Part shown: positions 1-64,000 of the stretch, piece by piece | Layout: the number at the start of each line of letters is the position of its first letter | Position numbering within the stretch: position 1 is the stretch's first letter | NCBI GenBank assembly: GCA_009909085.1 | Contig: JAAANX010000149.1 | Location: forward strand, 1 to 64,000 | Origin: Cyanobacteria bacterium GSL.Bin1 | GTDB taxonomy: Bacteria; Cyanobacteriota; Cyanobacteriia; Cyanobacteriales; Rubidibacteraceae | Length of the DNA: 64,000 nt | Direction: 5' to 3' | Notes under the pieces: model-generated | What the model saw: only the letters and a program-made list of their open reading frames with translations | Databases searched by the model: none | What the model was told of the DNA's origin: nothing | Made by a program: the position numbers and the translations under genes

Positions 1-2
1 AC

Positions 3-140
3 ACCTGGGCAGACGTCTTAAACCGCGCAAACTTAGGGTTTGAGGTTATGCACGAACGGAACGCGCACAACTTCCCCTTAGACTTAGCGGCAGGTGAAGC
101 GACTCCCGTAGCGATGCAAGCGCCTGAAATCAACGGCTAA
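3..140 (+). CDS. psbA: Photosystem II D1 protein, C-terminal end (partial)
   Basis: The first 45 codons visible are the extreme C-terminus of D1, the reaction-centre subunit of photosystem II in the thylakoid membrane. The stretch reading [10 protein letters not shown] is the conserved end of the mature protein, including the region that helps ligate the manganese cluster. It is followed by a 16-residue extension that CtpA normally removes after LDLA. The gene is cut by the left edge of the window, so copy type cannot be judged. A strong intrinsic terminator follows 26 bases after the stop. Identification is secure because this tail is nearly invariant. Confidence 0.96.
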
Positions 141-166
141 TTTTCAATAGATAGCTAAATAAGATT

Positions 167-195
167 AACTCTCTCCTTCGGGAGGGAGTTTTTTT
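167..195 (+). terminator. Intrinsic terminator of psbA
   Basis: A 10-bp stem (one G-T pair) closes on a TTCG tetraloop and is followed at once by a run of T. It sits just after the psbA stop and is a textbook rho-independent terminator. Confidence 0.9.
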
Positions 196-277
196 GTATA
201 AAGTTGTCTATGAAACCTTATTCAAGTGACTTTCGGAAAACATTCTTGAAATGCTTGAAATTGGAGGAGTAATTTTA

Positions 278-877
278 CTATTCTATATTTTGATGAAGCT
301 GGGTAATCGCCCTGCTAATCTCACTCTCTTGCACACAACGAACAAATAAAGATAAATCCAGGTTTGGCAGAAGTTGACTTTGCGGTTGTTGCTGATACTG
401 GTGATTCATCAAAACATAAATGGCTAGAGAATTATTTTGCCAAAACCAGACTTCTGGAATTTCTAAACGCTCATAAATTGCTAAACTTTCCAGTCCACCA
501 CTGGTGGTAATAATTTCAATGGCTAAATCAGGAAAATCCTTTTCCATACCGATACAATAACTTTCATCGGGTTCTTTTCCACCTCGTTTACTTTGTTGTC
601 GGAAAGTAGTCGAACCAAGAGGATAAAAAGGAATTTGTTGCTGAATCAAATAAGTTTCTAATAAAATTGCGATCCGTTTCTTGATTGCTTCATGAGCGCG
701 ACTAGGAGACAAAATAATCAGTGTTCCATCTAAATAACTAATGCGATCAGTGCTATTGTCTGCCAAGGTATGAATCAGCTTTTCATAACTTTTCCAATTG
801 ACTCCTGTTATCACCGTCAATTCTTCAGCATCATGATCACCGATAATTTCTAAAAGCTGGCTGGTAGCAGTTACCAT
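278..877 (-). CDS. Uma2 family (DUF820) putative nuclease-fold protein
   Basis: This 199-residue protein matches the Uma2/DUF820 family, which is greatly expanded in cyanobacteria and has a PD-(D/E)xK restriction-endonuclease-like fold of unknown role. Visible family marks are the EPDESY segment near residue 102, the DLAIEI strand with the expected acidic residue and glutamate near 117-122, and the YERLEIPEVWFW segment near 135-146. It is on the strand opposite psbA and ends near it. A second Uma2 gene lies at 42981. Function cannot be assigned beyond the fold; these genes are often mobile and redundant. Confidence 0.8.
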   Translation of the reverse strand: MVTATSQLLEIIGDHDAEELTVITGVNWKSYEKLIHTLADNSTDRISYLDGTLIILSPSRAHEAIKKRIAILLETYLIQQQIPFYPLGSTTFRQQSKRGGKEPDESYCIGMEKDFPDLAIEIITTSGGLESLAIYERLEIPEVWFWQNNSLAIYVLMNHQYQQQPQSQLLPNLDLSLFVRCVQESEISRAITQLHQNIE

Positions 878-917
878 AAATTGTTGATCAAGTCGTTTAA
901 TCGCATTTTAAGGTAAA

Positions 918-935
918 CCCCTCCCGTTGGAGGGG
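918..935 (-). terminator. Hairpin after acetyl-CoA synthetase gene 1
   Basis: A 7-bp GC-rich stem (CCCCTCC / GGAGGGG) with a 4-base loop lies 17 bases beyond the stop of the upstream minus-strand gene. The T tract after it is weak, so it may be a poor terminator or an mRNA-stabilising hairpin. Confidence 0.4.
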
Positions 936-951
936 AGTTGGTTTTAGTGAT

Positions 952-2919
<1,968 letters not shown>

Positions 2920-3145
2920 CAGCTTGTCTAACAAGGGGTAGTTTTCCTTGATCAATTGTAGGCATCAACCCTTCCCTTATCATTCTTACTGCAAGAAAAA
3001 TCAATTCCATTGAAGGAGAAAAGAAAGAAAAAGCTCGGTGGGAAGCGCAACTCGAAGCAATTGCTGAACTGATTCCAACACCGATCTCCCTCCAAGAGAA
3101 TCAACCGGTCAGATCCTTTGGGCAATTCCCTTGATTGGGCTTTGG

Positions 3146-6100
3146 TTAATAAGTGGGCGTTTCTGGATAGGAAGGTTCTTCTTGAAAAACTGCTTCTAAT
3201 TTCTCTGGATCGCTTGGTGGGGGTTCAGAACTGAATAGATCATGCAAGAGGGTGTAGAAGCAGGGAATGATAAACAAGGTGAGGAAAGTGGCTAGGGATA
3301 ACCCGGAAAACACCACGACACCCAGCGGTTGTAAAAACTCTGACCCTTGTCCAATCCCCAAAGCTAACGGAAACATCCCTAAAACTGTGGTAATGGTGGT
3401 CATTAAAATCGGACGTAAACGTTGAGGGGCAGCTTGTAAGATGGCTTGGCGACGACTCACATTTTGCTGCGTGTAAATTTGGTTGGCAAACTCCACCATG
3501 ACGATCGCGTTGTTAACAACAATCCCCACCAGTAAGACAGCCCCGACTAAGACTGTTGCACCGACAGGGGTGTTCGTGACATAAAGCCCCACAATCCCAC
3601 CGGCGAGGGCAAGGGGCACCGTTAACATAATCACCAGTGGGTCAATGAGGGAGTTATACTGCACTGCCATCACCACAAACACCATGAAGGCAGCAAGTCC
3701 GCCTAAGAGTTTCAAGGCATTTTGCAATTCAGTATTGGTTTCTTCGGCAGAACTGGGGGCAATACTGACACCTTCAGGGAGATCCAGTTGTTGGAAAATG
3801 GATTGGGTTTGCGCGATCGCGCAATCGAGTGTTGCCCCTTCCACTAAATCGCCTTCGAGAATATAAACTTGGCGCTGATTCAGTCGTTGAATTTCGGCGG
3901 GGGCAAGCCCAAACTCAATATCGGCAATATCGCTGAGTTTTAAAGCTTGATTCTCTCCGACTAATAGGGGCACTTGTTCCAATTCTGAAATTGAGGTTAA
4001 TGTGGCATCTGGTAGTTGTACGCGAATATCCACCAGGCGATCGCCGCGTTGCAGTTGAGTGGGAACAGCCCCATCAATCGCCGTTTGGATCGCTTCCCCA
4101 ATTTCATTGACGGTTAAGCCAAATTCTTCTGCCCGTTGCCAGTCGGGTTGAATGCGTACTTCGGGCTGTGGCGGTTCAGGATCAGGACGAAAACTTGCCA
4201 GTGGCACATTTTCATCCAGGGCGGCGAGCACCTGTTCTCCTGCTTGTTGTAAAGCGGTTGAATCATTGCCTTGTAAAATGACATTCAAATCCCCACGAGT
4301 CGGCGAATTATTAAAACTAATCCCTCGAACATCTTGCGGTCGCATAAAAATGCGGGTATCGACTAAATTGAGTTGATCCAGTTTCGGTTGTACCCTGGCG
4401 ATATAGGATTGCACATCGACCCCTGATTCTAATTCAATGGTGCTGGATCCCCCTAAAACATCTGGGGACGTGCTGGTTCCAAATAAGTAACCACCCGCAG
4501 TAGTAAAGGTACTTTTCGTTCCCGGTTGTTCTAACAAGGTTTGATCAATCAACCGCATTACTTGCCGGTTTTCGGTCAAACTGGTTCCCGTCGGAAACTG
4601 CACATACATTTGCGCTTGTCCAGTATTAATTTCCGGTAAAATCTCTTGGGGCAATTGTCCGGCTAGCCAAAAACTCCCGCCCCCTAAAATCAGAAAGGCA
4701 CCACTAATGACCACAAGCCGATACCGTAACACTTGTTTTAAGCCTTGTTGATACCGGCGAATTGCGGCTTGGAACTGTTCGTTAAAGCGACGTAAGAACC
4801 AAAAATGAGATAAACCACTACTGCGGGGAATGGCTAAAAGTCGCGATGCCAACATAGGAACAACGGTTAAGGCAATTAACATCGAAGACGCTACCGCAAA
4901 ACTAATCGTCAGAATTAACTCACTAAACAACAGCGAGAAAAAGCCACCAATCAGTAAAAAAGGCACAACGGAAACTAAGTTCGTACTCGTTGCGGCTAGT
5001 AACGCAGATTCAATACTGCGACTGCTGTTCTCCGCTTGTTCGATAATATAGTTGTTACTCGGTCGTTCTTCCGCAACCGGATAGCCGGGAGTCATCCCTA
5101 CCCCTTCGGCGATGGTTTCCAGCATCACGATCGCGTTATCCACCACAATGCCTACTCCTAGTGCCAGTCCCCCTAAACTAAAGACATTGAGGGAAATATC
5201 AGACCCGCGCATCAATAAAATTGCCGTAAAGGTCGCCAGGGGAATGCCAACAATAATAATGAAGGTTTGGCGCAGCGACCCCAAAAATAACAATACGGCT
5301 ACCGCTGCCAAAGTTGCCCCGGTTAACCCAGCAACGGCAACATTTTGAATGGAATTGCGAATAAAAATAGATTCATCTTGGGTTGTGACCAACGTCATCT
5401 CTTCCGGAATTGTTCCCACTGCCTTGAGTTGGTTAATGCGCTGCTTGACTTGATCGACGACTTGTATGGTGTTGGCTGTGGGCTGTTTTTGTACACTGAC
5501 TTTTACCGCCGGATCGCCATTGAGGGTGACAAACACGCGCTGTTCCGCCGTACCATTAATAACCGTGGCAAACTCGGTGAGGGGAATATCGGCATCGCCC
5601 ACCGCAAATGATAAATTGCGAATCTCCTCAGCATTGTCAAACTTACCAATCGTTCGCGTCAGCGGTTCTGTGTCTTCTCCTGATAAGCGTCCGGTTGCTA
5701 CATCCACATTGCGATCGCGCAATTCATCTAAAACATCCGTTAACCCTAAGCCCAGCGCCTGCAAGCGAATCGGATCAATTTCGATGCGGACTTCTTCGGT
5801 CACCCCACCCGAGACATTCACCGACGCCACACCGGGGACAATACTTAACTCTCGCGCTAATTCTTCATCGGCAAAGACCCGCAAGTCCACATCCCGAAGC
5901 GACTGCGATTGCAAACCAAACTCATAAACCGGTAGCTGGGAGGGTTCAAACTTAAAAATGCGCGGATCTTCCACAATATCCGGCAATCGTCCTTGCACCC
6001 GATTAAAGGCAGCAGTGGTTTCGTTTAACGCCTGATCCACATCGTCTCCCGCTTCAAAGTACAAGTCAACCTCGACTTCCCCTTCTTCGGTTTCCGAGTA

Positions 6101-6349
6101 CAGTTGGACAACCCCTTCTGTAGCGCGCAGGGCTTCTTCTAAGGGTTTGGTCACTTCTTCCACAGCAACGGTCGGTGAGACGCCAGGGGCACTTAACTCC
6201 ACGCGAATGCGGGGATAGGTAATGGACGGGAGTAAGTTGACTGGAATTTGCAGGAGAAAAATGGTTCCCACAACTAACACAGCAACAGTAATGGCAAGGG
6301 TGCCAATATGTCTTCGGATCGCGATCGCGCTAATACTAAATCCAGTCAT
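3146..6349 (-). CDS. RND-family efflux permease (AcrB/HAE1 type)
   Basis: Inner-membrane proton-driven efflux pump subunit of 1067 residues, the usual length for the family. It shows an N-terminal membrane segment, two large periplasmic porter domains, and the fourth-helix segment LGVGIVVDNAIVMLE with the acidic proton-relay position. The duplicated second half has the matching ALAGGIVGLY and GIVVNNAIVMVE helices. Only one RND gene is present and no TolC-like outer-membrane gene is seen. The partner adaptor is at 7197 on the same strand, but the two are now separated by a toxin-antitoxin insert. The first seven codons and bases just upstream are duplicated at 7161-7187. Substrate unknown. Confidence 0.93.
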   Translation of the reverse strand: MTGFSISAIAIRRHIGTLAITVAVLVVGTIFLLQIPVNLLPSITYPRIRVELSAPGVSPTVAVEEVTKPLEEALRATEGVVQLYSETEEGEVEVDLYFEAGDDVDQALNETTAAFNRVQGRLPDIVEDPRIFKFEPSQLPVYEFGLQSQSLRDVDLRVFADEELARELSIVPGVASVNVSGGVTEEVRIEIDPIRLQALGLGLTDVLDELRDRNVDVATGRLSGEDTEPLTRTIGKFDNAEEIRNLSFAVGDADIPLTEFATVINGTAEQRVFVTLNGDPAVKVSVQKQPTANTIQVVDQVKQRINQLKAVGTIPEEMTLVTTQDESIFIRNSIQNVAVAGLTGATLAAVAVLLFLGSLRQTFIIIVGIPLATFTAILLMRGSDISLNVFSLGGLALGVGIVVDNAIVMLETIAEGVGMTPGYPVAEERPSNNYIIEQAENSSRSIESALLAATSTNLVSVVPFLLIGGFFSLLFSELILTISFAVASSMLIALTVVPMLASRLLAIPRSSGLSHFWFLRRFNEQFQAAIRRYQQGLKQVLRYRLVVISGAFLILGGGSFWLAGQLPQEILPEINTGQAQMYVQFPTGTSLTENRQVMRLIDQTLLEQPGTKSTFTTAGGYLFGTSTSPDVLGGSSTIELESGVDVQSYIARVQPKLDQLNLVDTRIFMRPQDVRGISFNNSPTRGDLNVILQGNDSTALQQAGEQVLAALDENVPLASFRPDPEPPQPEVRIQPDWQRAEEFGLTVNEIGEAIQTAIDGAVPTQLQRGDRLVDIRVQLPDATLTSISELEQVPLLVGENQALKLSDIADIEFGLAPAEIQRLNQRQVYILEGDLVEGATLDCAIAQTQSIFQQLDLPEGVSIAPSSAEETNTELQNALKLLGGLAAFMVFVVMAVQYNSLIDPLVIMLTVPLALAGGIVGLYVTNTPVGATVLVGAVLLVGIVVNNAIVMVEFANQIYTQQNVSRRQAILQAAPQRLRPILMTTITTVLGMFPLALGIGQGSEFLQPLGVVVFSGLSLATFLTLFIIPCFYTLLHDLFSSEPPPSDPEKLEAVFQEEPSYPETPTY

Positions 6350-6354
6350 GAGTT
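6328..6354. repeat. 27-bp direct repeat, left copy (RND start region)
   Basis: This segment covers the RND start codon, its first seven codons and four to five upstream bases. The same 27 bases with one mismatch recur at 7161-7187. The two copies flank the toxin-antitoxin genes exactly, as expected of a target duplication or recombination scar. Confidence 0.85.
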
Positions 6355-6404
6355 ATATTCGTTATTAGAAGAAGTAAAGATAATCAAAAGGTTGGGAGAA
6401 TATT

Positions 6405-6641
6405 ATGAAGATTGTACAAACTACAGGCAAAATAGAAAAAGGAGAATTAAGAGCAATTGCACCAGAAGATTTAAGTGATGGAGACGTTGATATTGTTATT
6501 GTTGCTAGAAATGAGCCTAATTCATTAGAAACAATGCGAAAATTGGCTAAAGATAAAGGTTATGATTCTCGTGAGAAAATCCTTGATTTAATTCATCAAG
6601 TCAAACTAGAAAAATTAGAAGAAAAAGGAAGAACCCAGTGA
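6405..6641 (+). CDS. Putative antitoxin of a PIN-domain toxin-antitoxin pair
   Basis: A 78-residue protein with a beta-rich N-terminus (MKIVQTTGKIEKGELRAI) and a charged helical C-terminus, typical of small antitoxins encoded just upstream of PIN-domain toxins in cyanobacteria. Its stop overlaps the GTG start of the toxin by four bases (GTGA), the usual arrangement for translational coupling. The pair is opposite in strand to the RND genes on both sides and is markedly more AT-rich than they are, supporting recent arrival. The antitoxin family itself I infer from context rather than from a named domain. Confidence 0.65.
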   Translation: MKIVQTTGKIEKGELRAIAPEDLSDGDVDIVIVARNEPNSLETMRKLAKDKGYDSREKILDLIHQVKLEKLEEKGRTQ

Positions 6642-7102
6642 GTTCCGATCTTCAGCGTTTGTGCCTTGATACAAATATTTATATCATCGGGACTCAAGAA
6701 ATTAACTCTCCAGAAGCAAAAATTTTAAGAGCAATTGGTTACTACGATGACATAGTAATTCAAATCGGAGCAGAAATTATTTTATCAGATGAAATCATTG
6801 ATCAAGTTAGGCGCGTCGGTAAATATTTGTGGAATAAAGATAAAGCTGGTTTTGTAATTGGCTTGATTTGATCACGGCTAAATATCCATTATGTCAATTA
6901 TAGTCAGGAATGGAATCAAGAATTAGAAAAAGTTATGACAGATGGAGAAATTCCTAATGAAGATATAGAGGTTTATTTAACAGCCAAATTAGGAAACTCC
7001 GATTGTTTTGTTTCTTCTAATCGAGAACTAATCAAAGCAATTGCTACATTTGAATGTCTGACTCCAAGGGAATTTATCAATAAGTATTTAAAAGCAGAAT
7101 AG
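6638..7102 (+). pseudogene. PIN-domain toxin gene interrupted by an in-frame TGA
   Basis: The reading frame starts at GTG 6638 with LCLDTNIYI, the first PIN-domain acidic motif, continues through an AEIILSDEIIDQVRR segment with further acidic residues, and meets a TGA at 6869-6871 (codon 78). The same frame then stays open for another 76 codons and gives a convincing PIN C-terminus, including GNSDCFVSSNRELI and LTPREF. A single base substitution therefore splits what would be a 154-residue RNase-like toxin. Loss of the toxin with retention of the antitoxin is a tolerated end state. Stop-codon readthrough cannot be excluded but has no supporting signal here. Confidence 0.8.
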
Positions 7103-7160
7103 AATCGTAAAATTGGGTTAACTTGTTTTTGAGTAATCATCCTTTCTACTTGCCTAATTA

Positions 7161-7187
7161 CGCTAATACTAAATCCAGTCATAAGTT
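7161..7187. repeat. 27-bp direct repeat, right copy (orphan RND start)
   Basis: Read on the minus strand, this copy holds an ATG followed by MTGFSIS, identical to the start of the RND protein. It sits 14 bases after the stop of the adaptor gene, which is where the RND gene would begin in an uninterrupted operon. From here the frame runs antisense into the toxin gene for 69 codons and encodes nothing recognisable. Confidence 0.85.
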
Positions 7188-7196
7188 TTTGGGTGA

Positions 7197-8498
7197 TTAT
7201 TGAGTATTGGTTGAGGAAAGGGCACTCAATTGCACTGCTTCCCCAGATTTAAGCGGACGACTACTACGAACAATATAAGCTGTTTCTGGCGCTAATCCTG
7301 AGAGAATTTCTACTTCGTTGTTGGCGCGATCGCCGAGTTGCACAGTTTGCGCTTCTACGATTGGCGGTTCCATTGTTCGATTCAAGGTAAATACCGTTGC
7401 TGTGTTATTTTCCGTTTCCTCTTGTAATGCCCTTTCAGGAATCACCACTTGTTCGCTGCCTTGGGGCGGGAAAGACACTCTAGCAAGCAAACCACTGCCA
7501 ATGCGTCCTTCTGGGTTGGGTAGTGTTACTTCTACCGGCACTTGCCGTGTTTCCTGGTTGGCAGCCGGAGAAATGCGGTTTACCGTTCCCTGATAAGACT
7601 CATTCGGAAAGGCATCCAGTTTCACCTGCACCGATTGTCCTTGACGAATTTTCCCTAACGCCAGTTCAGACACTAGAACTCTCACTTTTACCGTTTGAAA
7701 ATCGCCAATTGTGAGCACTTCATCTCCCGGTTGAATTAAGTTTCCCGGATCAGTAACTCGCTCTAAAACGACCCCTGCAATAGGAGATTTCAGCGTACTG
7801 TAAGAGAGACGCTCTTGGGCTTGGTCAATAATGGAACGTTGCACCCGCACTTGTTCTTGAGCCGTTGCCACTGCATCTTGTTCAATCTGGATTTGTTCTC
7901 GTGCGGCACGGACTTGTTTTTGAGCAACCGTTGCTTCTGTTTGCGCCACTTCTGCCTCTTGCTTGGCAATTGCGCCTTGTTCAGCAAGATTTTTTAAGCG
8001 TTGAGCATCGGCTTGGGCTTGTTCGGCTTCAGCTTGGGCTTGTTCGAGTTGAATTTGGGCATTTTTAACTTGATTGCGCGCTTGCTTCACTTCCGCAAGA
8101 CGGCTTGCTAGTTCGGCTTCGGCTTCTGCGATGTTGGTTTGGAGAAGATTATCATTCAGTTGGGCTAAAACCTGTCCCTTGTCCACCCTATCCCCAACAT
8201 CAACCGTTAACTCTTGCAGCCGTCCTTCTGCTTGTGACCGTAAGGACACTACTTGCTGCGGAGCTGTATCTCCTTTTACGATTAAGGCAGAGTTGAGAGA
8301 TTTGACTTGCGCGATCGCGCTTTGAACATTAGGTAGTGAAGTTTCCTCACTGCTATTTTCCGGTTGGGCTTGTGCCGACGAATCCAACCGCTCTCCGCAT
8401 CCGATCAAACCAGGAATGAGCACACTACTGAGTAACAGTATTCCTAGAAAGGGCTTACTTTTTTTAGCAATTAGAATCGAGACATTTTGAACAGTCAT
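7197..8498 (-). CDS. RND efflux periplasmic adaptor (membrane fusion protein), lipoprotein
   Basis: HlyD/AcrA-type adaptor of 433 residues that links an RND permease to an outer-membrane channel. A basic N-terminus, hydrophobic stretch and lipobox LIGC (Cys about 34) mark it as a lipoprotein. Then come a split biotinyl-lipoyl-like domain (VDVGDRVDKGQVLAQL and the matching SPIAGVVLERVTDPGNLIQPGDEV), a long Ala/Gln/Glu-rich coiled-coil hairpin (about 120-225), a beta-barrel and a membrane-proximal domain. Its partner permease at 3146 once probably followed 14 bases downstream but is now displaced. No regulator is adjacent on this strand. Confidence 0.92.
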   Translation of the reverse strand: MTVQNVSILIAKKSKPFLGILLLSSVLIPGLIGCGERLDSSAQAQPENSSEETSLPNVQSAIAQVKSLNSALIVKGDTAPQQVVSLRSQAEGRLQELTVDVGDRVDKGQVLAQLNDNLLQTNIAEAEAELASRLAEVKQARNQVKNAQIQLEQAQAEAEQAQADAQRLKNLAEQGAIAKQEAEVAQTEATVAQKQVRAAREQIQIEQDAVATAQEQVRVQRSIIDQAQERLSYSTLKSPIAGVVLERVTDPGNLIQPGDEVLTIGDFQTVKVRVLVSELALGKIRQGQSVQVKLDAFPNESYQGTVNRISPAANQETRQVPVEVTLPNPEGRIGSGLLARVSFPPQGSEQVVIPERALQEETENNTATVFTLNRTMEPPIVEAQTVQLGDRANNEVEILSGLAPETAYIVRSSRPLKSGEAVQLSALSSTNTQ

Positions 8499-8876
8499 TC
8501 TAATAATTAATTTTTATAATTTGCTTGTTAGTTTAGGAATAAATCATTTCTCTCGCCCCTTCCCTAAGGTAGATCGTCAATTTAATAATCTCTTTCCGGG
8601 AATGAAAAGAAATCGGTAAGGGAGCAAATCTTGCCAACTTTCTTACTATCTTGTATGACAAGAAAGCCAAACGTTAATTCATTCGCTTAGACGTTAATAA
8701 CTAGTATAAATTGCTTCTCAGGATATGGCAATTTTACGGGTTTAACATCGTTTTTTTAGGACTATCTTTCTGGGTGAATAAAGAGAGTAAATATTAGAGC
8801 TTCTTTTCAAAAAATGACTCCTTGTTAGTGGTTGCAACGGCTTCAAAAACAGTAAATTGAAGAAATAGAGTGAGGT
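8499..8876. other. Divergent intergenic region, adaptor gene / helicase
   Basis: No gene is seen. It must hold the promoters of the adaptor gene (minus) and the helicase (plus). Two copies of ACGTTAAT start at 8671 and 8691, exactly 20 bp apart (about two helical turns), and a small hairpin CTTGT-ATG-ACAAG lies at 8650-8662. Both are possible regulator contacts but neither matches an operator I can name. Confidence 0.45.
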
Positions 8877-8882
8877 TTGGGA

Positions 8883-10349
8883 ATGATTGAAATTAAACCA
8901 GCGATTAACTGGGAAGCCCTAGCAGTTGCTTACGAACAGCGCCACCGTCAGCAGCAAGTTAGGGAAGGTAGAGGACAGTATCAGTTTCGACGCGATGGGG
9001 CACCTTCTCTTCCTTCTACTTTAGTTTTAAGAAACTATCAAACCCAAGCTGTGGTCAGTTGGTTTCGTCAGCGGGGACGAGGAATGCTGAAAATGGCAAC
9101 GGGAAGTGGCAAAACGATTACGGCCCTTGCCATTACCACCGAACTCTATGAGAAGATTAGCTTACAAGTTTTATTAGTGGTGTGTCCCTATCGTCATCTG
9201 GTCACGCAATGGGCACGGGAATGTCAACAGTTTAATTTGCAACCGGTTTTAGCGTTTGAAAGTGTTGAACAGTGGCAACGGGACTTATCCAATCAGCTTT
9301 ATCATCTTAATAAGGGAACGCAGGCGTTTTTAACAATTATTACGACGAACGCCATGCTGATGACAGAAGGCTTTCAATCTCAACTTAATTATTTGCCGGA
9401 AAAAACTTTAATTGTTGGTGATGAAGCACATCATTTAGGAGCACCCCGCTTACTCGCCAGTTTACCTTCCCAGATTGGCTTACGCTTGGGATTATCGGCC
9501 ACGCCAGAGCGGTATTTTGATGAAACGGGAACGGATGCTGTGTTTGAGTACTTTGGCAAGACCTTAACTCCACAGTTTACCCTTGCCGACGCGATCGCGC
9601 AAGGCGCGTTAGTGCCCTATGCTTACCATCCGCTGTTTGTGGAATTAACGGCGGCAGAAGCCCTAGCTTATGCAAAATTAACCCAACGCATTGGCTGGGC
9701 ATTAGCTGACAATCCGAATGTCCAAACTAATGAAACACTCACATCACTGCTGATGCAGCGATCGCGCTTAGTGGGAACTGCCGAAAATAAACTGCCCACT
9801 CTCGCCCGTTTAATGTCCACCCGCTTAAACACCAGCCACACCCTATTCTATTGCGGAGAGGGCACGATGGAAACAGTTTCTCATGGCATTCATCGCCAGG
9901 TCGCTGCTGTAACCCGTTTACTTGGCAATGAACTAGGCTTTCGGGTGCATCGCTATACGGCCCAAACTCCGATGAAAGAACGAGAAAAGTTGCGTTTCCA
10001 GCTTGAACAAGGCGAACTACAAGGCTTAGTTGCCATTCACTGTTTAGACGAAGGAGTCGATATTCCTGCCGTGCGTCATGCCGTTATTCTCGCTAGCACG
10101 AGTAATCCCCGCCAATTTATCCAGCGGCGAGGGAGAGTCTTACGCCCTCATCCCGGAAAAACGGAAGCCACGATCTTTGATATGATTGTAATTCCGCCGC
10201 AGCTCGATCGCGACACCTGGGAAGTGGAACGGAAGTTATTACGTAAAGAATTAAAACGCTTTCTCGAATTTGCCAAACTCGCTAATAATGCTGAAGCCGC
10301 CAGTCAAAAATTACTGGCTTTACAAGAACAATATCAACTGCAACTTTAG
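8883..10349 (+). CDS. SF2 DEAD/DEAH-box helicase (XPB/SSL2-like), stand-alone
   Basis: An ATP-dependent nucleic-acid helicase or translocase of 488 residues from ATG 8883; a TTG two codons earlier is possible but less likely. Motif I is MATGSGKT (near 70), motif II is DEAH (near 180), motif III is LSATP, and the second RecA domain carries an HCLDEGVDIP segment and motif VI as QRRGRVLRP. The protein is essentially just the two RecA-like domains with a short N-terminal piece before the first motif, as in helicase subunits of restriction-type systems and XPB-like repair helicases. No nuclease or methylase gene adjoins it, so a defence role is only a possibility. Confidence 0.82.
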   Translation: MIEIKPAINWEALAVAYEQRHRQQQVREGRGQYQFRRDGAPSLPSTLVLRNYQTQAVVSWFRQRGRGMLKMATGSGKTITALAITTELYEKISLQVLLVVCPYRHLVTQWARECQQFNLQPVLAFESVEQWQRDLSNQLYHLNKGTQAFLTIITTNAMLMTEGFQSQLNYLPEKTLIVGDEAHHLGAPRLLASLPSQIGLRLGLSATPERYFDETGTDAVFEYFGKTLTPQFTLADAIAQGALVPYAYHPLFVELTAAEALAYAKLTQRIGWALADNPNVQTNETLTSLLMQRSRLVGTAENKLPTLARLMSTRLNTSHTLFYCGEGTMETVSHGIHRQVAAVTRLLGNELGFRVHRYTAQTPMKEREKLRFQLEQGELQGLVAIHCLDEGVDIPAVRHAVILASTSNPRQFIQRRGRVLRPHPGKTEATIFDMIVIPPQLDRDTWEVERKLLRKELKRFLEFAKLANNAEAASQKLLALQEQYQLQL

Positions 10350-10361
10350 CCCCCGTTACCT

Positions 10362-12809
10362 CTAAGCCAAAATTGTACCGCCCATTAACTTCAAATAGCG
10401 CCGTTCTAATTCTTTCTTCAAACGAGGATAGTCCTCTAAATTTTGATCGGTAAAAATGAGTTTCTCTGCTGCTTCTCGGGCTAAGACTAACACTTCTTGA
10501 TCTTCGACTAAACTCGCCAAAGCAAAATCTGGCAAGCCTGATTGCCTTTTTCCTAATACTTCCCCAGGTCCACGAAAACGCATATCCATCTCGGAAATGA
10601 AAAAGCCATCCCGCGATTGTTCTAACACCCCTAAGCGTTGTTTCGCTGTATCGGTTTTGGAGCCACTGATTAAAATACAGTAAGACTTATATTCTCCCCG
10701 TCCCACTCTTCCGCGCAGTTGGTGCAGTTGCGATAAGCCAAAGCGTTCTGCGTTTTCAATCAGCATCACGGTGGCGTTGGAAACATCCACTCCCACTTCA
10801 ATGACGGTGGTGGAAACAATCACTTGCGTTTCATTATCCCGAAAGGCCTTCAGCGCCTCATCTTTTTCTGGGGAACTCATCCGCCCATGGAGCAAACCCA
10901 CTTTAAACTCGGGAAAAATGCTATCTTGGAGTTTTTTCTGTTCTTCAATGGCGGAACGAACATCTAATTTTTCTGATTCTTCGACTAAGGGTAAGACAAT
11001 ATATGCCTGTCTTCCTTGGGCAATTTCTCGCCGAATTAACTCATACGCCTGACGACGGTCTTTTCCTGATAAAGCTGTGGTTTGAATGTCTTGTCGTCCG
11101 GGGGGCAGTTCATCAATTTGAGAGACATCTAAATCGCCATGCAGGGTTAAGGCAAGAGTGCGAGGAATGGGGGTTGCGGTCATACTCAGGACATGGGGAG
11201 AATGACCTTTATCTAATAATCGCGCGCGCTGTTGCACCCCAAAGCGATGTTGTTCGTCGATGACCACTAACCCTAACCGCTGGAAGTTCACCGGATCTTG
11301 AATCAAGGCATGAGTTCCCACAAGGAGAGGGAGTTCCCCGGTTTCTAGCTGTTGATGAATTTCCCGTCGTTTTGCGGTTTTTGTTGATCCGGTGAGCAGT
11401 TCGACGGGTAGATGCAGTAAGTTAAACCAACCGACCAGTTTGCGATAATGTTGTTCGGCGAGAACTTCGGTTGGTGCCATTAACGCCGCTTGATATCCCG
11501 ACTGAATCGCGGCAAGAATCGCAAAAACAGCTACCACGGTTTTCCCTGACCCGACATCACCTTGTACCAGCCGGTTCATGGGAGTTTCGGAATTCAAGTC
11601 TTGGAGAATATCACTAACGACTCGCTGCTGGGCGTTGGTGAGTTGAAAGGGCAGAACTGCCTTAAATTGGTCAATGAGTTTGCCGGTAGGGTTAAGGATA
11701 ACACTTTGCTGCGTCTCTTTTTGCTGCTGACGGCGAGTGAGAAAGCCCAGTTGCAAGAAGAAGAATTCATCGAAAATTAAGCGCCGTCTGGCGTGGGCGA
11801 GGGTATCATGATCCGAGGGAAAGTGGAGGTTACTCACGGCTTCCGGTAGGGACAGGAAGCCATACTGTTGACGCAGGTGAGAGGGGAGGGGATCTTTAAG
11901 TTTTTGGGCTGCAGGTAAAACGGTCATCACTGCTTTACGGATCACATCAGCGGAGACGCCTTCGGTGAGAGGATAGACCGGTAAAACCCGCCCAATCTTC
12001 ACGGAGTCAATTTCCCCACCGGGAGAGTCTAAGAGTTCAATTTCGGGGTTATCGAGGGTAATCCCATATTTATTTTTTTTCACGAGCCCAGATGCTGCCA
12101 CGATCGCGCTCTTGGGATATAATTTCTTTTGTTTCTCTTGCCAACCGCGATGGGTAAAGCGAGTTCCGGCAAAAAACCGACTCAACTTTACTTCTCCGGT
12201 GCGGTCTTTAAGCGTCAGTTGAAAAATACTCAGTTTTTTATTTTTCGGACTGGTAAAACAATTGCAACTTTTCACTATCCCCACAATCGTCACCGTTTCT
12301 CCTGCCGCTAAATCTTTAATATTGACTTGCCGGGCATAATCAATGTGTTCTCGGGGATAATAAAACAAGACATCTCTTACAGTTTCCAATCCCAGACGAT
12401 AGAGACTTTTGGTGTAACTTCTGCCAATGCCAGGGGCTTCAGTGAGGGGTTGTTCGGGTTCGAGATAATGACTGCCGGGAGTAACCGGTGTTTTCGGCTT
12501 CACTTGCGGTTGGGGAGAAGATTCAGGTTGTTTTCCCTGCTGGACATCTTTGAGCAGACGACTGGCTTTCACCACCAATTGCTGACGTTCGGCATGGTCT
12601 TTTTCCCCATAATGGGCAAAGGCTTGAGCTAGGGCTTGCCAGCGCTGTTTTTGTTCGCGGGTTGCTTGGGGCGGTACTTTCCCGAAGGTTAAACAGAGAA
12701 ACTCACTGAAGCGATACTGTTTACCGACGATGTCAGAATATCCCGCTTTCGCTTCGACGGCGAGGGCTTTATGGAGGCGTTCCCAGTCAAGACTGCTTGT
12801 GTCCGTCAT
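10362..12809 (-). CDS. recG: ATP-dependent DNA helicase RecG
   Basis: RecG remodels stalled replication forks and Holliday junctions. The 815-residue protein (start at MTDTSS, 12809; six upstream codons are probably not translated) has the N-terminal extension common in cyanobacteria, the wedge/OB domain (VTIVGIVKSC), and helicase motifs GDVGSGKT, DEQHRFG, SMTATPIPRTL and the TRG region QLRGRVGRGEYKSYC. It converges tail to tail with the SF2 helicase gene, 12 bases apart, and follows a histidine kinase gene on the same strand. Length is normal and all motifs look intact. Confidence 0.96.
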   Translation of the reverse strand: MTDTSSLDWERLHKALAVEAKAGYSDIVGKQYRFSEFLCLTFGKVPPQATREQKQRWQALAQAFAHYGEKDHAERQQLVVKASRLLKDVQQGKQPESSPQPQVKPKTPVTPGSHYLEPEQPLTEAPGIGRSYTKSLYRLGLETVRDVLFYYPREHIDYARQVNIKDLAAGETVTIVGIVKSCNCFTSPKNKKLSIFQLTLKDRTGEVKLSRFFAGTRFTHRGWQEKQKKLYPKSAIVAASGLVKKNKYGITLDNPEIELLDSPGGEIDSVKIGRVLPVYPLTEGVSADVIRKAVMTVLPAAQKLKDPLPSHLRQQYGFLSLPEAVSNLHFPSDHDTLAHARRRLIFDEFFFLQLGFLTRRQQQKETQQSVILNPTGKLIDQFKAVLPFQLTNAQQRVVSDILQDLNSETPMNRLVQGDVGSGKTVVAVFAILAAIQSGYQAALMAPTEVLAEQHYRKLVGWFNLLHLPVELLTGSTKTAKRREIHQQLETGELPLLVGTHALIQDPVNFQRLGLVVIDEQHRFGVQQRARLLDKGHSPHVLSMTATPIPRTLALTLHGDLDVSQIDELPPGRQDIQTTALSGKDRRQAYELIRREIAQGRQAYIVLPLVEESEKLDVRSAIEEQKKLQDSIFPEFKVGLLHGRMSSPEKDEALKAFRDNETQVIVSTTVIEVGVDVSNATVMLIENAERFGLSQLHQLRGRVGRGEYKSYCILISGSKTDTAKQRLGVLEQSRDGFFISEMDMRFRGPGEVLGKRQSGLPDFALASLVEDQEVLVLAREAAEKLIFTDQNLEDYPRLKKELERRYLKLMGGTILA

Positions 12810-12871
12810 TGTTAATTCTCGTACCAACTGTTGCGCTAGGCGTATTCTCTTCTTTAGTGTAGGGTACTTTC

Positions 12872-14806
12872 TTAATGGTTGGAATGGCTTGTTAACCCTT
12901 GAGTTTCTCTACAATTACCCGCTAAATTTGCTATAGCTCGCACCAATTGTTTGATATCAATTGGTTTTGCCAGATGAGTTTGATAACCGCTAGCAATCGC
13001 CCGTTGTTGGTCTTCAACTTGGGCATAAGCCGTGAGCGCGATCGCGCTGATCTGTCCTCCTGCTTCTGCAGGTAAGGCTCGAATTTGTTTAATTAAAGCA
13101 TAACCGTCCCTATCTGGCATGGCAATATCACTGATCAAAATATCGGGTTGAAAAGACGCCAGCAAAGCTAAGGCTTCCCTCGCAGAACTTGCAGCTCTTA
13201 CCTCTGCATGGTAAGCAGTTAAAACTACATTGAGTAACTCGCGAGCATCCACTTCATCATCCACTGCTAAGATCCGTATTCCGGTCAGGTCAGCTTTTGA
13301 GCTTGATTCTTCTTTCTCGGTTAAGGTGAGCTCGGATGCCACATGAACTAACGGTAGTCTCACAGTAAACGTTGCTCCCAGTCCTGCCCCTGCACTTTCA
13401 GCAGTAATGGTTCCGCCATGGGCTTCTACTAAGTACCGCGTAATGGATAAGCCTAAACCCAGTCCTCCAAAATTACGGGTAAGAGAGGCATCTTGCTGAC
13501 GAAAAGACTCAAAGATATGGGGGAGAAAGTGAGGAGAAATGCCTTGTCCAGTATCTTTAACGGTAAGGTGCGCTTCCTCTTCAACGCCTTCGAGACAAAT
13601 ATCAACTCGCCCCCCTTGCGGAGTAAATTTAATGGCATTGGATAATAAATTCCAAATCACTTGCTGTAGTCGCACTGGATCGCCATATAGGGTGGGAATA
13701 GGAGATAATTCTAAATTGAGAGTAATCGATTTAGCGGTTGCTGCACTTTTAACGGTCTCGATGGCAGCATCAATCACACCAGACAAATCAACGCTGGTTA
13801 AGTTAAGGTTGAGTTTGCCTCGCAAAATTATAGCAATATCCAAAAGATCGTCAATTAAGCGCGTTTGCACTTTAGCACTATGTTCAATGGCGGCAAGAGC
13901 TTTTGCTGTTTTGATGCGATCAAACTGCCGAGTTTGTAGCAATTGTGCCCAAGTCAAAATGGGATTGAGAGGAGTACGTAACTCATGGGAAAGGATCGAG
14001 AGAAATTCATCTTTGATGCGGTTATTGCGCTCTGCTTCTTCTCGGGCTGCCTGTTCTCTTTCTAAGAGTTGTCGTTGCTCAATGAGATCTGCAGCCTGGC
14101 GAGCAAGCAAATCTAGAAAATACAGTTCTCGCCCCGTGGGTTGATGATGGGGTTCATGCCAATGGGTCGAAACCATACGGTGGGTGAGGAGATGCAGGGC
14201 ATTTTCTTGAGGGTCAAACAACTGTAAACTTGCCATATCTGAGCTCATCAGCGCGATCGCGGCATCCAAAACTTGCTCATAAAAAGCGTTCAGATTATCC
14301 CCTTGAATGAGTTGGGTCCTAATCTGTTGGAGGAGTTGCGCATCAGCGAGTTCCGTTTCCACCTCTTCTTGATGAGTTTCTAACACTTGCATCCTCTTAC
14401 TAGATTTTGAAGCTCGCTGAGCCTGAGCAATAGCACTTGCAATGGCTTGGGTGAGAGTGTTACTGGTGATGTCATCACGAATGAGATAATCCGCGGCTCC
14501 TGCTTTCATCGCTTGCACTGCCAGCTTAACATCGTCCCGATCCACGACAATAATCGGCGGACATTCTTCTCCCATCTCCATTTGCAGCTGTTCGAGCACC
14601 TCAACAGTACAGTTCTCTGTAGCGGAGGCGTCTAAAAGAATAGTGTCAATTCGCTGCGATCGGCATAGAGTCACGCTTGAATGACTAGATTCTGCACTAA
14701 CAACTTGATATAGTCCCTTGCTCTGATCTTGCAGGAGCTGCTTGTAAATATTTGTACTGTTATGAAAACAAGTAATTACAAGCACTCCATAGTTATAGTG
14801 GTTCAT
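12872..14806 (-). CDS. Hybrid histidine kinase with receiver domains at both ends
   Basis: A soluble sensory kinase of 644 residues. The order is a receiver-like domain (about 5-125, TILLDA with Asp 59), a coiled-coil linker, a shortened GAF-like segment (about 165-245), HisKA with phospho-acceptor His 274 in SHELRTPLNP, HATPase_c (NLLSNAIKF, DTGQGIS, GGLGLGLSI) and a C-terminal receiver (DILISDIAMPDRDGY). No membrane segment is seen, so the signal is probably cytoplasmic. The GAF part jumps from ALHLLTHR directly to MVSTHWHEPH, whereas related proteins have roughly 80 residues between such segments. It therefore probably lacks its ligand pocket. No cognate DNA-binding regulator adjoins. Confidence 0.9.
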   Translation of the reverse strand: MNHYNYGVLVITCFHNSTNIYKQLLQDQSKGLYQVVSAESSHSSVTLCRSQRIDTILLDASATENCTVEVLEQLQMEMGEECPPIIVVDRDDVKLAVQAMKAGAADYLIRDDITSNTLTQAIASAIAQAQRASKSSKRMQVLETHQEEVETELADAQLLQQIRTQLIQGDNLNAFYEQVLDAAIALMSSDMASLQLFDPQENALHLLTHRMVSTHWHEPHHQPTGRELYFLDLLARQAADLIEQRQLLEREQAAREEAERNNRIKDEFLSILSHELRTPLNPILTWAQLLQTRQFDRIKTAKALAAIEHSAKVQTRLIDDLLDIAIILRGKLNLNLTSVDLSGVIDAAIETVKSAATAKSITLNLELSPIPTLYGDPVRLQQVIWNLLSNAIKFTPQGGRVDICLEGVEEEAHLTVKDTGQGISPHFLPHIFESFRQQDASLTRNFGGLGLGLSITRYLVEAHGGTITAESAGAGLGATFTVRLPLVHVASELTLTEKEESSSKADLTGIRILAVDDEVDARELLNVVLTAYHAEVRAASSAREALALLASFQPDILISDIAMPDRDGYALIKQIRALPAEAGGQISAIALTAYAQVEDQQRAIASGYQTHLAKPIDIKQLVRAIANLAGNCRETQGLTSHSNH

Positions 14807-15378
14807 TAAAGCACTGATTCATCAATTGGCTTACACAAATACACTTTTTTCAAAGCAACTTGTTTCCCTCTTGCCCGCTTAAAAACATCTTGTCACTTTC
14901 TCTAGTCAGTCAGTGTCGAAAGCAATATTAATCTGCTTTTTTCTGCAAGTTTAGGTACTAAAGCTGACTCCTCATGCAAATACTGATCTCTTTTAAGTAT
15001 ATTCAAGCATTTTTTAGTGAAATATGCAGGCGATTAGATCACTATATTTAAGTATATCTAGCGAATTTTCTTGAATCAGCTCTTCCATCGCTCTAGTCTT
15101 GACTCATGATTGTCTGCATTTCAACAAGAGCAAGCATCAATTAAGTAACGGGACTTAGACAAAACTGCCTGCGCGATGTTCCCTTCAGGAACCGGCGAAG
15201 CCATCGTGTTTAAAACCAGTTCAATAGGGACTTTCACAAGGCTCAGAGGATAAAGTGCTGTGCCGGACACACAGCACTCACGTGAGTAACATAAGAACCA
15301 CATAGCATGAACTAAGTCTTTTATATCATTAATTTAAATCACTTTTAAATAAAAACTAAAATCATGATCTTTTAAAGA
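14807..15378. other. AT-rich intergenic region with palindromes
   Basis: No convincing gene in about 570 bases. The right half contains the hairpin-palindrome element at 15255-15287. A 60-codon frame on the minus strand (15121-15303) crosses that element and resembles nothing I recognise. The left half is AT-rich and should hold the promoter of the histidine kinase. Confidence 0.5.
15255..15287. repeat. Hairpin fused to a perfect 12-bp palindrome
   Basis: GTGCTGTG and CACAGCAC form an 8-bp stem with a 7-base loop (15255-15277). The stem runs directly into the perfect palindrome ACTCACGTGAGT (15276-15287), sharing two bases. The combination looks like a mobile-element end or a binding site, but no element body is recognisable. 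Confidence 0.6.
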
Positions 15379-15567
15379 CTAGATGTCTGCAAGCGCTTGC
15401 CCAAGCAGTTCTTGCACTTGCTCGATCATTCTTCGGCCTCGGGCACTTCTGGCAATGGTAACAAGGACTTCCAGAGATTGGTCTCTCGAAAGCCGCTCGT
15501 CGTACCAACACTGTAAGACATCCAAAATCAAACTCATTTCACACATGGCAATCACCCAATTCGTCAT
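15379..15567 (-). CDS. Small hypothetical protein, 62 residues
   Basis: A short frame with balanced, helix-forming composition (DVLQCWYDERLSRDQSLEVL; then a basic ARSARGRRM patch). It does not resemble a shadow because nothing overlaps it. It lies between the decayed norB gene and the empty stretch upstream of the histidine kinase. I do not recognise a family, and there is no strong ribosome-binding site to fix the start, which could be either of two in-frame ATGs. Coding status is plausible, not proven. Confidence 0.45.
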   Translation of the reverse strand: MTNWVIAMCEMSLILDVLQCWYDERLSRDQSLEVLVTIARSARGRRMIEQVQELLGQALADI

Positions 15568-15683
15568 TTCATATTTGAATAATAGTACAAAATTAATGTG
15601 ATTTCAATCAATATATTTACGGTCTATTAACGACAGACTCGTCATACTAGGGAGAGGCTGCTCAGAATGCTGTCCCATCAATA

Positions 15684-15713
15684 AATTCCCTGCCGTTTTA
15701 ACAACAGGGAATT
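15684..15713 (-). terminator. Probable terminator of the norB transcript
   Basis: A 9-bp stem (AATTCCCTG / CAGGGAATT) with a 12-base loop sits about 30 bases after the norB stop on the minus strand and is followed by a short T-rich stretch (TTTATT). It is a reasonable end for the minus-strand nitrosative-stress block. Confidence 0.5.
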
Positions 15714-15744
15714 CAGGGAATTCATTGAAGTTGATCGTTAAGAA

Positions 15745-17497
15745 TTAAGCAGAGGGTAATTCCGAGGGTTGCGGTTCTGTTGCTTTTTCAGAGGTTAGAT
15801 CAGTGGGTTGTTGAAAGACCGCATAGATCGCGCGGATGGTAAATAAGACCATGCCGATCGCGCCAAGACTAAAGACAATATCCCCAGGAATGCGTAACCA
15901 GACGGTCCATTCCATCCAAGGGGAGTGAATCACTTCCGCACTACGGGCGTACCAAGTGCCATGATTGACCGATTCCATCAGTTGATAGAAGCCATTGGGA
16001 ATCAAACCTAATACTAGCATTAAGCCTAAACCGCCATTGAGACTCCAGAAGGAAAAGCGCAGTAATTTTTCATTCCAAGCGCGATCCGGGACAATTTCGC
16101 GCAGGGCAAACAACATCAGCGCGATCGCGAGACAGCCATAGACCCCAAATAAGGCGGAGTGAGCATGAATCGGGGTGGTATTTAGTCCTTGGGAATAATA
16201 GAGGACAATCGGGGGATTAATCAGGAAACCGAAGACACCAGCGCCCACTAAATTCCAGAAACAAGTAGCAAGGAAAAAACGGAGGGGCCAGCGATAGAAG
16301 CCTTCTGCTTGTTGGGAGAGACGGAGGGTTTTCACCACTTCAAAGCCAATTAGGGTTAAAGGTACCACTTCTAATGCCGAAGCCACGGCCCCCATCGCAG
16401 CAATAAACGACGGTGTACCGGCAAAGTAGAGATGGTGTAGCGTGCCAATCACCCCACTACCCAGATAGAGAATGGTAGTTAAATAGGTGGCGCGTAATGC
16501 CGAGGATTTTTTCAAGAAGCCTAACTCACTGCACAAATAGGCAATCGCAACCGTGGCAAAGACTTCAAAGAAACCTTCTACCCATCTGCACCCCAAACAG
16601 CACCATGGCAACGCCAAAAAAGAGCGTGGTTGCTTTTTGACTCGGTGTTGCCCACCGCATCGCAGGACGTTTAGGCACGGCTTGCACCTCTTCTGCATCT
16701 TCTTGGCGCAGATAAACGTAGAGAAACAGTCCAATGACAGCAATTAAGACAATAACCGAAACAATTGACCACACCAGAAACTGACCCGGTGCTTCATTCC
16801 CAACTAAGTCATCATGGGGCCAATTTGCGGTATAAGAAAAGGGGGCATGGGGACGGTTTGCCGAAGCAGCCCAAGCGGTCCAAGTAAAGAATGCGGTTAC
16901 ATCATGGATTTCTTGGGGATTATGGAACCAACCGTGGGGAATGGAATGTTCGGGGGAACCTTGGGCGAGTAAGTCTTCATACTGGCGGAAAACTTCCTGT
17001 AAGCCCTGAGTTTGCGCATTCGTCAATAAGAGACGGTCTGCTTCTAGTTCATAACGATTGGGCTTAAATTGTTGCTTCACCCGGGCTTCTAAACTCGCGC
17101 GTTCCGGTTCAGGCAGGGCTTCGAGATCGGCTTGGGTAAAGGTCGGATCATTGGCATAGATCACTCCAGCCGTGGCTAAGCCCCAACGGTGCAGTAAATC
17201 CGCAGTCCAATCGGGGGCGAGATAGCTACCATGACCCCAAATGCTACCGATATGTTGTCCACCTCTACCCAGATAAGTTTCTTGTCCGTTTTGAATTTCT
17301 TCACCGGTTAATAACACTTCTTCTTGGGGAGATGAGATAGTTGCGGGTTGCGGTGGGGCATATTTAGAAATGGCAGCCCCAGCCCCCAAAAGCACGCTAA
17401 AGGTAACAAGACAGATCAAAACGAGCCAAACAGGAAGGCTAAAGTTCTTTAAGCGCAGGCGTGTTTTTTCCACCACGCCCGTAGATGGACTGGTCAT
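15745..17497 (-). pseudogene. norB: Quinol-dependent nitric oxide reductase gene with large internal deletion
   Basis: Two overlapping frames are the two ends of a single-chain quinol NO reductase (qNOR), which reduces NO to N2O in the membrane. The N-terminal part (from 17497) has the first membrane helix, the soluble domain with GGQHIGSIWGHGSYLAPDW, and a second helix. The C-terminal part, in another frame, has WVEGFFEVF, GTLHHLYFAGTP (two FeB histidines) and NTTPIHAHSALFGVYG (haem ligands). At about 16585 the text jumps from LFGVQ to WVEGFF with a one-base frame change. Roughly 170-200 residues expected between, including the TWHLQLAIFW haem-ligand helix and the VHLWVEG histidine, are absent. 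The product cannot be functional. Both flanks have no other lesions, so the deletion is recent or an assembly artefact. Confidence 0.88.
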
Positions 17498-17587
17498 AAT
17501 GAATTTCCTTGTTGTATAAAATTTCTAATCGCTTTTCAATCAAGCTAACGAACGTTCTTCATCTCTTCATGCAATATTTGCAAGTCT

Positions 17588-18409
17588 TTACAGGGTTACA
17601 GGGAGTAAAGAGACGAGGGTAATGATGCCGAAAGTCAGGGCTGATGTAGTTTCTAAGCTGGCAATTTGACGAATGGGGGCGGTGCGATACCAGGATAAAC
17701 GGATCAGGATGAAAAATACTTTTAACAAAAGTACTGAGAAGGCAAAAGCAGGAATCAAGGGGAGGAGATTTGTCCAGTAAAGGAGGATGATGATTGCAAG
17801 CGCAACGATGCAATAAATCCCTAACCGTTTTAGGGCATTTCCTAGCGAGTCTCCTTTGCGAATTTTGCGTAACTTTACGGTGAAGATGGTTCCCGAAAAA
17901 TAAAGGGTACATAATCCCCATAACCCAATCGCAGTCGGTGTAAAACTATTTGTGGTCACGATGTAGGCAAACGGCACGACTAAACACACTGCAGCAAACG
18001 TTACCATTTCATTGAGGATTGATTTTTGTCCGCGTCGGAAGACAGCAACTGCATCCACCAGCAAGGCACATCCTGCACCAAGGTAAACTGCTAGTAAGGG
18101 CAATAGTGTTTCAGTCGCCGTCAAGGCAAAATAGAGGGCAATTCCCCCAGCAATACCTCCATAAACGCCACCCCAAAACAAAAACCGAGGCTGCCAAGAT
18201 TTGCGCTGTTTAATTTGTAAAACCAGGGGATGTTCGGCTTGAAATCCCAAAAAGGCACAAATGAGAGCCAGGGTGCTTTCCCACGTCCACTGTTGCCCTA
18301 AGGCAACGCCAACCAGAAAAGACACCAGTAACACCACATATACGCCATGTTCAGGAGAAATGATGGGTTTGTACGCAGTTGGGAAATGAGGCTTTGTCGT
18401 TGAACTCAT
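17588..18409 (-). CDS. YwiC-like integral membrane protein
   Basis: A 273-residue protein made almost wholly of hydrophobic helices (about eight), opening with a soluble lead that includes YKPIISPEHGVYVV, a sequence typical of the YwiC-like family. In Bacillus, ywiC lies in the nar/fnr/arfM neighbourhood, and family members are often near denitrification or anaerobic genes. Here the gene lies 90 bases upstream of norB on the same strand, within the block divergent from a Crp/Fnr regulator. Biochemical function is unknown for the family. The link to NO or nitrite metabolism is from context. Confidence 0.75.
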   Translation of the reverse strand: MSSTTKPHFPTAYKPIISPEHGVYVVLLVSFLVGVALGQQWTWESTLALICAFLGFQAEHPLVLQIKQRKSWQPRFLFWGGVYGGIAGGIALYFALTATETLLPLLAVYLGAGCALLVDAVAVFRRGQKSILNEMVTFAAVCLVVPFAYIVTTNSFTPTAIGLWGLCTLYFSGTIFTVKLRKIRKGDSLGNALKRLGIYCIVALAIIILLYWTNLLPLIPAFAFSVLLLKVFFILIRLSWYRTAPIRQIASLETTSALTFGIITLVSLLPVTL

Positions 18410-18436
18410 GGTTAGAACTCCTGATCTTGCCTTGAA

Positions 18437-18919
18437 TTAAGGGAAAACGACTTTCGGGTCTGGTTTTTCTCCCTGATACAAATGCGCTGCGGACTTTAAG
18501 ACCAATTCCGAATAGAGAATTTTTTGGATGTCTAAGCTGGGCGCACGAGCAGCAATTTTTCGATAGGCTTGGATTTCCCCGTCTAGGGTAAAATGACTTT
18601 GCACTTGATAGTGGTCGTAATCGTGAACTGCTAGCAGTGCAAACCCACAGAAGGTATTCTGATAAAACTCTGAATCATACCCCTCCATCGAAACCCAGAG
18701 ATGTTCATTGGCAATATCAGCAAACATATCTTCAGCGCGATCGTAATAGAGGGTATAACTGGCTTGTACCGCAAAAGGGAGTTGTTGGAATTGCTCAAAA
18801 ATCCAATCACAAAATTCCGCTTTTGGCTTCTCAGAAACCTCGACAGGCTGACCATTGATGTATAGTTTGGCTAACGTTTCTAGGGTTGGTTTGCGGTTGG
18901 TTTTAACAGGTGAGATCAT
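18437..18919 (-). CDS. Conserved-looking hypothetical protein, His/Asp-rich motif
   Basis: A 160-residue soluble protein without a domain I can name. The central part carries AVHDYDHYQVQSHFTLDGE (about 98-116), a cluster of histidines and acids that could bind a metal, followed by a helical tail ending in DPKVVFP. It starts 27 bases before the ywiC-like gene on the same strand, so co-transcription is likely. Its position between hcp and norB suggests a role under nitrosative or low-oxygen stress, but nothing in the sequence proves this. Confidence 0.7.
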   Translation of the reverse strand: MISPVKTNRKPTLETLAKLYINGQPVEVSEKPKAEFCDWIFEQFQQLPFAVQASYTLYYDRAEDMFADIANEHLWVSMEGYDSEFYQNTFCGFALLAVHDYDHYQVQSHFTLDGEIQAYRKIAARAPSLDIQKILYSELVLKSAAHLYQGEKPDPKVVFP

Positions 18920-18976
18920 TCTCTAACCCTCCTCAAGCTGGAATCAGCAACTACTGTTTTTGAAATTTGACGCTTT

Positions 18977-19462
18977 CTAGAAACGTAACTGTTCTCGTGC
19001 GTCTGCAGCTAAAACTAAACATAATAAAGCAACTGCACTTTGCCATTGTTGACGAATTTGTGTATCTTCAACCTGATTAAATAAGCTGACAAGGCGTGGA
19101 ATCGCTTGTTCTAAGGCAATTGGAGGAACAGGACGATGCAATTCCACTAAATGTTGGATACTTTCTTGGTTATTGAGAAAATTCGCCACCCACGTTGTTG
19201 TATGGTTCGGATTATCGGGAACTCGCTTGATTTGTAGTTCTTGTTTGAGCCAAACGTAAAAAGCAGGGAGTTGATTTTCTAACACAGACTTGGCGGTTGG
19301 TAGCGTTTCTCGCAATAGTGAGAGATCCAAGGTACCTAATTCCGTTTGAAACTCGTCTTGTTTCGGTAACTCACTGGCATTTAAGGTGAGTAAGTTTTCT
19401 ACTGTGGATTCTGAAAGGTTGAGATGTTGGGTAAACGTATCGACAGTTGCTTGTGGATTCAT
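18977..19462 (-). CDS. Hypothetical all-helical protein, 161 residues
   Basis: The sequence is predicted to be almost all helix (for example LRETLPTAKSVLENQLPAFY and IRQQWQSAVALLCLVLAADA) with no membrane span, no cysteines in motifs and no recognised domain. It follows the cupin remnant by seven bases and precedes the next hypothetical gene by 57 bases, all on one strand. It is most simply read as part of the nitrosative-stress transcription unit. I cannot assign a function. Confidence 0.68.
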   Translation of the reverse strand: MNPQATVDTFTQHLNLSESTVENLLTLNASELPKQDEFQTELGTLDLSLLRETLPTAKSVLENQLPAFYVWLKQELQIKRVPDNPNHTTTWVANFLNNQESIQHLVELHRPVPPIALEQAIPRLVSLFNQVEDTQIRQQWQSAVALLCLVLAADAREQLRF

Positions 19463-19469
19463 TCCTAAA

Positions 19470-19598
19470 TTATTCTCCTTGAGTTTCTACTGCGGATAAA
19501 ATCAGCCAAAAGGCTAGATTAGTCGTTGCTTCGAGAGCGTGGGGTGCGTGTGCTGGCATATAAACCACCACCCCTGGCGTTAGTGTGATTACTTCACC
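19470..19598 (-). pseudogene. 3' remnant of a duplicated cupin gene
   Basis: The 42 codons here repeat the C-terminal end of the intact cupin at 21335, with one amino-acid change (GEV for GED) in the 41 shared residues although about 14 of 121 bases differ. The missing 5' part ends within three bases of a HIP1 octamer (19601-19608), beyond which similarity stops. The remnant has no start codon of its own except an internal ATG and lacks the first half of the barrel, so it is not functional. Confidence 0.87.
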
Positions 19599-19672
19599 AT
19601 GCGATCGCGCTATCCCACCCCTCCAGAATGTAAGATGCACTCAAGACAGGGTTGAAAGTCGCTTTGCGCCAT

Positions 19673-21322
19673 TTAAGATAGACAAGCAGCTAAATCTTCT
19701 TCAGGAGTTTTAATTGCCTGTAAGCCATAAGTATCAGATAAAAGTTTCAACACATTTGGGGAAATAAACGCAGGGAGAGTCGGACCCAAACGAATATTTT
19801 GAATGCCAAGATGAAGCAGAGTCAATAGTACAGCAACCGCTTTTTGCTCATACCAAGATAAAATCATGGACAGCGGAAGATCATTAACATCCATTTCAAA
19901 AGCATTGGCAAGAGCAAGAGCAATTTGAATCGCCGAATAAGCATCATTGCATTGTCCGACATCCATCAGACGCGGTAAACCGGAAATTTCTCCCAAATTT
20001 TGATCAAAGAAACGAAACTTTCCACAAGCGAGGGTCAAAACAACACAATCTTCTGGAACTTTTTCCACAAACTCAGTGTAGTAAGTCCGCCCTGGTTTAG
20101 CACCATCGCAACCGCCAACTAAGAAAAAGTGTCGAATCTTACCCTCCTTGACGGCATTAATCACGGTGTCAGCAACACTCAAAACCGCATTATGTCCAAA
20201 GCCAACTTTTACGGTTTTTGGCACGCCTGTTTCTGTAAAGCCAGGCAAGGATAATGCTTTTTCAATCACTGGCGAGAAGTCTGGAAAGCCATCTTCACCT
20301 TCTTGTAAGTGATTCAGATGAGGATATCCCACTGGACCAAGACTGAAGAGTTTATCGGTATAGTGATCATGAGGAGGCATTAAACAATTGGTGGTGACAA
20401 TAATGGCACCAGGAAATTTAGCAAAATCTTTCGTCTGGTTTTGCCACGCCGTACCATAATGTCCGTAAAGGTGCGGATAGGTCTCTTTTAGTTTCGGATA
20501 GCCATGAGCCGGTAACAGTTCTCCATGAGTATAAACGGTAATTCCTGTTCCTGCTGTTTTCTTGAGAATTTCCGATAACTGTCGAATGTCATGACCCGAG
20601 ACTAAAATTGCTTTACCGGGTTTAGGATTGAGAGGAACGGTGGTTGGTACAGGATGACCATAAGTTTGAGTATGTCCAGCATCAAGAAGTTCCATTGCCC
20701 GCAGATTTTGTTTTCCCACCTCTAGGGCTAAGTTGACCCACTGTTCTAAGTTTAAGGTTGTATCAGACAATGCAGCGAGAGCCTGATGGGTAAAGCGATA
20801 GACTTCCTCATCATCTTGGCTTAACTCATGAGCGTGAAATGTATAAGACGCAACTCCTTTAATGCCATAAAGGACGGTAAGTTTGAGAGAAAAGATATCA
20901 ACGGCATCTTTCCCCACTTGGCTAATAAATTTTAAGGCAACCTCTGCTCCTTGTTCAACGAGGCTTTCTTGAAAGTCGGGTTCAAAGTTAGTAATCGAAG
21001 ACCAGTTGATAGAAGGATTGATTGCTTCAATTTGAGTTTTCAGGGTTTCACGGTGCGCGATCGCGCGGGTGATATAATTCTCAAATCGGCTCGGATTGAA
21101 ATTGACGTTGGTCATGGTAGCAAACAAGGCTTCACAGGTAAAAACGTCGGTGCGGTAAGTCTCAATGCCTTTTGCTTTTGCCTCAAGGGTGACTATCGCT
21201 AACCCTTGCAGACAATGAATCAATAAATCTTGGATCGCGTTCACTTCTGGGCTTTTCCCACAAGCTCCAAATTGATGACATCCGTCGCCACTGGCTGTTT
21301 GTTCACACTGTTCGCAAAACAT
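19673..21322 (-). CDS. hcp: Hybrid cluster protein (hydroxylamine / NO reductase)
   Basis: A 549-residue iron-sulfur-oxygen enzyme that detoxifies nitric oxide and can reduce hydroxylamine in low oxygen. The N-terminal Cys motif (MFCEQCEQTASGDGC then ACG) binds the first Fe-S cluster. The hybrid-cluster ligands known for the family are all in place: His in GHDIRQL, Glu in THGELLPAHG, Cys in TTNCLMPP, GGCDGA, TLACGKFRF and VGQCNDAY, and the Glu and Lys of SWYEQKAV. It starts 12 bases after the cupin gene and is third in the operon divergent from a Crp/Fnr regulator. No Hcr reductase gene is adjacent, so its electron donor is unknown. Confidence 0.95.
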   Translation of the reverse strand: MFCEQCEQTASGDGCHQFGACGKSPEVNAIQDLLIHCLQGLAIVTLEAKAKGIETYRTDVFTCEALFATMTNVNFNPSRFENYITRAIAHRETLKTQIEAINPSINWSSITNFEPDFQESLVEQGAEVALKFISQVGKDAVDIFSLKLTVLYGIKGVASYTFHAHELSQDDEEVYRFTHQALAALSDTTLNLEQWVNLALEVGKQNLRAMELLDAGHTQTYGHPVPTTVPLNPKPGKAILVSGHDIRQLSEILKKTAGTGITVYTHGELLPAHGYPKLKETYPHLYGHYGTAWQNQTKDFAKFPGAIIVTTNCLMPPHDHYTDKLFSLGPVGYPHLNHLQEGEDGFPDFSPVIEKALSLPGFTETGVPKTVKVGFGHNAVLSVADTVINAVKEGKIRHFFLVGGCDGAKPGRTYYTEFVEKVPEDCVVLTLACGKFRFFDQNLGEISGLPRLMDVGQCNDAYSAIQIALALANAFEMDVNDLPLSMILSWYEQKAVAVLLTLLHLGIQNIRLGPTLPAFISPNVLKLLSDTYGLQAIKTPEEDLAACLS

Positions 21323-21334
21323 GAGTTATTCTCC

Positions 21335-21697
21335 CTAATTTTCAATTGATGTTCCTTGGGTTTCTACTGCGGATAAGATCAGCCAAAAGGCTAAATTGGT
21401 CGTTGCTTCTAAAGCGTGGGGGGCGTGCGCTGGCATATACACCACTACACCTGGCGTTAGCGTGATGTCTTCACCATTGAGGGTTAACGTTCCTTCCCCT
21501 TCCATTGCCATCACAGTGGCGTTTTTAGACGAAGTATGCTCTTCTAACGTCGTTCCTGCTGCCAGACAAAAGAGGTTTTGTTGACTGTGGTCATCTTTGA
21601 CAAAAACTTTGCTCAAAATTCCCGTTTCAGGATATTCAATGAGATTTTTAAGCGTATTGTGATAGCTGGTGTCAGCATTAGTAATCGTTGCAGCCAT
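21335..21697 (-). CDS. Small cupin-domain protein
   Basis: A 120-residue single-domain beta-barrel. Cupin motif 1 is AAGTTLEEHTSS then MAMEGEG, with only one of the two usual histidines; motif 2 is MPAHAPHAL, with two. So a metal site is likely but not canonical. It lies between a methyltransferase gene (6-base gap) and hcp (12-base gap), clearly one operon. A truncated second copy is at 19470. Small cupins often occur beside hcp in Crp/Fnr-controlled stress units. Whether this one is an enzyme or a sensor is not known. Confidence 0.82.
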   Translation of the reverse strand: MAATITNADTSYHNTLKNLIEYPETGILSKVFVKDDHSQQNLFCLAAGTTLEEHTSSKNATVMAMEGEGTLTLNGEDITLTPGVVVYMPAHAPHALEATTNLAFWLILSAVETQGTSIEN

Positions 21698-21703
21698 GAT
21701 TAA

Positions 21704-22486
21704 TTACTCCTTAATTGCCGAAAAAGCAATGTAACCGAGTTGGTCACAATATTGATTAAAGGTGTTTCTCATTTGGAAAACACGCTCTCTGATTTCCGCT
21801 TGCGTGAGTACATTCCAAGCAATTTTCAGCGCCGGAAATAATCCTTCATCTTCAATCACTCGTTTGGGGTTGAGTAAGCCCATTTCTCCAGTTTTGGCTT
21901 GTTGGACGGTTAATCCAGCTTCTGCGCAGGCTTGTTCCCATTCCGTTTCCGATAAAGGCTGAGCATTCACCCGAATCACTTGCGAAAGAGCGCGATCAAT
22001 TTCTTCTCGATTTCCACCGGCAATCATTTCATGAGAGAGGAAAATTCCTCCTGGTTTCAGCACCTTCTCAATCCCTGCTAAAATCTTTGCCTTCCCACTG
22101 GCTGACTGCATGGTCAAAATGGCTTCAGCAAAGACATAATCAAAGGTTTCAGTGATTTCTGCAAGGTTAAAGATATTGCCCTCACGAACTTCCACTTGTC
22201 CTTCTAATCCCGCTTGACGAATGTTTTCTTGCGCGATGCGGACACTTTCAGGATTGCGTTCAATCCCAACGACTCGTACGCCGTAACGTTGCGCTAGCCA
22301 AATGGCACTTTTACCAAAACTTGCGGCTAATTCCAAGACGGTTTCTCCAGGTTGAAAATCAGCCCACTCTAGCAGTTGACTCGTGGCTTCTAGCCCACCA
22401 GGGCGCAAGACGGTTTTGCCAGCTTTGGCAAGCACTTCATGTCCAGGGGCAGTTTTGAAATTGATTTTTGATGCTGTGGTACTCAT
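21704..22486 (-). CDS. SAM-dependent methyltransferase
   Basis: A class I Rossmann methyltransferase of 260 residues from the chosen start MSTTAS (22486); an ATG five codons upstream is possible. Motif I is VLELAASFGKS, unusual in having AASFG where most have GxGxG. Motif II ends in VVGIERNP, then FDYVFAEAIL and VLKPGGIFLSHEMI follow. The substrate is not evident. It is the first gene of the methyltransferase-cupin-hcp operon and its start lies 120 bases from the divergent Crp/Fnr gene. A 15-bp palindrome sits 27 bases before the start. Confidence 0.86.
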   Translation of the reverse strand: MSTTASKINFKTAPGHEVLAKAGKTVLRPGGLEATSQLLEWADFQPGETVLELAASFGKSAIWLAQRYGVRVVGIERNPESVRIAQENIRQAGLEGQVEVREGNIFNLAEITETFDYVFAEAILTMQSASGKAKILAGIEKVLKPGGIFLSHEMIAGGNREEIDRALSQVIRVNAQPLSETEWEQACAEAGLTVQQAKTGEMGLLNPKRVIEDEGLFPALKIAWNVLTQAEIRERVFQMRNTFNQYCDQLGYIAFSAIKE

Positions 22487-22512
22487 GATTTGATTCCTCA
22501 TCGAGAGGGAGA

Positions 22513-22527
22513 GATTAGTTGCTAATC
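22513..22527. promoter_or_regulatory. Candidate operator, palindrome in the divergent promoter
   Basis: A perfect 6-3-6 palindrome, GATTAG-TTG-CTAATC, lies between the methyltransferase and the Crp/Fnr gene. It is not the canonical FNR box (TTGAT-N4-ATCAA), but the size and symmetry suit a dimeric regulator. Function is inferred from position alone. Confidence 0.4.
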
Positions 22528-22581
22528 CCTGTCTGGGAAATTGCTATAGTTTTAAGATGACAAAAATTTTCAGCTATTTCT

Positions 22582-22595
22582 CTGAGGTAGCTCAG
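22582..22595. promoter_or_regulatory. Second candidate operator next to the regulator start
   Basis: CTGAG-GTAG-CTCAG has the 5-4-5 spacing of Crp/Fnr family sites but a different half-site. It ends 10 bases before the regulator ATG, where binding could repress its own gene. Confidence 0.35.
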
Positions 22596-22605
22596 TTTCG
22601 CCTTT

Positions 22606-23304
22606 ATGTTGGCAACGATTGAACAACTGCAACAGCTTTGGATTCTCCGCACTCTCTCTGAAGAAAACTTATCGCAACTCCAAGCTCACGCTGAAATTCG
22701 GACGTTTCAGAAAGAAGAGATGGTTATGATTGAGGAGGATCAGTTGCCAGCTTGTTTATTTGCCTTAGTCGAGGGGACGTTACAAATTCAAAAAACGGCA
22801 ACAACGGGAAAAGAAACGGTTGTGAGGATGATTCACGCGGGAGAAATGTTCGCAGCCCCCGCCATGTTTGGCAATCAACTTGCACCCGCTACTGTGGTGT
22901 GTCAAGAAAAATGCGTAGTGGTAATGATCGATAAAAACGCCATTATTGATGCGATTCAGGAAACCCCAGAAATCGCATTGCAAATTCTCGCCACCTTTAA
23001 TCAGCGGTTACAGCATTTACATGAAACGGTACATGGTTTAATTTCCGAACGCGCAACGGTGCGGTTAGCCCGTTTAATTCTCTATCAAGCGCAAGAATAT
23101 GGCACAAGACAGGAAAAGGAAGGCGAGGTTTTAAATGTAAAACTTCCTTATTATCAAATGGCGCGAATGGTCGGGATTACTTATGAAGAATGTACCCGTT
23201 TATTGAAGAAGATGGAAACCGCTGTCAGTTATCGCCGTGGGGGAAGGATTTTGATTCATGATTGGGAGTTAATGGTTGCTTTTACCCATCCAGAAGAAGA
23301 GTGA
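22606..23304 (+). CDS. Crp/Fnr-family transcription regulator
   Basis: A 232-residue regulator with an N-terminal cyclic-nucleotide-binding-type beta-barrel (about 15-125, VEGTLQIQKT, HAGEMFAAPAMFG), a dimerisation helix, and a C-terminal winged helix-turn-helix (QMARMVGITYEECTRLLKKM, about 185-205). There is no N-terminal cysteine cluster like that of oxygen-sensing FNR, so sensing by haem or by another ligand, as in DNR/NnrR-type NO sensors, is possible. The recognition helix lacks the usual E-x-x-SR pattern, consistent with a non-canonical operator. It is divergent from methyltransferase-cupin-hcp and is the obvious candidate controller. Confidence 0.92.
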   Translation: MLATIEQLQQLWILRTLSEENLSQLQAHAEIRTFQKEEMVMIEEDQLPACLFALVEGTLQIQKTATTGKETVVRMIHAGEMFAAPAMFGNQLAPATVVCQEKCVVVMIDKNAIIDAIQETPEIALQILATFNQRLQHLHETVHGLISERATVRLARLILYQAQEYGTRQEKEGEVLNVKLPYYQMARMVGITYEECTRLLKKMETAVSYRRGGRILIHDWELMVAFTHPEEE

Positions 23305-23516
23305 AGAGATAATAAATTCAACTGTCATGATAGCGAAAAATAAGCAAGAAGCATAGAGAATCGTTTTTTACATCTGATTGCTATACTTAATTGACTATAG
23401 CATTACTTAAAAACAATAATTTTTTATTTTAACCGAGAAAATCTTTGCTCTTTTCTGCTAAAGAAGATAAAATAACTTGGTACATCATTATCACTTTGTA
23501 ATCATTTTAAGAAGTA

Positions 23517-23936
23517 ATGTCTCGTAATAAGAAATATTATTTTGCGCGCCTTCACGTAGACTATAACAAAAATTATTATGGAAATGATAAGGAAAATTTT
23601 ATTTATAGGACATTAACTGAGCCTTCTAATATAGAGAGTAGCTTTACCCATCACTTAGTTAAAACATATTGGACTTTTAGTAATATTGGCACTCTAGAAT
23701 GGGAAAATGGTAGCAAAGTATATATGATTACACTCTTTCTAGAAGAAGTAGATGCATCAACTCAAAGAACTTATCTATTTATTATTTTTGCTTTCTTGTT
23801 TTCTTGGGGACTGCTTGCTTCTTTATCAATTGGTTTAACTACACTAAGATATGCTTTGACTAGAGCTAAATATGTTGAAATTAGTAATGGATCTAAATCT
23901 AATGAAGAGCATCCTTACATATCTGATAACAATTGA
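23517..23936 (+). CDS. Hypothetical protein with one membrane segment
   Basis: A 139-residue protein with a polar N-terminal half rich in Tyr and Asn, one clear hydrophobic segment (YLFIIFAFLFSWGLLASLSI, about 92-111) and a charged tail. I do not recognise it. Its DNA is much more AT-rich than the neighbouring metabolic genes, which suggests horizontal gain or weak constraint. No operon partner: the Crp/Fnr gene ends 212 bases before it and a decayed toxin-antitoxin region follows. Confidence 0.55.
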   Translation: MSRNKKYYFARLHVDYNKNYYGNDKENFIYRTLTEPSNIESSFTHHLVKTYWTFSNIGTLEWENGSKVYMITLFLEEVDASTQRTYLFIIFAFLFSWGLLASLSIGLTTLRYALTRAKYVEISNGSKSNEEHPYISDNN

Positions 23937-24138
23937 AATTAATAATTTTTTATTTGAATTAACTTTAAACTCTCTCACTTTAAGATTCATACGATAAATT
24001 TAGTTAACAGTGAAGTCGTATCCTTTTAATACTTAAGGATTGCTCTTAAGAAGTAGGAGTTGAATAATTGATTCTGTTACTTTCGAGAAAATTTAAGCTC
24101 ATATCCAACATCAAAATCCATATTACCAAACTTAGCGT

Positions 24139-24185
24139 AGCGCGATGCCCGAAGGGCGGTAGCTTTGCTTTTGCTACATCGTGCT
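24139..24185. repeat. Three-way-junction palindromic repeat element
   Basis: An outer 9-bp stem (AGCGCGATG / CATCGTGCT, one G-T pair) encloses two hairpins, GCCC-GAA-GGGC and GTAGC / GCTAC with a 9-base loop. The arrangement resembles dispersed palindromic repeats of cyanobacterial genomes. It is strikingly GC-rich in an AT-rich setting, which suggests insertion. Confidence 0.65.
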
Positions 24186-24209
24186 CCATTATTTATTCAC
24201 GTCTCTCAC

Positions 24210-24500
24210 TTGATCAAAGCTACAGTAAGATATTCAAGAGAGAGTGGGAGAAAGTTAACCCCTGAATTAGAGCAAATCATTCAACAGCAAGTGGATAGTG
24301 GGTGCTATAAATCTGTTGCTGAGATCATTTATACAGGAGTCAAGCTGCTGGATCAGGTTGAAAAGATATATCAAGGGCGATATGAGGAACTCCGCCAAGA
24401 AGTGTTACAAGGGATTGAAGCCTCTAATCGCGGTGAAGTGATTGACAGTCAAGTTGTTTTTCCGAATCTTCAAGCAAAGTTAAATGAGCAAAAAGCATGA
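24210..24500 (+). CDS. ParD/CC2985-type antitoxin, start degraded
   Basis: The protein body (LTPELEQIIQQQVDSGCYKS then a long helix to LNEQKA) matches ribbon-helix-helix ParD-like antitoxins. The expected N-terminus would begin just before LTPEL, but no ATG is in frame there. The nearest start is TTG 24210, and the frame runs back without a stop through the folded repeat at 24139 as far as a TTG at 24165. So the native start has probably been lost or altered. A remnant of the toxin overlaps the stop (ATGA). Confidence 0.6.
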   Translation: MIKATVRYSRESGRKLTPELEQIIQQQVDSGCYKSVAEIIYTGVKLLDQVEKIYQGRYEELRQEVLQGIEASNRGEVIDSQVVFPNLQAKLNEQKA

Positions 24501-24649
24501 GTTGGATTTGTAGATTTACCCCAGCGCTTTTTGAACTTCTTTTGTGGTTCGAGTTCAGCATTACTGCTAATGAGCGTCAAATCAACGTCAGTCAGATGAT
24601 ACAGGGATTGACATCAATCAAAAATGGAGTCATTTGCTGTCAGATTTAA
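24497..24649 (+). pseudogene. Decayed toxin gene after the ParD-like antitoxin
   Basis: An ATG overlaps the antitoxin stop in the standard coupled manner and opens a frame beginning MSWICRFTPAL, which resembles the start of ParE/RelE-like toxins (short strand, then a TPxA/L helix). It loses all resemblance within about 15 codons and ends after 50. A frameshifted or deleted toxin is the simplest reading; family assignment is weak. Confidence 0.35.
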
Positions 24650-25013
24650 GTAGGATTTTGGAAAATGTTATGGTATATTGATTTTTACAGCTTTTTTATC
24701 TTTGCTTCAGGAAAGTTAACTGAGTGCTGCGGACAATGCGTTCATTGCTGTCATATATCTTAATGTCTTGTTCGTAGAATTGCGGAAGTGACGACTAAAA
24801 CTAAGGAGGGGATCAAAAAAATAATCGGGATCAAATTCATGGCTGATGGTTGAAATGCCTACCGTTATCGGATATTTTAGGATTGCACTTCTTCTAACAA
24901 TCAAGAAGAAGTAATTTAATTTGGCAATTTGTATTAGGATTAACAGCGACTGGGGATCAGCTAGTGTTAATTTAGAAATGTAACGTTTAGTAAAAATCCT
25001 TATCTATTCAGTC
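24650..25013. other. AT-rich stretch without a supported gene
   Basis: About 360 bases with no frame I can support. A 62-codon minus-strand frame (24716-24904) has plausible composition (SRHFRNSTNKTLRYMTAMNA) but matches no family I know. The right end should hold the promoter of the DUF1830 gene. Confidence 0.4.
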
Positions 25014-25331
25014 ATGGCTCAAATCCTTGATCCCGTTCCTAACACCCCCTCCGCTCCGATCCTTTGTTGCTATTTTAATGCCACCAGCTCTATCCAAGTG
25101 GTAAGAATTACAAATCTTGAAAACTGGTATTTTGAGCGGGTCGTATTTCCCGGACAACGTCTAGTCTTTGAAGCACTACCAGAAGGCCTTCTCGAAATTC
25201 ATACTGGAATGATGGCAAGTGCCATTCTCTCAGACCAGATCCCCTGTTCTCGTCTAGTTGTGAAAGAGTCGGAGGATGAAGCGGCAGTTGTAGAAGAAAA
25301 AAAGGAAAGTGAAATTCCAGCAGCAGCATAG
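25014..25331 (+). CDS. DUF1830 family cyanobacterial protein
   Basis: A 105-residue protein whose first 80 residues match DUF1830, a small domain almost limited to cyanobacteria (PILCCYFNATSSIQVVRITN, then NWYFERVVFPGQRLVFEA and LEIHTGMMASAILSD). The C-terminus is a low-complexity Glu/Ala tail. Function unknown. It stands alone. A short hairpin (GGATTG / CAATCC, 25383-25403) after it may be a weak terminator. Confidence 0.88.
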   Translation: MAQILDPVPNTPSAPILCCYFNATSSIQVVRITNLENWYFERVVFPGQRLVFEALPEGLLEIHTGMMASAILSDQIPCSRLVVKESEDEAAVVEEKKESEIPAAA

Positions 25332-25558
25332 GCGTTATCAAGTTTGATTTTAAGAAGTAAAAGTTTATATTGAAAGCATTAGGGATTGTCTTCTGGGCAA
25401 TCCTCATTAGTTTGTTGAAAAGAACAAAGCTTCTAACTCACACTTGACGAATCCTTTTACGCTGTCAATATGGGATTGATGTTTTAACTTTTCGTGTGTT
25501 CTCCGTTTAATTCACATCAGACGCTATCAATTAAAAACTCTAATCACTAAAAAGAAAG

Positions 25559-26821
25559 CTATTGAGAACCAACTAAAGAAATATAAGGCTCAATGGCTAA
25601 GTATTTTTGGGCAACCGTTTGCAGCTGGTCACTGCTGAGTGCCGCTACACTCGCTTGGAAAATATCATCAAATTCAATGCCTTGGTTGAGCGTCTCATAC
25701 CAGCCAAACAATTGCGCTAACTGTCCATTACTTTGCTTAGCCAGTGCATATTGCCCCAACAATTTGTTTTTACTGGCTTGTAATTCTTCTGCCGTCAGAT
25801 TGACCTCGCATAACCGTTGCACCTCTTGGCGTAACCCTTGTAATGCGACTTCCACATTCTGCGGTGCGGTTCCGATGTAGGTGACAAAATGAGAAGGTTC
25901 GAGGCGGGTGGGATAAAAAGCAGAGACATCATAAGCCAGTCCTTGTTTTTCCCGTAGTTCAACAAAGAGGCGGGAGGATAAACCATTACCAAGATAAGTA
26001 TTGATTAATTTCAGCGTCGGGTAATCAGCCTCTTGAATGGAAGGAGTGAGATAACCCAACATAATGATTGTTTGCTGCGTGTTTTGATTGAGAGATTTCT
26101 CAGAGGGTTGGGCAATCAGTTGGGGAAGAGAGGGTTTCGGTAGGGGGGTCGTCGGGCGTTGCCAGTCTCCGAAGACTCGTGTTACTTCTGTCACCGCTTG
26201 TTCAAGCGTAATGCGACCCGCAAGACTAATCACTAACTGATCAGGGCGAAAATAAGTTTGATGATAGTGTTCGAGATCGGTACGGGTTAAGCGGGCAACC
26301 GTTTCTTCCGTTCCTAAGACAGATACCCCATAGGGATGCTGGGGATACATTTGCGCCCGCAGTTGATTAAATGCCAGATTAAAGGGCTGTTCTTTTTGGG
26401 CGAGGATATTTTGTTGGGTCAGGGCTTGTTCCAATTCAATTTCTGCTTCGGGTAGACTGGGCGCACGGATCATGTCTCCTAGCAATTGCAGAATCTCAGG
26501 AAAATCTGGAGATACGGTTTTCAGACTGAGGGCAAAGTAGTCATTGGTACTTTCCGCATTTAAACCCGCCCCAACCGATTCAACTTGTTCGGCGATCGCT
26601 GTGGCGTTGAGATCAGCAGTTCCCTTGGTAATTACCGTTGAGAGTAAATGAGAAACCCCGGCTTGGGCAAGCGGTTCGACTCGCGTTCCAGCATTTTTAA
26701 AGTAAAGTCTCCCAGCAATGATATCTGCAGTGGGGTTTTCAATAACAATTAGGGTAATGCCATTGTCAAGAGTGGTCCGTTGCACACTTTGACGCGAAGA
26801 GTTGGGTTTTAAAGTTTGCAT
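25559..26821 (-). CDS. M16-family peptidase-like protein without the zinc motif
   Basis: A 420-residue two-domain M16B-fold protein, the size of a processing-peptidase half. The position where active enzymes carry HxxEH reads VSHLLSTVITKGT, keeping the first histidine but lacking the glutamate and second histidine. It is therefore probably a non-catalytic homologue that pairs with an active subunit. An active copy in this window is at 55378. It starts at the very base after the murT gene ends, implying co-transcription. Confidence 0.88.
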   Translation of the reverse strand: MQTLKPNSSRQSVQRTTLDNGITLIVIENPTADIIAGRLYFKNAGTRVEPLAQAGVSHLLSTVITKGTADLNATAIAEQVESVGAGLNAESTNDYFALSLKTVSPDFPEILQLLGDMIRAPSLPEAEIELEQALTQQNILAQKEQPFNLAFNQLRAQMYPQHPYGVSVLGTEETVARLTRTDLEHYHQTYFRPDQLVISLAGRITLEQAVTEVTRVFGDWQRPTTPLPKPSLPQLIAQPSEKSLNQNTQQTIIMLGYLTPSIQEADYPTLKLINTYLGNGLSSRLFVELREKQGLAYDVSAFYPTRLEPSHFVTYIGTAPQNVEVALQGLRQEVQRLCEVNLTAEELQASKNKLLGQYALAKQSNGQLAQLFGWYETLNQGIEFDDIFQASVAALSSDQLQTVAQKYLAIEPYISLVGSQ

Positions 26822-28162
26822 CTACTGAATTTTTCGTCCGGTTAACAGTTGTCGTACTTCCAACATAGCGGAGTAGGTGGGCAGAATGTGGAGGGTATGG
26901 TGAGGAGGCGTTTCTTTGAGGGCAGTATCAATGGCTTGCTTGAGGTTCTCTTTAATAATCAGCCTGAGATCGGATTGGTGCAGAAGTTTTTTGCTGTACT
27001 GAATCCGTAGTGCCATATCATAAACGCGATCGCCGCTGATAACAATGGTACCGCCTTGGGCCACTAACTTTTCCGTATCCACATCCCAAATCCATGATAC
27101 ATCGGTGCCATCGGGAGCGCGATCATTCAAGACGATTAAGACGGTTTCGGCTTGACCTTGAGCTTTAATTTCATTGACCGTCCTAATCGTCTCATTCATG
27201 CCCACTGGATTTTTTGATAATAAAATGCGGATGGGTGTTCCTTTAACGGTTAGTTCTTCTGCTCGTCCAAAGGCAGCACGAAAATTTTGAATCGTTTCTT
27301 TGATCAAGGCAGGAGAAATGTCGAGGGTTTGCGCCGTTAAGACCGCTGCCAACGTATTATATTTGTTATAGACTCCAACTAAAATTTGTCCCCATTCTTG
27401 ACTGTTAATATCCAGTTTTGCTTTCGTAAAGTCGCAACTGGAACAGTGGTAATCTCCTAAATGAGACAGATAAACTCCTTCGTAATGGAGAGATGCCCCA
27501 CACACCGGACAATAAATAGAGTCCACCGCATGAGGAATTTCTTCGAGATAGAGTTGCGGTTGATTAAGACCGAAGAATAAGACGGTTTGCGGTAGGCTTT
27601 GTCCTAAATGACACAGGGTTGGATCATCAGCATTCAAGATCACAACCGTTGATTGAGGAAGAGGCGCGATCGCGTGCTGCCATTTCTCGCTAATAATATC
27701 GACTTCTCCATAGCGATCGAGCTGGTCACGAAATAAGTTTAAGCCGAGGATAATTTGGGGCTGGCATTCGTTTAGCAATAGCGGGAAAATATTTTCATCC
27801 ACTTCTAAGATGGCATAATCGGCATTCAATTTTCCCAATAAGTTCGTATCGGCTAAGAGGGCGGTAATTAAACCATTGATTAAGTTAGCACCTGTGGCAT
27901 TGTGGGTTACTTTTGCCCCATTTACTTCTAAAATACTCCGTAACAGGAGAGAAGTGGTGGTTTTGCCATTGGTCCCGACAATTAAAATAATCCCTTCTCG
28001 AACTTGTTCACATAACAGGGGTAAGAGTCTAGGATGAAGACGCCGGGAAATTTCTCCAGGGAGAACACTTCCTGCACCTAAACGTAATTTTTGGACCAGG
28101 GCAGTCACAATTTTTGTAATTGCAACCGCCAAGCCTAAACGAGCGCGATCAAGCAGTTTCAT
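26822..28162 (-). CDS. murT: Lipid II isoglutaminyl synthase MurT subunit (Mur ligase + DUF1727)
   Basis: MurT with GatD amidates the D-glutamate of peptidoglycan lipid II. The 446-residue protein has the ATP P-loop GTNGKTTT (about 63-70), a zinc-ribbon insert (CPVCG and CSSC) characteristic of MurT, and the C-terminal DUF1727 with the conserved aspartate of RAPDGTDVSWIWD. The usual partner gatD is not beside it; the next genes are an M16-like gene downstream and a DEP-domain gene upstream. GatD must be encoded elsewhere or be absent. Identification as MurT rather than MurE/F rests on the zinc ribbon and DUF1727. Confidence 0.9.
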   Translation of the reverse strand: MKLLDRARLGLAVAITKIVTALVQKLRLGAGSVLPGEISRRLHPRLLPLLCEQVREGIILIVGTNGKTTTSLLLRSILEVNGAKVTHNATGANLINGLITALLADTNLLGKLNADYAILEVDENIFPLLLNECQPQIILGLNLFRDQLDRYGEVDIISEKWQHAIAPLPQSTVVILNADDPTLCHLGQSLPQTVLFFGLNQPQLYLEEIPHAVDSIYCPVCGASLHYEGVYLSHLGDYHCSSCDFTKAKLDINSQEWGQILVGVYNKYNTLAAVLTAQTLDISPALIKETIQNFRAAFGRAEELTVKGTPIRILLSKNPVGMNETIRTVNEIKAQGQAETVLIVLNDRAPDGTDVSWIWDVDTEKLVAQGGTIVISGDRVYDMALRIQYSKKLLHQSDLRLIIKENLKQAIDTALKETPPHHTLHILPTYSAMLEVRQLLTGRKIQ

Positions 28163-28241
28163 CTTGGTTGAAAAATCCCATTATTTTGCCTACTTATGAT
28201 AGGACAATTTTTCTCGCTGTCCGTTACAGGTTCTTTTTTTT

Positions 28242-28289
28242 GTCAGAGATTACGCCTTCCGTTTAGGAAGGCGCCTGCTCTAACCGTTG
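28242..28289. repeat. 48-bp dispersed repeat, copy A
   Basis: An 8-bp stem, CGCCTTCC / GGAAGGCG, with loop GTTTA, lies between conserved flanks (GTCAGAGATTA on the left, CCTGCTCTAACCGTTG on the right). A second copy in the same orientation is at 30981, with the loop reversed. Copy A lies between the DEP and murT genes. Confidence 0.85.
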
Positions 28290-28321
28290 GTCATATCAGC
28301 ACGAGTCTTTCCTAATCTTCA

Positions 28322-28894
28322 TCAAACTGACGTTTCAAAATTGTAGAGGGCATCTCCCTCTTGAAAGGATAAAGAATTATTGGTAAGGGGAACAATCCAG
28401 TTTTCTTGCAGTAACCGTTGTCCAAGGCGAATCGCATCAGCCCGACTAATTTGTAGATTATATTCTAACCAGTTAATGGCGTCGCGAGCGGAAAAACAAT
28501 CTCGGAATGTCCGAAAACCCCGACGCTTGGTTTTAGTAACCAGATTAGAAGAGGAGCGCATTTGGGTAACCAGTTGTTTAAGGTCAATACTAGAAATAAA
28601 ATCGGAAAAATATTCACTGTTTTCAGACGCGAGACGAGTTACTTCTGAATTTTCATACCAAAGGGTTAGTCGATCTTGATCTTCCACAATCAAGATATAA
28701 ACTTGTTCTTGATATTCTGTAAATCGTTGCCGACTATATTCAATTGCTCGTGTTTTCTGAGTAATGGGGAAAGTTTCTCCCCGAACAAACACTTTACCGT
28801 AATATGCAATACCGGGAATTACTTCTACTTCACCATTTTGAACTTTTCGCGCGACCTGACAATACCGAACTTGGTTTGCACTAAGCAATAACAT
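28322..28894 (-). CDS. DEP-domain protein
   Basis: A 190-residue protein. The C-terminal 80 residues form a DEP domain, recognisable by GFRTFRDCFSARDAINWLEY then QLLQENWIVPL-like text; such domains bind membranes or partner proteins in signalling. The N-terminal half (YCQVARKVQNGEVEVIPGIA) is beta-rich and not assigned. No kinase or GTPase domain is attached. It lies between psbK and murT on the minus strand. Confidence 0.75.
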   Translation of the reverse strand: MLLLSANQVRYCQVARKVQNGEVEVIPGIAYYGKVFVRGETFPITQKTRAIEYSRQRFTEYQEQVYILIVEDQDRLTLWYENSEVTRLASENSEYFSDFISSIDLKQLVTQMRSSSNLVTKTKRRGFRTFRDCFSARDAINWLEYNLQISRADAIRLGQRLLQENWIVPLTNNSLSFQEGDALYNFETSV

Positions 28895-29042
28895 TTTTCC
28901 AACAATTGAAACTTGCTAATAAATCGGAAAAGCAGAGTAATAGCACCGGCTCAACCCAGAAACTGATTAACACTTATTGATTATCTATGGTTCTTGTGCA
29001 GGAATCAAGAGTAGCGCCGTAAGACCAGTGAAATTCCTGCCG

Positions 29043-29076
29043 AAAAAATACCACCTACTCAAATACAAGTAGGTGG
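29043..29076 (-). terminator. Intrinsic terminator of psbK
   Basis: On the minus strand a perfect 9-bp stem (CCACCTACT / AGTAGGTGG) with an 8-base loop is followed by TATTTTTTCG, 33 bases after the psbK stop. A strong rho-independent terminator. Confidence 0.85.
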
Positions 29077-29108
29077 TTGCAATGCCAAATGCAAAAGTTA
29101 GTAAAGAC

Positions 29109-29246
29109 TTATTTAAATCCCACTGCAGCTTGCCAAACAAAGGCGAGTAGGAGAAAAAACACAGGAATGAGCGGCAGAACATCCACTAAGGGATCAAAAA
29201 TTGAATAGGCTTCCGGTAATTTGGCAAATAATAAAGCGGCTTGCAT
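29109..29246 (-). CDS. psbK: Photosystem II small subunit PsbK
   Basis: PsbK is a single-helix subunit of the photosystem II core. The 45-residue precursor contains [21 protein letters not shown], the invariant start of the mature protein (cleaved before KLPEAY), then a membrane helix and [11 protein letters not shown] at the end. It is too short for most gene callers, and a longer minus-strand frame (28985-29182) overlaps it as a shadow. It follows tgt by about 95 bases, a gene order seen in several cyanobacteria. Confidence 0.96.
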
Positions 29247-29342
29247 ATTTTAAGGATTCCTTACCAACGCAGTTACTTAAGATATCGCTATGTATCTTAA
29301 CATGATTAATCCCATTGCAGACAGGGTGAGGGGGAGTTCTGG

Positions 29343-30458
29343 TCACTGATCATTCAACCAATCTGCAAATTCAGTGGCAAAGCGATCTTCTAAAATCGCG
29401 GTGCGAATCGTCTGAGTAAACCGGATTAATTCTGTAACGTTATGTAAAGAAAGTAAGAGATACCCTAACATTTCGCGCGATCGGACCAGATGGCTCAAAT
29501 AGGCGCGAGAAAAACTCTGGCAGCAGTAACAGGGGCAATCGGCATCGAGGGGGGTAAAGTCTTCACGAAAGCGGGCATTTTTTAAGTTCCAGCGGTCGCC
29601 TTTAACTAACGCAGTACCATGTCGCCCGAGACGTGTGGGAATAACACAGTCAAATAAATCAACCCCGTGCGCGATCGCGTTGACCATTTCCCGATACGTG
29701 CCCACCCCCATTAAATAACGGGGTTTATCCCAAGGTAATAAAGGCGTGGCTACGGCAACAATCTCATGAATCAAATCTGCTGGTTCTCCGACACTAACGC
29801 CGCCAATGGCATAACCGGGTAAATCAAACTCTACTAACCGCTTTGCGGCTTGTGTTCGCAAATCCCGATAGATTCCCCCTTGCACAATGCCAAATAGGGC
29901 TTGTTCCTGGGGACGAGCATGAGCTTCAATACACCGTTCTAACCAGCGTTCGGTACGTTCAGTTGCCAATTGCACTGCCTCATAATCCGCCGGATAAGGG
30001 GGACATTCATCAAATGCCATGATGACATCAGCACCGAGGGCATTTTGCACTGCGATTGCCCGTTCCGGGGTAAAGTCAATATATCGCCCATCCCGAGGCG
30101 AACGAAAGGTGACGCCAGTTTCGTTAATTTTCCGTAAATCGCTGAGACTAAAAACCTGAAAACCGCCTGAATCGGTTAAAATCGGTTGCTTCCAACCCAT
30201 AAAGGAATGCAAACCGCCGGCTCGCTCAATAATGGCTTCTCCAGGCTGTAAATGCAAATGATAAGTATTGGCCAGAATCATTTGGGCTGCCGCTGTTTCA
30301 AGCTGGGCTGGCGTTAATCCCTTAACCGTTGCCACTGTGCCCACTGGCATAAAACGAGGCGTTTCGACCTGACCGTGAGGGGTTTCAAAAATTCCTGCTC
30401 GTGCTTGGGTTTGAGGACAAGTATGTTCACACCGAAACTTAAAAGAAATATTCGTCAT
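29343..30458 (-). CDS. tgt: tRNA-guanine transglycosylase (queuosine tRNA modification)
   Basis: Exchanges guanine-34 of tRNA (His, Asn, Asp, Tyr) for the queuosine precursor preQ1. The 371-residue protein shows the nucleophile region [26 protein letters not shown], and the zinc site CPCYCC with a histidine some 25 residues later. I chose ATG 30458 ([10 protein letters not shown]), since this is where family similarity begins; the frame opens 14 codons earlier. Its start overlaps the end of the upstream hypothetical gene by 20 bases, indicating coupling. Confidence 0.95.
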
Positions 30459-30894
30459 CCTCCTCATCCAGCCGTACATCATGACGGGCTGAGAGTACAT
30501 CGGTCACCATCGCTTCTAAGGTAGCCGCATCTAAGTTGGCATTCGCCTCATGATAATTCAGCGGATTACTGACTGGAACTAAGCGTAAGGTCCGTTGCTC
30601 TTGCACTAAATCAAAGTAGGTTTCATTTGCGGTTGTTTCTAACTTGAGATAGTCGAAGCTAGATAGGTTTAAATAAATGGTTTGATTCGCAATTAATGTG
30701 GCTTGCAACGGTGTATCAAATACCTCAACAATATATCCTTCTCCCTCTCCGCTACAATTACCATCGAGGTAATGATAATAGCGCACATGACCTAAATCGT
30801 TCAGTAAACGATACATATCTTCTTTATTGACAATTAAGCCATCATCAATGATACAGGGAGCAAGGATTTGTGGAGAAGGTTTATTATTACTCAT
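30439..30894 (-). CDS. Hypothetical cyanobacterial protein upstream of tgt
   Basis: A 151-residue acidic, soluble protein (opening [20 protein letters not shown]; closing [10 protein letters not shown]). No recognised domain. Beta-rich central part with [14 protein letters not shown]. Its stop overlaps the tgt start by 20 bases, so the two are translated from one mRNA. This shared position is the only clue; a role in tRNA modification is not established. Confidence 0.8.
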
Positions 30895-31205
30895 GGGTCG
30901 ATGGAAATTGCTAGATTAACTGGAAAATTCAAGTTGGCCATTCCCCGGAATTTGATCCTGTAACCTGTGGCTAACCATGGGTCAGAGATTACGCCTTTCT
31001 AAACGGAAGGCGCCTGCTCTAACCGTTGCTCAAGGGAAAAAAAGGTGAACACTTCCCAACGCTCTAAGGTTGGGGATCAAATTGAAAAAATTAGGGATCA
31101 AGTTCAGCACTCGTTATTTAACTTTACTCAGGTTTAGATCAAATTCAGTTTATTTTAGCTACGACACAATCTTAGCCCAACTTTTTCTTTCTGTTCACCT
31201 TAACG
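30895..31205. other. Divergent promoter region with a dispersed repeat
   Basis: No gene. It separates the tgt operon (minus) from cobS (plus). It contains repeat copy B (30981-31028) and a hairpin CCCAAC / GTTGGG with an 8-base loop (31055-31074). I looked for a cobalamin riboswitch before cobS and saw no B12-box-like sequence. Confidence 0.5.
30981..31028. repeat. 48-bp dispersed repeat, copy B (loop inverted)
   Basis: Flanks match copy A at 28242 exactly, but the hairpin is CGCCTTTC / GGAAGGCG with loop TAAAC, which is the reverse complement of the GTTTA loop of copy A. Apart from one stem base, the difference between copies is an inversion of the hairpin core. Confidence 0.85.
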
Positions 31206-31976
31206 ATGAAAAAATTTATGAGTTTTATGGATGAGCTTGCCAAATCTTGGTGGGGGGCAGTGGTTTTTTATACGGTGTTTCCTTTGCCGAGATCTTGGTC
31301 GCTTGAACTGGGGCAGATTGCCCGTTTTGCACCTCTGATCGGCATTATCATCGGTGGACTTTTAGGCATTGAGGACTGGGGTTTAAGCCTGTTAAACGTG
31401 CCGATTTTAACGCGTTCTCTGCTGGTAATCGCCAGTGGAATTGCCTTAACAGGTGGGTTACATCTTGATGGCGTGATTGATGCAGCTGATGGTCTGGCGG
31501 TGCTGGATCCCCAACGGCGATTAGAGGTGATGAAAGAGAGTACAACTGGCGCCTTTGGCGTCATCGCAGCGATTGTTGTTGTGCTTTTAAAGGTGGGAGC
31601 CCTTAGCGAAATTACTGAATATCGCTGGTTAATGTTGATGTTAACGACCGGTTGGGGACGGTGGGCGCAAGTTAGCGCGATCGCGCTGTATCCTTATTTA
31701 AGAGCTGAAGGAAAAGGCAGTTTTCACAAAGCATCATTTCAGTTTCCACAAGATATTTTATTGGGTTGGATTATTTTAGTTTTGATTGCAATTGGGGGCT
31801 GTTTTTTGCTGAATTTAGGCGCGATCGTGTTCCTTTTTTTAGGTGCCGGAACCGCCATTCCCTTAATGGTCAGTGGCTGGTTTAACTATCGGCTGGGCGG
31901 GCATACTGGCGATAGTTACGGTGCAGTAGTGGAGTGGAGTGAAGCGTTTTATTTATGTGTTTTAACGGTTATTTAA
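31206..31976 (+). CDS. cobS: Adenosylcobinamide-GDP ribazoletransferase (cobalamin synthase)
   Basis: The last step of the nucleotide-loop assembly of cobalamin (or pseudocobalamin in cyanobacteria), in the inner membrane. The 256-residue protein has several membrane helices and the family motif GGLHLDGVIDAADGL with its acidic residues (near 80-95), plus LGGHTGDSYGA near the C-terminus. ATG 31206 is followed by MKKFMSF, with alternative in-frame ATGs soon after. It lies divergent from the tgt operon, a conserved cyanobacterial arrangement. A SpeD-like fragment overlaps its last 22 bases. Confidence 0.93.
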   Translation: MKKFMSFMDELAKSWWGAVVFYTVFPLPRSWSLELGQIARFAPLIGIIIGGLLGIEDWGLSLLNVPILTRSLLVIASGIALTGGLHLDGVIDAADGLAVLDPQRRLEVMKESTTGAFGVIAAIVVVLLKVGALSEITEYRWLMLMLTTGWGRWAQVSAIALYPYLRAEGKGSFHKASFQFPQDILLGWIILVLIAIGGCFLLNLGAIVFLFLGAGTAIPLMVSGWFNYRLGGHTGDSYGAVVEWSEAFYLCVLTVI

Positions 31977-32263
31977 ATCGCTCTACCAAATCTACCAAAG
32001 CTATTGTGTATGCTTCCGAACTTAACCTGGCAACGTATGGCAAACCAATGATTCATACGCCTGGAGGAACTGGTAAAGCAGAAAATCAAGGGTTTGATGC
32101 TTTTATTCCCCTAATTGATTCAGGAATTTCACTTTACGTTTGGACGGCTGCCCGTTTCTTTGCTTCTGTCCTCTTTACTTGCAAAACGTTTGACACGATT
32201 CAAGCAGTAGAATACACTCGTAATTTTTTTGCAACGACTGAATTAGAATATCAATCTTTTTAA
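31955..32263 (+). CDS. S-adenosylmethionine decarboxylase-like fragment (N-terminus missing)
   Basis: The C-terminal 70 residues (ENQGFDAFIPLIDSGISLYV, then FFASVLFTCKTFD, then AVEYTRNFF) follow the SpeD fold pattern, with the serine of DSGIS at the pyruvoyl position and Cys in FTC. Normal SpeD-like proteins have some 50 more residues before this. Here the frame overlaps the end of cobS and has no good start, so it may begin at GTG near 32009 or be a 5'-truncated gene. Polyamine synthesis is the family role. Whether this copy works is doubtful. Confidence 0.5.
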   Translation: MCFNGYLNRSTKSTKAIVYASELNLATYGKPMIHTPGGTGKAENQGFDAFIPLIDSGISLYVWTAARFFASVLFTCKTFDTIQAVEYTRNFFATTELEYQSF

Positions 32264-32437
32264 TTTAATTTTTGCAAGAGTCTGGAAGCAGGAATTATTA
32301 AAAAATATCGCTTTTTTATTACTTTCAGTAGCTGCCGAAATGAGGATACAAGAATTGGCGACTCAATCGACGGAGCGTTAGGGATTAGTGGTAAAGTGCT
32401 AAAGGTGAAAAAGTCAAAACCTTACACGGAGGAAACT

Positions 32438-33145
32438 ATGGCAGATCCAGATCTCTCGAAAGTGATGAAGCAAGAAGTGGGCAAAGCAGCAGCCGATCGC
32501 GTGCAATCCAATTCCATTGTCGGCTTAGGAACCGGTTCCACTACAGCCTATGCGATTCAGTATATTGGGGAACGGTTGCAAAAGGGAGAACTGAAAAATA
32601 TTCAAGGCATTCCCACCTCTTTTCAGGCGGAAGTGTTATCAAAACAGTATGGTATTCCTTTAACTAATTTGGATGCCGTGGATCATATTGATATTGCTAT
32701 TGATGGGGCTGATGAAGTCGATCCCAACAAGAATTTAATTAAAGGGGGCGGTGCAGCCCATACCCGCGAGAAGGTGGTTGATGCGCTAGCGGATCAGTTT
32801 ATTGTGGTCGTTGATAGCGGGAAGTTAGTGGATAAACTGGGTTCGACCTTCCTTTTACCAGTAGAAGTGATTCCCATGGCAGTGACGCCAGTAATGCGAA
32901 AACTAACCCAGTTGGGAGGAAAGCCCGAGTTACGAATGGGGGTAAAAAAAGCGGGTCCGGTCGTAACCGATCAAGGGAATTTAGTCATTGATGTTAAATT
33001 TGAAGAAATTCCAAATCCGGGAAAATTAGAGAGAGAGATTAATAATATTCCCGGCGTATTAGAAAATGGTTTATTTGTTGGTGTAGCCGATCTTGTGTTA
33101 GTTGGAGAAATTAAAGGCAATGAAGCCAGTGTTCGTGAATTTTAA
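32438..33145 (+). CDS. rpiA: Ribose-5-phosphate isomerase A
   Basis: Interconverts ribose-5-P and ribulose-5-P in the Calvin cycle and pentose phosphate pathway. The 235-residue protein has [12 protein letters not shown], the catalytic DGADEVD and [11 protein letters not shown] motifs. The ATG at 32438 is preceded by a good GGAGGA ribosome-binding site, so the upstream GTG at 32396 is rejected. It stands alone on the plus strand. Confidence 0.96.
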
Positions 33146-33738
33146 GCTTAATTGTTTACTTAAAATCACACTGTAAAAAAGTCATTATAATCTTGATTCA
33201 AATTCTTAGAATATCCTGCAATTTTGAATTAGATGCAGTAGGAGATCAAACTCTCCTACTTACTTTCCTTTTATGCTATCAAAATTAATAGCATAAAAGG
33301 AAAGTTACTAAACCTCATTTTTTCTCAAAAACACCAATTTAAAGCTTAATTTCAGTTCACTATCTTGAGAGAATAAACTGTCTAAAATATCATCCCTAAA
33401 AATGATTTGTGCACTAATCATTTTACCCACTAGGATTCACGAAACTTAAGAGTGAGGCGGTTGCGTTTGACTTAAACTAAGGGTAGAGAGGTAAAGGGAG
33501 GGAGCGCAACATGACCCTAACTCCCAACCCAGCCAATGACCCTGCCCATCATTCTCTTGGGTATCGTCGCTAACCCCTCAACCCGATTTGTGTGGCAAGT
33601 CAAAGATTGTTGCGGGCATTGGAGTCAGTGAAAAACCCGGAAGCTTTGGACAGAGACTGTTATGGCATTTAATCGATCATTTACCTCTTCGATTTAGATC
33701 CGATAACACGTACCGATAGCAGAGCTAAATTTTAGATT
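33146..33738. other. Long intergenic region between rpiA and acs copy 2
   Basis: About 590 bases without an intact gene. It holds the long hairpin at 33262-33305 and, near 33511-33690, text that reads like a decayed small gene (MTLTPNPANDPAHHSLGYRR, a stop, then in frame RLLRALESVKNPEALDRD, then another stop). I cannot identify the ancestor. The right end carries the acs promoter. Confidence 0.45.
33262..33305. repeat. Long perfect hairpin after rpiA
   Basis: An 18-bp perfect inverted repeat (ACTTTCCTTTTATGCTAT and its complement) with an 8-base loop. It is 117 bases after the rpiA stop. There is no T tract immediately after, so it is not a classical terminator; it may be a processing site or a mobile-element remnant. 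Confidence 0.8.
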
Positions 33739-35709
33739 ATGTCACCCACAATCATTGAATCAGTCTTACAAGAAAAGCGCTTGTTTCCGCCTCCGGAAGA
33801 ATTATCTCGCCATGCTCATGTCAACAGTTTAGAAGCTTACCAAAAACTTTATGAACAAGCCAAAGCTGACCCCCAGAAATTTTGGGGAGAATTGGCTGAA
33901 CAAGAGCTAGATTGGTTTCAACCTTGGGACCAAGTCCTTGATTGGCAACCCCCCTTTGCCCAGTGGTTTGTCAATGGCAAAATCAATATTACCTATAACT
34001 GCTTAGACCGCCATCTCACAACCTCGCGCAAGAATAAAACCGCGTTAATTTGGGAGGGAGAACCCGGCGACTCCCGGACTTTAACCTATGCCCAACTCCA
34101 TCGCGAAGTGTGCCAGATGGCAAATGTGATGAAACAGTTGGGTGTGAAAAAAGGCGATAAAGTGGGGATTTATCTGCCCATGATCCCTGAAGCAGCCATT
34201 GCAATGTTGGCTTGTGCCCGCATTGGCGCACCCCATACGGTTGTGTTTGGCGGGTTTAGTGCCGATGCCTTGCGCAATCGCTTGGTCGATGCCAAAGCAA
34301 AACTAGTGATTACTGCTGATGGCGGTTTTCGGAAGGATAAAGTCGTTGCCCTCAAGCCGGAAGTTGATCAAGCCTTAGCTAATAATGGGGCGCCCAGTGT
34401 CGAAAAGGTACTGGTTGTCCAACGAACCAAAGCCGAAATTCACATGGAACCCGGACGAGACCATTGGTGGCACGACCTGCAACCCCAAGCGTCTGCTGAG
34501 TGTCCGGCGGAAGTGATGGACAGCGAAGATATGCTCTTCATTCTCTACACGTCTGGAACAACCGGGAAACCGAAAGGCGTGGTGCATACCACTGGCGGCT
34601 ATAACCTCTACACCCATGTCACATTTAAGTGGGCTTTTGATTTACAAGAGACTGACGTTCATTGGTGTACCGCCGATGTCGGTTGGATTACCGGACACAG
34701 CTATATTGTTTATGGTCCCTTATCGAACGGGGCAACCACTTTGATGTATGAAGGGACGACCCGCCCCTCTAAACCCGATGCCATTTGGGAAATTGTTGAA
34801 AAATATGGTGTCACGATTTTCTATACTGCTCCCACCGCAATTCGGGCTTTAATGAAAATGGGAGATCGGTATCCAAAAGGACGGGATTTATCGTCGCTGC
34901 GCATTCTAGGGACAGTGGGCGAACCCATCAACCCGGAAGCTTGGATGTGGTACCACAAAGTGATTGGCGGCGAACGTTGTCCGATTGTTGATACCTGGTG
35001 GCAAACGGAAACCGGCGGCTGTATGCTAACCCCTTTACCAGGGGCAACTCCGACCAAACCCGGCTCAACCACTTTCCCCTTCCCCGGAATTATCGCGGAT
35101 GTGGTGGATGCCCAAGGCAATTCCGTTGGCGATAATCAAGGGGGTTATTTAGTTATTAAGTCCCCTTGGCCCAGTATGATCCGGACGGTGTACGGCAATG
35201 ATGATCGGTATCGTCGGACCTATTGGGAACAAATTCCCCCGCAAGATGGGCAATACTTCTATTTTTCTGGGGATGGTGCCCGTCGCGACCCAGACGGTTA
35301 TTTCTGGGTAATGGGTCGGGTTGATGATGTCCTCAATGTCTCGGGACATCGCCTGGGGACCATGGAGATTGAGTCGGCTTTAGTGTCTCACCCGGCAGTC
35401 GCGGAAGCAGCCGTGGTAGGCAGACCCGATAAAGTAAAAGGAGAAGAAGTCTTCGCTTTTGTCATCCTAGAAGGAGATTATCAAGCTAATAATCAGTTAA
35501 AGGCGGAGTTGAGACAGCATGTGGTGAAAGAAATTGGCGCGATCGCGCGCCCGGGAGAAATTCGGTTCACTGATGCCCTGCCAAAAACCCGCTCCGGTAA
35601 AATTATCCGTCGCTTTTTACGTAATTTAGCCGCAGGGGAAGAAGTCGCTGGTGATACTTCAACGCTAGAAGATCGCAGTGTTTTAGAGCAGTTACGCCAG
35701 GAAACATAA
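33739..35709 (+). CDS. acs: Acetyl-CoA synthetase, copy 2
   Basis: The paralogue of the enzyme at 952, 656 residues, same start context ([16 protein letters not shown]) and all motifs ([32 protein letters not shown]). It lies 270 bases upstream of pta on the same strand, separated by a strong terminator, so the two genes are neighbours with separate transcripts or partial readthrough. Retention of two similar copies suggests different regulation rather than different chemistry. Confidence 0.95.
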
Positions 35710-35761
35710 ACCGAAGGAACCAGGAGGACAAAAAAAGCGTTAAAAGAGATACTTAGATCGT

Positions 35762-35828
35762 AAAGCGAACTTTCTCTGACCAATCACTTGCTGATTGGTA
35801 ACCCAAACAGAAAGTTTCGCTTTTTTTA
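35762..35828 (+). terminator. Compound terminator after acs copy 2
   Basis: An outer stem (AAAGCGAACTTTCT with its near-complement) encloses an inner hairpin (ACCAATCA / TGATTGGT) and is followed by a run of seven T. It should end the acs mRNA efficiently. Confidence 0.85.
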
Positions 35829-35983
35829 TTAAGTCTACTGAGGGAAATCGTTGCGATAATCATTAGAAAATTCGTCATCAGACTTTAACTTAACTTTAGC
35901 TTTGAAAAGCTCTGAAAAAATAGTTGTGTGGTACCTTAATTACTAATCAGAGTTCAACCTTTCAAATCTAGGAACGCCTCATC

Positions 35984-38122
35984 ATGACAAGTTCTCTATA
36001 TATCAGTACGACTGAAGCCGGGAGTGGAAAAGCTCTGATTTCTTTGGGAATTATGGAACTCATTCTCAGAAAAACCAATAAGGTCGCTTTTTTTCGACCG
36101 GTCATTAGAAAAGAGCCTCTAGGCAAGCAAGATGAAGATATTAGTTTAATTCTGACTTATTTTAATCTTAATCAAGCCTATGAGCAATCTTTTGGCTTAT
36201 ATGTCGAAGAAGTGCAAGCCCTAATGAATCGGAGTAACTATAACGAGGTCTTAGACAGAATTATTGTCAAATATAAAAAATTACAGCAAGATTATGACTT
36301 TATTTTATGTGAAAGTTCTGACTATTTAGGACAAGTTTCTGCTTTTGAATTTAATTTGAATACAGAAATTGCTAAAAATTTAGGTTGTCCGATTCTGATT
36401 TTAGGAAATGCTGATCGCAGAAGTGTGGAAGAGGCAGTTGCTCCGGTTAAAATGTCTCTTGAATCTTATCTGGCTCGGGACTGTCAAGTCGCTGGCATCG
36501 TTTTTAATAAAGCCAGTCCGGAACTCTCGGTACAACTCCCAATTGCGTTAGAGAATCAATTTGAGAATACGAATTATTTAATTTCTGTTATTCCTTATGA
36601 TCCCAGGCTCAGTAGTCCAAGAGTGAAAGAAATTGCCCAACAGCTGCAAGCGAAAGTGCTTTATGGACACAATCGGCTCGATAATTTGGTCCTCGACTAT
36701 GTGATTGCGGCGATGAGGTTAGAACATGCCATTACTTGGCTCAAAGAAGATTGTTTAATTATTACGCCCGGCGATCGCAGCGATATTATTGTCGGTTTGC
36801 TCCAAGCCCATCAGTCGGTGAACTATCCTCATTTATCAGGCATTTTACTCTCAGGGGACTTGCAACCCGACTCCTCAATTCGACAGCTCATTGATGGTCT
36901 TTATGACCCAATCCCAATTCTCTCGGTTACTACTAATACTTATGAAACCTCTGAGCAAGTCAAACAAGTTCATACCTCCTTAGTCAGTAACGATGATGTT
37001 ACCCCTTCTGTGAAAGTGGATCGGGAGAAAATTGCTTTGAGTATTCATTTATTTGACGATTATGTTGATTTGAGCCGACTCGAAGAGCAAATCAATACGA
37101 TTAAAATCAAGGGGATTACCCCCAAGATGTTTACTTACAATCTATTACAAGAAGCGAAATCCCAGAAACAGCATATTGTCTTGCCAGAAGGAGAAGAGAT
37201 TAGAATTCTCAAAGCAGCAGCGTTTCTCAGCAGTCGAGATATTGTTAATCTAACGCTGTTAGGAAAACCGGAAAAAATTGAGCAACTTATTAATCAAAAT
37301 CGCATCTCCTTGGACACCCGTCAGGTCAAAATTATCGATCCGGCAACGGCTGAACAATTTGAATCTTATGCGGAAGAGTTTTATCAATTGAGAAAGCACA
37401 AGGGAATCACCCCAGAACTGGCTCGTGAATATTTACTCGATGTCTCTTACTTTGGCACGATGATGGTCTATGCCGGGGAAGCAGATGGCATGGTATCTGG
37501 TGCCGTTCATACAACTCAGCATACTCTAAGACCGGCGTTGCAACTCATTAAAACGAAGCCCGGTTGTGATCTGGTTTCTTCTGTCTTTTTTATGTGTTTA
37601 GAAGATCGGGTACTAGTCTACGGTGATTGTGCCATTAATCCCAATCCCGATGCAGAACAGTTAGCAGAAATTGCCATTGCTTCGGCAGATACCGCCACTG
37701 CCTTTGGCATTGAACCCAAAATCGCTCTCTTGTCTTATTCTTCCGGGACTTCCGGTAAAGGAGAACAAGTGGAAAAAGTCAGAACCGCAACCGCGATCGC
37801 GCGCCAACGACGCCCGGAGTTAAAATTAGAAGGACCGATTCAGTATGATGCAGCGGTGGACTTTACCGTCGGTTCTCAGAAAATTCCGAACTCGGAGGTG
37901 GCAGGACAAGCATCAGTTCTTATCTTCCCTGACTTAAACACCGGAAACAATACCTACAAAGCCGTGCAAAGAGAAACCGGTGCCCTCGCGATCGGTCCCA
38001 TTGTTCAAGGTTTAGCCAAACCGGTCAACGACCTCTCCCGGGGCTGCACGGTTGATGACATCATTAATACGGTCGCGATTACGATTATTCAAAGTCAGGC
38101 TCTTAAGAAACACACTCGCTAA
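35984..38122 (+). CDS. pta: Phosphate acetyltransferase, long form
   Basis: Interconverts acetyl-CoA and acetyl phosphate. The 712-residue protein has the three parts of long Pta: an N-terminal P-loop/BioD-like domain (TEAGSGKALISLG, about 8-20), a DRTGG domain in the middle (about 215-330), and the C-terminal catalytic PTA_PTB domain (ILPEGEE-like text through ALAIGPIVQGLAKPVNDLSRG). No acetate kinase gene is in the window. With the adjacent acs, the region can feed acetate to acetyl-CoA and draw acetyl-CoA to acetyl-P. Confidence 0.94.
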   Translation: MTSSLYISTTEAGSGKALISLGIMELILRKTNKVAFFRPVIRKEPLGKQDEDISLILTYFNLNQAYEQSFGLYVEEVQALMNRSNYNEVLDRIIVKYKKLQQDYDFILCESSDYLGQVSAFEFNLNTEIAKNLGCPILILGNADRRSVEEAVAPVKMSLESYLARDCQVAGIVFNKASPELSVQLPIALENQFENTNYLISVIPYDPRLSSPRVKEIAQQLQAKVLYGHNRLDNLVLDYVIAAMRLEHAITWLKEDCLIITPGDRSDIIVGLLQAHQSVNYPHLSGILLSGDLQPDSSIRQLIDGLYDPIPILSVTTNTYETSEQVKQVHTSLVSNDDVTPSVKVDREKIALSIHLFDDYVDLSRLEEQINTIKIKGITPKMFTYNLLQEAKSQKQHIVLPEGEEIRILKAAAFLSSRDIVNLTLLGKPEKIEQLINQNRISLDTRQVKIIDPATAEQFESYAEEFYQLRKHKGITPELAREYLLDVSYFGTMMVYAGEADGMVSGAVHTTQHTLRPALQLIKTKPGCDLVSSVFFMCLEDRVLVYGDCAINPNPDAEQLAEIAIASADTATAFGIEPKIALLSYSSGTSGKGEQVEKVRTATAIARQRRPELKLEGPIQYDAAVDFTVGSQKIPNSEVAGQASVLIFPDLNTGNNTYKAVQRETGALAIGPIVQGLAKPVNDLSRGCTVDDIINTVAITIIQSQALKKHTR

Positions 38123-38186
38123 GTGAAGAATAGGGAGAAGAAGACTAGGAGGAGCAAGGAGCAGTTCTTTCTAACTCCCTGTCTTT

Positions 38187-38477
38187 TCACTCGAAACGAG
38201 AGATGAAATCATCAATGGGAATAGCAGCCATCGTGAGAACCTTTACGCTACCTCGTGACGACAACTCAGCAGCCACTCGTGCCATCGTTTCGTTGTCGGG
38301 TCCCTCGACAATATTGAGGAAATCATAAGGGCCTAATAGGGCGTATTGAGAAACGACTTTCACCCCATGAGCTTCTAATTCCTTGTTGACCTCTTTGATG
38401 CGCCCGGGTCTTTTTTTAATTGTCTCAGCTCCAGAATCAGTCAGGTTGCTCAAAATGATGTATGTAGCCATGACCAA
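38187..38477 (-). CDS. GYD domain protein
   Basis: A 96-residue GYD-family small ferredoxin-like-fold protein (YIILSNLTDSGAETIKKRPG; GPYDFLNIVEGPDNETMARV, which holds the GxYD motif). Such proteins are common in bacteria and have no proven role. It converges with pta, 64 bases apart. Confidence 0.85.
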   Translation of the reverse strand: MVMATYIILSNLTDSGAETIKKRPGRIKEVNKELEAHGVKVVSQYALLGPYDFLNIVEGPDNETMARVAAELSSRGSVKVLTMAAIPIDDFISRFE

Positions 38478-38816
38478 ACCTCCTTGTTCAACTGCAGCTT
38501 AAGTGGATAATACCGTTTATCAAAAGTCACTGGAAACTTAGCCCTAGTTTGTAGGGAGGTTCAATTAAGGATCTCTCTAGCCACTTTTGAGAATTGGTAT
38601 AATTTCTCCTCCTATCTTTAATTTAAAACACAATCTACAGTTGAGGTGAAGTGAGTTTCACAATTATTTGCTTTCTGAGGATGCTTGTAACTGTAAATTT
38701 AAATAAATGGTGCTGCCAAAAGAATGAGTAATTAAATGCCATAGTCAAATCAACTTTGGCTTTTTACTAACATCAATGGCAGCAACCGTTTGCCGGTAAT
38801 AAAGGACATTTAAAAG
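38478..38816. other. Intergenic region, GYD gene / ugd
   Basis: About 340 bases with no frame or RNA I can support. It should carry the GYD promoter at its left end and the 3' untranslated region of ugd at its right. No clear terminator hairpin is seen. Confidence 0.4.
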
Positions 38817-40193
38817 TTAACGCCCCATGCCAAGATAATGAAAACCAACTCCCTGTAACGCTTCTCGATCTAAGAAGTTACGCCCGTCAATCATAACTGG
38901 ACTATTCATTAATCCTGCCATTTTTTCATAATCAAGGGATAAAAATTGCTGCCAATCCGTTACTAAAACTAAGGCATCACAATTATCAGCGAGGCGTTCA
39001 GCATCAGTCTCGACAATTACGTTTGATAACCCGTCACGAATCCCTGACTGAGAAACAATCGGGTCGTATGCCTTCACTTTTGCCCCTAAACGAGTTAACT
39101 CGGTAATAATGTTTAGAGCCGGAGCATCCCGCATATCATCGGTATTTGGCTTAAAGGTCAGTCCGAGTAAGCCAATCACTTTTCCTTTTAGGATTTTCAG
39201 TTCTTTTTGCAGTTTTTCAACCACTAAAAGGCGTTGTCGTTTATTAACACTAACTGCTGACTTTAAAAGTTCTGCTTCATAATTGTAATCATCCGCGGTG
39301 TGAATCAAGGCAGAAACATCTTTGGGAAAACAGGATCCCCCCCAGCCGATTCCTGCTTGTAAGAATTTATGTCCAATCCGAGAATCTAAACCAATCCCTT
39401 TTGCGACTTGGGTGACATCCGCGCCCACGCGATCGCAGATGTTAGCAACTTCGTTAATAAAACTAATCTTTGTGGCGAGAAACGCATTGGCTGCATATTT
39501 AATCATTTCTGCAGAACTGAGATCGGTTACAACCACATCCACAGGGGAACTCGAGGAATCCTCAGCAAACTCGCGTTTGACAATCGGTTTGTATAACTCT
39601 TGCATCATCATCAGAGCTTTCTCACTATTGCCGCCCAAAACAATCCGATCCGGGTTAAAGGTATCATAAACGGCAGAACCCTCCCGTAAAAACTCGGGAT
39701 TACTAACCACATCGAACTCAGCGTCTCTCGCTGAATTCAGGTTACTGCCCTGTCCTAATTCTTGGAGACGTTCATTGAGCCCATCAAGAACAATCATCCG
39801 TACCCAGTCACCCGAACCAATAGGAACGGTTGATTTATTAACAATTACTTTGTAACTGCCATCTAGGTGATAGCCAATCCCCTTTGCAACTGCTTCGACG
39901 TAGCGAGTGTCACTTTCGCCATTGGGCAGTGCTGGCGTTCCCACAGCAATAAAAAGGATTTCGCCATGCTCGACCCCTTTGCCTAGATCCGTCGTAAACT
40001 CGAGACGACCTGCTTGCGTTGAAGCCTGCATTAATTCTGAGAGTTGCGGCTCATAAATCGGCGGTTGTCCCCCTTGCATTAATTTAACTTTTTCTTCGTT
40101 ATTATCAACACAAATAACGTCATGTCCAGCATGAGATAGACAGACACCCGTCACTAAGCCGACGTAACCTGTTCCAATAACACAAACACGCAT
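38817..40193 (-). CDS. ugd: UDP-glucose 6-dehydrogenase
   Basis: Oxidises UDP-glucose to UDP-glucuronate with two NAD+. The 458-residue protein has the N-terminal NAD motif GTGYVGLVTG, the catalytic cysteine in GWGGSCFPKD, and the C-terminal UDP-binding domain (GLTFKPNTDDMRDAP). It follows a UDP-glucuronate decarboxylase gene on the same strand, 68 bases apart, so the pair makes UDP-xylose, probably for exopolysaccharide or cell-surface glycans. Confidence 0.96.
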   Translation of the reverse strand: MRVCVIGTGYVGLVTGVCLSHAGHDVICVDNNEEKVKLMQGGQPPIYEPQLSELMQASTQAGRLEFTTDLGKGVEHGEILFIAVGTPALPNGESDTRYVEAVAKGIGYHLDGSYKVIVNKSTVPIGSGDWVRMIVLDGLNERLQELGQGSNLNSARDAEFDVVSNPEFLREGSAVYDTFNPDRIVLGGNSEKALMMMQELYKPIVKREFAEDSSSSPVDVVVTDLSSAEMIKYAANAFLATKISFINEVANICDRVGADVTQVAKGIGLDSRIGHKFLQAGIGWGGSCFPKDVSALIHTADDYNYEAELLKSAVSVNKRQRLLVVEKLQKELKILKGKVIGLLGLTFKPNTDDMRDAPALNIITELTRLGAKVKAYDPIVSQSGIRDGLSNVIVETDAERLADNCDALVLVTDWQQFLSLDYEKMAGLMNSPVMIDGRNFLDREALQGVGFHYLGMGR

Positions 40194-40261
40194 AAGTGTA
40201 ATTCCTTAGTTGATTTCTTCTAGATTACCCTAATGATTCAAATCTGTCTGCAATTGTTCCG

Positions 40262-41215
40262 TTAGGATTGGGTGACAGATTGAGAATGGAAAGCATACCG
40301 ATCGCGAAAATCTTCAATCAAGAATTCTAACCCAGCTTCTAGGGGAACATGGGGGTCCCAGCCCAAAATTTCTTTCGCTTTTGTAATATCGGGCTGCCGT
40401 TTCTTGGGATCATCTTGAGGTAAGGGTTTATACGCAATTCCGAGATCAGGATTAATCATGCCTTGGATCATCTGAGCAAGTTCTAAGATCGTATATTCTC
40501 CTGGGTTCCCTAAATTCACCGGTCCCATATAATTGCCATTCATGAGACGAATTAGCCCATCCACTAAGTCTGAGACATAGCAGAAGCTACGGGTTTGTGA
40601 GCCATCTCCATAAACCGTAATCGGTTCATTACGCAACGATTGAGCAACAAAATTACTGACCACACGACCGTCATTCTCTAACATTCGAGGTCCATAGGTA
40701 TTGAAGATCCGGGCAACTCGGATCTCAACGCCATTATCCCGGTGGTAGTCAAATGCTAGCGTTTCAGCAATGCGTTTTCCTTCGTCGTAACAACTGCGAA
40801 TCCCTGTACAACTCACATTGCCACGATATTCTTCCGGTTGGGGATGCACTTCCGGATCGCCATAAACTTCGGAGGTGGAAGCCAGTAAAAATCGAGCTTT
40901 AACCCGTTTGGCGAGCCCTAACATATGCAAAGTTCCCATGACATTGGTTTTGACCGTCTTGACCGGGTTAAACTGATAATGAACCGGAGAAGCGGGACAA
41001 GCAAGGTGGTAAATTTGATCGATTTCTAAACGGATCGGTTCTGTAATATCATGACGGATTGCTTCAAAGTAGGGATTGCTCAACCAATGTTTGATATTAT
41101 CTTTGCGTCCAGTGTAGAAGTTATCGAGACAAATAACCTCGTGTCCTTCTGACATTAAACGATCAATGAGGTGGGAGCCAATAAAACCAGCACCGCCAGT
41201 TACTAAGATTCTCAT
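40262..41215 (-). CDS. UDP-glucuronate decarboxylase (UDP-xylose synthase)
   Basis: A 317-residue short-chain dehydrogenase/reductase that converts UDP-glucuronate to UDP-xylose. The N-terminal NAD motif is GGAGFIGSH, and the catalytic region is SCYDEGKR (Tyr and Lys), the Uxs signature rather than that of dTDP-glucose dehydratases. [15 protein letters not shown] is also typical of Uxs. It is the first gene of the pair with ugd. Confidence 0.93.
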
Positions 41216-41439
41216 TTTGCCAGCAGAATTACGATAAGTTTAATATATAAGGTACCCTTCTCTGCTGGGTATGTCTACAGTGAGGGTAACCAAAGGCTGA
41301 TTTTTGTCGTAAGAGGTCGGATCAGCAATGTACGAAGGCGATGAAATTAGCGATCCTGACCATTGTCTTGTTTTTGGAAATTGTCAAGATGCAGAAACCC
41401 TAGACGCTACAAAAATCACAAATTGTCGCGCTTTACTCA

Positions 41440-42900
41440 TTAGCAACTTTTTAATTGTGTTAATAACAAGAGCAGTTGATCAATAGTTGCCCTCTGTTCC
41501 GATGCTAAACGTTGAGAATGATTGAGAAAAATACTCAAGACTAACGGTTGATAATTGGGTAGGTTAAGATAGCCGGATAAAGCAGAAATACCAGTAAGAC
41601 TTCCTGTTTTTGCCTTTAAATTGCCCTGTAATGGTGTTCCTTGAAACCGATTTTCTAAAGTTCCGTTTACACCAGCTACGGCGAGAGAAGACTGAAAGCT
41701 TGCTGCATTTTTACTACTCAACATTCCTTGCAATAGTTGCGCGATCGCGCGAGGAGTTACTAAATTCCGTCGCGAAAGTCCGGATCCATCTGCTAAATAA
41801 TAACTGTTCGGAGAAACACCTAGTTGTGTTAATTGTTCTTTGATTACTTCTTTTTGGGTTTCTGCCATTAACACTTTTAACAAGGCTTCTGCATATAAAT
41901 TATTACTATTACGATTCACTTCTTGAATCAATTTACTGACAGCAGGAGAATCAAGTTCTATAATAGGTTCACCCGCGACTGGAACCAAGGCTGCATCTGA
42001 AAATTGGACTTGATTAACCTTAATTCCTTGTTCTCCGAGTTTTTTTAGGAGAACATCTCGAAAATAATAATCAGGATTGGGAATCGCTAATTGCCAAACA
42101 TCAGTTTCAATATCTTGGGGGAGTTTTCCGCTTAAATTAAGTTGTGAAGTGCCAAACTTTCGTTGTAATTCAACTTGATAATCGGTATGAGGTGGCGCGG
42201 TCATTGCTTCTCCCTGCAATTGCCATTGTGACGCCGCAATATCATTATCCCAAGCCACTTTTGCCACTTCCTCAATCTTTTGCGGACGTAAGGTTAATGT
42301 GACCGCATTTTCATCTAAGATTAAACTATTCACTGCGGTTCCATAAGCTGCATAAACATCTTCCCATTCCCAAGTGGGATTAATCGCAGGAGAATCAAAA
42401 TATCCCGTTTCTAAAATGAGGGTTGCAATAGAACGAACTCCCTTTTGGTTTAATGTCTTTGCCAGTTGCTCTAAATCATTACTATTTAAAGAAGGATCTC
42501 CTTTACCAATAATCTGTAATGTTTGCAATTCCGGTGCGGTCCCTTGAGCAAAAATAGGCGTTATCAATTTAAATTGAGGGGTTAATTCATTTAAAGCCGC
42601 TGCAGTTGTCAATAATTTAACGTTAGAAGCAGGAATAAAAAATTGATCTGGGTTGCGTTGATATAAGATCGTTTCAGAAAGCGAAGATTGAATGATCATT
42701 CCCCAGCGAGAACCCTCTGTAGTCTCTTCAATAATCTGATCAATTTTTTCGGGTAACTGTTGTGGACAAAAAGCTTCTGAATTGGAATCACTATTGTTTG
42801 CTAATACCTTGGTATTGGTTAGCGATAAAGTAAAGCAAGCTAAAATGATGGAATGAAAAGCAAGTTTAATCTTCAATGTTCTAGATTTAATTTTAGTCAA
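41440..42900 (-). CDS. dacB: D-alanyl-D-alanine carboxypeptidase/endopeptidase, PBP4 type (S13)
   Basis: A periplasmic peptidoglycan hydrolase of 486 residues. A basic N-terminus and hydrophobic stretch form a signal peptide ending near VLAN (about 34). Active-site motifs are SNVK (Ser 92, Lys 95), SNN (in NRNSNNLYAEALLK) and KTG (AKTGSLTGIS). The insert between the first two motifs is typical of class C low-mass PBPs. It appears to be a single gene. Confidence 0.93.
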   Translation of the reverse strand: MTKIKSRTLKIKLAFHSIILACFTLSLTNTKVLANNSDSNSEAFCPQQLPEKIDQIIEETTEGSRWGMIIQSSLSETILYQRNPDQFFIPASNVKLLTTAAALNELTPQFKLITPIFAQGTAPELQTLQIIGKGDPSLNSNDLEQLAKTLNQKGVRSIATLILETGYFDSPAINPTWEWEDVYAAYGTAVNSLILDENAVTLTLRPQKIEEVAKVAWDNDIAASQWQLQGEAMTAPPHTDYQVELQRKFGTSQLNLSGKLPQDIETDVWQLAIPNPDYYFRDVLLKKLGEQGIKVNQVQFSDAALVPVAGEPIIELDSPAVSKLIQEVNRNSNNLYAEALLKVLMAETQKEVIKEQLTQLGVSPNSYYLADGSGLSRRNLVTPRAIAQLLQGMLSSKNAASFQSSLAVAGVNGTLENRFQGTPLQGNLKAKTGSLTGISALSGYLNLPNYQPLVLSIFLNHSQRLASEQRATIDQLLLLLTQLKSC

Positions 42901-42980
42901 TCAAGGATTAAGGTGATTTAAATTTTAAACTGCAAATAAGAAAACATTAAGACTGAATTTAACAAAGCCGGAAAACCTCT

Positions 42981-43568
42981 TCAAGCATAATTTTCAAATC
43001 GTTCAATTGATAAAACAAAGCCGGGCAATACGTCTTCTCCAGATAGTTTTGTTGGTAATTGGCGCACTTCTTTTTCTTTCCCTTGACGATAAATTTCTAC
43101 TTCCTGATCTTGAGGATTAAATAACCACCCTAACCTCACACCACTGATTAAATATTCTGCCATTTTTCCTTGGAGACTCGCTAAAGTATCGCTAGGAGAA
43201 CGTAACTCTAAAATAAAATCGGGGGCAATTGGGGGAAATTTTTTTCGTTGTTCAGGTGTTAAAGATTGCCAGCGGGATAATTCCACCCAGGCTGCATCTG
43301 GAGAACGATCACCGCCATTGGGTAAGTTAAAAATGGTGGAAGAACTAAACACTTTTCCCAGTTGCGTTTGACGATTCCATAAAGTTAAATCAGCCCCTAA
43401 TTCAAGTTCTTGATTCCCACTGTATCCGCCAACCGGACTCATAACAATTAATTCTCCATTGCGCGATCGTTCCATTGGAATGTCTGGGTTGGCTAGACAA
43501 AGTTGATAAAATTGCTCATCACTGAGATTAACCGGTTTGACATTTAAAGTTAAGGGAAACGTTAACAT
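42981..43568 (-). CDS. Uma2 family (DUF820) protein, second copy
   Basis: A 195-residue member of the same broad family as the gene at 278, but from a different subgroup (MSPVGGYSGNQELELGADLT, then DRSPDAAWVELSRW, then PDFILELRSPSDTLASL with the expected Asp/Glu of the nuclease fold, and GVRLGWLFNPQDQEVEIYR). It sits nine bases after the ABC ATPase gene on the same strand and may be transcribed with it by accident. Function unknown. Confidence 0.88.
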   Translation of the reverse strand: MLTFPLTLNVKPVNLSDEQFYQLCLANPDIPMERSRNGELIVMSPVGGYSGNQELELGADLTLWNRQTQLGKVFSSSTIFNLPNGGDRSPDAAWVELSRWQSLTPEQRKKFPPIAPDFILELRSPSDTLASLQGKMAEYLISGVRLGWLFNPQDQEVEIYRQGKEKEVRQLPTKLSGEDVLPGFVLSIERFENYA

Positions 43569-43577
43569 AGTAACAGT

Positions 43578-45230
43578 TTAAGAAGAACTCACTTTTAACT
43601 GTGGGGCAGCTTTAAGTAGTGTTTTTGTATAAGGATGTTGAGGGGAATTAAAAAGGGCTTCGGTTTCTCTTAATTCTACAATTTTTCCTTGATTCATTAC
43701 AGCAATGCGGTTACATAAAAATCTCGCAACTGAGAGATCGTGAGTAATAAATAGATAGGTCAAATTAAACTCATCTTTGAGGGATCGCATTAAGTCTAAA
43801 ACTTGTGTTTGTACCGTTGCATCTAACATACTCACTGGTTCATCACAAATCATCAGTTGTGGATTGGTAATTAACGATCGCGCAATGGAAACCCGTTGTT
43901 GTTGACCGCCTGATAAATCTTTTGGATAGCGGTGATAGTATTCTTCGACTGGTGTTAATCCCACTTTTTCTAAAATCGCTTTTACTTTTTCTTTTGCTTC
44001 TTTGGCAGTGGCTAGCTGATGAATAAATAAGGGATCAGCGATACTTTCTCCCACTTTCATTAATGGGTTTAAGCAAGCTAAGGGATCTTGGAAAATCATC
44101 TGAATGTGACGACGAAATTTTCGTACAGTAATATCTGATAATGTCGTTAAATCTTTTCCGCTGAAATCAACTTTTCCGGAAGTAGGACGGACCAACTGTA
44201 AAATACTCCGAGATAAAGTACTTTTGCCACAACCCGACTCACCCACTAAGCCTAAAATTTCTCCTGGAAATAATTCAAAACTGACCCCATCGACAGCTTT
44301 GATAATTGTCGGCTCTTTTTTTAGTAATTGTTGAATTAAATTTTGTTCTAAGGTGTAGTGCTGAACGAGATTTTCTACTCGTAAAAGCGGGATTTCTTTT
44401 GCTGAGTTGGATGCTTGTTGAGGATTAACGTGAAGATGAAGCGCGGCGTTTAATAGTGACTGTGTATAATTATGATCTGGCTGGGATAAAACTTGTTCTG
44501 CCTTGCCCTCTTCCACTAGTTTTCCTTGGTACATGACTGCCACGCGATCGCAGTATTCTCCCACTAAGGCTAAGTCATGAGAAATTAACAGTAACCCGAC
44601 ATTTTTTTCCTGACATAAACGGGTCAGTTCTTGTAAAATTTCTGCCGAAACCGTAACATCTAAACTTGTCGTTGGTTCATCGGCAATAATTAATTTTGGT
44701 TCTAGTAATAAGGCTAAAGCAATGGCAACCCGTTGACGCATTCCCCCGCTGAATTCATGGGGATATTGTGACCAGCGATTCGCCGGAATTTTCACCGCTT
44801 CCAAAGCAGCGATCGCGCTTTTTTTTGCTTCCTTTTGCGATAATTGGGGACGATGGGCTTGCAGGGTTTCCAAGCAGTGAGTGCCAATGGTCATCAAAGG
44901 ATTTAAGCGCGTCATCGGATCTTGGAACACCAGGGAAACTGCTTCCCCGCGAAATTTGCGCAGGCGTGACGGCGTCATCTTGAGAATTGATTCGCCCTGA
45001 AATCGCAGATCCCCTTCTACTGTTGCATTCCTTAACAAGTGCATGACCGCCCGTCCTAGGGTTGATTTGCCACACCCCGATTCTCCTACTAATCCCAATC
45101 GTTCTCCTGCTTGTAAAGAAAGGGAAACATCATCAACGGCAGTTGTTACACTAGAAGATAAGCGAGTGGAGTAACTAATTTTTAGGTGCTTCAGAGACAG
45201 TAGAGCCTCAGACATCGTGTTAATTGTCAT
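43578..45230 (-). CDS. Fused ABC transporter ATPase, dipeptide/oligopeptide type
   Basis: A 550-residue protein with two complete ATPase domains like DppD-DppF or YejF. Each has Walker A (GESGCGKST), the signature ([22 protein letters not shown]) and Walker B ([22 protein letters not shown]). The oligopeptide-type C-terminal extension is also there. No permease or binding-protein gene is near, so these are encoded elsewhere. The start overlaps the patD stop (ATGA); an ATG five codons later, MSEALLSL, is also possible. Confidence 0.92.
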
Positions 45231-45583
45231 TCTTCTGTAAATGCAGTCGCGAAATGAATTAATTTTGCCACGCGATCGCGCACTCTGGCTAAACGTTGTT
45301 GAGAAGTCTCACTCCTCTGTGAGGTTTGCAAGAACATCATCTCGTTTTGTAATAAGCGCATCAGACGATGAACTTCCGTTTGGGAAGATTGCCAACGAGA
45401 TAAGGTTTCACCCGTGAGTTCTTCTCCCGTTAAAGACATAATTTCTTCCTGGAATTGTTGCTGCAATTCCGAAAAAACAGACTTCAACGTTACGGGATTA
45501 GCCTCTTCTTGAAGCTGTCTCTGTAACTGATTTAACTTCTCTAAAAACCTCTGGTAAGCGTTCCGATAAGATAGGGGTAACAT
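45227..45583 (-). CDS. patD: PatD family protein (heterocyst-frequency control homologue)
   Basis: A 118-residue, all-helical protein that resembles PatD, known from filamentous cyanobacteria, where it influences heterocyst frequency: opening MLPLSYRNAYQRFLEKLNQL, later RLLQNEMMFLQTSQ. Homologues also occur in cyanobacteria that make no heterocysts, so here its role is unknown. It overlaps the ABC ATPase start by four bases and is divergent from relA. Confidence 0.6.
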   Translation of the reverse strand: MLPLSYRNAYQRFLEKLNQLQRQLQEEANPVTLKSVFSELQQQFQEEIMSLTGEELTGETLSRWQSSQTEVHRLMRLLQNEMMFLQTSQRSETSQQRLARVRDRVAKLIHFATAFTEE

Positions 45584-45825
45584 GATGTGCTGAATTTACG
45601 TTACAATTTCTGAAATTAACGGCTATGTTAAAAACCCTTAACTTAACTTTTGCGTAACAGTCAGGACGCTTGCCTTCTTTTAAATTAGGCTTGCTCGTTG
45701 ACTGCCGAAAAACCAAGCAGGTTAAATTGCCCTTTCCGAAGCCAGTTACCAAGGAAACTTGGTCATTGGAGCCATTTCAATTTTAGTCACACCCTATTTG
45801 TAGAACACGAACAGCGAACCCAATT

Positions 45826-48123
45826 ATGGACGCGATGTCTTCGACACGAGCTTTGCTCTACGCGCAAAAAACCCCCACCGAATATAACATACCTTTACCG
45901 CAGTGGTTAGCAGATTGCATTGAAATTGCGAATGATCCGAGTCAAGAGAATGAGCATGCCCAACTGATTGCTCATGCTTTTCAGTTTGCTTACCAACTGC
46001 ATGAGGGTCAATATCGCCGTTCGGGCGAACCCTACATTGCTCATCCAGTAGCGGTTGCCGGTTTAATTCGGGACCTAGGGGGAGGTAGTGCTATGATAGC
46101 CGCTGGCTTCCTCCATGACATTGTGGAAGATACGGAAATTACCTGCGAGGAAATTGAAGAAAAATTTGGGGAAGGGGTGCGTCATCTCGTTGAAGGGGTG
46201 ACTAAACTCTCTAAATTTAACTTTTCCAGTAAAACTGAACGCCAAGCAGAGAACTTCCGGCGGATGTTCTTAGCAATGGCAAAAGATATTCGGGTGATTG
46301 TGGTGAAACTCGCTGATCGACTTCATAATATGCGAACCCTAGAACACCTGAAACCGGAAAAACAGAAACAAATTGCCCTCGAAACCCGAGAAATTTTTGC
46401 TCCTCTTGCCAACCGCTTAGGAATCGGGCGTTTTAAATGGGAATTAGAAGATTTGTCCTTCAAATATCTCGAACCAGAAGCCTTTCAGGAAATTCGAGAA
46501 CTGGTGGCTGATCGACGCGCAGATCGCGAAGCCCGGATCGAAAACGTGATCCAAATTCTACACCAACGCTTTGCTCAAGCCGGGATTGAAGTTGAAGAAT
46601 TGAAAGGTCGTCCCAAACACCTGTATGGCATTTACCAGAAAATGCAGCAGCAGCAAAAGGCCTTTGAAGAAATTTATGATTTAGCTGGGGTGAGAGTCAT
46701 TCTCAAGACGCGAGAAGATTGTTATCGCGCTCTTGCTGTGATTCATGATGCCTTTAAACCCATTCCCGGTCGCTTCAAAGACTATATTGGCTTACCGAAA
46801 CCAAATCGCTATCAATCCCTCCACACCACAGTGATTGGCACTTATGGCAAGCCCATCGAAATGCAAATTCGGACCCTGGAAATGCACCACATTGCCGAAT
46901 ACGGGATTGCCGCCCACTGGTTATATAAAGAAACCGGGGGATCTAGCGACTTTAAGCCCACTGCCGAAGATGAAAAATTTACCTGGTTACGGCAACTTCT
47001 GGAATGGCAAAACGACCTTAAAGATGCCCAAGAATACATCGAAAGCATCCGGGATAATCTTTTTGAAGATGATGTTTTTGTCTTTACCCCCCAAGGGGAT
47101 GTGGTCGCCCTTTCCCGTGGGGCGACGCCTGTTGATTTTGCTTACCATATCCACACCGAAGTGGGAAACCACATGAAAGGGGCGCGGGTGAATGGACGGT
47201 GGACCGTTTTAGATGCACCGTTACACAATGGCGATATTGTTGAGATTATCACCAGCAAAAATAGCCATCCCAGTTTAGATTGGCTGAATTTTGTGGTTAC
47301 GCCCAGTGCCCGAAACCGCATTCGCCAATGGTATAAACGCTCCCATCGGGAAGAAAATATTGCTCGCGGACGCAGTATGTTGGAGAAAGTGATCGGGAAA
47401 TCCGGTTCGGACTCCTTAATGAAATCCGAGCGAATGCAGCGGGTTGCAGAACGATGTAATCATCAAAGTGTGGACGACTTACTTGCTGCCATTGGCTATG
47501 GTGAAATCACAACCAATTCAGTTGCCAGCAAGCTACGAGAAGAATCGTTACAGGAAGAAGAATTAGGGAAAACTGAAGGGATTGGTCATTTAGGAGAAGA
47601 AGCAGTTCAAAGCCTACCGACAACTACTTCTCGTCAAACGTCTTCGCCCAAAGCCAGTAAGTCGCCGATTGCTGGTGTAGAAGGCTTAATGTATCATCGC
47701 GCCGGCTGTTGTTGTCCGCTACCTGGAGAACCGATTGTCGGTGTCGTAACCCGTACTAAGGGCGTAACGATTCACCGCCAAGATTGCTCAAATGTGGAAA
47801 ACATAGATAGCAATCGTGTCATTCCAGTTGATTGGAATCCCATTAATGGCAATGATCAGGGTCGTGCTCCCACTTATACGGTAGATTTAGAAGTAGAAGT
47901 GATTGATCGCGTTGGGATTTTCCGAGATATTCTGGCTCGCTTGAGCGATCAACATATCAATGTTAGTAATGCCAGTGTGAAAACGGGTAAAGGCAAACCT
48001 GCCTTAATTAGCCTTTCCATTGAAGTGAAGGATCATCAGCAAATGCAACACTCCTTTAATCAAATTAAGCAGATGAGTGATGTGCTCAAGCTACGGCGCG
48101 TTCATCAGTGCAGTGATTCTTGA
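45826..48123 (+). CDS. Bifunctional (p)ppGpp synthetase/hydrolase (RelA/SpoT)
   Basis: Makes and degrades the stringent alarmone. The 765-residue protein has an N-terminal HD hydrolase with GFLHDIVEDT (intact), a synthetase domain (RFKDYIGLPKPNRYQSLHTT), TGS (DDVFVFTPQGDVVALSRGAT), a zinc-finger-like Cys cluster (HRAGCCCPLPGEPI; DCSNV) and a C-terminal ACT domain. Both activities should be present. In the leader, a 6-bp hairpin with a GAAA tetraloop lies at 45748-45763. Divergent from patD. Confidence 0.95.
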   Translation: MDAMSSTRALLYAQKTPTEYNIPLPQWLADCIEIANDPSQENEHAQLIAHAFQFAYQLHEGQYRRSGEPYIAHPVAVAGLIRDLGGGSAMIAAGFLHDIVEDTEITCEEIEEKFGEGVRHLVEGVTKLSKFNFSSKTERQAENFRRMFLAMAKDIRVIVVKLADRLHNMRTLEHLKPEKQKQIALETREIFAPLANRLGIGRFKWELEDLSFKYLEPEAFQEIRELVADRRADREARIENVIQILHQRFAQAGIEVEELKGRPKHLYGIYQKMQQQQKAFEEIYDLAGVRVILKTREDCYRALAVIHDAFKPIPGRFKDYIGLPKPNRYQSLHTTVIGTYGKPIEMQIRTLEMHHIAEYGIAAHWLYKETGGSSDFKPTAEDEKFTWLRQLLEWQNDLKDAQEYIESIRDNLFEDDVFVFTPQGDVVALSRGATPVDFAYHIHTEVGNHMKGARVNGRWTVLDAPLHNGDIVEIITSKNSHPSLDWLNFVVTPSARNRIRQWYKRSHREENIARGRSMLEKVIGKSGSDSLMKSERMQRVAERCNHQSVDDLLAAIGYGEITTNSVASKLREESLQEEELGKTEGIGHLGEEAVQSLPTTTSRQTSSPKASKSPIAGVEGLMYHRAGCCCPLPGEPIVGVVTRTKGVTIHRQDCSNVENIDSNRVIPVDWNPINGNDQGRAPTYTVDLEVEVIDRVGIFRDILARLSDQHINVSNASVKTGKGKPALISLSIEVKDHQQMQHSFNQIKQMSDVLKLRRVHQCSDS

Positions 48124-48283
48124 CGCTCCAAAATCTGAAGAAGTTGGATTCTTGGGCTGAATCTTGCCTCCGTCAACTCAGTGGATTTTGGTCTTACAGT
48201 TAAGTCAATGCTTGGTCAATCAACAACAAAGCAGGGCAGAGCAATGCCCTACCCTACTCTTAATGAATGAGTGGTGTTAGATT

Positions 48284-49933
<1,650 letters not shown>

Positions 49934-49945
49934 TTAATGGTTGAC

Positions 49946-50257
49946 TTAGTTAACAATGGCGAGAATGTCGCTTTCTTTCAGGAGAACGTAATCTTCATTA
50001 CTGAGTTTGATATCGGTTCCTGCATACTTGGAATAGAGAACTTTGTCTCCAACTTTGACTTCCGGTTCAGTACGACTACCGTCATCGTTGCGTTTGCCAG
50101 GACCGACCTGCACAACTTCTCCAACTTGAGGCTTTTCTTTTGCGGTATCAGGGAGAAGAATACCGCCGGCCGTTTTTTCTTCTTGCGGACTAATTTTGAC
50201 AAAGACGCGGTCTGCAAGGGGTTTGACAGTAGAAACACTAAGGGATACAGTTGCCAT
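49946..50257 (-). CDS. groES: Co-chaperonin GroES
   Basis: A 103-residue GroEL lid protein ([20 protein letters not shown], mobile loop [14 protein letters not shown], ending [11 protein letters not shown]). First gene of the operon, with the CIRCE operator 18 bases upstream of its start. Confidence 0.97.
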
Positions 50258-50275
50258 AAATTAATTTCCTCGTTT

Positions 50276-50302
50276 TTAGCACTCTCTAGTTCTGAGTGCT
50301 AA
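50276..50302. promoter_or_regulatory. CIRCE operator (HrcA binding site)
   Basis: A perfect 9-bp inverted repeat, TTAGCACTC and GAGTGCTAA, with a 9-base spacer matches the CIRCE consensus. It lies just upstream of groES, so HrcA repression of groES-groEL, relieved by heat, is expected. Confidence 0.97.
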
Positions 50303-50447
50303 TTTAGCCGAAGTAACTGATGCTTGGCAACTAATGGGTGAGTGTGGGTTCCCGTACCTAATTTTTCTAGTTAAGATATTCCTGAGTAAGATCGGTTCAC
50401 CTTGTGATTAAATATACTCGTTGGGGATTATCCCTGGGATAGTAATA

Positions 50448-50861
50448 ATGGAAGAAACAGCAAATGTGAATAAGGAGTGTCTAGAAACGCTACAAACAAC
50501 AGTGGAGCGTTTAGGACTGCAAAAAATTCAACGGCATCTTTTCTTATGTGCCGACCAAACGAAGCCGAAGTGTTGTTCTCGTGAAGAGGGGTTAGCTACT
50601 TGGAATTACTTGAAGCAACGGTTACAAGAACTGGGATTAGATGATCCCAAGGCGGATTCATCTTGTTTGGTCTTTCGGACTAAAGCAAATTGCCTACGGG
50701 TGTGTTGTTCGGGACCGATTTTGTTAATTTACCCGGATGGGATCTGGTATCATCGCGTAACTCCCAGCGCGATCGAGCGGATCATTCAAGAACATTTACT
50801 GAAAAATCAAGTGGTGGAAGACCATTTGTTTTTCAATCATGCCTTACCAACACCGAATTAA
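50448..50861 (+). CDS. Thioredoxin-like [2Fe-2S] ferredoxin-domain protein
   Basis: A 137-residue protein. Four cysteine positions (HLFLCADQTKPKCC, then ANCLRVC) match the thioredoxin-like [2Fe-2S] ferredoxin fold, followed by GPILLIYPDGIWYHRVTP, where GP.. and the Trp-Tyr are typical. ATG 50448 is chosen over an in-frame TTG at 50421 because similarity to the family begins after it. Electron partner unknown. Divergent from groES. Confidence 0.85.
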   Translation: MEETANVNKECLETLQTTVERLGLQKIQRHLFLCADQTKPKCCSREEGLATWNYLKQRLQELGLDDPKADSSCLVFRTKANCLRVCCSGPILLIYPDGIWYHRVTPSAIERIIQEHLLKNQVVEDHLFFNHALPTPN

Positions 50862-50977
50862 AAAATGTGAATTATGCAACAAGAAATGTGAGATGATTTG
50901 CGATAAAATACTTAGAGACGTTTGCGACTTTTTTCGATTAAATTGAAAAATCTACTCCTACGAATTGGCAAGTACAA

Positions 50978-51661
50978 ATGATACAAATGAAACAAGTACA
51001 AATGAAAGATAACCACGTAGATGACGAAACCAAGCAGCTACTCCTCATTGACGATGATCCCAATTTAATCCTTTTAGTACAAGACTATCTGGAATTTCAA
51101 GGATATCAAGTGCTCACTGCAGATAATGGAAAAGATGCTCTTGCTATCTTAGAACATGAGACTCCGGATCTCATTATTTGTGATATTATGATGCCTGAGA
51201 TGGATGGGTATGAATTGGTAGAACAAATTCGCCAAGATGATCGGATTAGCTGGATTCCAGTTCTCTTTTTATCAGCAAAAGGACAAACCACAGACCGGGT
51301 CAAGGGTTTAAATACAGGTGCGGATGTTTATTTAGTTAAGCCGTTTGAACCAGAAGAATTAGTCGCTCAGGTGGAATCTTCCCTCAAGCAAGCGCAACGT
51401 CTCATGGAGAAAAGTGGCGGGGGGATTAATGGGAGTCAGGGGGAACAAATTCAAGTCCCGGCAGATGTTACTCTCACCCGTACTGAAACGAAAGTTGTCC
51501 AGTTTGTTGCCCAAGGATTAGCGAATCGAGAAATTGCAGAAAAGCTCAATGTGAGCCAACGCACGGTTGAGTCTCATGTCTCTAATATGTTGAATAAAAC
51601 CCGACTTCATAATCGCACTGAACTCGCACGCTGGGCCATTCAAAATCGCTTAGCGTATTAG
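50978..51661 (+). CDS. Two-component response regulator, NarL/LuxR type
   Basis: A 227-residue regulator with a receiver domain (LLIDDDPN, phospho-Asp in LIICDIMMPEMDGYE, LFLSAKG, VKPFEP with Lys) and a C-terminal LuxR-type helix-turn-helix (TRTETKVVQFVAQGLANREI; VSQRTVESHVSNML). No kinase gene adjoins it. Three in-frame ATGs, each within ACAAATGA, begin at 50978, 50987 and 51002, so the true start is uncertain. Its end overlaps the convergent O-antigen-ligase-like gene by 12 bases. Confidence 0.9.
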   Translation: MIQMKQVQMKDNHVDDETKQLLLIDDDPNLILLVQDYLEFQGYQVLTADNGKDALAILEHETPDLIICDIMMPEMDGYELVEQIRQDDRISWIPVLFLSAKGQTTDRVKGLNTGADVYLVKPFEPEELVAQVESSLKQAQRLMEKSGGGINGSQGEQIQVPADVTLTRTETKVVQFVAQGLANREIAEKLNVSQRTVESHVSNMLNKTRLHNRTELARWAIQNRLAY

Positions 51662-52951
51662 TTTGACTCCCCATCGTAACTGACGATAATGATGGCTGAT
51701 GCCGTCAATTCCAGCCAAGAGGAGCCATGCGAAAAGATTCAAGCGGAGATCGAAGAGGGTAATATCGAGTAAATTAAAAAGGCTAAGGGCGCAAAAGGCA
51801 ATAATGAAGGTCAAGAAAATAAGCTGGTCTTTTTGCCATTGCTCAGCACCGGGAGTGGGGGTAAGCTTATGCCAAATGCTCAGTAGGATATTGGCACGAG
51901 TAATGATACTGCCAATTAAGGCAAACAACAATAACCCCCCCGGAATGCCGATTTCTGCAATCAACATTAAGGGGAAGTTATGAGGATGTCCCAGCCAAAT
52001 TCCCATTTGTTCTTGATAAAGAGGAGTAAAATTGCGTAATCCCCAGCCTAGTAAAGGACGATCTTGAATTAAGTCCCAGGTAAACTGCCATTGGGTAGTG
52101 CGGAGGGTCGCAAGCGGGCGATCATACATTTGATCGTTAAGACGAGCCCAAATCGAACGCGGCACCACTTGCCGTAACCCTTGATCAAGGGGAGAAGGAG
52201 CAAAAGCTGCGCCCAGCACGGCACTGAGGATTACACCTCCCATTGCTAGTAGCCAGTACCATCGCAAGTAAATGACATAAACGATTATCACGAACAAGGC
52301 AAGTGCCCAAGCGTTGCGAGAAGCGGTCAGAAAAAGCGCGATCGCGATGAAGATTATGGCGCCGGTTAATCCGAACCAGCGCCACACCTGTTGTCGTCGC
52401 CAGCGATAGACCTCAACCCATAACCCGATGGTCAAAGTTAGCATGACTAATAAATAAGCCCCGGCAATATTGGTATACATAAATACAGAGGCTAAGCGAC
52501 CCGAGGGATGTCCTCCCGGCATTAATACCCATCCCAAAAAAGGTTGTAGGGCATCTGAGGTGTGCCAACCGAACCTCACTTGTCCAATCCCTAAAACGGC
52601 AACGACAACCGCACTGATGACCGCTAATTCGGCTAATCGTCGTAACTGACGAGGTGTTTCTAAGAGCAGATTAAAGCCGAGAAAGACAATAAAAAAAGGG
52701 ATAAAATTGGCAACTCCTAACCAGGCTTCTGTGGGATGTTCTGCTGCGGCAGCAGTTAACAATAGCCAAAATGATAGGGCGAGTAATCCCCAAGTCAACC
52801 CCCGTTTCAGTAGTTCTCGAGGGGCTTGTTTGATCGCAAGGAGCGCGATCGCGAGCAGCCCAAGTGAGCCCCAAGTCGGGAGTAAGGGCAAGATTAAAAA
52901 AAAGATTTGTCCCCAATACCATAACTGGGGGCAACGTTCAGAAAAAAGCAT
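51650..52951 (-). CDS. O-antigen ligase / IctB-like membrane protein
   Basis: A 433-residue inner-membrane protein with about ten or more helices. It has the Wzy_C-type loop with RPLLGWGLRNFTPLYQEQMG, then GHPHNFPLMLIAEIGIPGGL, the pattern of O-antigen ligases and polymerases, and of the cyanobacterial IctB group. IctB was first proposed as a bicarbonate transporter, but the sequence type fits glycan ligation. Co-directional with the YaaW-like gene, no gap. Confidence 0.8.
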   Translation of the reverse strand: MLFSERCPQLWYWGQIFFLILPLLPTWGSLGLLAIALLAIKQAPRELLKRGLTWGLLALSFWLLLTAAAAEHPTEAWLGVANFIPFFIVFLGFNLLLETPRQLRRLAELAVISAVVVAVLGIGQVRFGWHTSDALQPFLGWVLMPGGHPSGRLASVFMYTNIAGAYLLVMLTLTIGLWVEVYRWRRQQVWRWFGLTGAIIFIAIALFLTASRNAWALALFVIIVYVIYLRWYWLLAMGGVILSAVLGAAFAPSPLDQGLRQVVPRSIWARLNDQMYDRPLATLRTTQWQFTWDLIQDRPLLGWGLRNFTPLYQEQMGIWLGHPHNFPLMLIAEIGIPGGLLLFALIGSIITRANILLSIWHKLTPTPGAEQWQKDQLIFLTFIIAFCALSLFNLLDITLFDLRLNLFAWLLLAGIDGISHHYRQLRWGVKLIR

Positions 52952-53800
52952 TTATACCAATTGCCAGTTCGCGTCATCTTCCCGGAGGAGGCGGATTTGT
53001 GCTAAAGCAAACACGGTGGGAATAATACGCCCATAGTTGGTGGCAATCGTTTTCCACCCGAGATCGGCTGCTAAACAGCCCCATAAAATGGGTCCGAGAA
53101 ACGAAAAGACAGTTCGCACTGCCCCATACCGGGCAGCACTGAGTGCCATACCATGCTGAGCGCTTTTCAGGGCAATTTGACCTTGAAGTTGGGCTGCTGC
53201 TGCCGTTCCGCCCCGAATCACCGCATTTTTTGCCACTTGATAACGAGCAAAGTGGAAGGCAAACTGACGAGCAATCTGTTGCAGTAGCCAAGGACGCAAA
53301 ATAGAACTCACCGCAACCACACTACCGCCTTTCAGGAGAAAACTCATGGGGTTATTTTGAATTTGCGGTGGCAGGGGGGCTGGGGCTTTGCTTTGGGCAA
53401 GAGAGTCTTGAACTTTGGCTGTAATTGAGGCTTTTTCTGGGTCAGGAAGCTCTTGCCAAGCCCGAGTCATCAAATTGAGGAAAATTTCCGCTTCGAGATC
53501 AGTGGTGGAAAGGTCGCGAGAGAAAGAGAGTTTGAGGTAACTGCAAACCCGAACTAAGATTTGACGATAACTTAACTCTTGGCTGCGTTGCCGCAAAACA
53601 GTAAACCCATCGGCAGCCAGAAAACGAAAGCGATGCTCGATCGCGTCTAAGCAAGCAGCATGTTCTTTACTCAAAATTTCTGCGGGTTCTGGGGTGCCAA
53701 AATAATCTAGGGGATTAAATCGACGGCAGAATAAAATGTCGATGATTTGCTGGAGTTCGTCTTCTGTGGCAAGTTCCAAAGCAGTTCTCAGTTCATCCAA
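52952..53800 (-). CDS. YaaW/UPF0174-like protein
   Basis: A 282-residue protein that resembles the YaaW family in overall plan: an N-terminal helical part (MDELRTALELATEDELQQII), a middle acidic region, and a C-terminal part with hydrophobic Gly/Ala-rich helices (RTVFSFLGPILWGCLAADLG). Its function is unknown in all species. It directly precedes the O-antigen-ligase-like gene. Confidence 0.62.
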   Translation of the reverse strand: MDELRTALELATEDELQQIIDILFCRRFNPLDYFGTPEPAEILSKEHAACLDAIEHRFRFLAADGFTVLRQRSQELSYRQILVRVCSYLKLSFSRDLSTTDLEAEIFLNLMTRAWQELPDPEKASITAKVQDSLAQSKAPAPLPPQIQNNPMSFLLKGGSVVAVSSILRPWLLQQIARQFAFHFARYQVAKNAVIRGGTAAAAQLQGQIALKSAQHGMALSAARYGAVRTVFSFLGPILWGCLAADLGWKTIATNYGRIIPTVFALAQIRLLREDDANWQLV

Positions 53801-53844
53801 TGCTTTAACCCTCCGCGACCAAGCAAGCTAAGTTCCACTTAATT

Positions 53845-55365
53845 TTAATCGATCTTTTCTGGGGTCGGTAACAGTTGTTTTTTTGAGATCGGTTGGGGAA
53901 TCGAGATATCAACGGTGGTTACGTCTTCGTCTAACTGACTGAGATTGGGTGTAATTCCGTCGGAATTGCCAACGACTAGCTTCACCATTTTTTCCGGTTG
54001 TAAGTAAGTGTTGGCTACCCGTTGGACATCTTCTTTAGTGGTTTGTTTAACCCCCTCTTGAAATTGGAAAATAAAGTCTGCCGGATAGCCATAATAGTCA
54101 TAGCGCATCAACCGCGAAAGGGTTTGGGAAGGCTGTTCAAAATTGAAGATGAAGGAGTTGAGAATGGATTCTTTGGCGTATTGCAACTGAGAATCAGAAA
54201 GTGGGGTTTCTCTCACTTTTTGAATTTCATCCATTACGGATTGGATAAAGGGAACCGTCGCCTCAGAACGGGTTTGTCCGCCGGCAATAAAATAGCCAGG
54301 ATAATCGTAACGGGCACTCCATACCCCATAAACTGAATAAGCTAAACCTTCGCGCGATCGCACATCATTCATTAAGGTGCCGCCAAAGCCATTGAGCGAG
54401 CCATTTAAGACTCTTAAAGCCGGATAATCCGGGTTATCGAGGGTCCCGCCCAGGTGCCCTAATTCCACATAAGATTGGCTCAGTTGCGGTTGTTCAACCA
54501 TATAGATGCCTTCTGTTTTGGCTTGTTCAGCAGGGGGAACATCATAGTTGGGTTTTGGCGTTGAAACTTGCCAATTTGCAAAGGCTTTTGCAACGCGATC
54601 GCGCATCGCTGCCGCATCAAAATCACCCACAATGCCTAATAACATTGCTTCCGGGCGGATATAACTTTCATAAAAATCAACCAGATCTGACCGTGCAATA
54701 TTAGCTAAGGTGGCGTATTCTTTGGTTCTGGCATAGGGACTGCTTTCCCCATAAATTAACTTTTGAAACTCGCGATCGGCAATATCTCCTGGGTCATCAT
54801 TCCGGCGAGAAATTTCCCCTTTTGCCTGCTGTTTGGCTAAAGCAACTTTATCTTCGGCAAAGGCAGGTGTCTTAATCACTTCTGCAAATAAGTTAAAAAC
54901 TGTAGCTAAGTCTTTCGTTAGACAGTCAAAATTAGCACTTCCAGAAGTCGTATTGATTCCCGTTTCAATGGAAGCCGCTCGTTGTTCTAAAATTTGGTTT
55001 AATTCATCCGCTGGATGCTGTTGGGTTCCCCCACTGCGCATCACAGTTCCCGTTAGGGAAGCCAGTCCAACTTGATCGGCAGGTTCAAAGCGCGATCCGG
55101 TACGAAACAATGCCGTTCCCCTAACCAAAGGGAATTCATGATCTTCAATTAAATAAATCTTTAAACCGTTCTCCAACTGATACGTTTCGTACTCAGGAAG
55201 GGTCACTTCTGGGGGAGCAGAAAATTCTAATTCAGTGTAGTGCTTAGCTTCTGTAGTTGCTGCTTTAGCAAATAAATTGCTATTGCCTAAAACCACAAAT
55301 AAAGCCACACAAATTCCAATCCCGAACCATTTAATCGCCTTCATATTTAATCGAGTTCTTTTCAT
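53845..55365 (-). CDS. M16-family peptidase-like, inactive partner
   Basis: A 506-residue exported M16B-fold protein. From ATG 55365 a typical signal peptide follows (basic start, hydrophobic helix, cut near LFAKAAT). At the expected HxxEH site the text is VGLASLTGTVMRSGGT, so the zinc motif is missing. It follows the active M16 gene by 12 bases, so the two form an active/inactive pair, the common bacterial M16 arrangement. Confidence 0.92.
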   Translation of the reverse strand: MKRTRLNMKAIKWFGIGICVALFVVLGNSNLFAKAATTEAKHYTELEFSAPPEVTLPEYETYQLENGLKIYLIEDHEFPLVRGTALFRTGSRFEPADQVGLASLTGTVMRSGGTQQHPADELNQILEQRAASIETGINTTSGSANFDCLTKDLATVFNLFAEVIKTPAFAEDKVALAKQQAKGEISRRNDDPGDIADREFQKLIYGESSPYARTKEYATLANIARSDLVDFYESYIRPEAMLLGIVGDFDAAAMRDRVAKAFANWQVSTPKPNYDVPPAEQAKTEGIYMVEQPQLSQSYVELGHLGGTLDNPDYPALRVLNGSLNGFGGTLMNDVRSREGLAYSVYGVWSARYDYPGYFIAGGQTRSEATVPFIQSVMDEIQKVRETPLSDSQLQYAKESILNSFIFNFEQPSQTLSRLMRYDYYGYPADFIFQFQEGVKQTTKEDVQRVANTYLQPEKMVKLVVGNSDGITPNLSQLDEDVTTVDISIPQPISKKQLLPTPEKID

Positions 55366-55377
55366 ATTTCCCAATGC

Positions 55378-56895
55378 TTATTCTTGTGCAATAATTCGTC
55401 CAATGGTGCGATTATCTTCGGTAAACGTCGTTTTTGCCACGCGCTGGATATCATCGGCAGTGACAGCACTAATTGCTTCTAATTCTGTAAATAAATTTTC
55501 CCAACTGCCAGTTTTTGCTTCATATTCAGCCAAGCGTCGTGCCATCCCTTTATTCGAGTCTAAACTGCGTAGCAAACTGGCTTGCATTTGCGTTTTCACA
55601 CGTTCTAATTCTGTTTCAGAAACGGGCTCTGTTTTTAATTTTTCAATTTCTAAAGTTAGGGCTGCAGAAACTTCTTCCAAGCTATGATTCGGTGCCGTTA
55701 AGGCATAAAATAGAACCAAATTTGGAAACTTATCTCCGGGAAAACTACTTAATCCTCTTGCGGATAAGGCAACTTGTTGATCTTGCACAAGTGATTGGTA
55801 TAACCGCGAGGTTCGACCATCACTGAGTAAGCGAGAAATCACTTCATAAACCACATGATCATCATCGGTAATAGCTGGACGATGATACCCTTCAAAATAC
55901 CAAGGTTGAGAATTAAGGGTTAAATTCACTTCCCGAGTTTCACTTTGCGGCGGTTCGACTGCTGTTACTTGTGGGGGTTCGGGCTGCGGTGAAAAACGAC
56001 CGAAATAAGTATCAGCTAATGCTTTGACTGCTTCTGGATCAACATCGCCAACCATCGCAACTGTTAACTTTTCCGGAACATAATAGGTTTCAAAAAAATT
56101 ACGAATATCATCCCGAGTGAGATTACGAATATCTTCTTCGTAACCAATGACCGGACGTTGGTAGGGATGCGTTGTAAACGCAGCGCCTAAAAATTCTTCA
56201 ATCATTTTTCCCACAGGGGAATTATCAGTTCGCAGTCGTCTTTCTTCGAGAATGACTTGTTGTTCTTTATAAAATTCTCGAAATACCGGATCTAAAAAAC
56301 GTTCCGATTCAAGAGACATCCAAAGTTCGAGTTTATTCGCCGGAAAACTATAAAAATAAACGGTATAATCAGCGGATGTAGCAGCATTTAAGCCCACACC
56401 CCCTTCAGCTTGAACAATTTTTCCATACTCATTTTGCTCAACATATTCAGCCGCTTCTGATTGCAATTTTTGAAACTTGGTTTGTAGTTCTTGAACCTGT
56501 TCTTGATTCTTCTTTTCTTGGGCAGCTTCCAATTGTTGATGCACTTGGTCTAAACGCTCAATTAAAACTTTTTCTTGCTGGTAGTTTTTCGTACCAATTT
56601 CGCTGGTTCCTTTAAAGGCAAGGTGTTCTAAAAAGTGAGCGGCACCCGTTTTTCCTTCTTCTTCATTAGCGCCACCCACATCAGCATACGTGACAAAGGA
56701 AATGACCGGGGCTTCTTCTTCAGGAAGAATGATAAATTTCATCCCATTATCCAGTTCATATTCTGTAATACGGTCCTTAACCCGTTCCAGATAAGGTTGA
56801 ATCTGCGATGACTGATTCTCTGCTTGTGCAGAGGGAATCATTGGGCTACCCCAAAATAGGAAGAGACAGCTAATAGTAATGATGAGTCGTAACAC
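55378..56895 (-). CDS. M16-family zinc peptidase, catalytic partner
   Basis: A 505-residue exported insulinase-fold peptidase. A signal peptide (FLFWGSPMIPSAQAEN) precedes the zinc motif HFLEH in GAAHFLEHLAFKGT, and the third ligand is the Glu in WMSLESERF about 110-130 residues later. Long EKKNQEQVQELQ coiled-coil insertion between them. It is the only one of three M16-type proteins in the window with a complete zinc site. The first gene of the pair. Confidence 0.94.
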   Translation of the reverse strand: MLRLIITISCLFLFWGSPMIPSAQAENQSSQIQPYLERVKDRITEYELDNGMKFIILPEEEAPVISFVTYADVGGANEEEGKTGAAHFLEHLAFKGTSEIGTKNYQQEKVLIERLDQVHQQLEAAQEKKNQEQVQELQTKFQKLQSEAAEYVEQNEYGKIVQAEGGVGLNAATSADYTVYFYSFPANKLELWMSLESERFLDPVFREFYKEQQVILEERRLRTDNSPVGKMIEEFLGAAFTTHPYQRPVIGYEEDIRNLTRDDIRNFFETYYVPEKLTVAMVGDVDPEAVKALADTYFGRFSPQPEPPQVTAVEPPQSETREVNLTLNSQPWYFEGYHRPAITDDDHVVYEVISRLLSDGRTSRLYQSLVQDQQVALSARGLSSFPGDKFPNLVLFYALTAPNHSLEEVSAALTLEIEKLKTEPVSETELERVKTQMQASLLRSLDSNKGMARRLAEYEAKTGSWENLFTELEAISAVTADDIQRVAKTTFTEDNRTIGRIIAQE

Positions 56896-57029
56896 AATTT
56901 TCCTCTAGAATTTACTCGTATCGATCCGTTAACTAAAATGCAAACTTCTGTTACATTTTGTTGAAAATCGTCAACTTTTTTAGTGGATCAAAGCTACCCT
57001 ATCAATGATAAGCCACAGATCGAAGTCTT

Positions 57030-57686
57030 ATGCAAGTGTTCCGTCCCCAAGCTGCCTCCTCTGCTCAAAAATCGCCCTCTGAAGCCAGTGTGCGCGATCG
57101 CGTTCTCAAAACAGCGCAGCGTCTCTTTGCGAACCGTGGCTATGATGCAACCACGACTAAAGAATTAGCAGCGGAAGCTGGAATTGCTGAAGGAACACTG
57201 TTTCGACATTTTGAGAACAAAAAGGCAATCTTAGTGGAAGTCGCCACTCAAGGCTGGATTGAAATTTTAACCGATCTCCTCACCGAGTTAAGTGAAATGG
57301 GAAGCTATAAAGCGGTTGCCCAAGTGATGAGACGACGGATGTTTCGACTGCATGAAAATGGGGAATTATTAAGGGTTTGTTTCTTTGAAGCCCAATTTCA
57401 TCCAGAACTGAGGGAACGTATCCAGTCGGAAGTAATTTCCAAAATGACAGATGTGACAGAAGCCTTCTTTGAAACGGCTATGGAACGAGGGATTTATCGT
57501 CGGATGAACCCGAGAGTAGTAGCACAAGTCTTTTTAGGAATGTTTACCATTGCTGGATTTTCTAACGATACCATTGTCGAATCCGATGCACCGCCTCACG
57601 CGATGAAAGAGATGGCAGAAGGGATTGCTGATATCTTTCTTAACGGTGTGTTAGCAAAGTCAGAACCTGAAAACTCAGACAGTTAA
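57030..57686 (+). CDS. TetR/AcrR-family regulator
   Basis: A 218-residue repressor-type protein with the HTH ATTKELAAEAGIAEGTLFRHFENKKAIL (about 39-66 in the family position) and a C-terminal ligand-binding domain. It is divergent from the M16 pair, 134 bases apart, and precedes mutS2. The HTH region starts after about 20 extra N-terminal residues. Target genes unknown; the M16 pair is the nearest. Confidence 0.92.
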   Translation: MQVFRPQAASSAQKSPSEASVRDRVLKTAQRLFANRGYDATTTKELAAEAGIAEGTLFRHFENKKAILVEVATQGWIEILTDLLTELSEMGSYKAVAQVMRRRMFRLHENGELLRVCFFEAQFHPELRERIQSEVISKMTDVTEAFFETAMERGIYRRMNPRVVAQVFLGMFTIAGFSNDTIVESDAPPHAMKEMAEGIADIFLNGVLAKSEPENSDS

Positions 57687-57861
57687 ACCTTTATTTAGAC
57701 AAGAATTGGAAGCAGTTCCTCTCTCAAAGAGCTTAGTTCTTCCGCCAGCGCCTGGTGCTTCTTCCCTCCATAACGGTTTCCCTCTCCTGGGGCGCTCTGA
57801 AGAAACTGTATCAAAACAATTAAGATAGATGAAGGACTAGAAAAGTGTAAATAGATTTGCC

Positions 57862-60267
57862 TTGATAGAAGCAGAAACCCTCGAACTGTTAGAATGGCGA
57901 CGTTTAGGTGAGCATTTAGCAACCTTTGCCAGTACTAAACTGGGTGCCTACGCCGCCCGTCATCTTCCCATCCCAGAAAACCATGAAGCTAGCTTAACGC
58001 TGCTGGAAGAGACCAAAGAAGTCTATGCACTAGATGAAAATTTAACCAGTAGTTGGAAATTTGATGGGATTTATGATTTTGGTTCGGCGCTAGAACGGGC
58101 AGAATATAAAGGAATTTTACCGGGAGAAACGCTGATACAAATTGCGACGACTTTAGCAGGAGTGCGACGGTTACGGCGGGTGATTGATGAGTTAGAAGAG
58201 TCTCCTCAACTGAAAGACTTAATTTCACAGGTGCGAACGTACCCTGAATTAGAAAGAGAAATTAATCGTTGTCTGGATGATAAAGGGAAAGTGACCGAAC
58301 GGGCGAGCCCAAAATTAGGAGAAATTCGCCAGAATATTAAAGACCGGCGTGATCGCATTTATCAGAAGTTGCAAAATATCATGCAACAACAAAGCGGTGC
58401 GATTCAAGAAGCAGTGATTACGCAACGGGGAGAACGCTTTGTATTACCGGTGAAAGCCGGACATAAAGAGTCCATTCGCGGTATTGTTCATGATAGTTCA
58501 AGTACCGGTGCCACCCTCTACATTGAACCGAATTCGGTAGTAGAACTGGGAAACCAACAGCGACAGTATCTTCGCCAAGAACAACGGGAAGAAGAACGAA
58601 TTCTGCAAGTCCTAACCGAACAAGTGGCGGAGGTGAAAGAAGATTTAGAACTAGTCGTAGCAGTAGCCACCAAACTAGATTTAGCCACAGCACGATCGCG
58701 CTACAGTTTGTGGCTAGAAGCGAATCCCCCCCGCTTTGTGGAAAAGAATAGTAGTGAACCCATTACCCTCCGTCGCTTACGCCATCCGCTTTTAGTTTGG
58801 CAACAGCAGCATGAACAGGGGATGTCCGTGGTTCCCATTGATGTGCAAATTAATCCGCAAACGCGGGTTGTGGCCATTACAGGACCCAATACAGGCGGGA
58901 AAACCGTCACCCTCAAAACAGTAGGTTTAGCCGCGTTAATGGCAAAAGTCGGCTTATTTATTCCGGCAAAGGAACCAGTGGAAATTCCTTGGTTTGAACA
59001 AGTTTTAGCCGATATTGGGGATGAACAATCCATTGAGCAGAGTCTTTCCACGTTTTCAGGTCATATTCGCCGGATTACCCGCATTATTGAGGCACTCCAA
59101 GCCCAAGAAACAGAAGGTGAAGTCAAAGCATCTTTAGTCTTATTGGATGAAGTGGGTGCGGGAACCGATCCGGCAGAAGGCAGCGCGATCGCGATCGCGT
59201 TACTCCAGTATCTCGCGGAACGAGTACGCCTCACCATTGCCACCACCCACTACGGAGAACTGAAAGCCCTGAAATATCAAGATGAACGCTTTGAAAACGC
59301 TTCTGTCGAATTTGACGACGAAACCCTTTCTCCTACCTATCGTCTGCTATGGGGGATTCCCGGACGATCAAATGCTCTTACCATTGCCCGTCGCCTCGGA
59401 CTTGATCCTGAGATTCTGGAAGCAGCAAAAAACAAAATGGGAGGCGATTCCGAAGATATTAACCAAGTGATTGCCGGGTTAGAAAATCAACGGCGAGAAC
59501 AAGAAGAAAAAGCCCAAGAAGCCCGTCAATTACTGGAACAAGCGGAAAAATTCTATCAAGAAGTTTCCAGTCGCGCCCAAGCCTTAGAAGCCCGAGAAGC
59601 GGACTTAAAACGCTCTCAGGAACAAGCCGTCAATGAAGCAGTTTCCGAAGCCAGACAAGAAATTGCGCAAGTGATTAAGCAGTTGCAGCAGGGCGAAAAA
59701 ACCGGACAAGCTGCGCAAAAAGCCACAGCAACGGTTAATGAAATTGCCACTCGTCATCGTCCAAAACAAGAAACTCCTAAACCCAAACCCAAGTATCAAC
59801 CGCAAGTTCGGGAACAAGTGCGCCTTCCCAAGTTGAGTCAAACTGGAGAAGTCTTAACTGAACCGAACGCAGAAGGAAAACTGACCATTCGTTTGGGGTT
59901 AATGAAAATGACCGTTTCTCTGGCGGATATCGAATCTTTAGACGGAAAAAAACCGGAACTTCCGCAAAAGCAACAAAAAGCATCGACTTCCACGGCGAAA
60001 AAGCCTGCGAGTGGGGCACCAACCGTGCGCACCGAAAGGAATACCCTCGATATTCGCGGTTATCGGGTTGCCCAAGCCGAAAGTCAACTGGAAAACGCCA
60101 TTCGCTCTCAAACCAGTGCTGCACTATGGGTTATTCATGGCAAAGGAACTGGGAAACTGCGGCAGGGTGTACAAGAATTTCTGAAACAGCATCCGCAAGT
60201 AGAACGCTATGAAACGGCACCTCAAAATGAGGGGGGGTCTGGGGTCACTGTGGCTTATTTGAAATAA
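57862..60267 (+). CDS. mutS2: MutS2 endonuclease / ATPase
   Basis: An 801-residue MutS-like protein involved in suppression of recombination or in ribosome rescue, not mismatch repair. It has the lever/clamp region, Walker A GPNTGGKTVT, Walker B LVLLDEVGAGTDP, a long coiled coil with EQEEKAQEARQLLEQAEKFY, and a C-terminal Smr domain (LDIRGYRVAQAESQL; WVIHGKGTGKLRQGVQEFL). The start is TTG at 57862 because no closer ATG exists before the conserved ETLELLEW. Confidence 0.95.
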   Translation: MIEAETLELLEWRRLGEHLATFASTKLGAYAARHLPIPENHEASLTLLEETKEVYALDENLTSSWKFDGIYDFGSALERAEYKGILPGETLIQIATTLAGVRRLRRVIDELEESPQLKDLISQVRTYPELEREINRCLDDKGKVTERASPKLGEIRQNIKDRRDRIYQKLQNIMQQQSGAIQEAVITQRGERFVLPVKAGHKESIRGIVHDSSSTGATLYIEPNSVVELGNQQRQYLRQEQREEERILQVLTEQVAEVKEDLELVVAVATKLDLATARSRYSLWLEANPPRFVEKNSSEPITLRRLRHPLLVWQQQHEQGMSVVPIDVQINPQTRVVAITGPNTGGKTVTLKTVGLAALMAKVGLFIPAKEPVEIPWFEQVLADIGDEQSIEQSLSTFSGHIRRITRIIEALQAQETEGEVKASLVLLDEVGAGTDPAEGSAIAIALLQYLAERVRLTIATTHYGELKALKYQDERFENASVEFDDETLSPTYRLLWGIPGRSNALTIARRLGLDPEILEAAKNKMGGDSEDINQVIAGLENQRREQEEKAQEARQLLEQAEKFYQEVSSRAQALEAREADLKRSQEQAVNEAVSEARQEIAQVIKQLQQGEKTGQAAQKATATVNEIATRHRPKQETPKPKPKYQPQVREQVRLPKLSQTGEVLTEPNAEGKLTIRLGLMKMTVSLADIESLDGKKPELPQKQQKASTSTAKKPASGAPTVRTERNTLDIRGYRVAQAESQLENAIRSQTSAALWVIHGKGTGKLRQGVQEFLKQHPQVERYETAPQNEGGSGVTVAYLK

Positions 60268-60385
60268 TTGCATCTTTTTACCGATGAATCGGTTTTCAAT
60301 TAAATTGATTTGCTGATTTGCGTCATCCTAAGAAATGGCACTACTGAGGCTAATAACCTCTGCAACAGGGAAGTTAAAAGCAAAG

Positions 60386-60643
60386 TTATCCTTGATATTG
60401 TTGCAATAAGCGAGTTAAATACTCCACAGAAGCTCGAGGCGAAGGACGAGGTAAAGTTTCTTCTTGGTTAGCCCGTTCTATACACAATACCGGAATAGAA
60501 TATTGATAGGCTTGAAACCAATCGTCCCGCGTGGTGATATCTCGAATTTCTAAGTCAACAGAAATTGTGCTGATTTGTTCTAACTTTTCTTGTAGTCCCT
60601 CACAAAGGTGGCAACCCGGCTTGGAATATAAAATTAAGTGCAT
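60386..60643 (-). CDS. Glutaredoxin-like (DUF836) protein
   Basis: An 85-residue thioredoxin-fold protein with CHLC active site (SKPGCHLCEGLQEKL), a cis-Pro region SIPVLCIE and no further domains. Several ATGs are clustered at the start; MHLILYSKPG (60643) is chosen. Divergent from rimP. Role probably in thiol redox, exact substrate unknown. Confidence 0.85.
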   Translation of the reverse strand: MHLILYSKPGCHLCEGLQEKLEQISTISVDLEIRDITTRDDWFQAYQYSIPVLCIERANQEETLPRPSPRASVEYLTRLLQQYQG

Positions 60644-60694
60644 CATTGCCTTTCTCATGCCTCAGTCACGTTAATGTTAAACTAAACGAGAGCA

Positions 60695-60719
60695 AAGAAT
60701 CCAGCACGCTCGGATTCTT
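60695..60719 (+). promoter_or_regulatory. Leader hairpin before the rimP attenuator
   Basis: An 8-bp stem (AAGAATCC / GGATTCTT) with a 9-base loop lies in the rimP-nusA leader, 36 bases before the terminator-like hairpin. It could form a pause or an alternative fold. Confidence 0.45.
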
Positions 60720-60755
60720 GATCGACTGCTCACTGACAGCATCGTCGTCTTTCAC

Positions 60756-60779
60756 AAGTGGGTCGCGCCCGCTTTTTTT
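60756..60779 (+). terminator. Terminator-like hairpin in the rimP-nusA leader
   Basis: AAGTGGG pairs with CCCGCTT (one G-T pair) around a 5-base loop and is followed by five or more T. It lies only 19 bases before the rimP ATG. Since the neighbouring upstream plus-strand gene ends about 490 bases before, it is more likely an attenuator of rimP-nusA than the end of mutS2. Confidence 0.6.
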
Positions 60780-60798
60780 ATTGTCTGCAAGTCGGATC

Positions 60799-61260
60799 AT
60801 GACACATCCTTTGATTCCCCAAATCACCCAAATTGCTACCCCGATCGCGCAAAACCTCGGCTTAGAAGTTGTCGAAGTGGCGTTCTTAACCAACGAAAGT
60901 CCCCCCATCTTGCGGGTGGAAGTGCGTAATCCAGAAGAGGACACCAGTCTCAATGACTGCGAACAAATGAGCCGCACCTTAGAAGCAGAATTGGATTTGG
61001 CGGAAGTGATTCCGGATGCTTATGTGTTGGAAGTCTCCAGCCCGGGAATTTCAGAACAATTGACGCGCGATCGCGAATATGAAAGTTTTAAGGGTTTTCC
61101 TGTCTTGGTGAGCACGGATCCACCCTATAAAGGAAAACAAAAATGGCAGGGAACGCTCAATCGGCGTGATGAAACGACGGTTTATATCAATCAGAAAGGA
61201 CGACTGATTAAAATTCCCCGTAATGTCATCCAGACGGTAGAACTGGATACCCCATCTTAG
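60799..61260 (+). CDS. rimP: Ribosome maturation factor RimP
   Basis: A 153-residue 30S assembly factor (NLGLEVVEVAFLTNESPPIL, then VLEVSSPGISEQLTRDRE; a C-terminal SH3-like domain, then IPRNVIQTVEL). ATG 60799 is chosen, since the frame upstream (to 60646) covers the attenuator and has no family similarity. First gene of rimP-nusA. Confidence 0.95.
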   Translation: MTHPLIPQITQIATPIAQNLGLEVVEVAFLTNESPPILRVEVRNPEEDTSLNDCEQMSRTLEAELDLAEVIPDAYVLEVSSPGISEQLTRDREYESFKGFPVLVSTDPPYKGKQKWQGTLNRRDETTVYINQKGRLIKIPRNVIQTVELDTPS

Positions 61261-61339
61261 AAAGGGGAGAGAGGGAGACAAGGGGAAGGGGTTACCCAAT
61301 GACTAATAACGAATAACTAAATAAAGGAGATTAAAATTT

Positions 61340-62605
61340 ATGGCTATTGTCAGTTTACCGGGTTTAGGCCGGATGATTGAAGAAATTAGTGAAGGACATA
61401 ATTTACCGCCGAGTGCGGTCAAAGCAGCGCTGCAAGAAGCTTTATTAAAAGGATATGAACGCTATCGCCGATCGCGCACCCTCGATCGCGATCAATTTAG
61501 TGATGACTACTTCGATAATTTTGAAGTGCAACTGGATGTGGAAGAAGAAGGCTTTATGGTTCTTGCCACCAAAGAGATTGTGGAAGAAGTGGAAAATTCG
61601 GATCATCAAATTGGCTTAAAAGAAGTGCAAGAAGTCGCCGATGAAGCCGAACTTGGAGATAGCGTCGTTCTCGATGTGACGCCTCAGCAAAAAGAATTCG
61701 GGCGCATGGCTGCAATTCAGACCAAGCAAGTGCTGATGCAGAAATTGCGCGATCAAGAACGCCGGATGATTCAAGAAGAATTCCAAGACTTAGAAGAAAC
61801 GGTCTTGCAAGCGCGCGTGATCCGCTTTGAACGACAATCGGTGATTATGGCAGTCACCAGCGGCTATGGTCGTCCAGAAGTGGAAGCCGAACTCCCTCGC
61901 CGTGACCAACTTCCCAATGATAATTACCGCGCCAATGCTACCTTTCGCGTTTATCTGAAAAAAGTTCGTGAAGGGGTCGGTCGCGGACCGCAACTGATTG
62001 TCTCTCGGGCATCAGCGGGCTTAGTCGCCTACTTGTTTGAAAACGAAGTGCCCGAAATTCAAGATGAAGTGGTCAGAATTGTCGCGATCGCGCGGGAAGC
62101 CAATCCCCCCTCTCGCAATGTGGGATCGCGGACGAAAATTGCCGTCGATACCCTTGATCGCGATGTTGATCCGGTAGGTGCTTGCATTGGGGCGCGAGGA
62201 TCACGCATTCAAGCAGTTGTTAATGAACTGCGAGGGGAGAAAATTGATGTCATTCGCTGGTCTCCTGACCCGGAAATCTATATCAAAAATGCCCTCAGTC
62301 CCGCTCAAATCAATCGTGTGGTTTTAATGGACACCGAACAACGGCACGCCCAAGTTCTGGTTCCAGAAAATCAACTCAGTCTCGCGATCGGGAAAGATGG
62401 ACAAAACGTTCGTCTCAGCGCTCATCTGACCGGTTGGAAAATTGATATCAAAGAAGTCAATCAATACCAAGAACTCCCAGAAGACACGGAAACGTGGGAC
62501 GAATCAGAAACAGAGACTGGAGAAGTCTTTTCCCCAAATTCTGAAGATTCTGAGGAAACAGTAGAAGCGCAAGCCTCTCCCCTAGAAGTTAATATGGATG
62601 ATTGA
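61340..62605 (+). CDS. nusA: Transcription elongation/termination factor NusA
   Basis: A 421-residue RNA-polymerase-binding factor: N-terminal domain, S1 (about 135-200), and two KH domains (VGACIGARGSRIQAVV; LAIGKDGQNVRL). Then an acidic tail replaces the AR repeats of enterics. It follows rimP by 79 bases. Instead of the usual ylxR-infB, clpS follows. Confidence 0.96.
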   Translation: MAIVSLPGLGRMIEEISEGHNLPPSAVKAALQEALLKGYERYRRSRTLDRDQFSDDYFDNFEVQLDVEEEGFMVLATKEIVEEVENSDHQIGLKEVQEVADEAELGDSVVLDVTPQQKEFGRMAAIQTKQVLMQKLRDQERRMIQEEFQDLEETVLQARVIRFERQSVIMAVTSGYGRPEVEAELPRRDQLPNDNYRANATFRVYLKKVREGVGRGPQLIVSRASAGLVAYLFENEVPEIQDEVVRIVAIAREANPPSRNVGSRTKIAVDTLDRDVDPVGACIGARGSRIQAVVNELRGEKIDVIRWSPDPEIYIKNALSPAQINRVVLMDTEQRHAQVLVPENQLSLAIGKDGQNVRLSAHLTGWKIDIKEVNQYQELPEDTETWDESETETGEVFSPNSEDSEETVEAQASPLEVNMDD

Positions 62606-62640
62606 AAGTAATGTTAGTAACATGACTCGGGAGGATAACT

Positions 62641-62946
62641 GTGGCAACTGAAGTTCTAGATAAGCCCGCGATTCAGACCGTTGAGAAAAATCAAACCGTT
62701 CGCAAACCCGCCCCTCGGTATCGGGTACTCCTCCACAATGATGACTTTAATGGGATGGAGTATGTGGTAGAGACTTTATTACAAACTGTGCCCAGCCTGA
62801 CTCAACCCCAAGCCGTGGATATTATGATGGAAGCTCATAACTCTGGCGTCTCTTTAGTGATTACTTGCGCTCAAGAACACGCCGAGTTCTACTGTGAAAC
62901 GCTCAAAAATCATGGGTTGACCAGTACCATCGAGCCAGATGAATAA
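62641..62946 (+). CDS. clpS: ClpS adaptor of the ClpAP/ClpC protease
   Basis: A 101-residue N-degron adaptor: YRVLLHNDDFNGMEYVVETL contains the substrate-pocket NDD, and GVSLVITCAQEHAEFYCETL completes the fold. GTG start with a GGAGG ribosome-binding site just before. It follows nusA by 35 bases. Confidence 0.95.
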   Translation: MATEVLDKPAIQTVEKNQTVRKPAPRYRVLLHNDDFNGMEYVVETLLQTVPSLTQPQAVDIMMEAHNSGVSLVITCAQEHAEFYCETLKNHGLTSTIEPDE

Positions 62947-62962
62947 CTAAGCTGCAATCGCT

Positions 62963-64000
62963 TTGATTTCTAATCGGATTCAAGCCTTACCCAATCATGT
63001 CATTCAACAAATTGCAGCCGGGGAAGTGATTTCCTCGACGGCAGCTGTTGTGCGTGAATTGGTGGAAAATGCCCTCGATGCGAAGGCAAATCGGCTGACC
63101 ATTGCGCTGGATGCCCAACTCTCTCGCATTCAAGTTGCGGATAATGGGGAGGGAATGAGCTTAGAGAATTTACGCTGTTGTGCCTCCCCTCATACCACCA
63201 GTAAAATTCGAGCCTTTGCCGATCTGCAAAAAGTGGTTAGCCTTGGCTTTCGCGGCGAAGCCCTCCATAGCCTAACGCAAATTGCCTCTTTACAAATCTT
63301 TAGTCGTCCTCGCAAGGAACAAGAAATAGGCTATGGCATTGAGTACGGTCAAGGCGGAACCATACTGACAGAAAAAACGATCGCGCTTGCCCCAGGTACG
63401 ATTGTCACCGTTTCTGATCTTTTTGGCAATTTACCTGCCCGTCGTCACGCTTTACCGAAGGTTTCCCAGCAATTAAAAACCATCCAGAAAACGATTTACG
63501 AAATTGCGCTGGCTCATCCGCACCTCACCTGGCAAGTCTATCATCAAGATCGCCTCTGGTTGCATTTGAGTCCCGGAGAAACCCCACAACAGCTTTTCCC
63601 GCAAATTTTATCAAGGTTTCAGCAGTCTGATTTTCAATATATCTGTCAGGAAATGACGACACCTGAACAAGAGAGTGCATCGCATTTGGAATTAGTGGTG
63701 GGATTACCCGATCGCGCTTCTCGCCACAAAGGAGATTGGATTAAAACTGCAATCAATGGACGCTGTGTGCGTTTACCGGAATTGGAACAAACCCTTACGT
63801 CTGGATTAATGCGCACCTTACCGCGCGATCGTTATCCCATTTGTTGGTTACATCTCCACACTCACCCCAGTTTGATTGACTGGAATCGTCATCCTGCCAA
63901 AGCTGAAATTTATCTGCGTCACCTCTCATTTTGGCAGGAACAAACCGCTCAGGCCTTGGCTGAGGTTTTAAAACTCAACCCCGAACAAGTGCCAGAAACG
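62963..64000 (+). CDS. mutL: DNA mismatch repair protein MutL (5' part)
   Basis: The first 346 codons of MutL, open to the window edge. A TTG start (62963) leads directly into ISNRIQALPNHVIQQIAAGE, then the GHKL ATPase motifs VRELVENALDAKA, VADNGEGM, TSKI, and SLGFRGEALHSL. It lies 16 bases after clpS and so is in the same transcript. Residues up to the end of the transducer domain are visible; the C-terminal domain is not. Confidence 0.93.
   Translation, partial: MISNRIQALPNHVIQQIAAGEVISSTAAVVRELVENALDAKANRLTIALDAQLSRIQVADNGEGMSLENLRCCASPHTTSKIRAFADLQKVVSLGFRGEALHSLTQIASLQIFSRPRKEQEIGYGIEYGQGGTILTEKTIALAPGTIVTVSDLFGNLPARRHALPKVSQQLKTIQKTIYEIALAHPHLTWQVYHQDRLWLHLSPGETPQQLFPQILSRFQQSDFQYICQEMTTPEQESASHLELVVGLPDRASRHKGDWIKTAINGRCVRLPELEQTLTSGLMRTLPRDRYPICWLHLHTHPSLIDWNRHPAKAEIYLRHLSFWQEQTAQALAEVLKLNPEQVPET

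Follow-up and report, generated by a model that had tools for sequence, protein, structure and literature searches.

The window analysed here, a stretch of 64,000 nucleotides from Cyanobacteria bacterium GSL.Bin1, carries on its minus strand a row of genes that ends in norB, the gene for a quinol-dependent nitric oxide reductase (qNOR). The probable first gene of the row encodes a SAM-dependent methyltransferase (21707..22543) and is followed by genes for a small cupin protein (21335..21697; profile match), an intact hybrid cluster protein, Hcp (19673..21322; NCBIfam NF003658 at 783 bits, cut-off 367), two unnamed proteins of 161 residues (18977..19462) and 160 residues (18437..18919), and a YwiC-like membrane protein (17588..18409; PF14256) directly upstream of norB. 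A relic of the 160-residue gene lies beside a norB relic in the congener G005; ywiC, the cupin gene and one or other of the unnamed genes also adjoin intact norB in several other cyanobacteria. On the plus strand, a gene for a Crp/Fnr-family regulator (22591..23301; PF00027 and PF13545) diverges from the row. The genes from the methyltransferase to norB likely form one operon under NO control, with the regulator as the likely source of its NO/redox response.

Hcp is 98.5% identical to its counterpart in the congener G001, against only 88% for the adjoining 161-residue protein, a contrast that may reflect unusually strong conservation or recent exchange. An insertion-element remnant suspected downstream of norB (15121-15303) had no Pfam match and was discarded, and an Rfam scan of the window returned no matches.

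Structure of the norB lesion

The norB pseudogene extends over 15745..17497 on the minus strand, from an ATG at 17497 to the natural stop at 15745, and consists of two retained parts in different frames. The 5′ part (16586..17497) encodes 304 residues up to the motif LFGVQ, comprising TM1, the NorC-like hydrophilic domain, TM2 and the first half of TM3. The 3′ part (15745..16584) encodes 279 residues that begin with WVEGFFEVF and run up to the natural stop, spanning the second half of TM8 to TM14, and matches PF00115 (COX1) with an E-value of 9.8e-38 from profile position 210 onward. Both parts are alike to the qNOR (NorB/NorZ) of Nodosilinea (L003), Leptolyngbya (L004) and Synechocystis salina (L005), with 74% identity to the Nodosilinea protein in the 5′ part and 91-93% in the 3′ part; by comparison with these proteins, the window gene is 190 codons short and frame shifted, and has lost catalytic ligands.

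The two parts meet at the junction CAG-A-TGG (16584..16588), read on the minus strand as ...CTG TTT GGG GTG CAG / A / TGG GTA GAA GGT TTC..., with a Q codon at 16588-16586, a single orphan A at 16585 and a W codon at 16584-16582. Read past the junction, the upstream frame adds the out-of-frame tail MGRRFL and ends in a TGA (16565..16585, with the stop at 16565), and the downstream frame has no interruption between the junction and the stop at 15745. A sequence-only reading of this DNA had proposed a break at about 16585, with the loss of 0.5-0.6 kb from the middle of the gene and a frame change between LFGVQ and WVEGFFEVF. Comparison with intact genes of relatives bears this out to the base. 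The stretch between the same Q and W codons measures 570 bp in 24 and 567 bp in 15 of 39 intact cyanobacterial norB genes (190 or 189 codons), and 570 bp in all four of the nearest relatives measured (L003, L004, L005 and L040), against 1 bp in the window. The net loss is thus 569 bp (566 for an ancestor with the 567-bp stretch), not a multiple of three, and amounts to about 190 codons. The earlier placement of LFGVQ in the second helix has to be corrected, since alignment to qNOR with published helix limits (PMC13087809) puts it in TM3.

Loss of catalytic residues

Aligned to the solved qNOR of Alcaligenes xylosoxidans, the missing block starts midway through TM3 and ends midway through TM8. 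With it go H343, H497 and E418 (L003 numbering), each invariant in all 68 intact cyanobacterial records, which align with His331, His486 and Glu407 of the A. xylosoxidans enzyme, where these residues serve haem b, FeB and Ca2+, respectively (PMC13087809, PMC6713497). As previously suggested, the lost segment therefore carries both a haem-ligand helix (TM4, with H343) and an FeB histidine (H497). The window gene keeps H548, H549, H638 and H640. Only two of the three histidines needed for FeB (A. xylosoxidans His486, 537 and 538) are hence present, as H548 and H549, and only one of the two needed for haem b (His331 and 631), as H640; the Ca2+-binding glutamate is gone. The NorC-like N-terminal domain without haem c is complete (PF22085, E-value 1.6e-54 over the full profile length), while the haem-copper-oxidase-type core begins only at PF00115 position 210, in the other frame.

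A PDB search matched entries 8bgw, 6fwf and 3ayf, the qNOR of A. xylosoxidans, Neisseria meningitidis and Geobacillus stearothermophilus. Judged by the intact cyanobacterial relative, the gene shares its domain order and ligand motifs with these three enzymes, but half of TM3, all of TM4-TM7 and half of TM8 are absent from the window copy. That this locus yields a working qNOR appears very unlikely, because rejoining the frames by a translational trick would not bring the ligands back.

Absence of a second copy

The genome searched is a draft of 4.82 Mb in 210 contigs, rated 100% complete. PF00115 has two matches in it, one being the window norB and the other a frame of 572 codons on contig C34, for which the oxidase CtaD is the best curated match, and a full-length NorB query matched only the two norB pieces in the window. 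Queried against all contigs, the missing block produced a best match of 12 bits (E-value 0.26) in a stretch with stops, and hence no stray copy. No second norB was thus found among the 210 contigs, and the gene combines homology to an intact gene with a disabling lesion and no second functional copy found, as befits a pseudogene. A plasmid collection searched for norB yielded only one distant near-full-length homologue, from Acaryochloris.

Origin and age of the deletion

We consider it very probable, from the junction and its comparison with relatives, that norB is a recent pseudogene created by one illegitimate deletion, with little or no homology at its ends, of about 569 bp. Such an event would have cut the central portion from a normal cyanobacterial qNOR gene and put what follows out of frame, leaving an enzyme that would be dead and at best a product in the form of a 310-residue N-terminal stub without the catalytic site. 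The longest exact match between the two breakpoint regions in seven intact relatives is 5-8 bp and lies away from the breakpoints; judged from these relatives, microhomology at the break would be one to three bases. Homology of this extent is too short for collapse of an assembly graph and suits an illegitimate deletion.

The foremost competing explanation is an assembly or library artefact, with norB intact in the genome and its middle missing only from the contig. With a draft of this kind, a clone- or amplification-type artefact is conceivable, and the retained parts do look like those of a gene under full constraint. Graph collapse, however, is not expected, because the direct repeats at the two sites in intact relatives do not exceed 8 bp, far below any usual k-mer. 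The junction region contains no N, none of the contigs of this genome, rated 100% complete, carries the missing block, and congeners, too, have a broken norB or none. On this evidence we regard an artefact as improbable.

Evidence on age comes from 68 intact cyanobacterial NorB records (some from one genome), in which 308 alignment columns are invariant. Of these columns, 213 fall in the retained part of norB, and the window gene keeps all 213, even though several intact genes break one to six of the columns that all the other genes keep. The gene is otherwise free of stops and of any further frameshift. If selection is off, the absence of change in 213 codons bounds neutral substitution at about 0.6% per site or less (95% bound). 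The view that the rest of the gene is undamaged and the event recent is in accordance with these figures, and a recent loss of constraint is indicated because all 213 invariant residues are kept. Synonymous sites are saturated with respect to nearly every known relative, so dating by dN/dS failed and the date given here is one of amino-acid conservation alone. This leaves some room for an older pseudogene, in which norB function was lost earlier and the deletion came later, but nothing speaks for it directly, and both the bound on substitution and the absence of further stops or frameshifts make it a most improbable course of events. The chance that the locus encodes a NorB of a truly short type, or a pair of functional half-proteins, for which one may cite the open and fully conserved pieces and an in-frame 471-residue NorB with an internal deletion in a complete genome (G214), is practically negligible, given that the haem b, FeB and Ca2+ ligands are gone and would not be restored by rejoined frames, that the G214 deletion has other ends and takes out other residues, and that no NorB with the window's junction was found, the lesion-free cyanobacterial NorB proteins having open frames of at least about 770 residues.

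Recurrent damage to norB

Within the genus, the exact lesion occurs in this genome only. The nearest relative that carries the block, G001 (one contig, 4,179,170 bp), shares with the window the genes for the regulator, the methyltransferase, the cupin, Hcp and the 161-residue protein, and the 160-residue gene, ywiC and norB are absent, with repeated copies of a DUF4351 protein gene in their place. These copies (C1:2206000-2224000; 4134-8745 of L131) are four or five near-identical genes for a protein of about 275 residues with a DUF4351 C-terminus, perhaps of an Rpn/PD-(D/E)XK-type nuclease family. In G005, all that is left of norB is its 3′-terminal 243 bp, beside the final 57 codons of the 160-residue gene. 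Directly before this norB relic, positions 3270-3850 of contig C78 (L077) resemble, by eye, an IS200/IS605-type right end. A search of the other three congeners with a NorB query gave no norB match. We infer that an ancestor common to at least part of the genus carried norB and that the gene has since disappeared on more than one occasion; alternatively, norB may have been transferred separately into the present genome (G000) and G005.

On a wider scale, 37 of 388 genomes of the class carry the NorB N-terminal domain. The gene is a full-length open frame in 26 of them, runs off a contig end in two (G218 and G225, left out of the count of broken genes) and is damaged inside in nine, the present genome included. 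Of these nine genomes, three (G214, G220 and G017) consist of a single contig, and some lesions in fragmented genomes may be sequencing errors. The gene is broken in different ways, and no family of equally short NorB proteins, which would have spoken for a functional short form, was found among the NorB-bearing cyanobacterial genomes. In G214, a deletion separate from that in the window has taken about 290 residues from within the protein with the frame kept, which leaves the shortened NorB already mentioned. G220 has a frameshift near residue 117, and in G017 the 5′ end (the first 186 residues) is gone, with transposase-like frames just upstream. The shortened G214 gene lies on the minus strand at 3173-4573 of locus L118 (C1:2411000-2418000).

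The gene has thus been broken repeatedly and in different ways across cyanobacteria, a mildly interesting recurrent pattern. As norB lesions of different kinds arose independently in several lineages, one can read loss of qNOR, with the NO-stress operon including Hcp left intact, as a recurrent and selected course in cyanobacteria as opposed to random decay, although we hold this reading to be rather doubtful. Among the titles and abstracts listed in a literature search, none dealt with the decay of cyanobacterial norB.

Consequences for NO removal

With norB disabled, the strain would be unable to reduce NO with a respiratory NO reductase. As the last gene of the likely NO-stress operon, norB could be lost with the upstream genes undisturbed, and Hcp could stay under selection. 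It had been proposed that the strain would then rely on Hcp alone among the known NO-removing enzymes of the block. For the classical enzymes tested this holds: no globin-domain protein was found in the genome, and hence no flavohaemoglobin or globin-type NO dioxygenase, nor any NO reductase besides the broken norB. It is not firm for the cell as a whole, because four flavodiiron proteins are present. Cyanobacterial flavodiiron proteins are best known for O2 reduction. Those of the green alga Chlamydomonas are reported to take part in N2O formation (PMC9409008). A C-terminal relic of a second hcp gene, 79 residues long and 72% identical to the window Hcp, was also observed on contig C83 (90500-97500; 3344-3601 of L132).

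Taken singly, the norB described here is an ordinary recent pseudogene of a known family, and only the recurrent loss merits follow-up. The case provides a clean, roughly datable loss of the respiratory NO reductase while Hcp is kept. Together, the norB lesions suggest that many cyanobacteria can do without qNOR, a point relevant to the question of which of them can release N2O.
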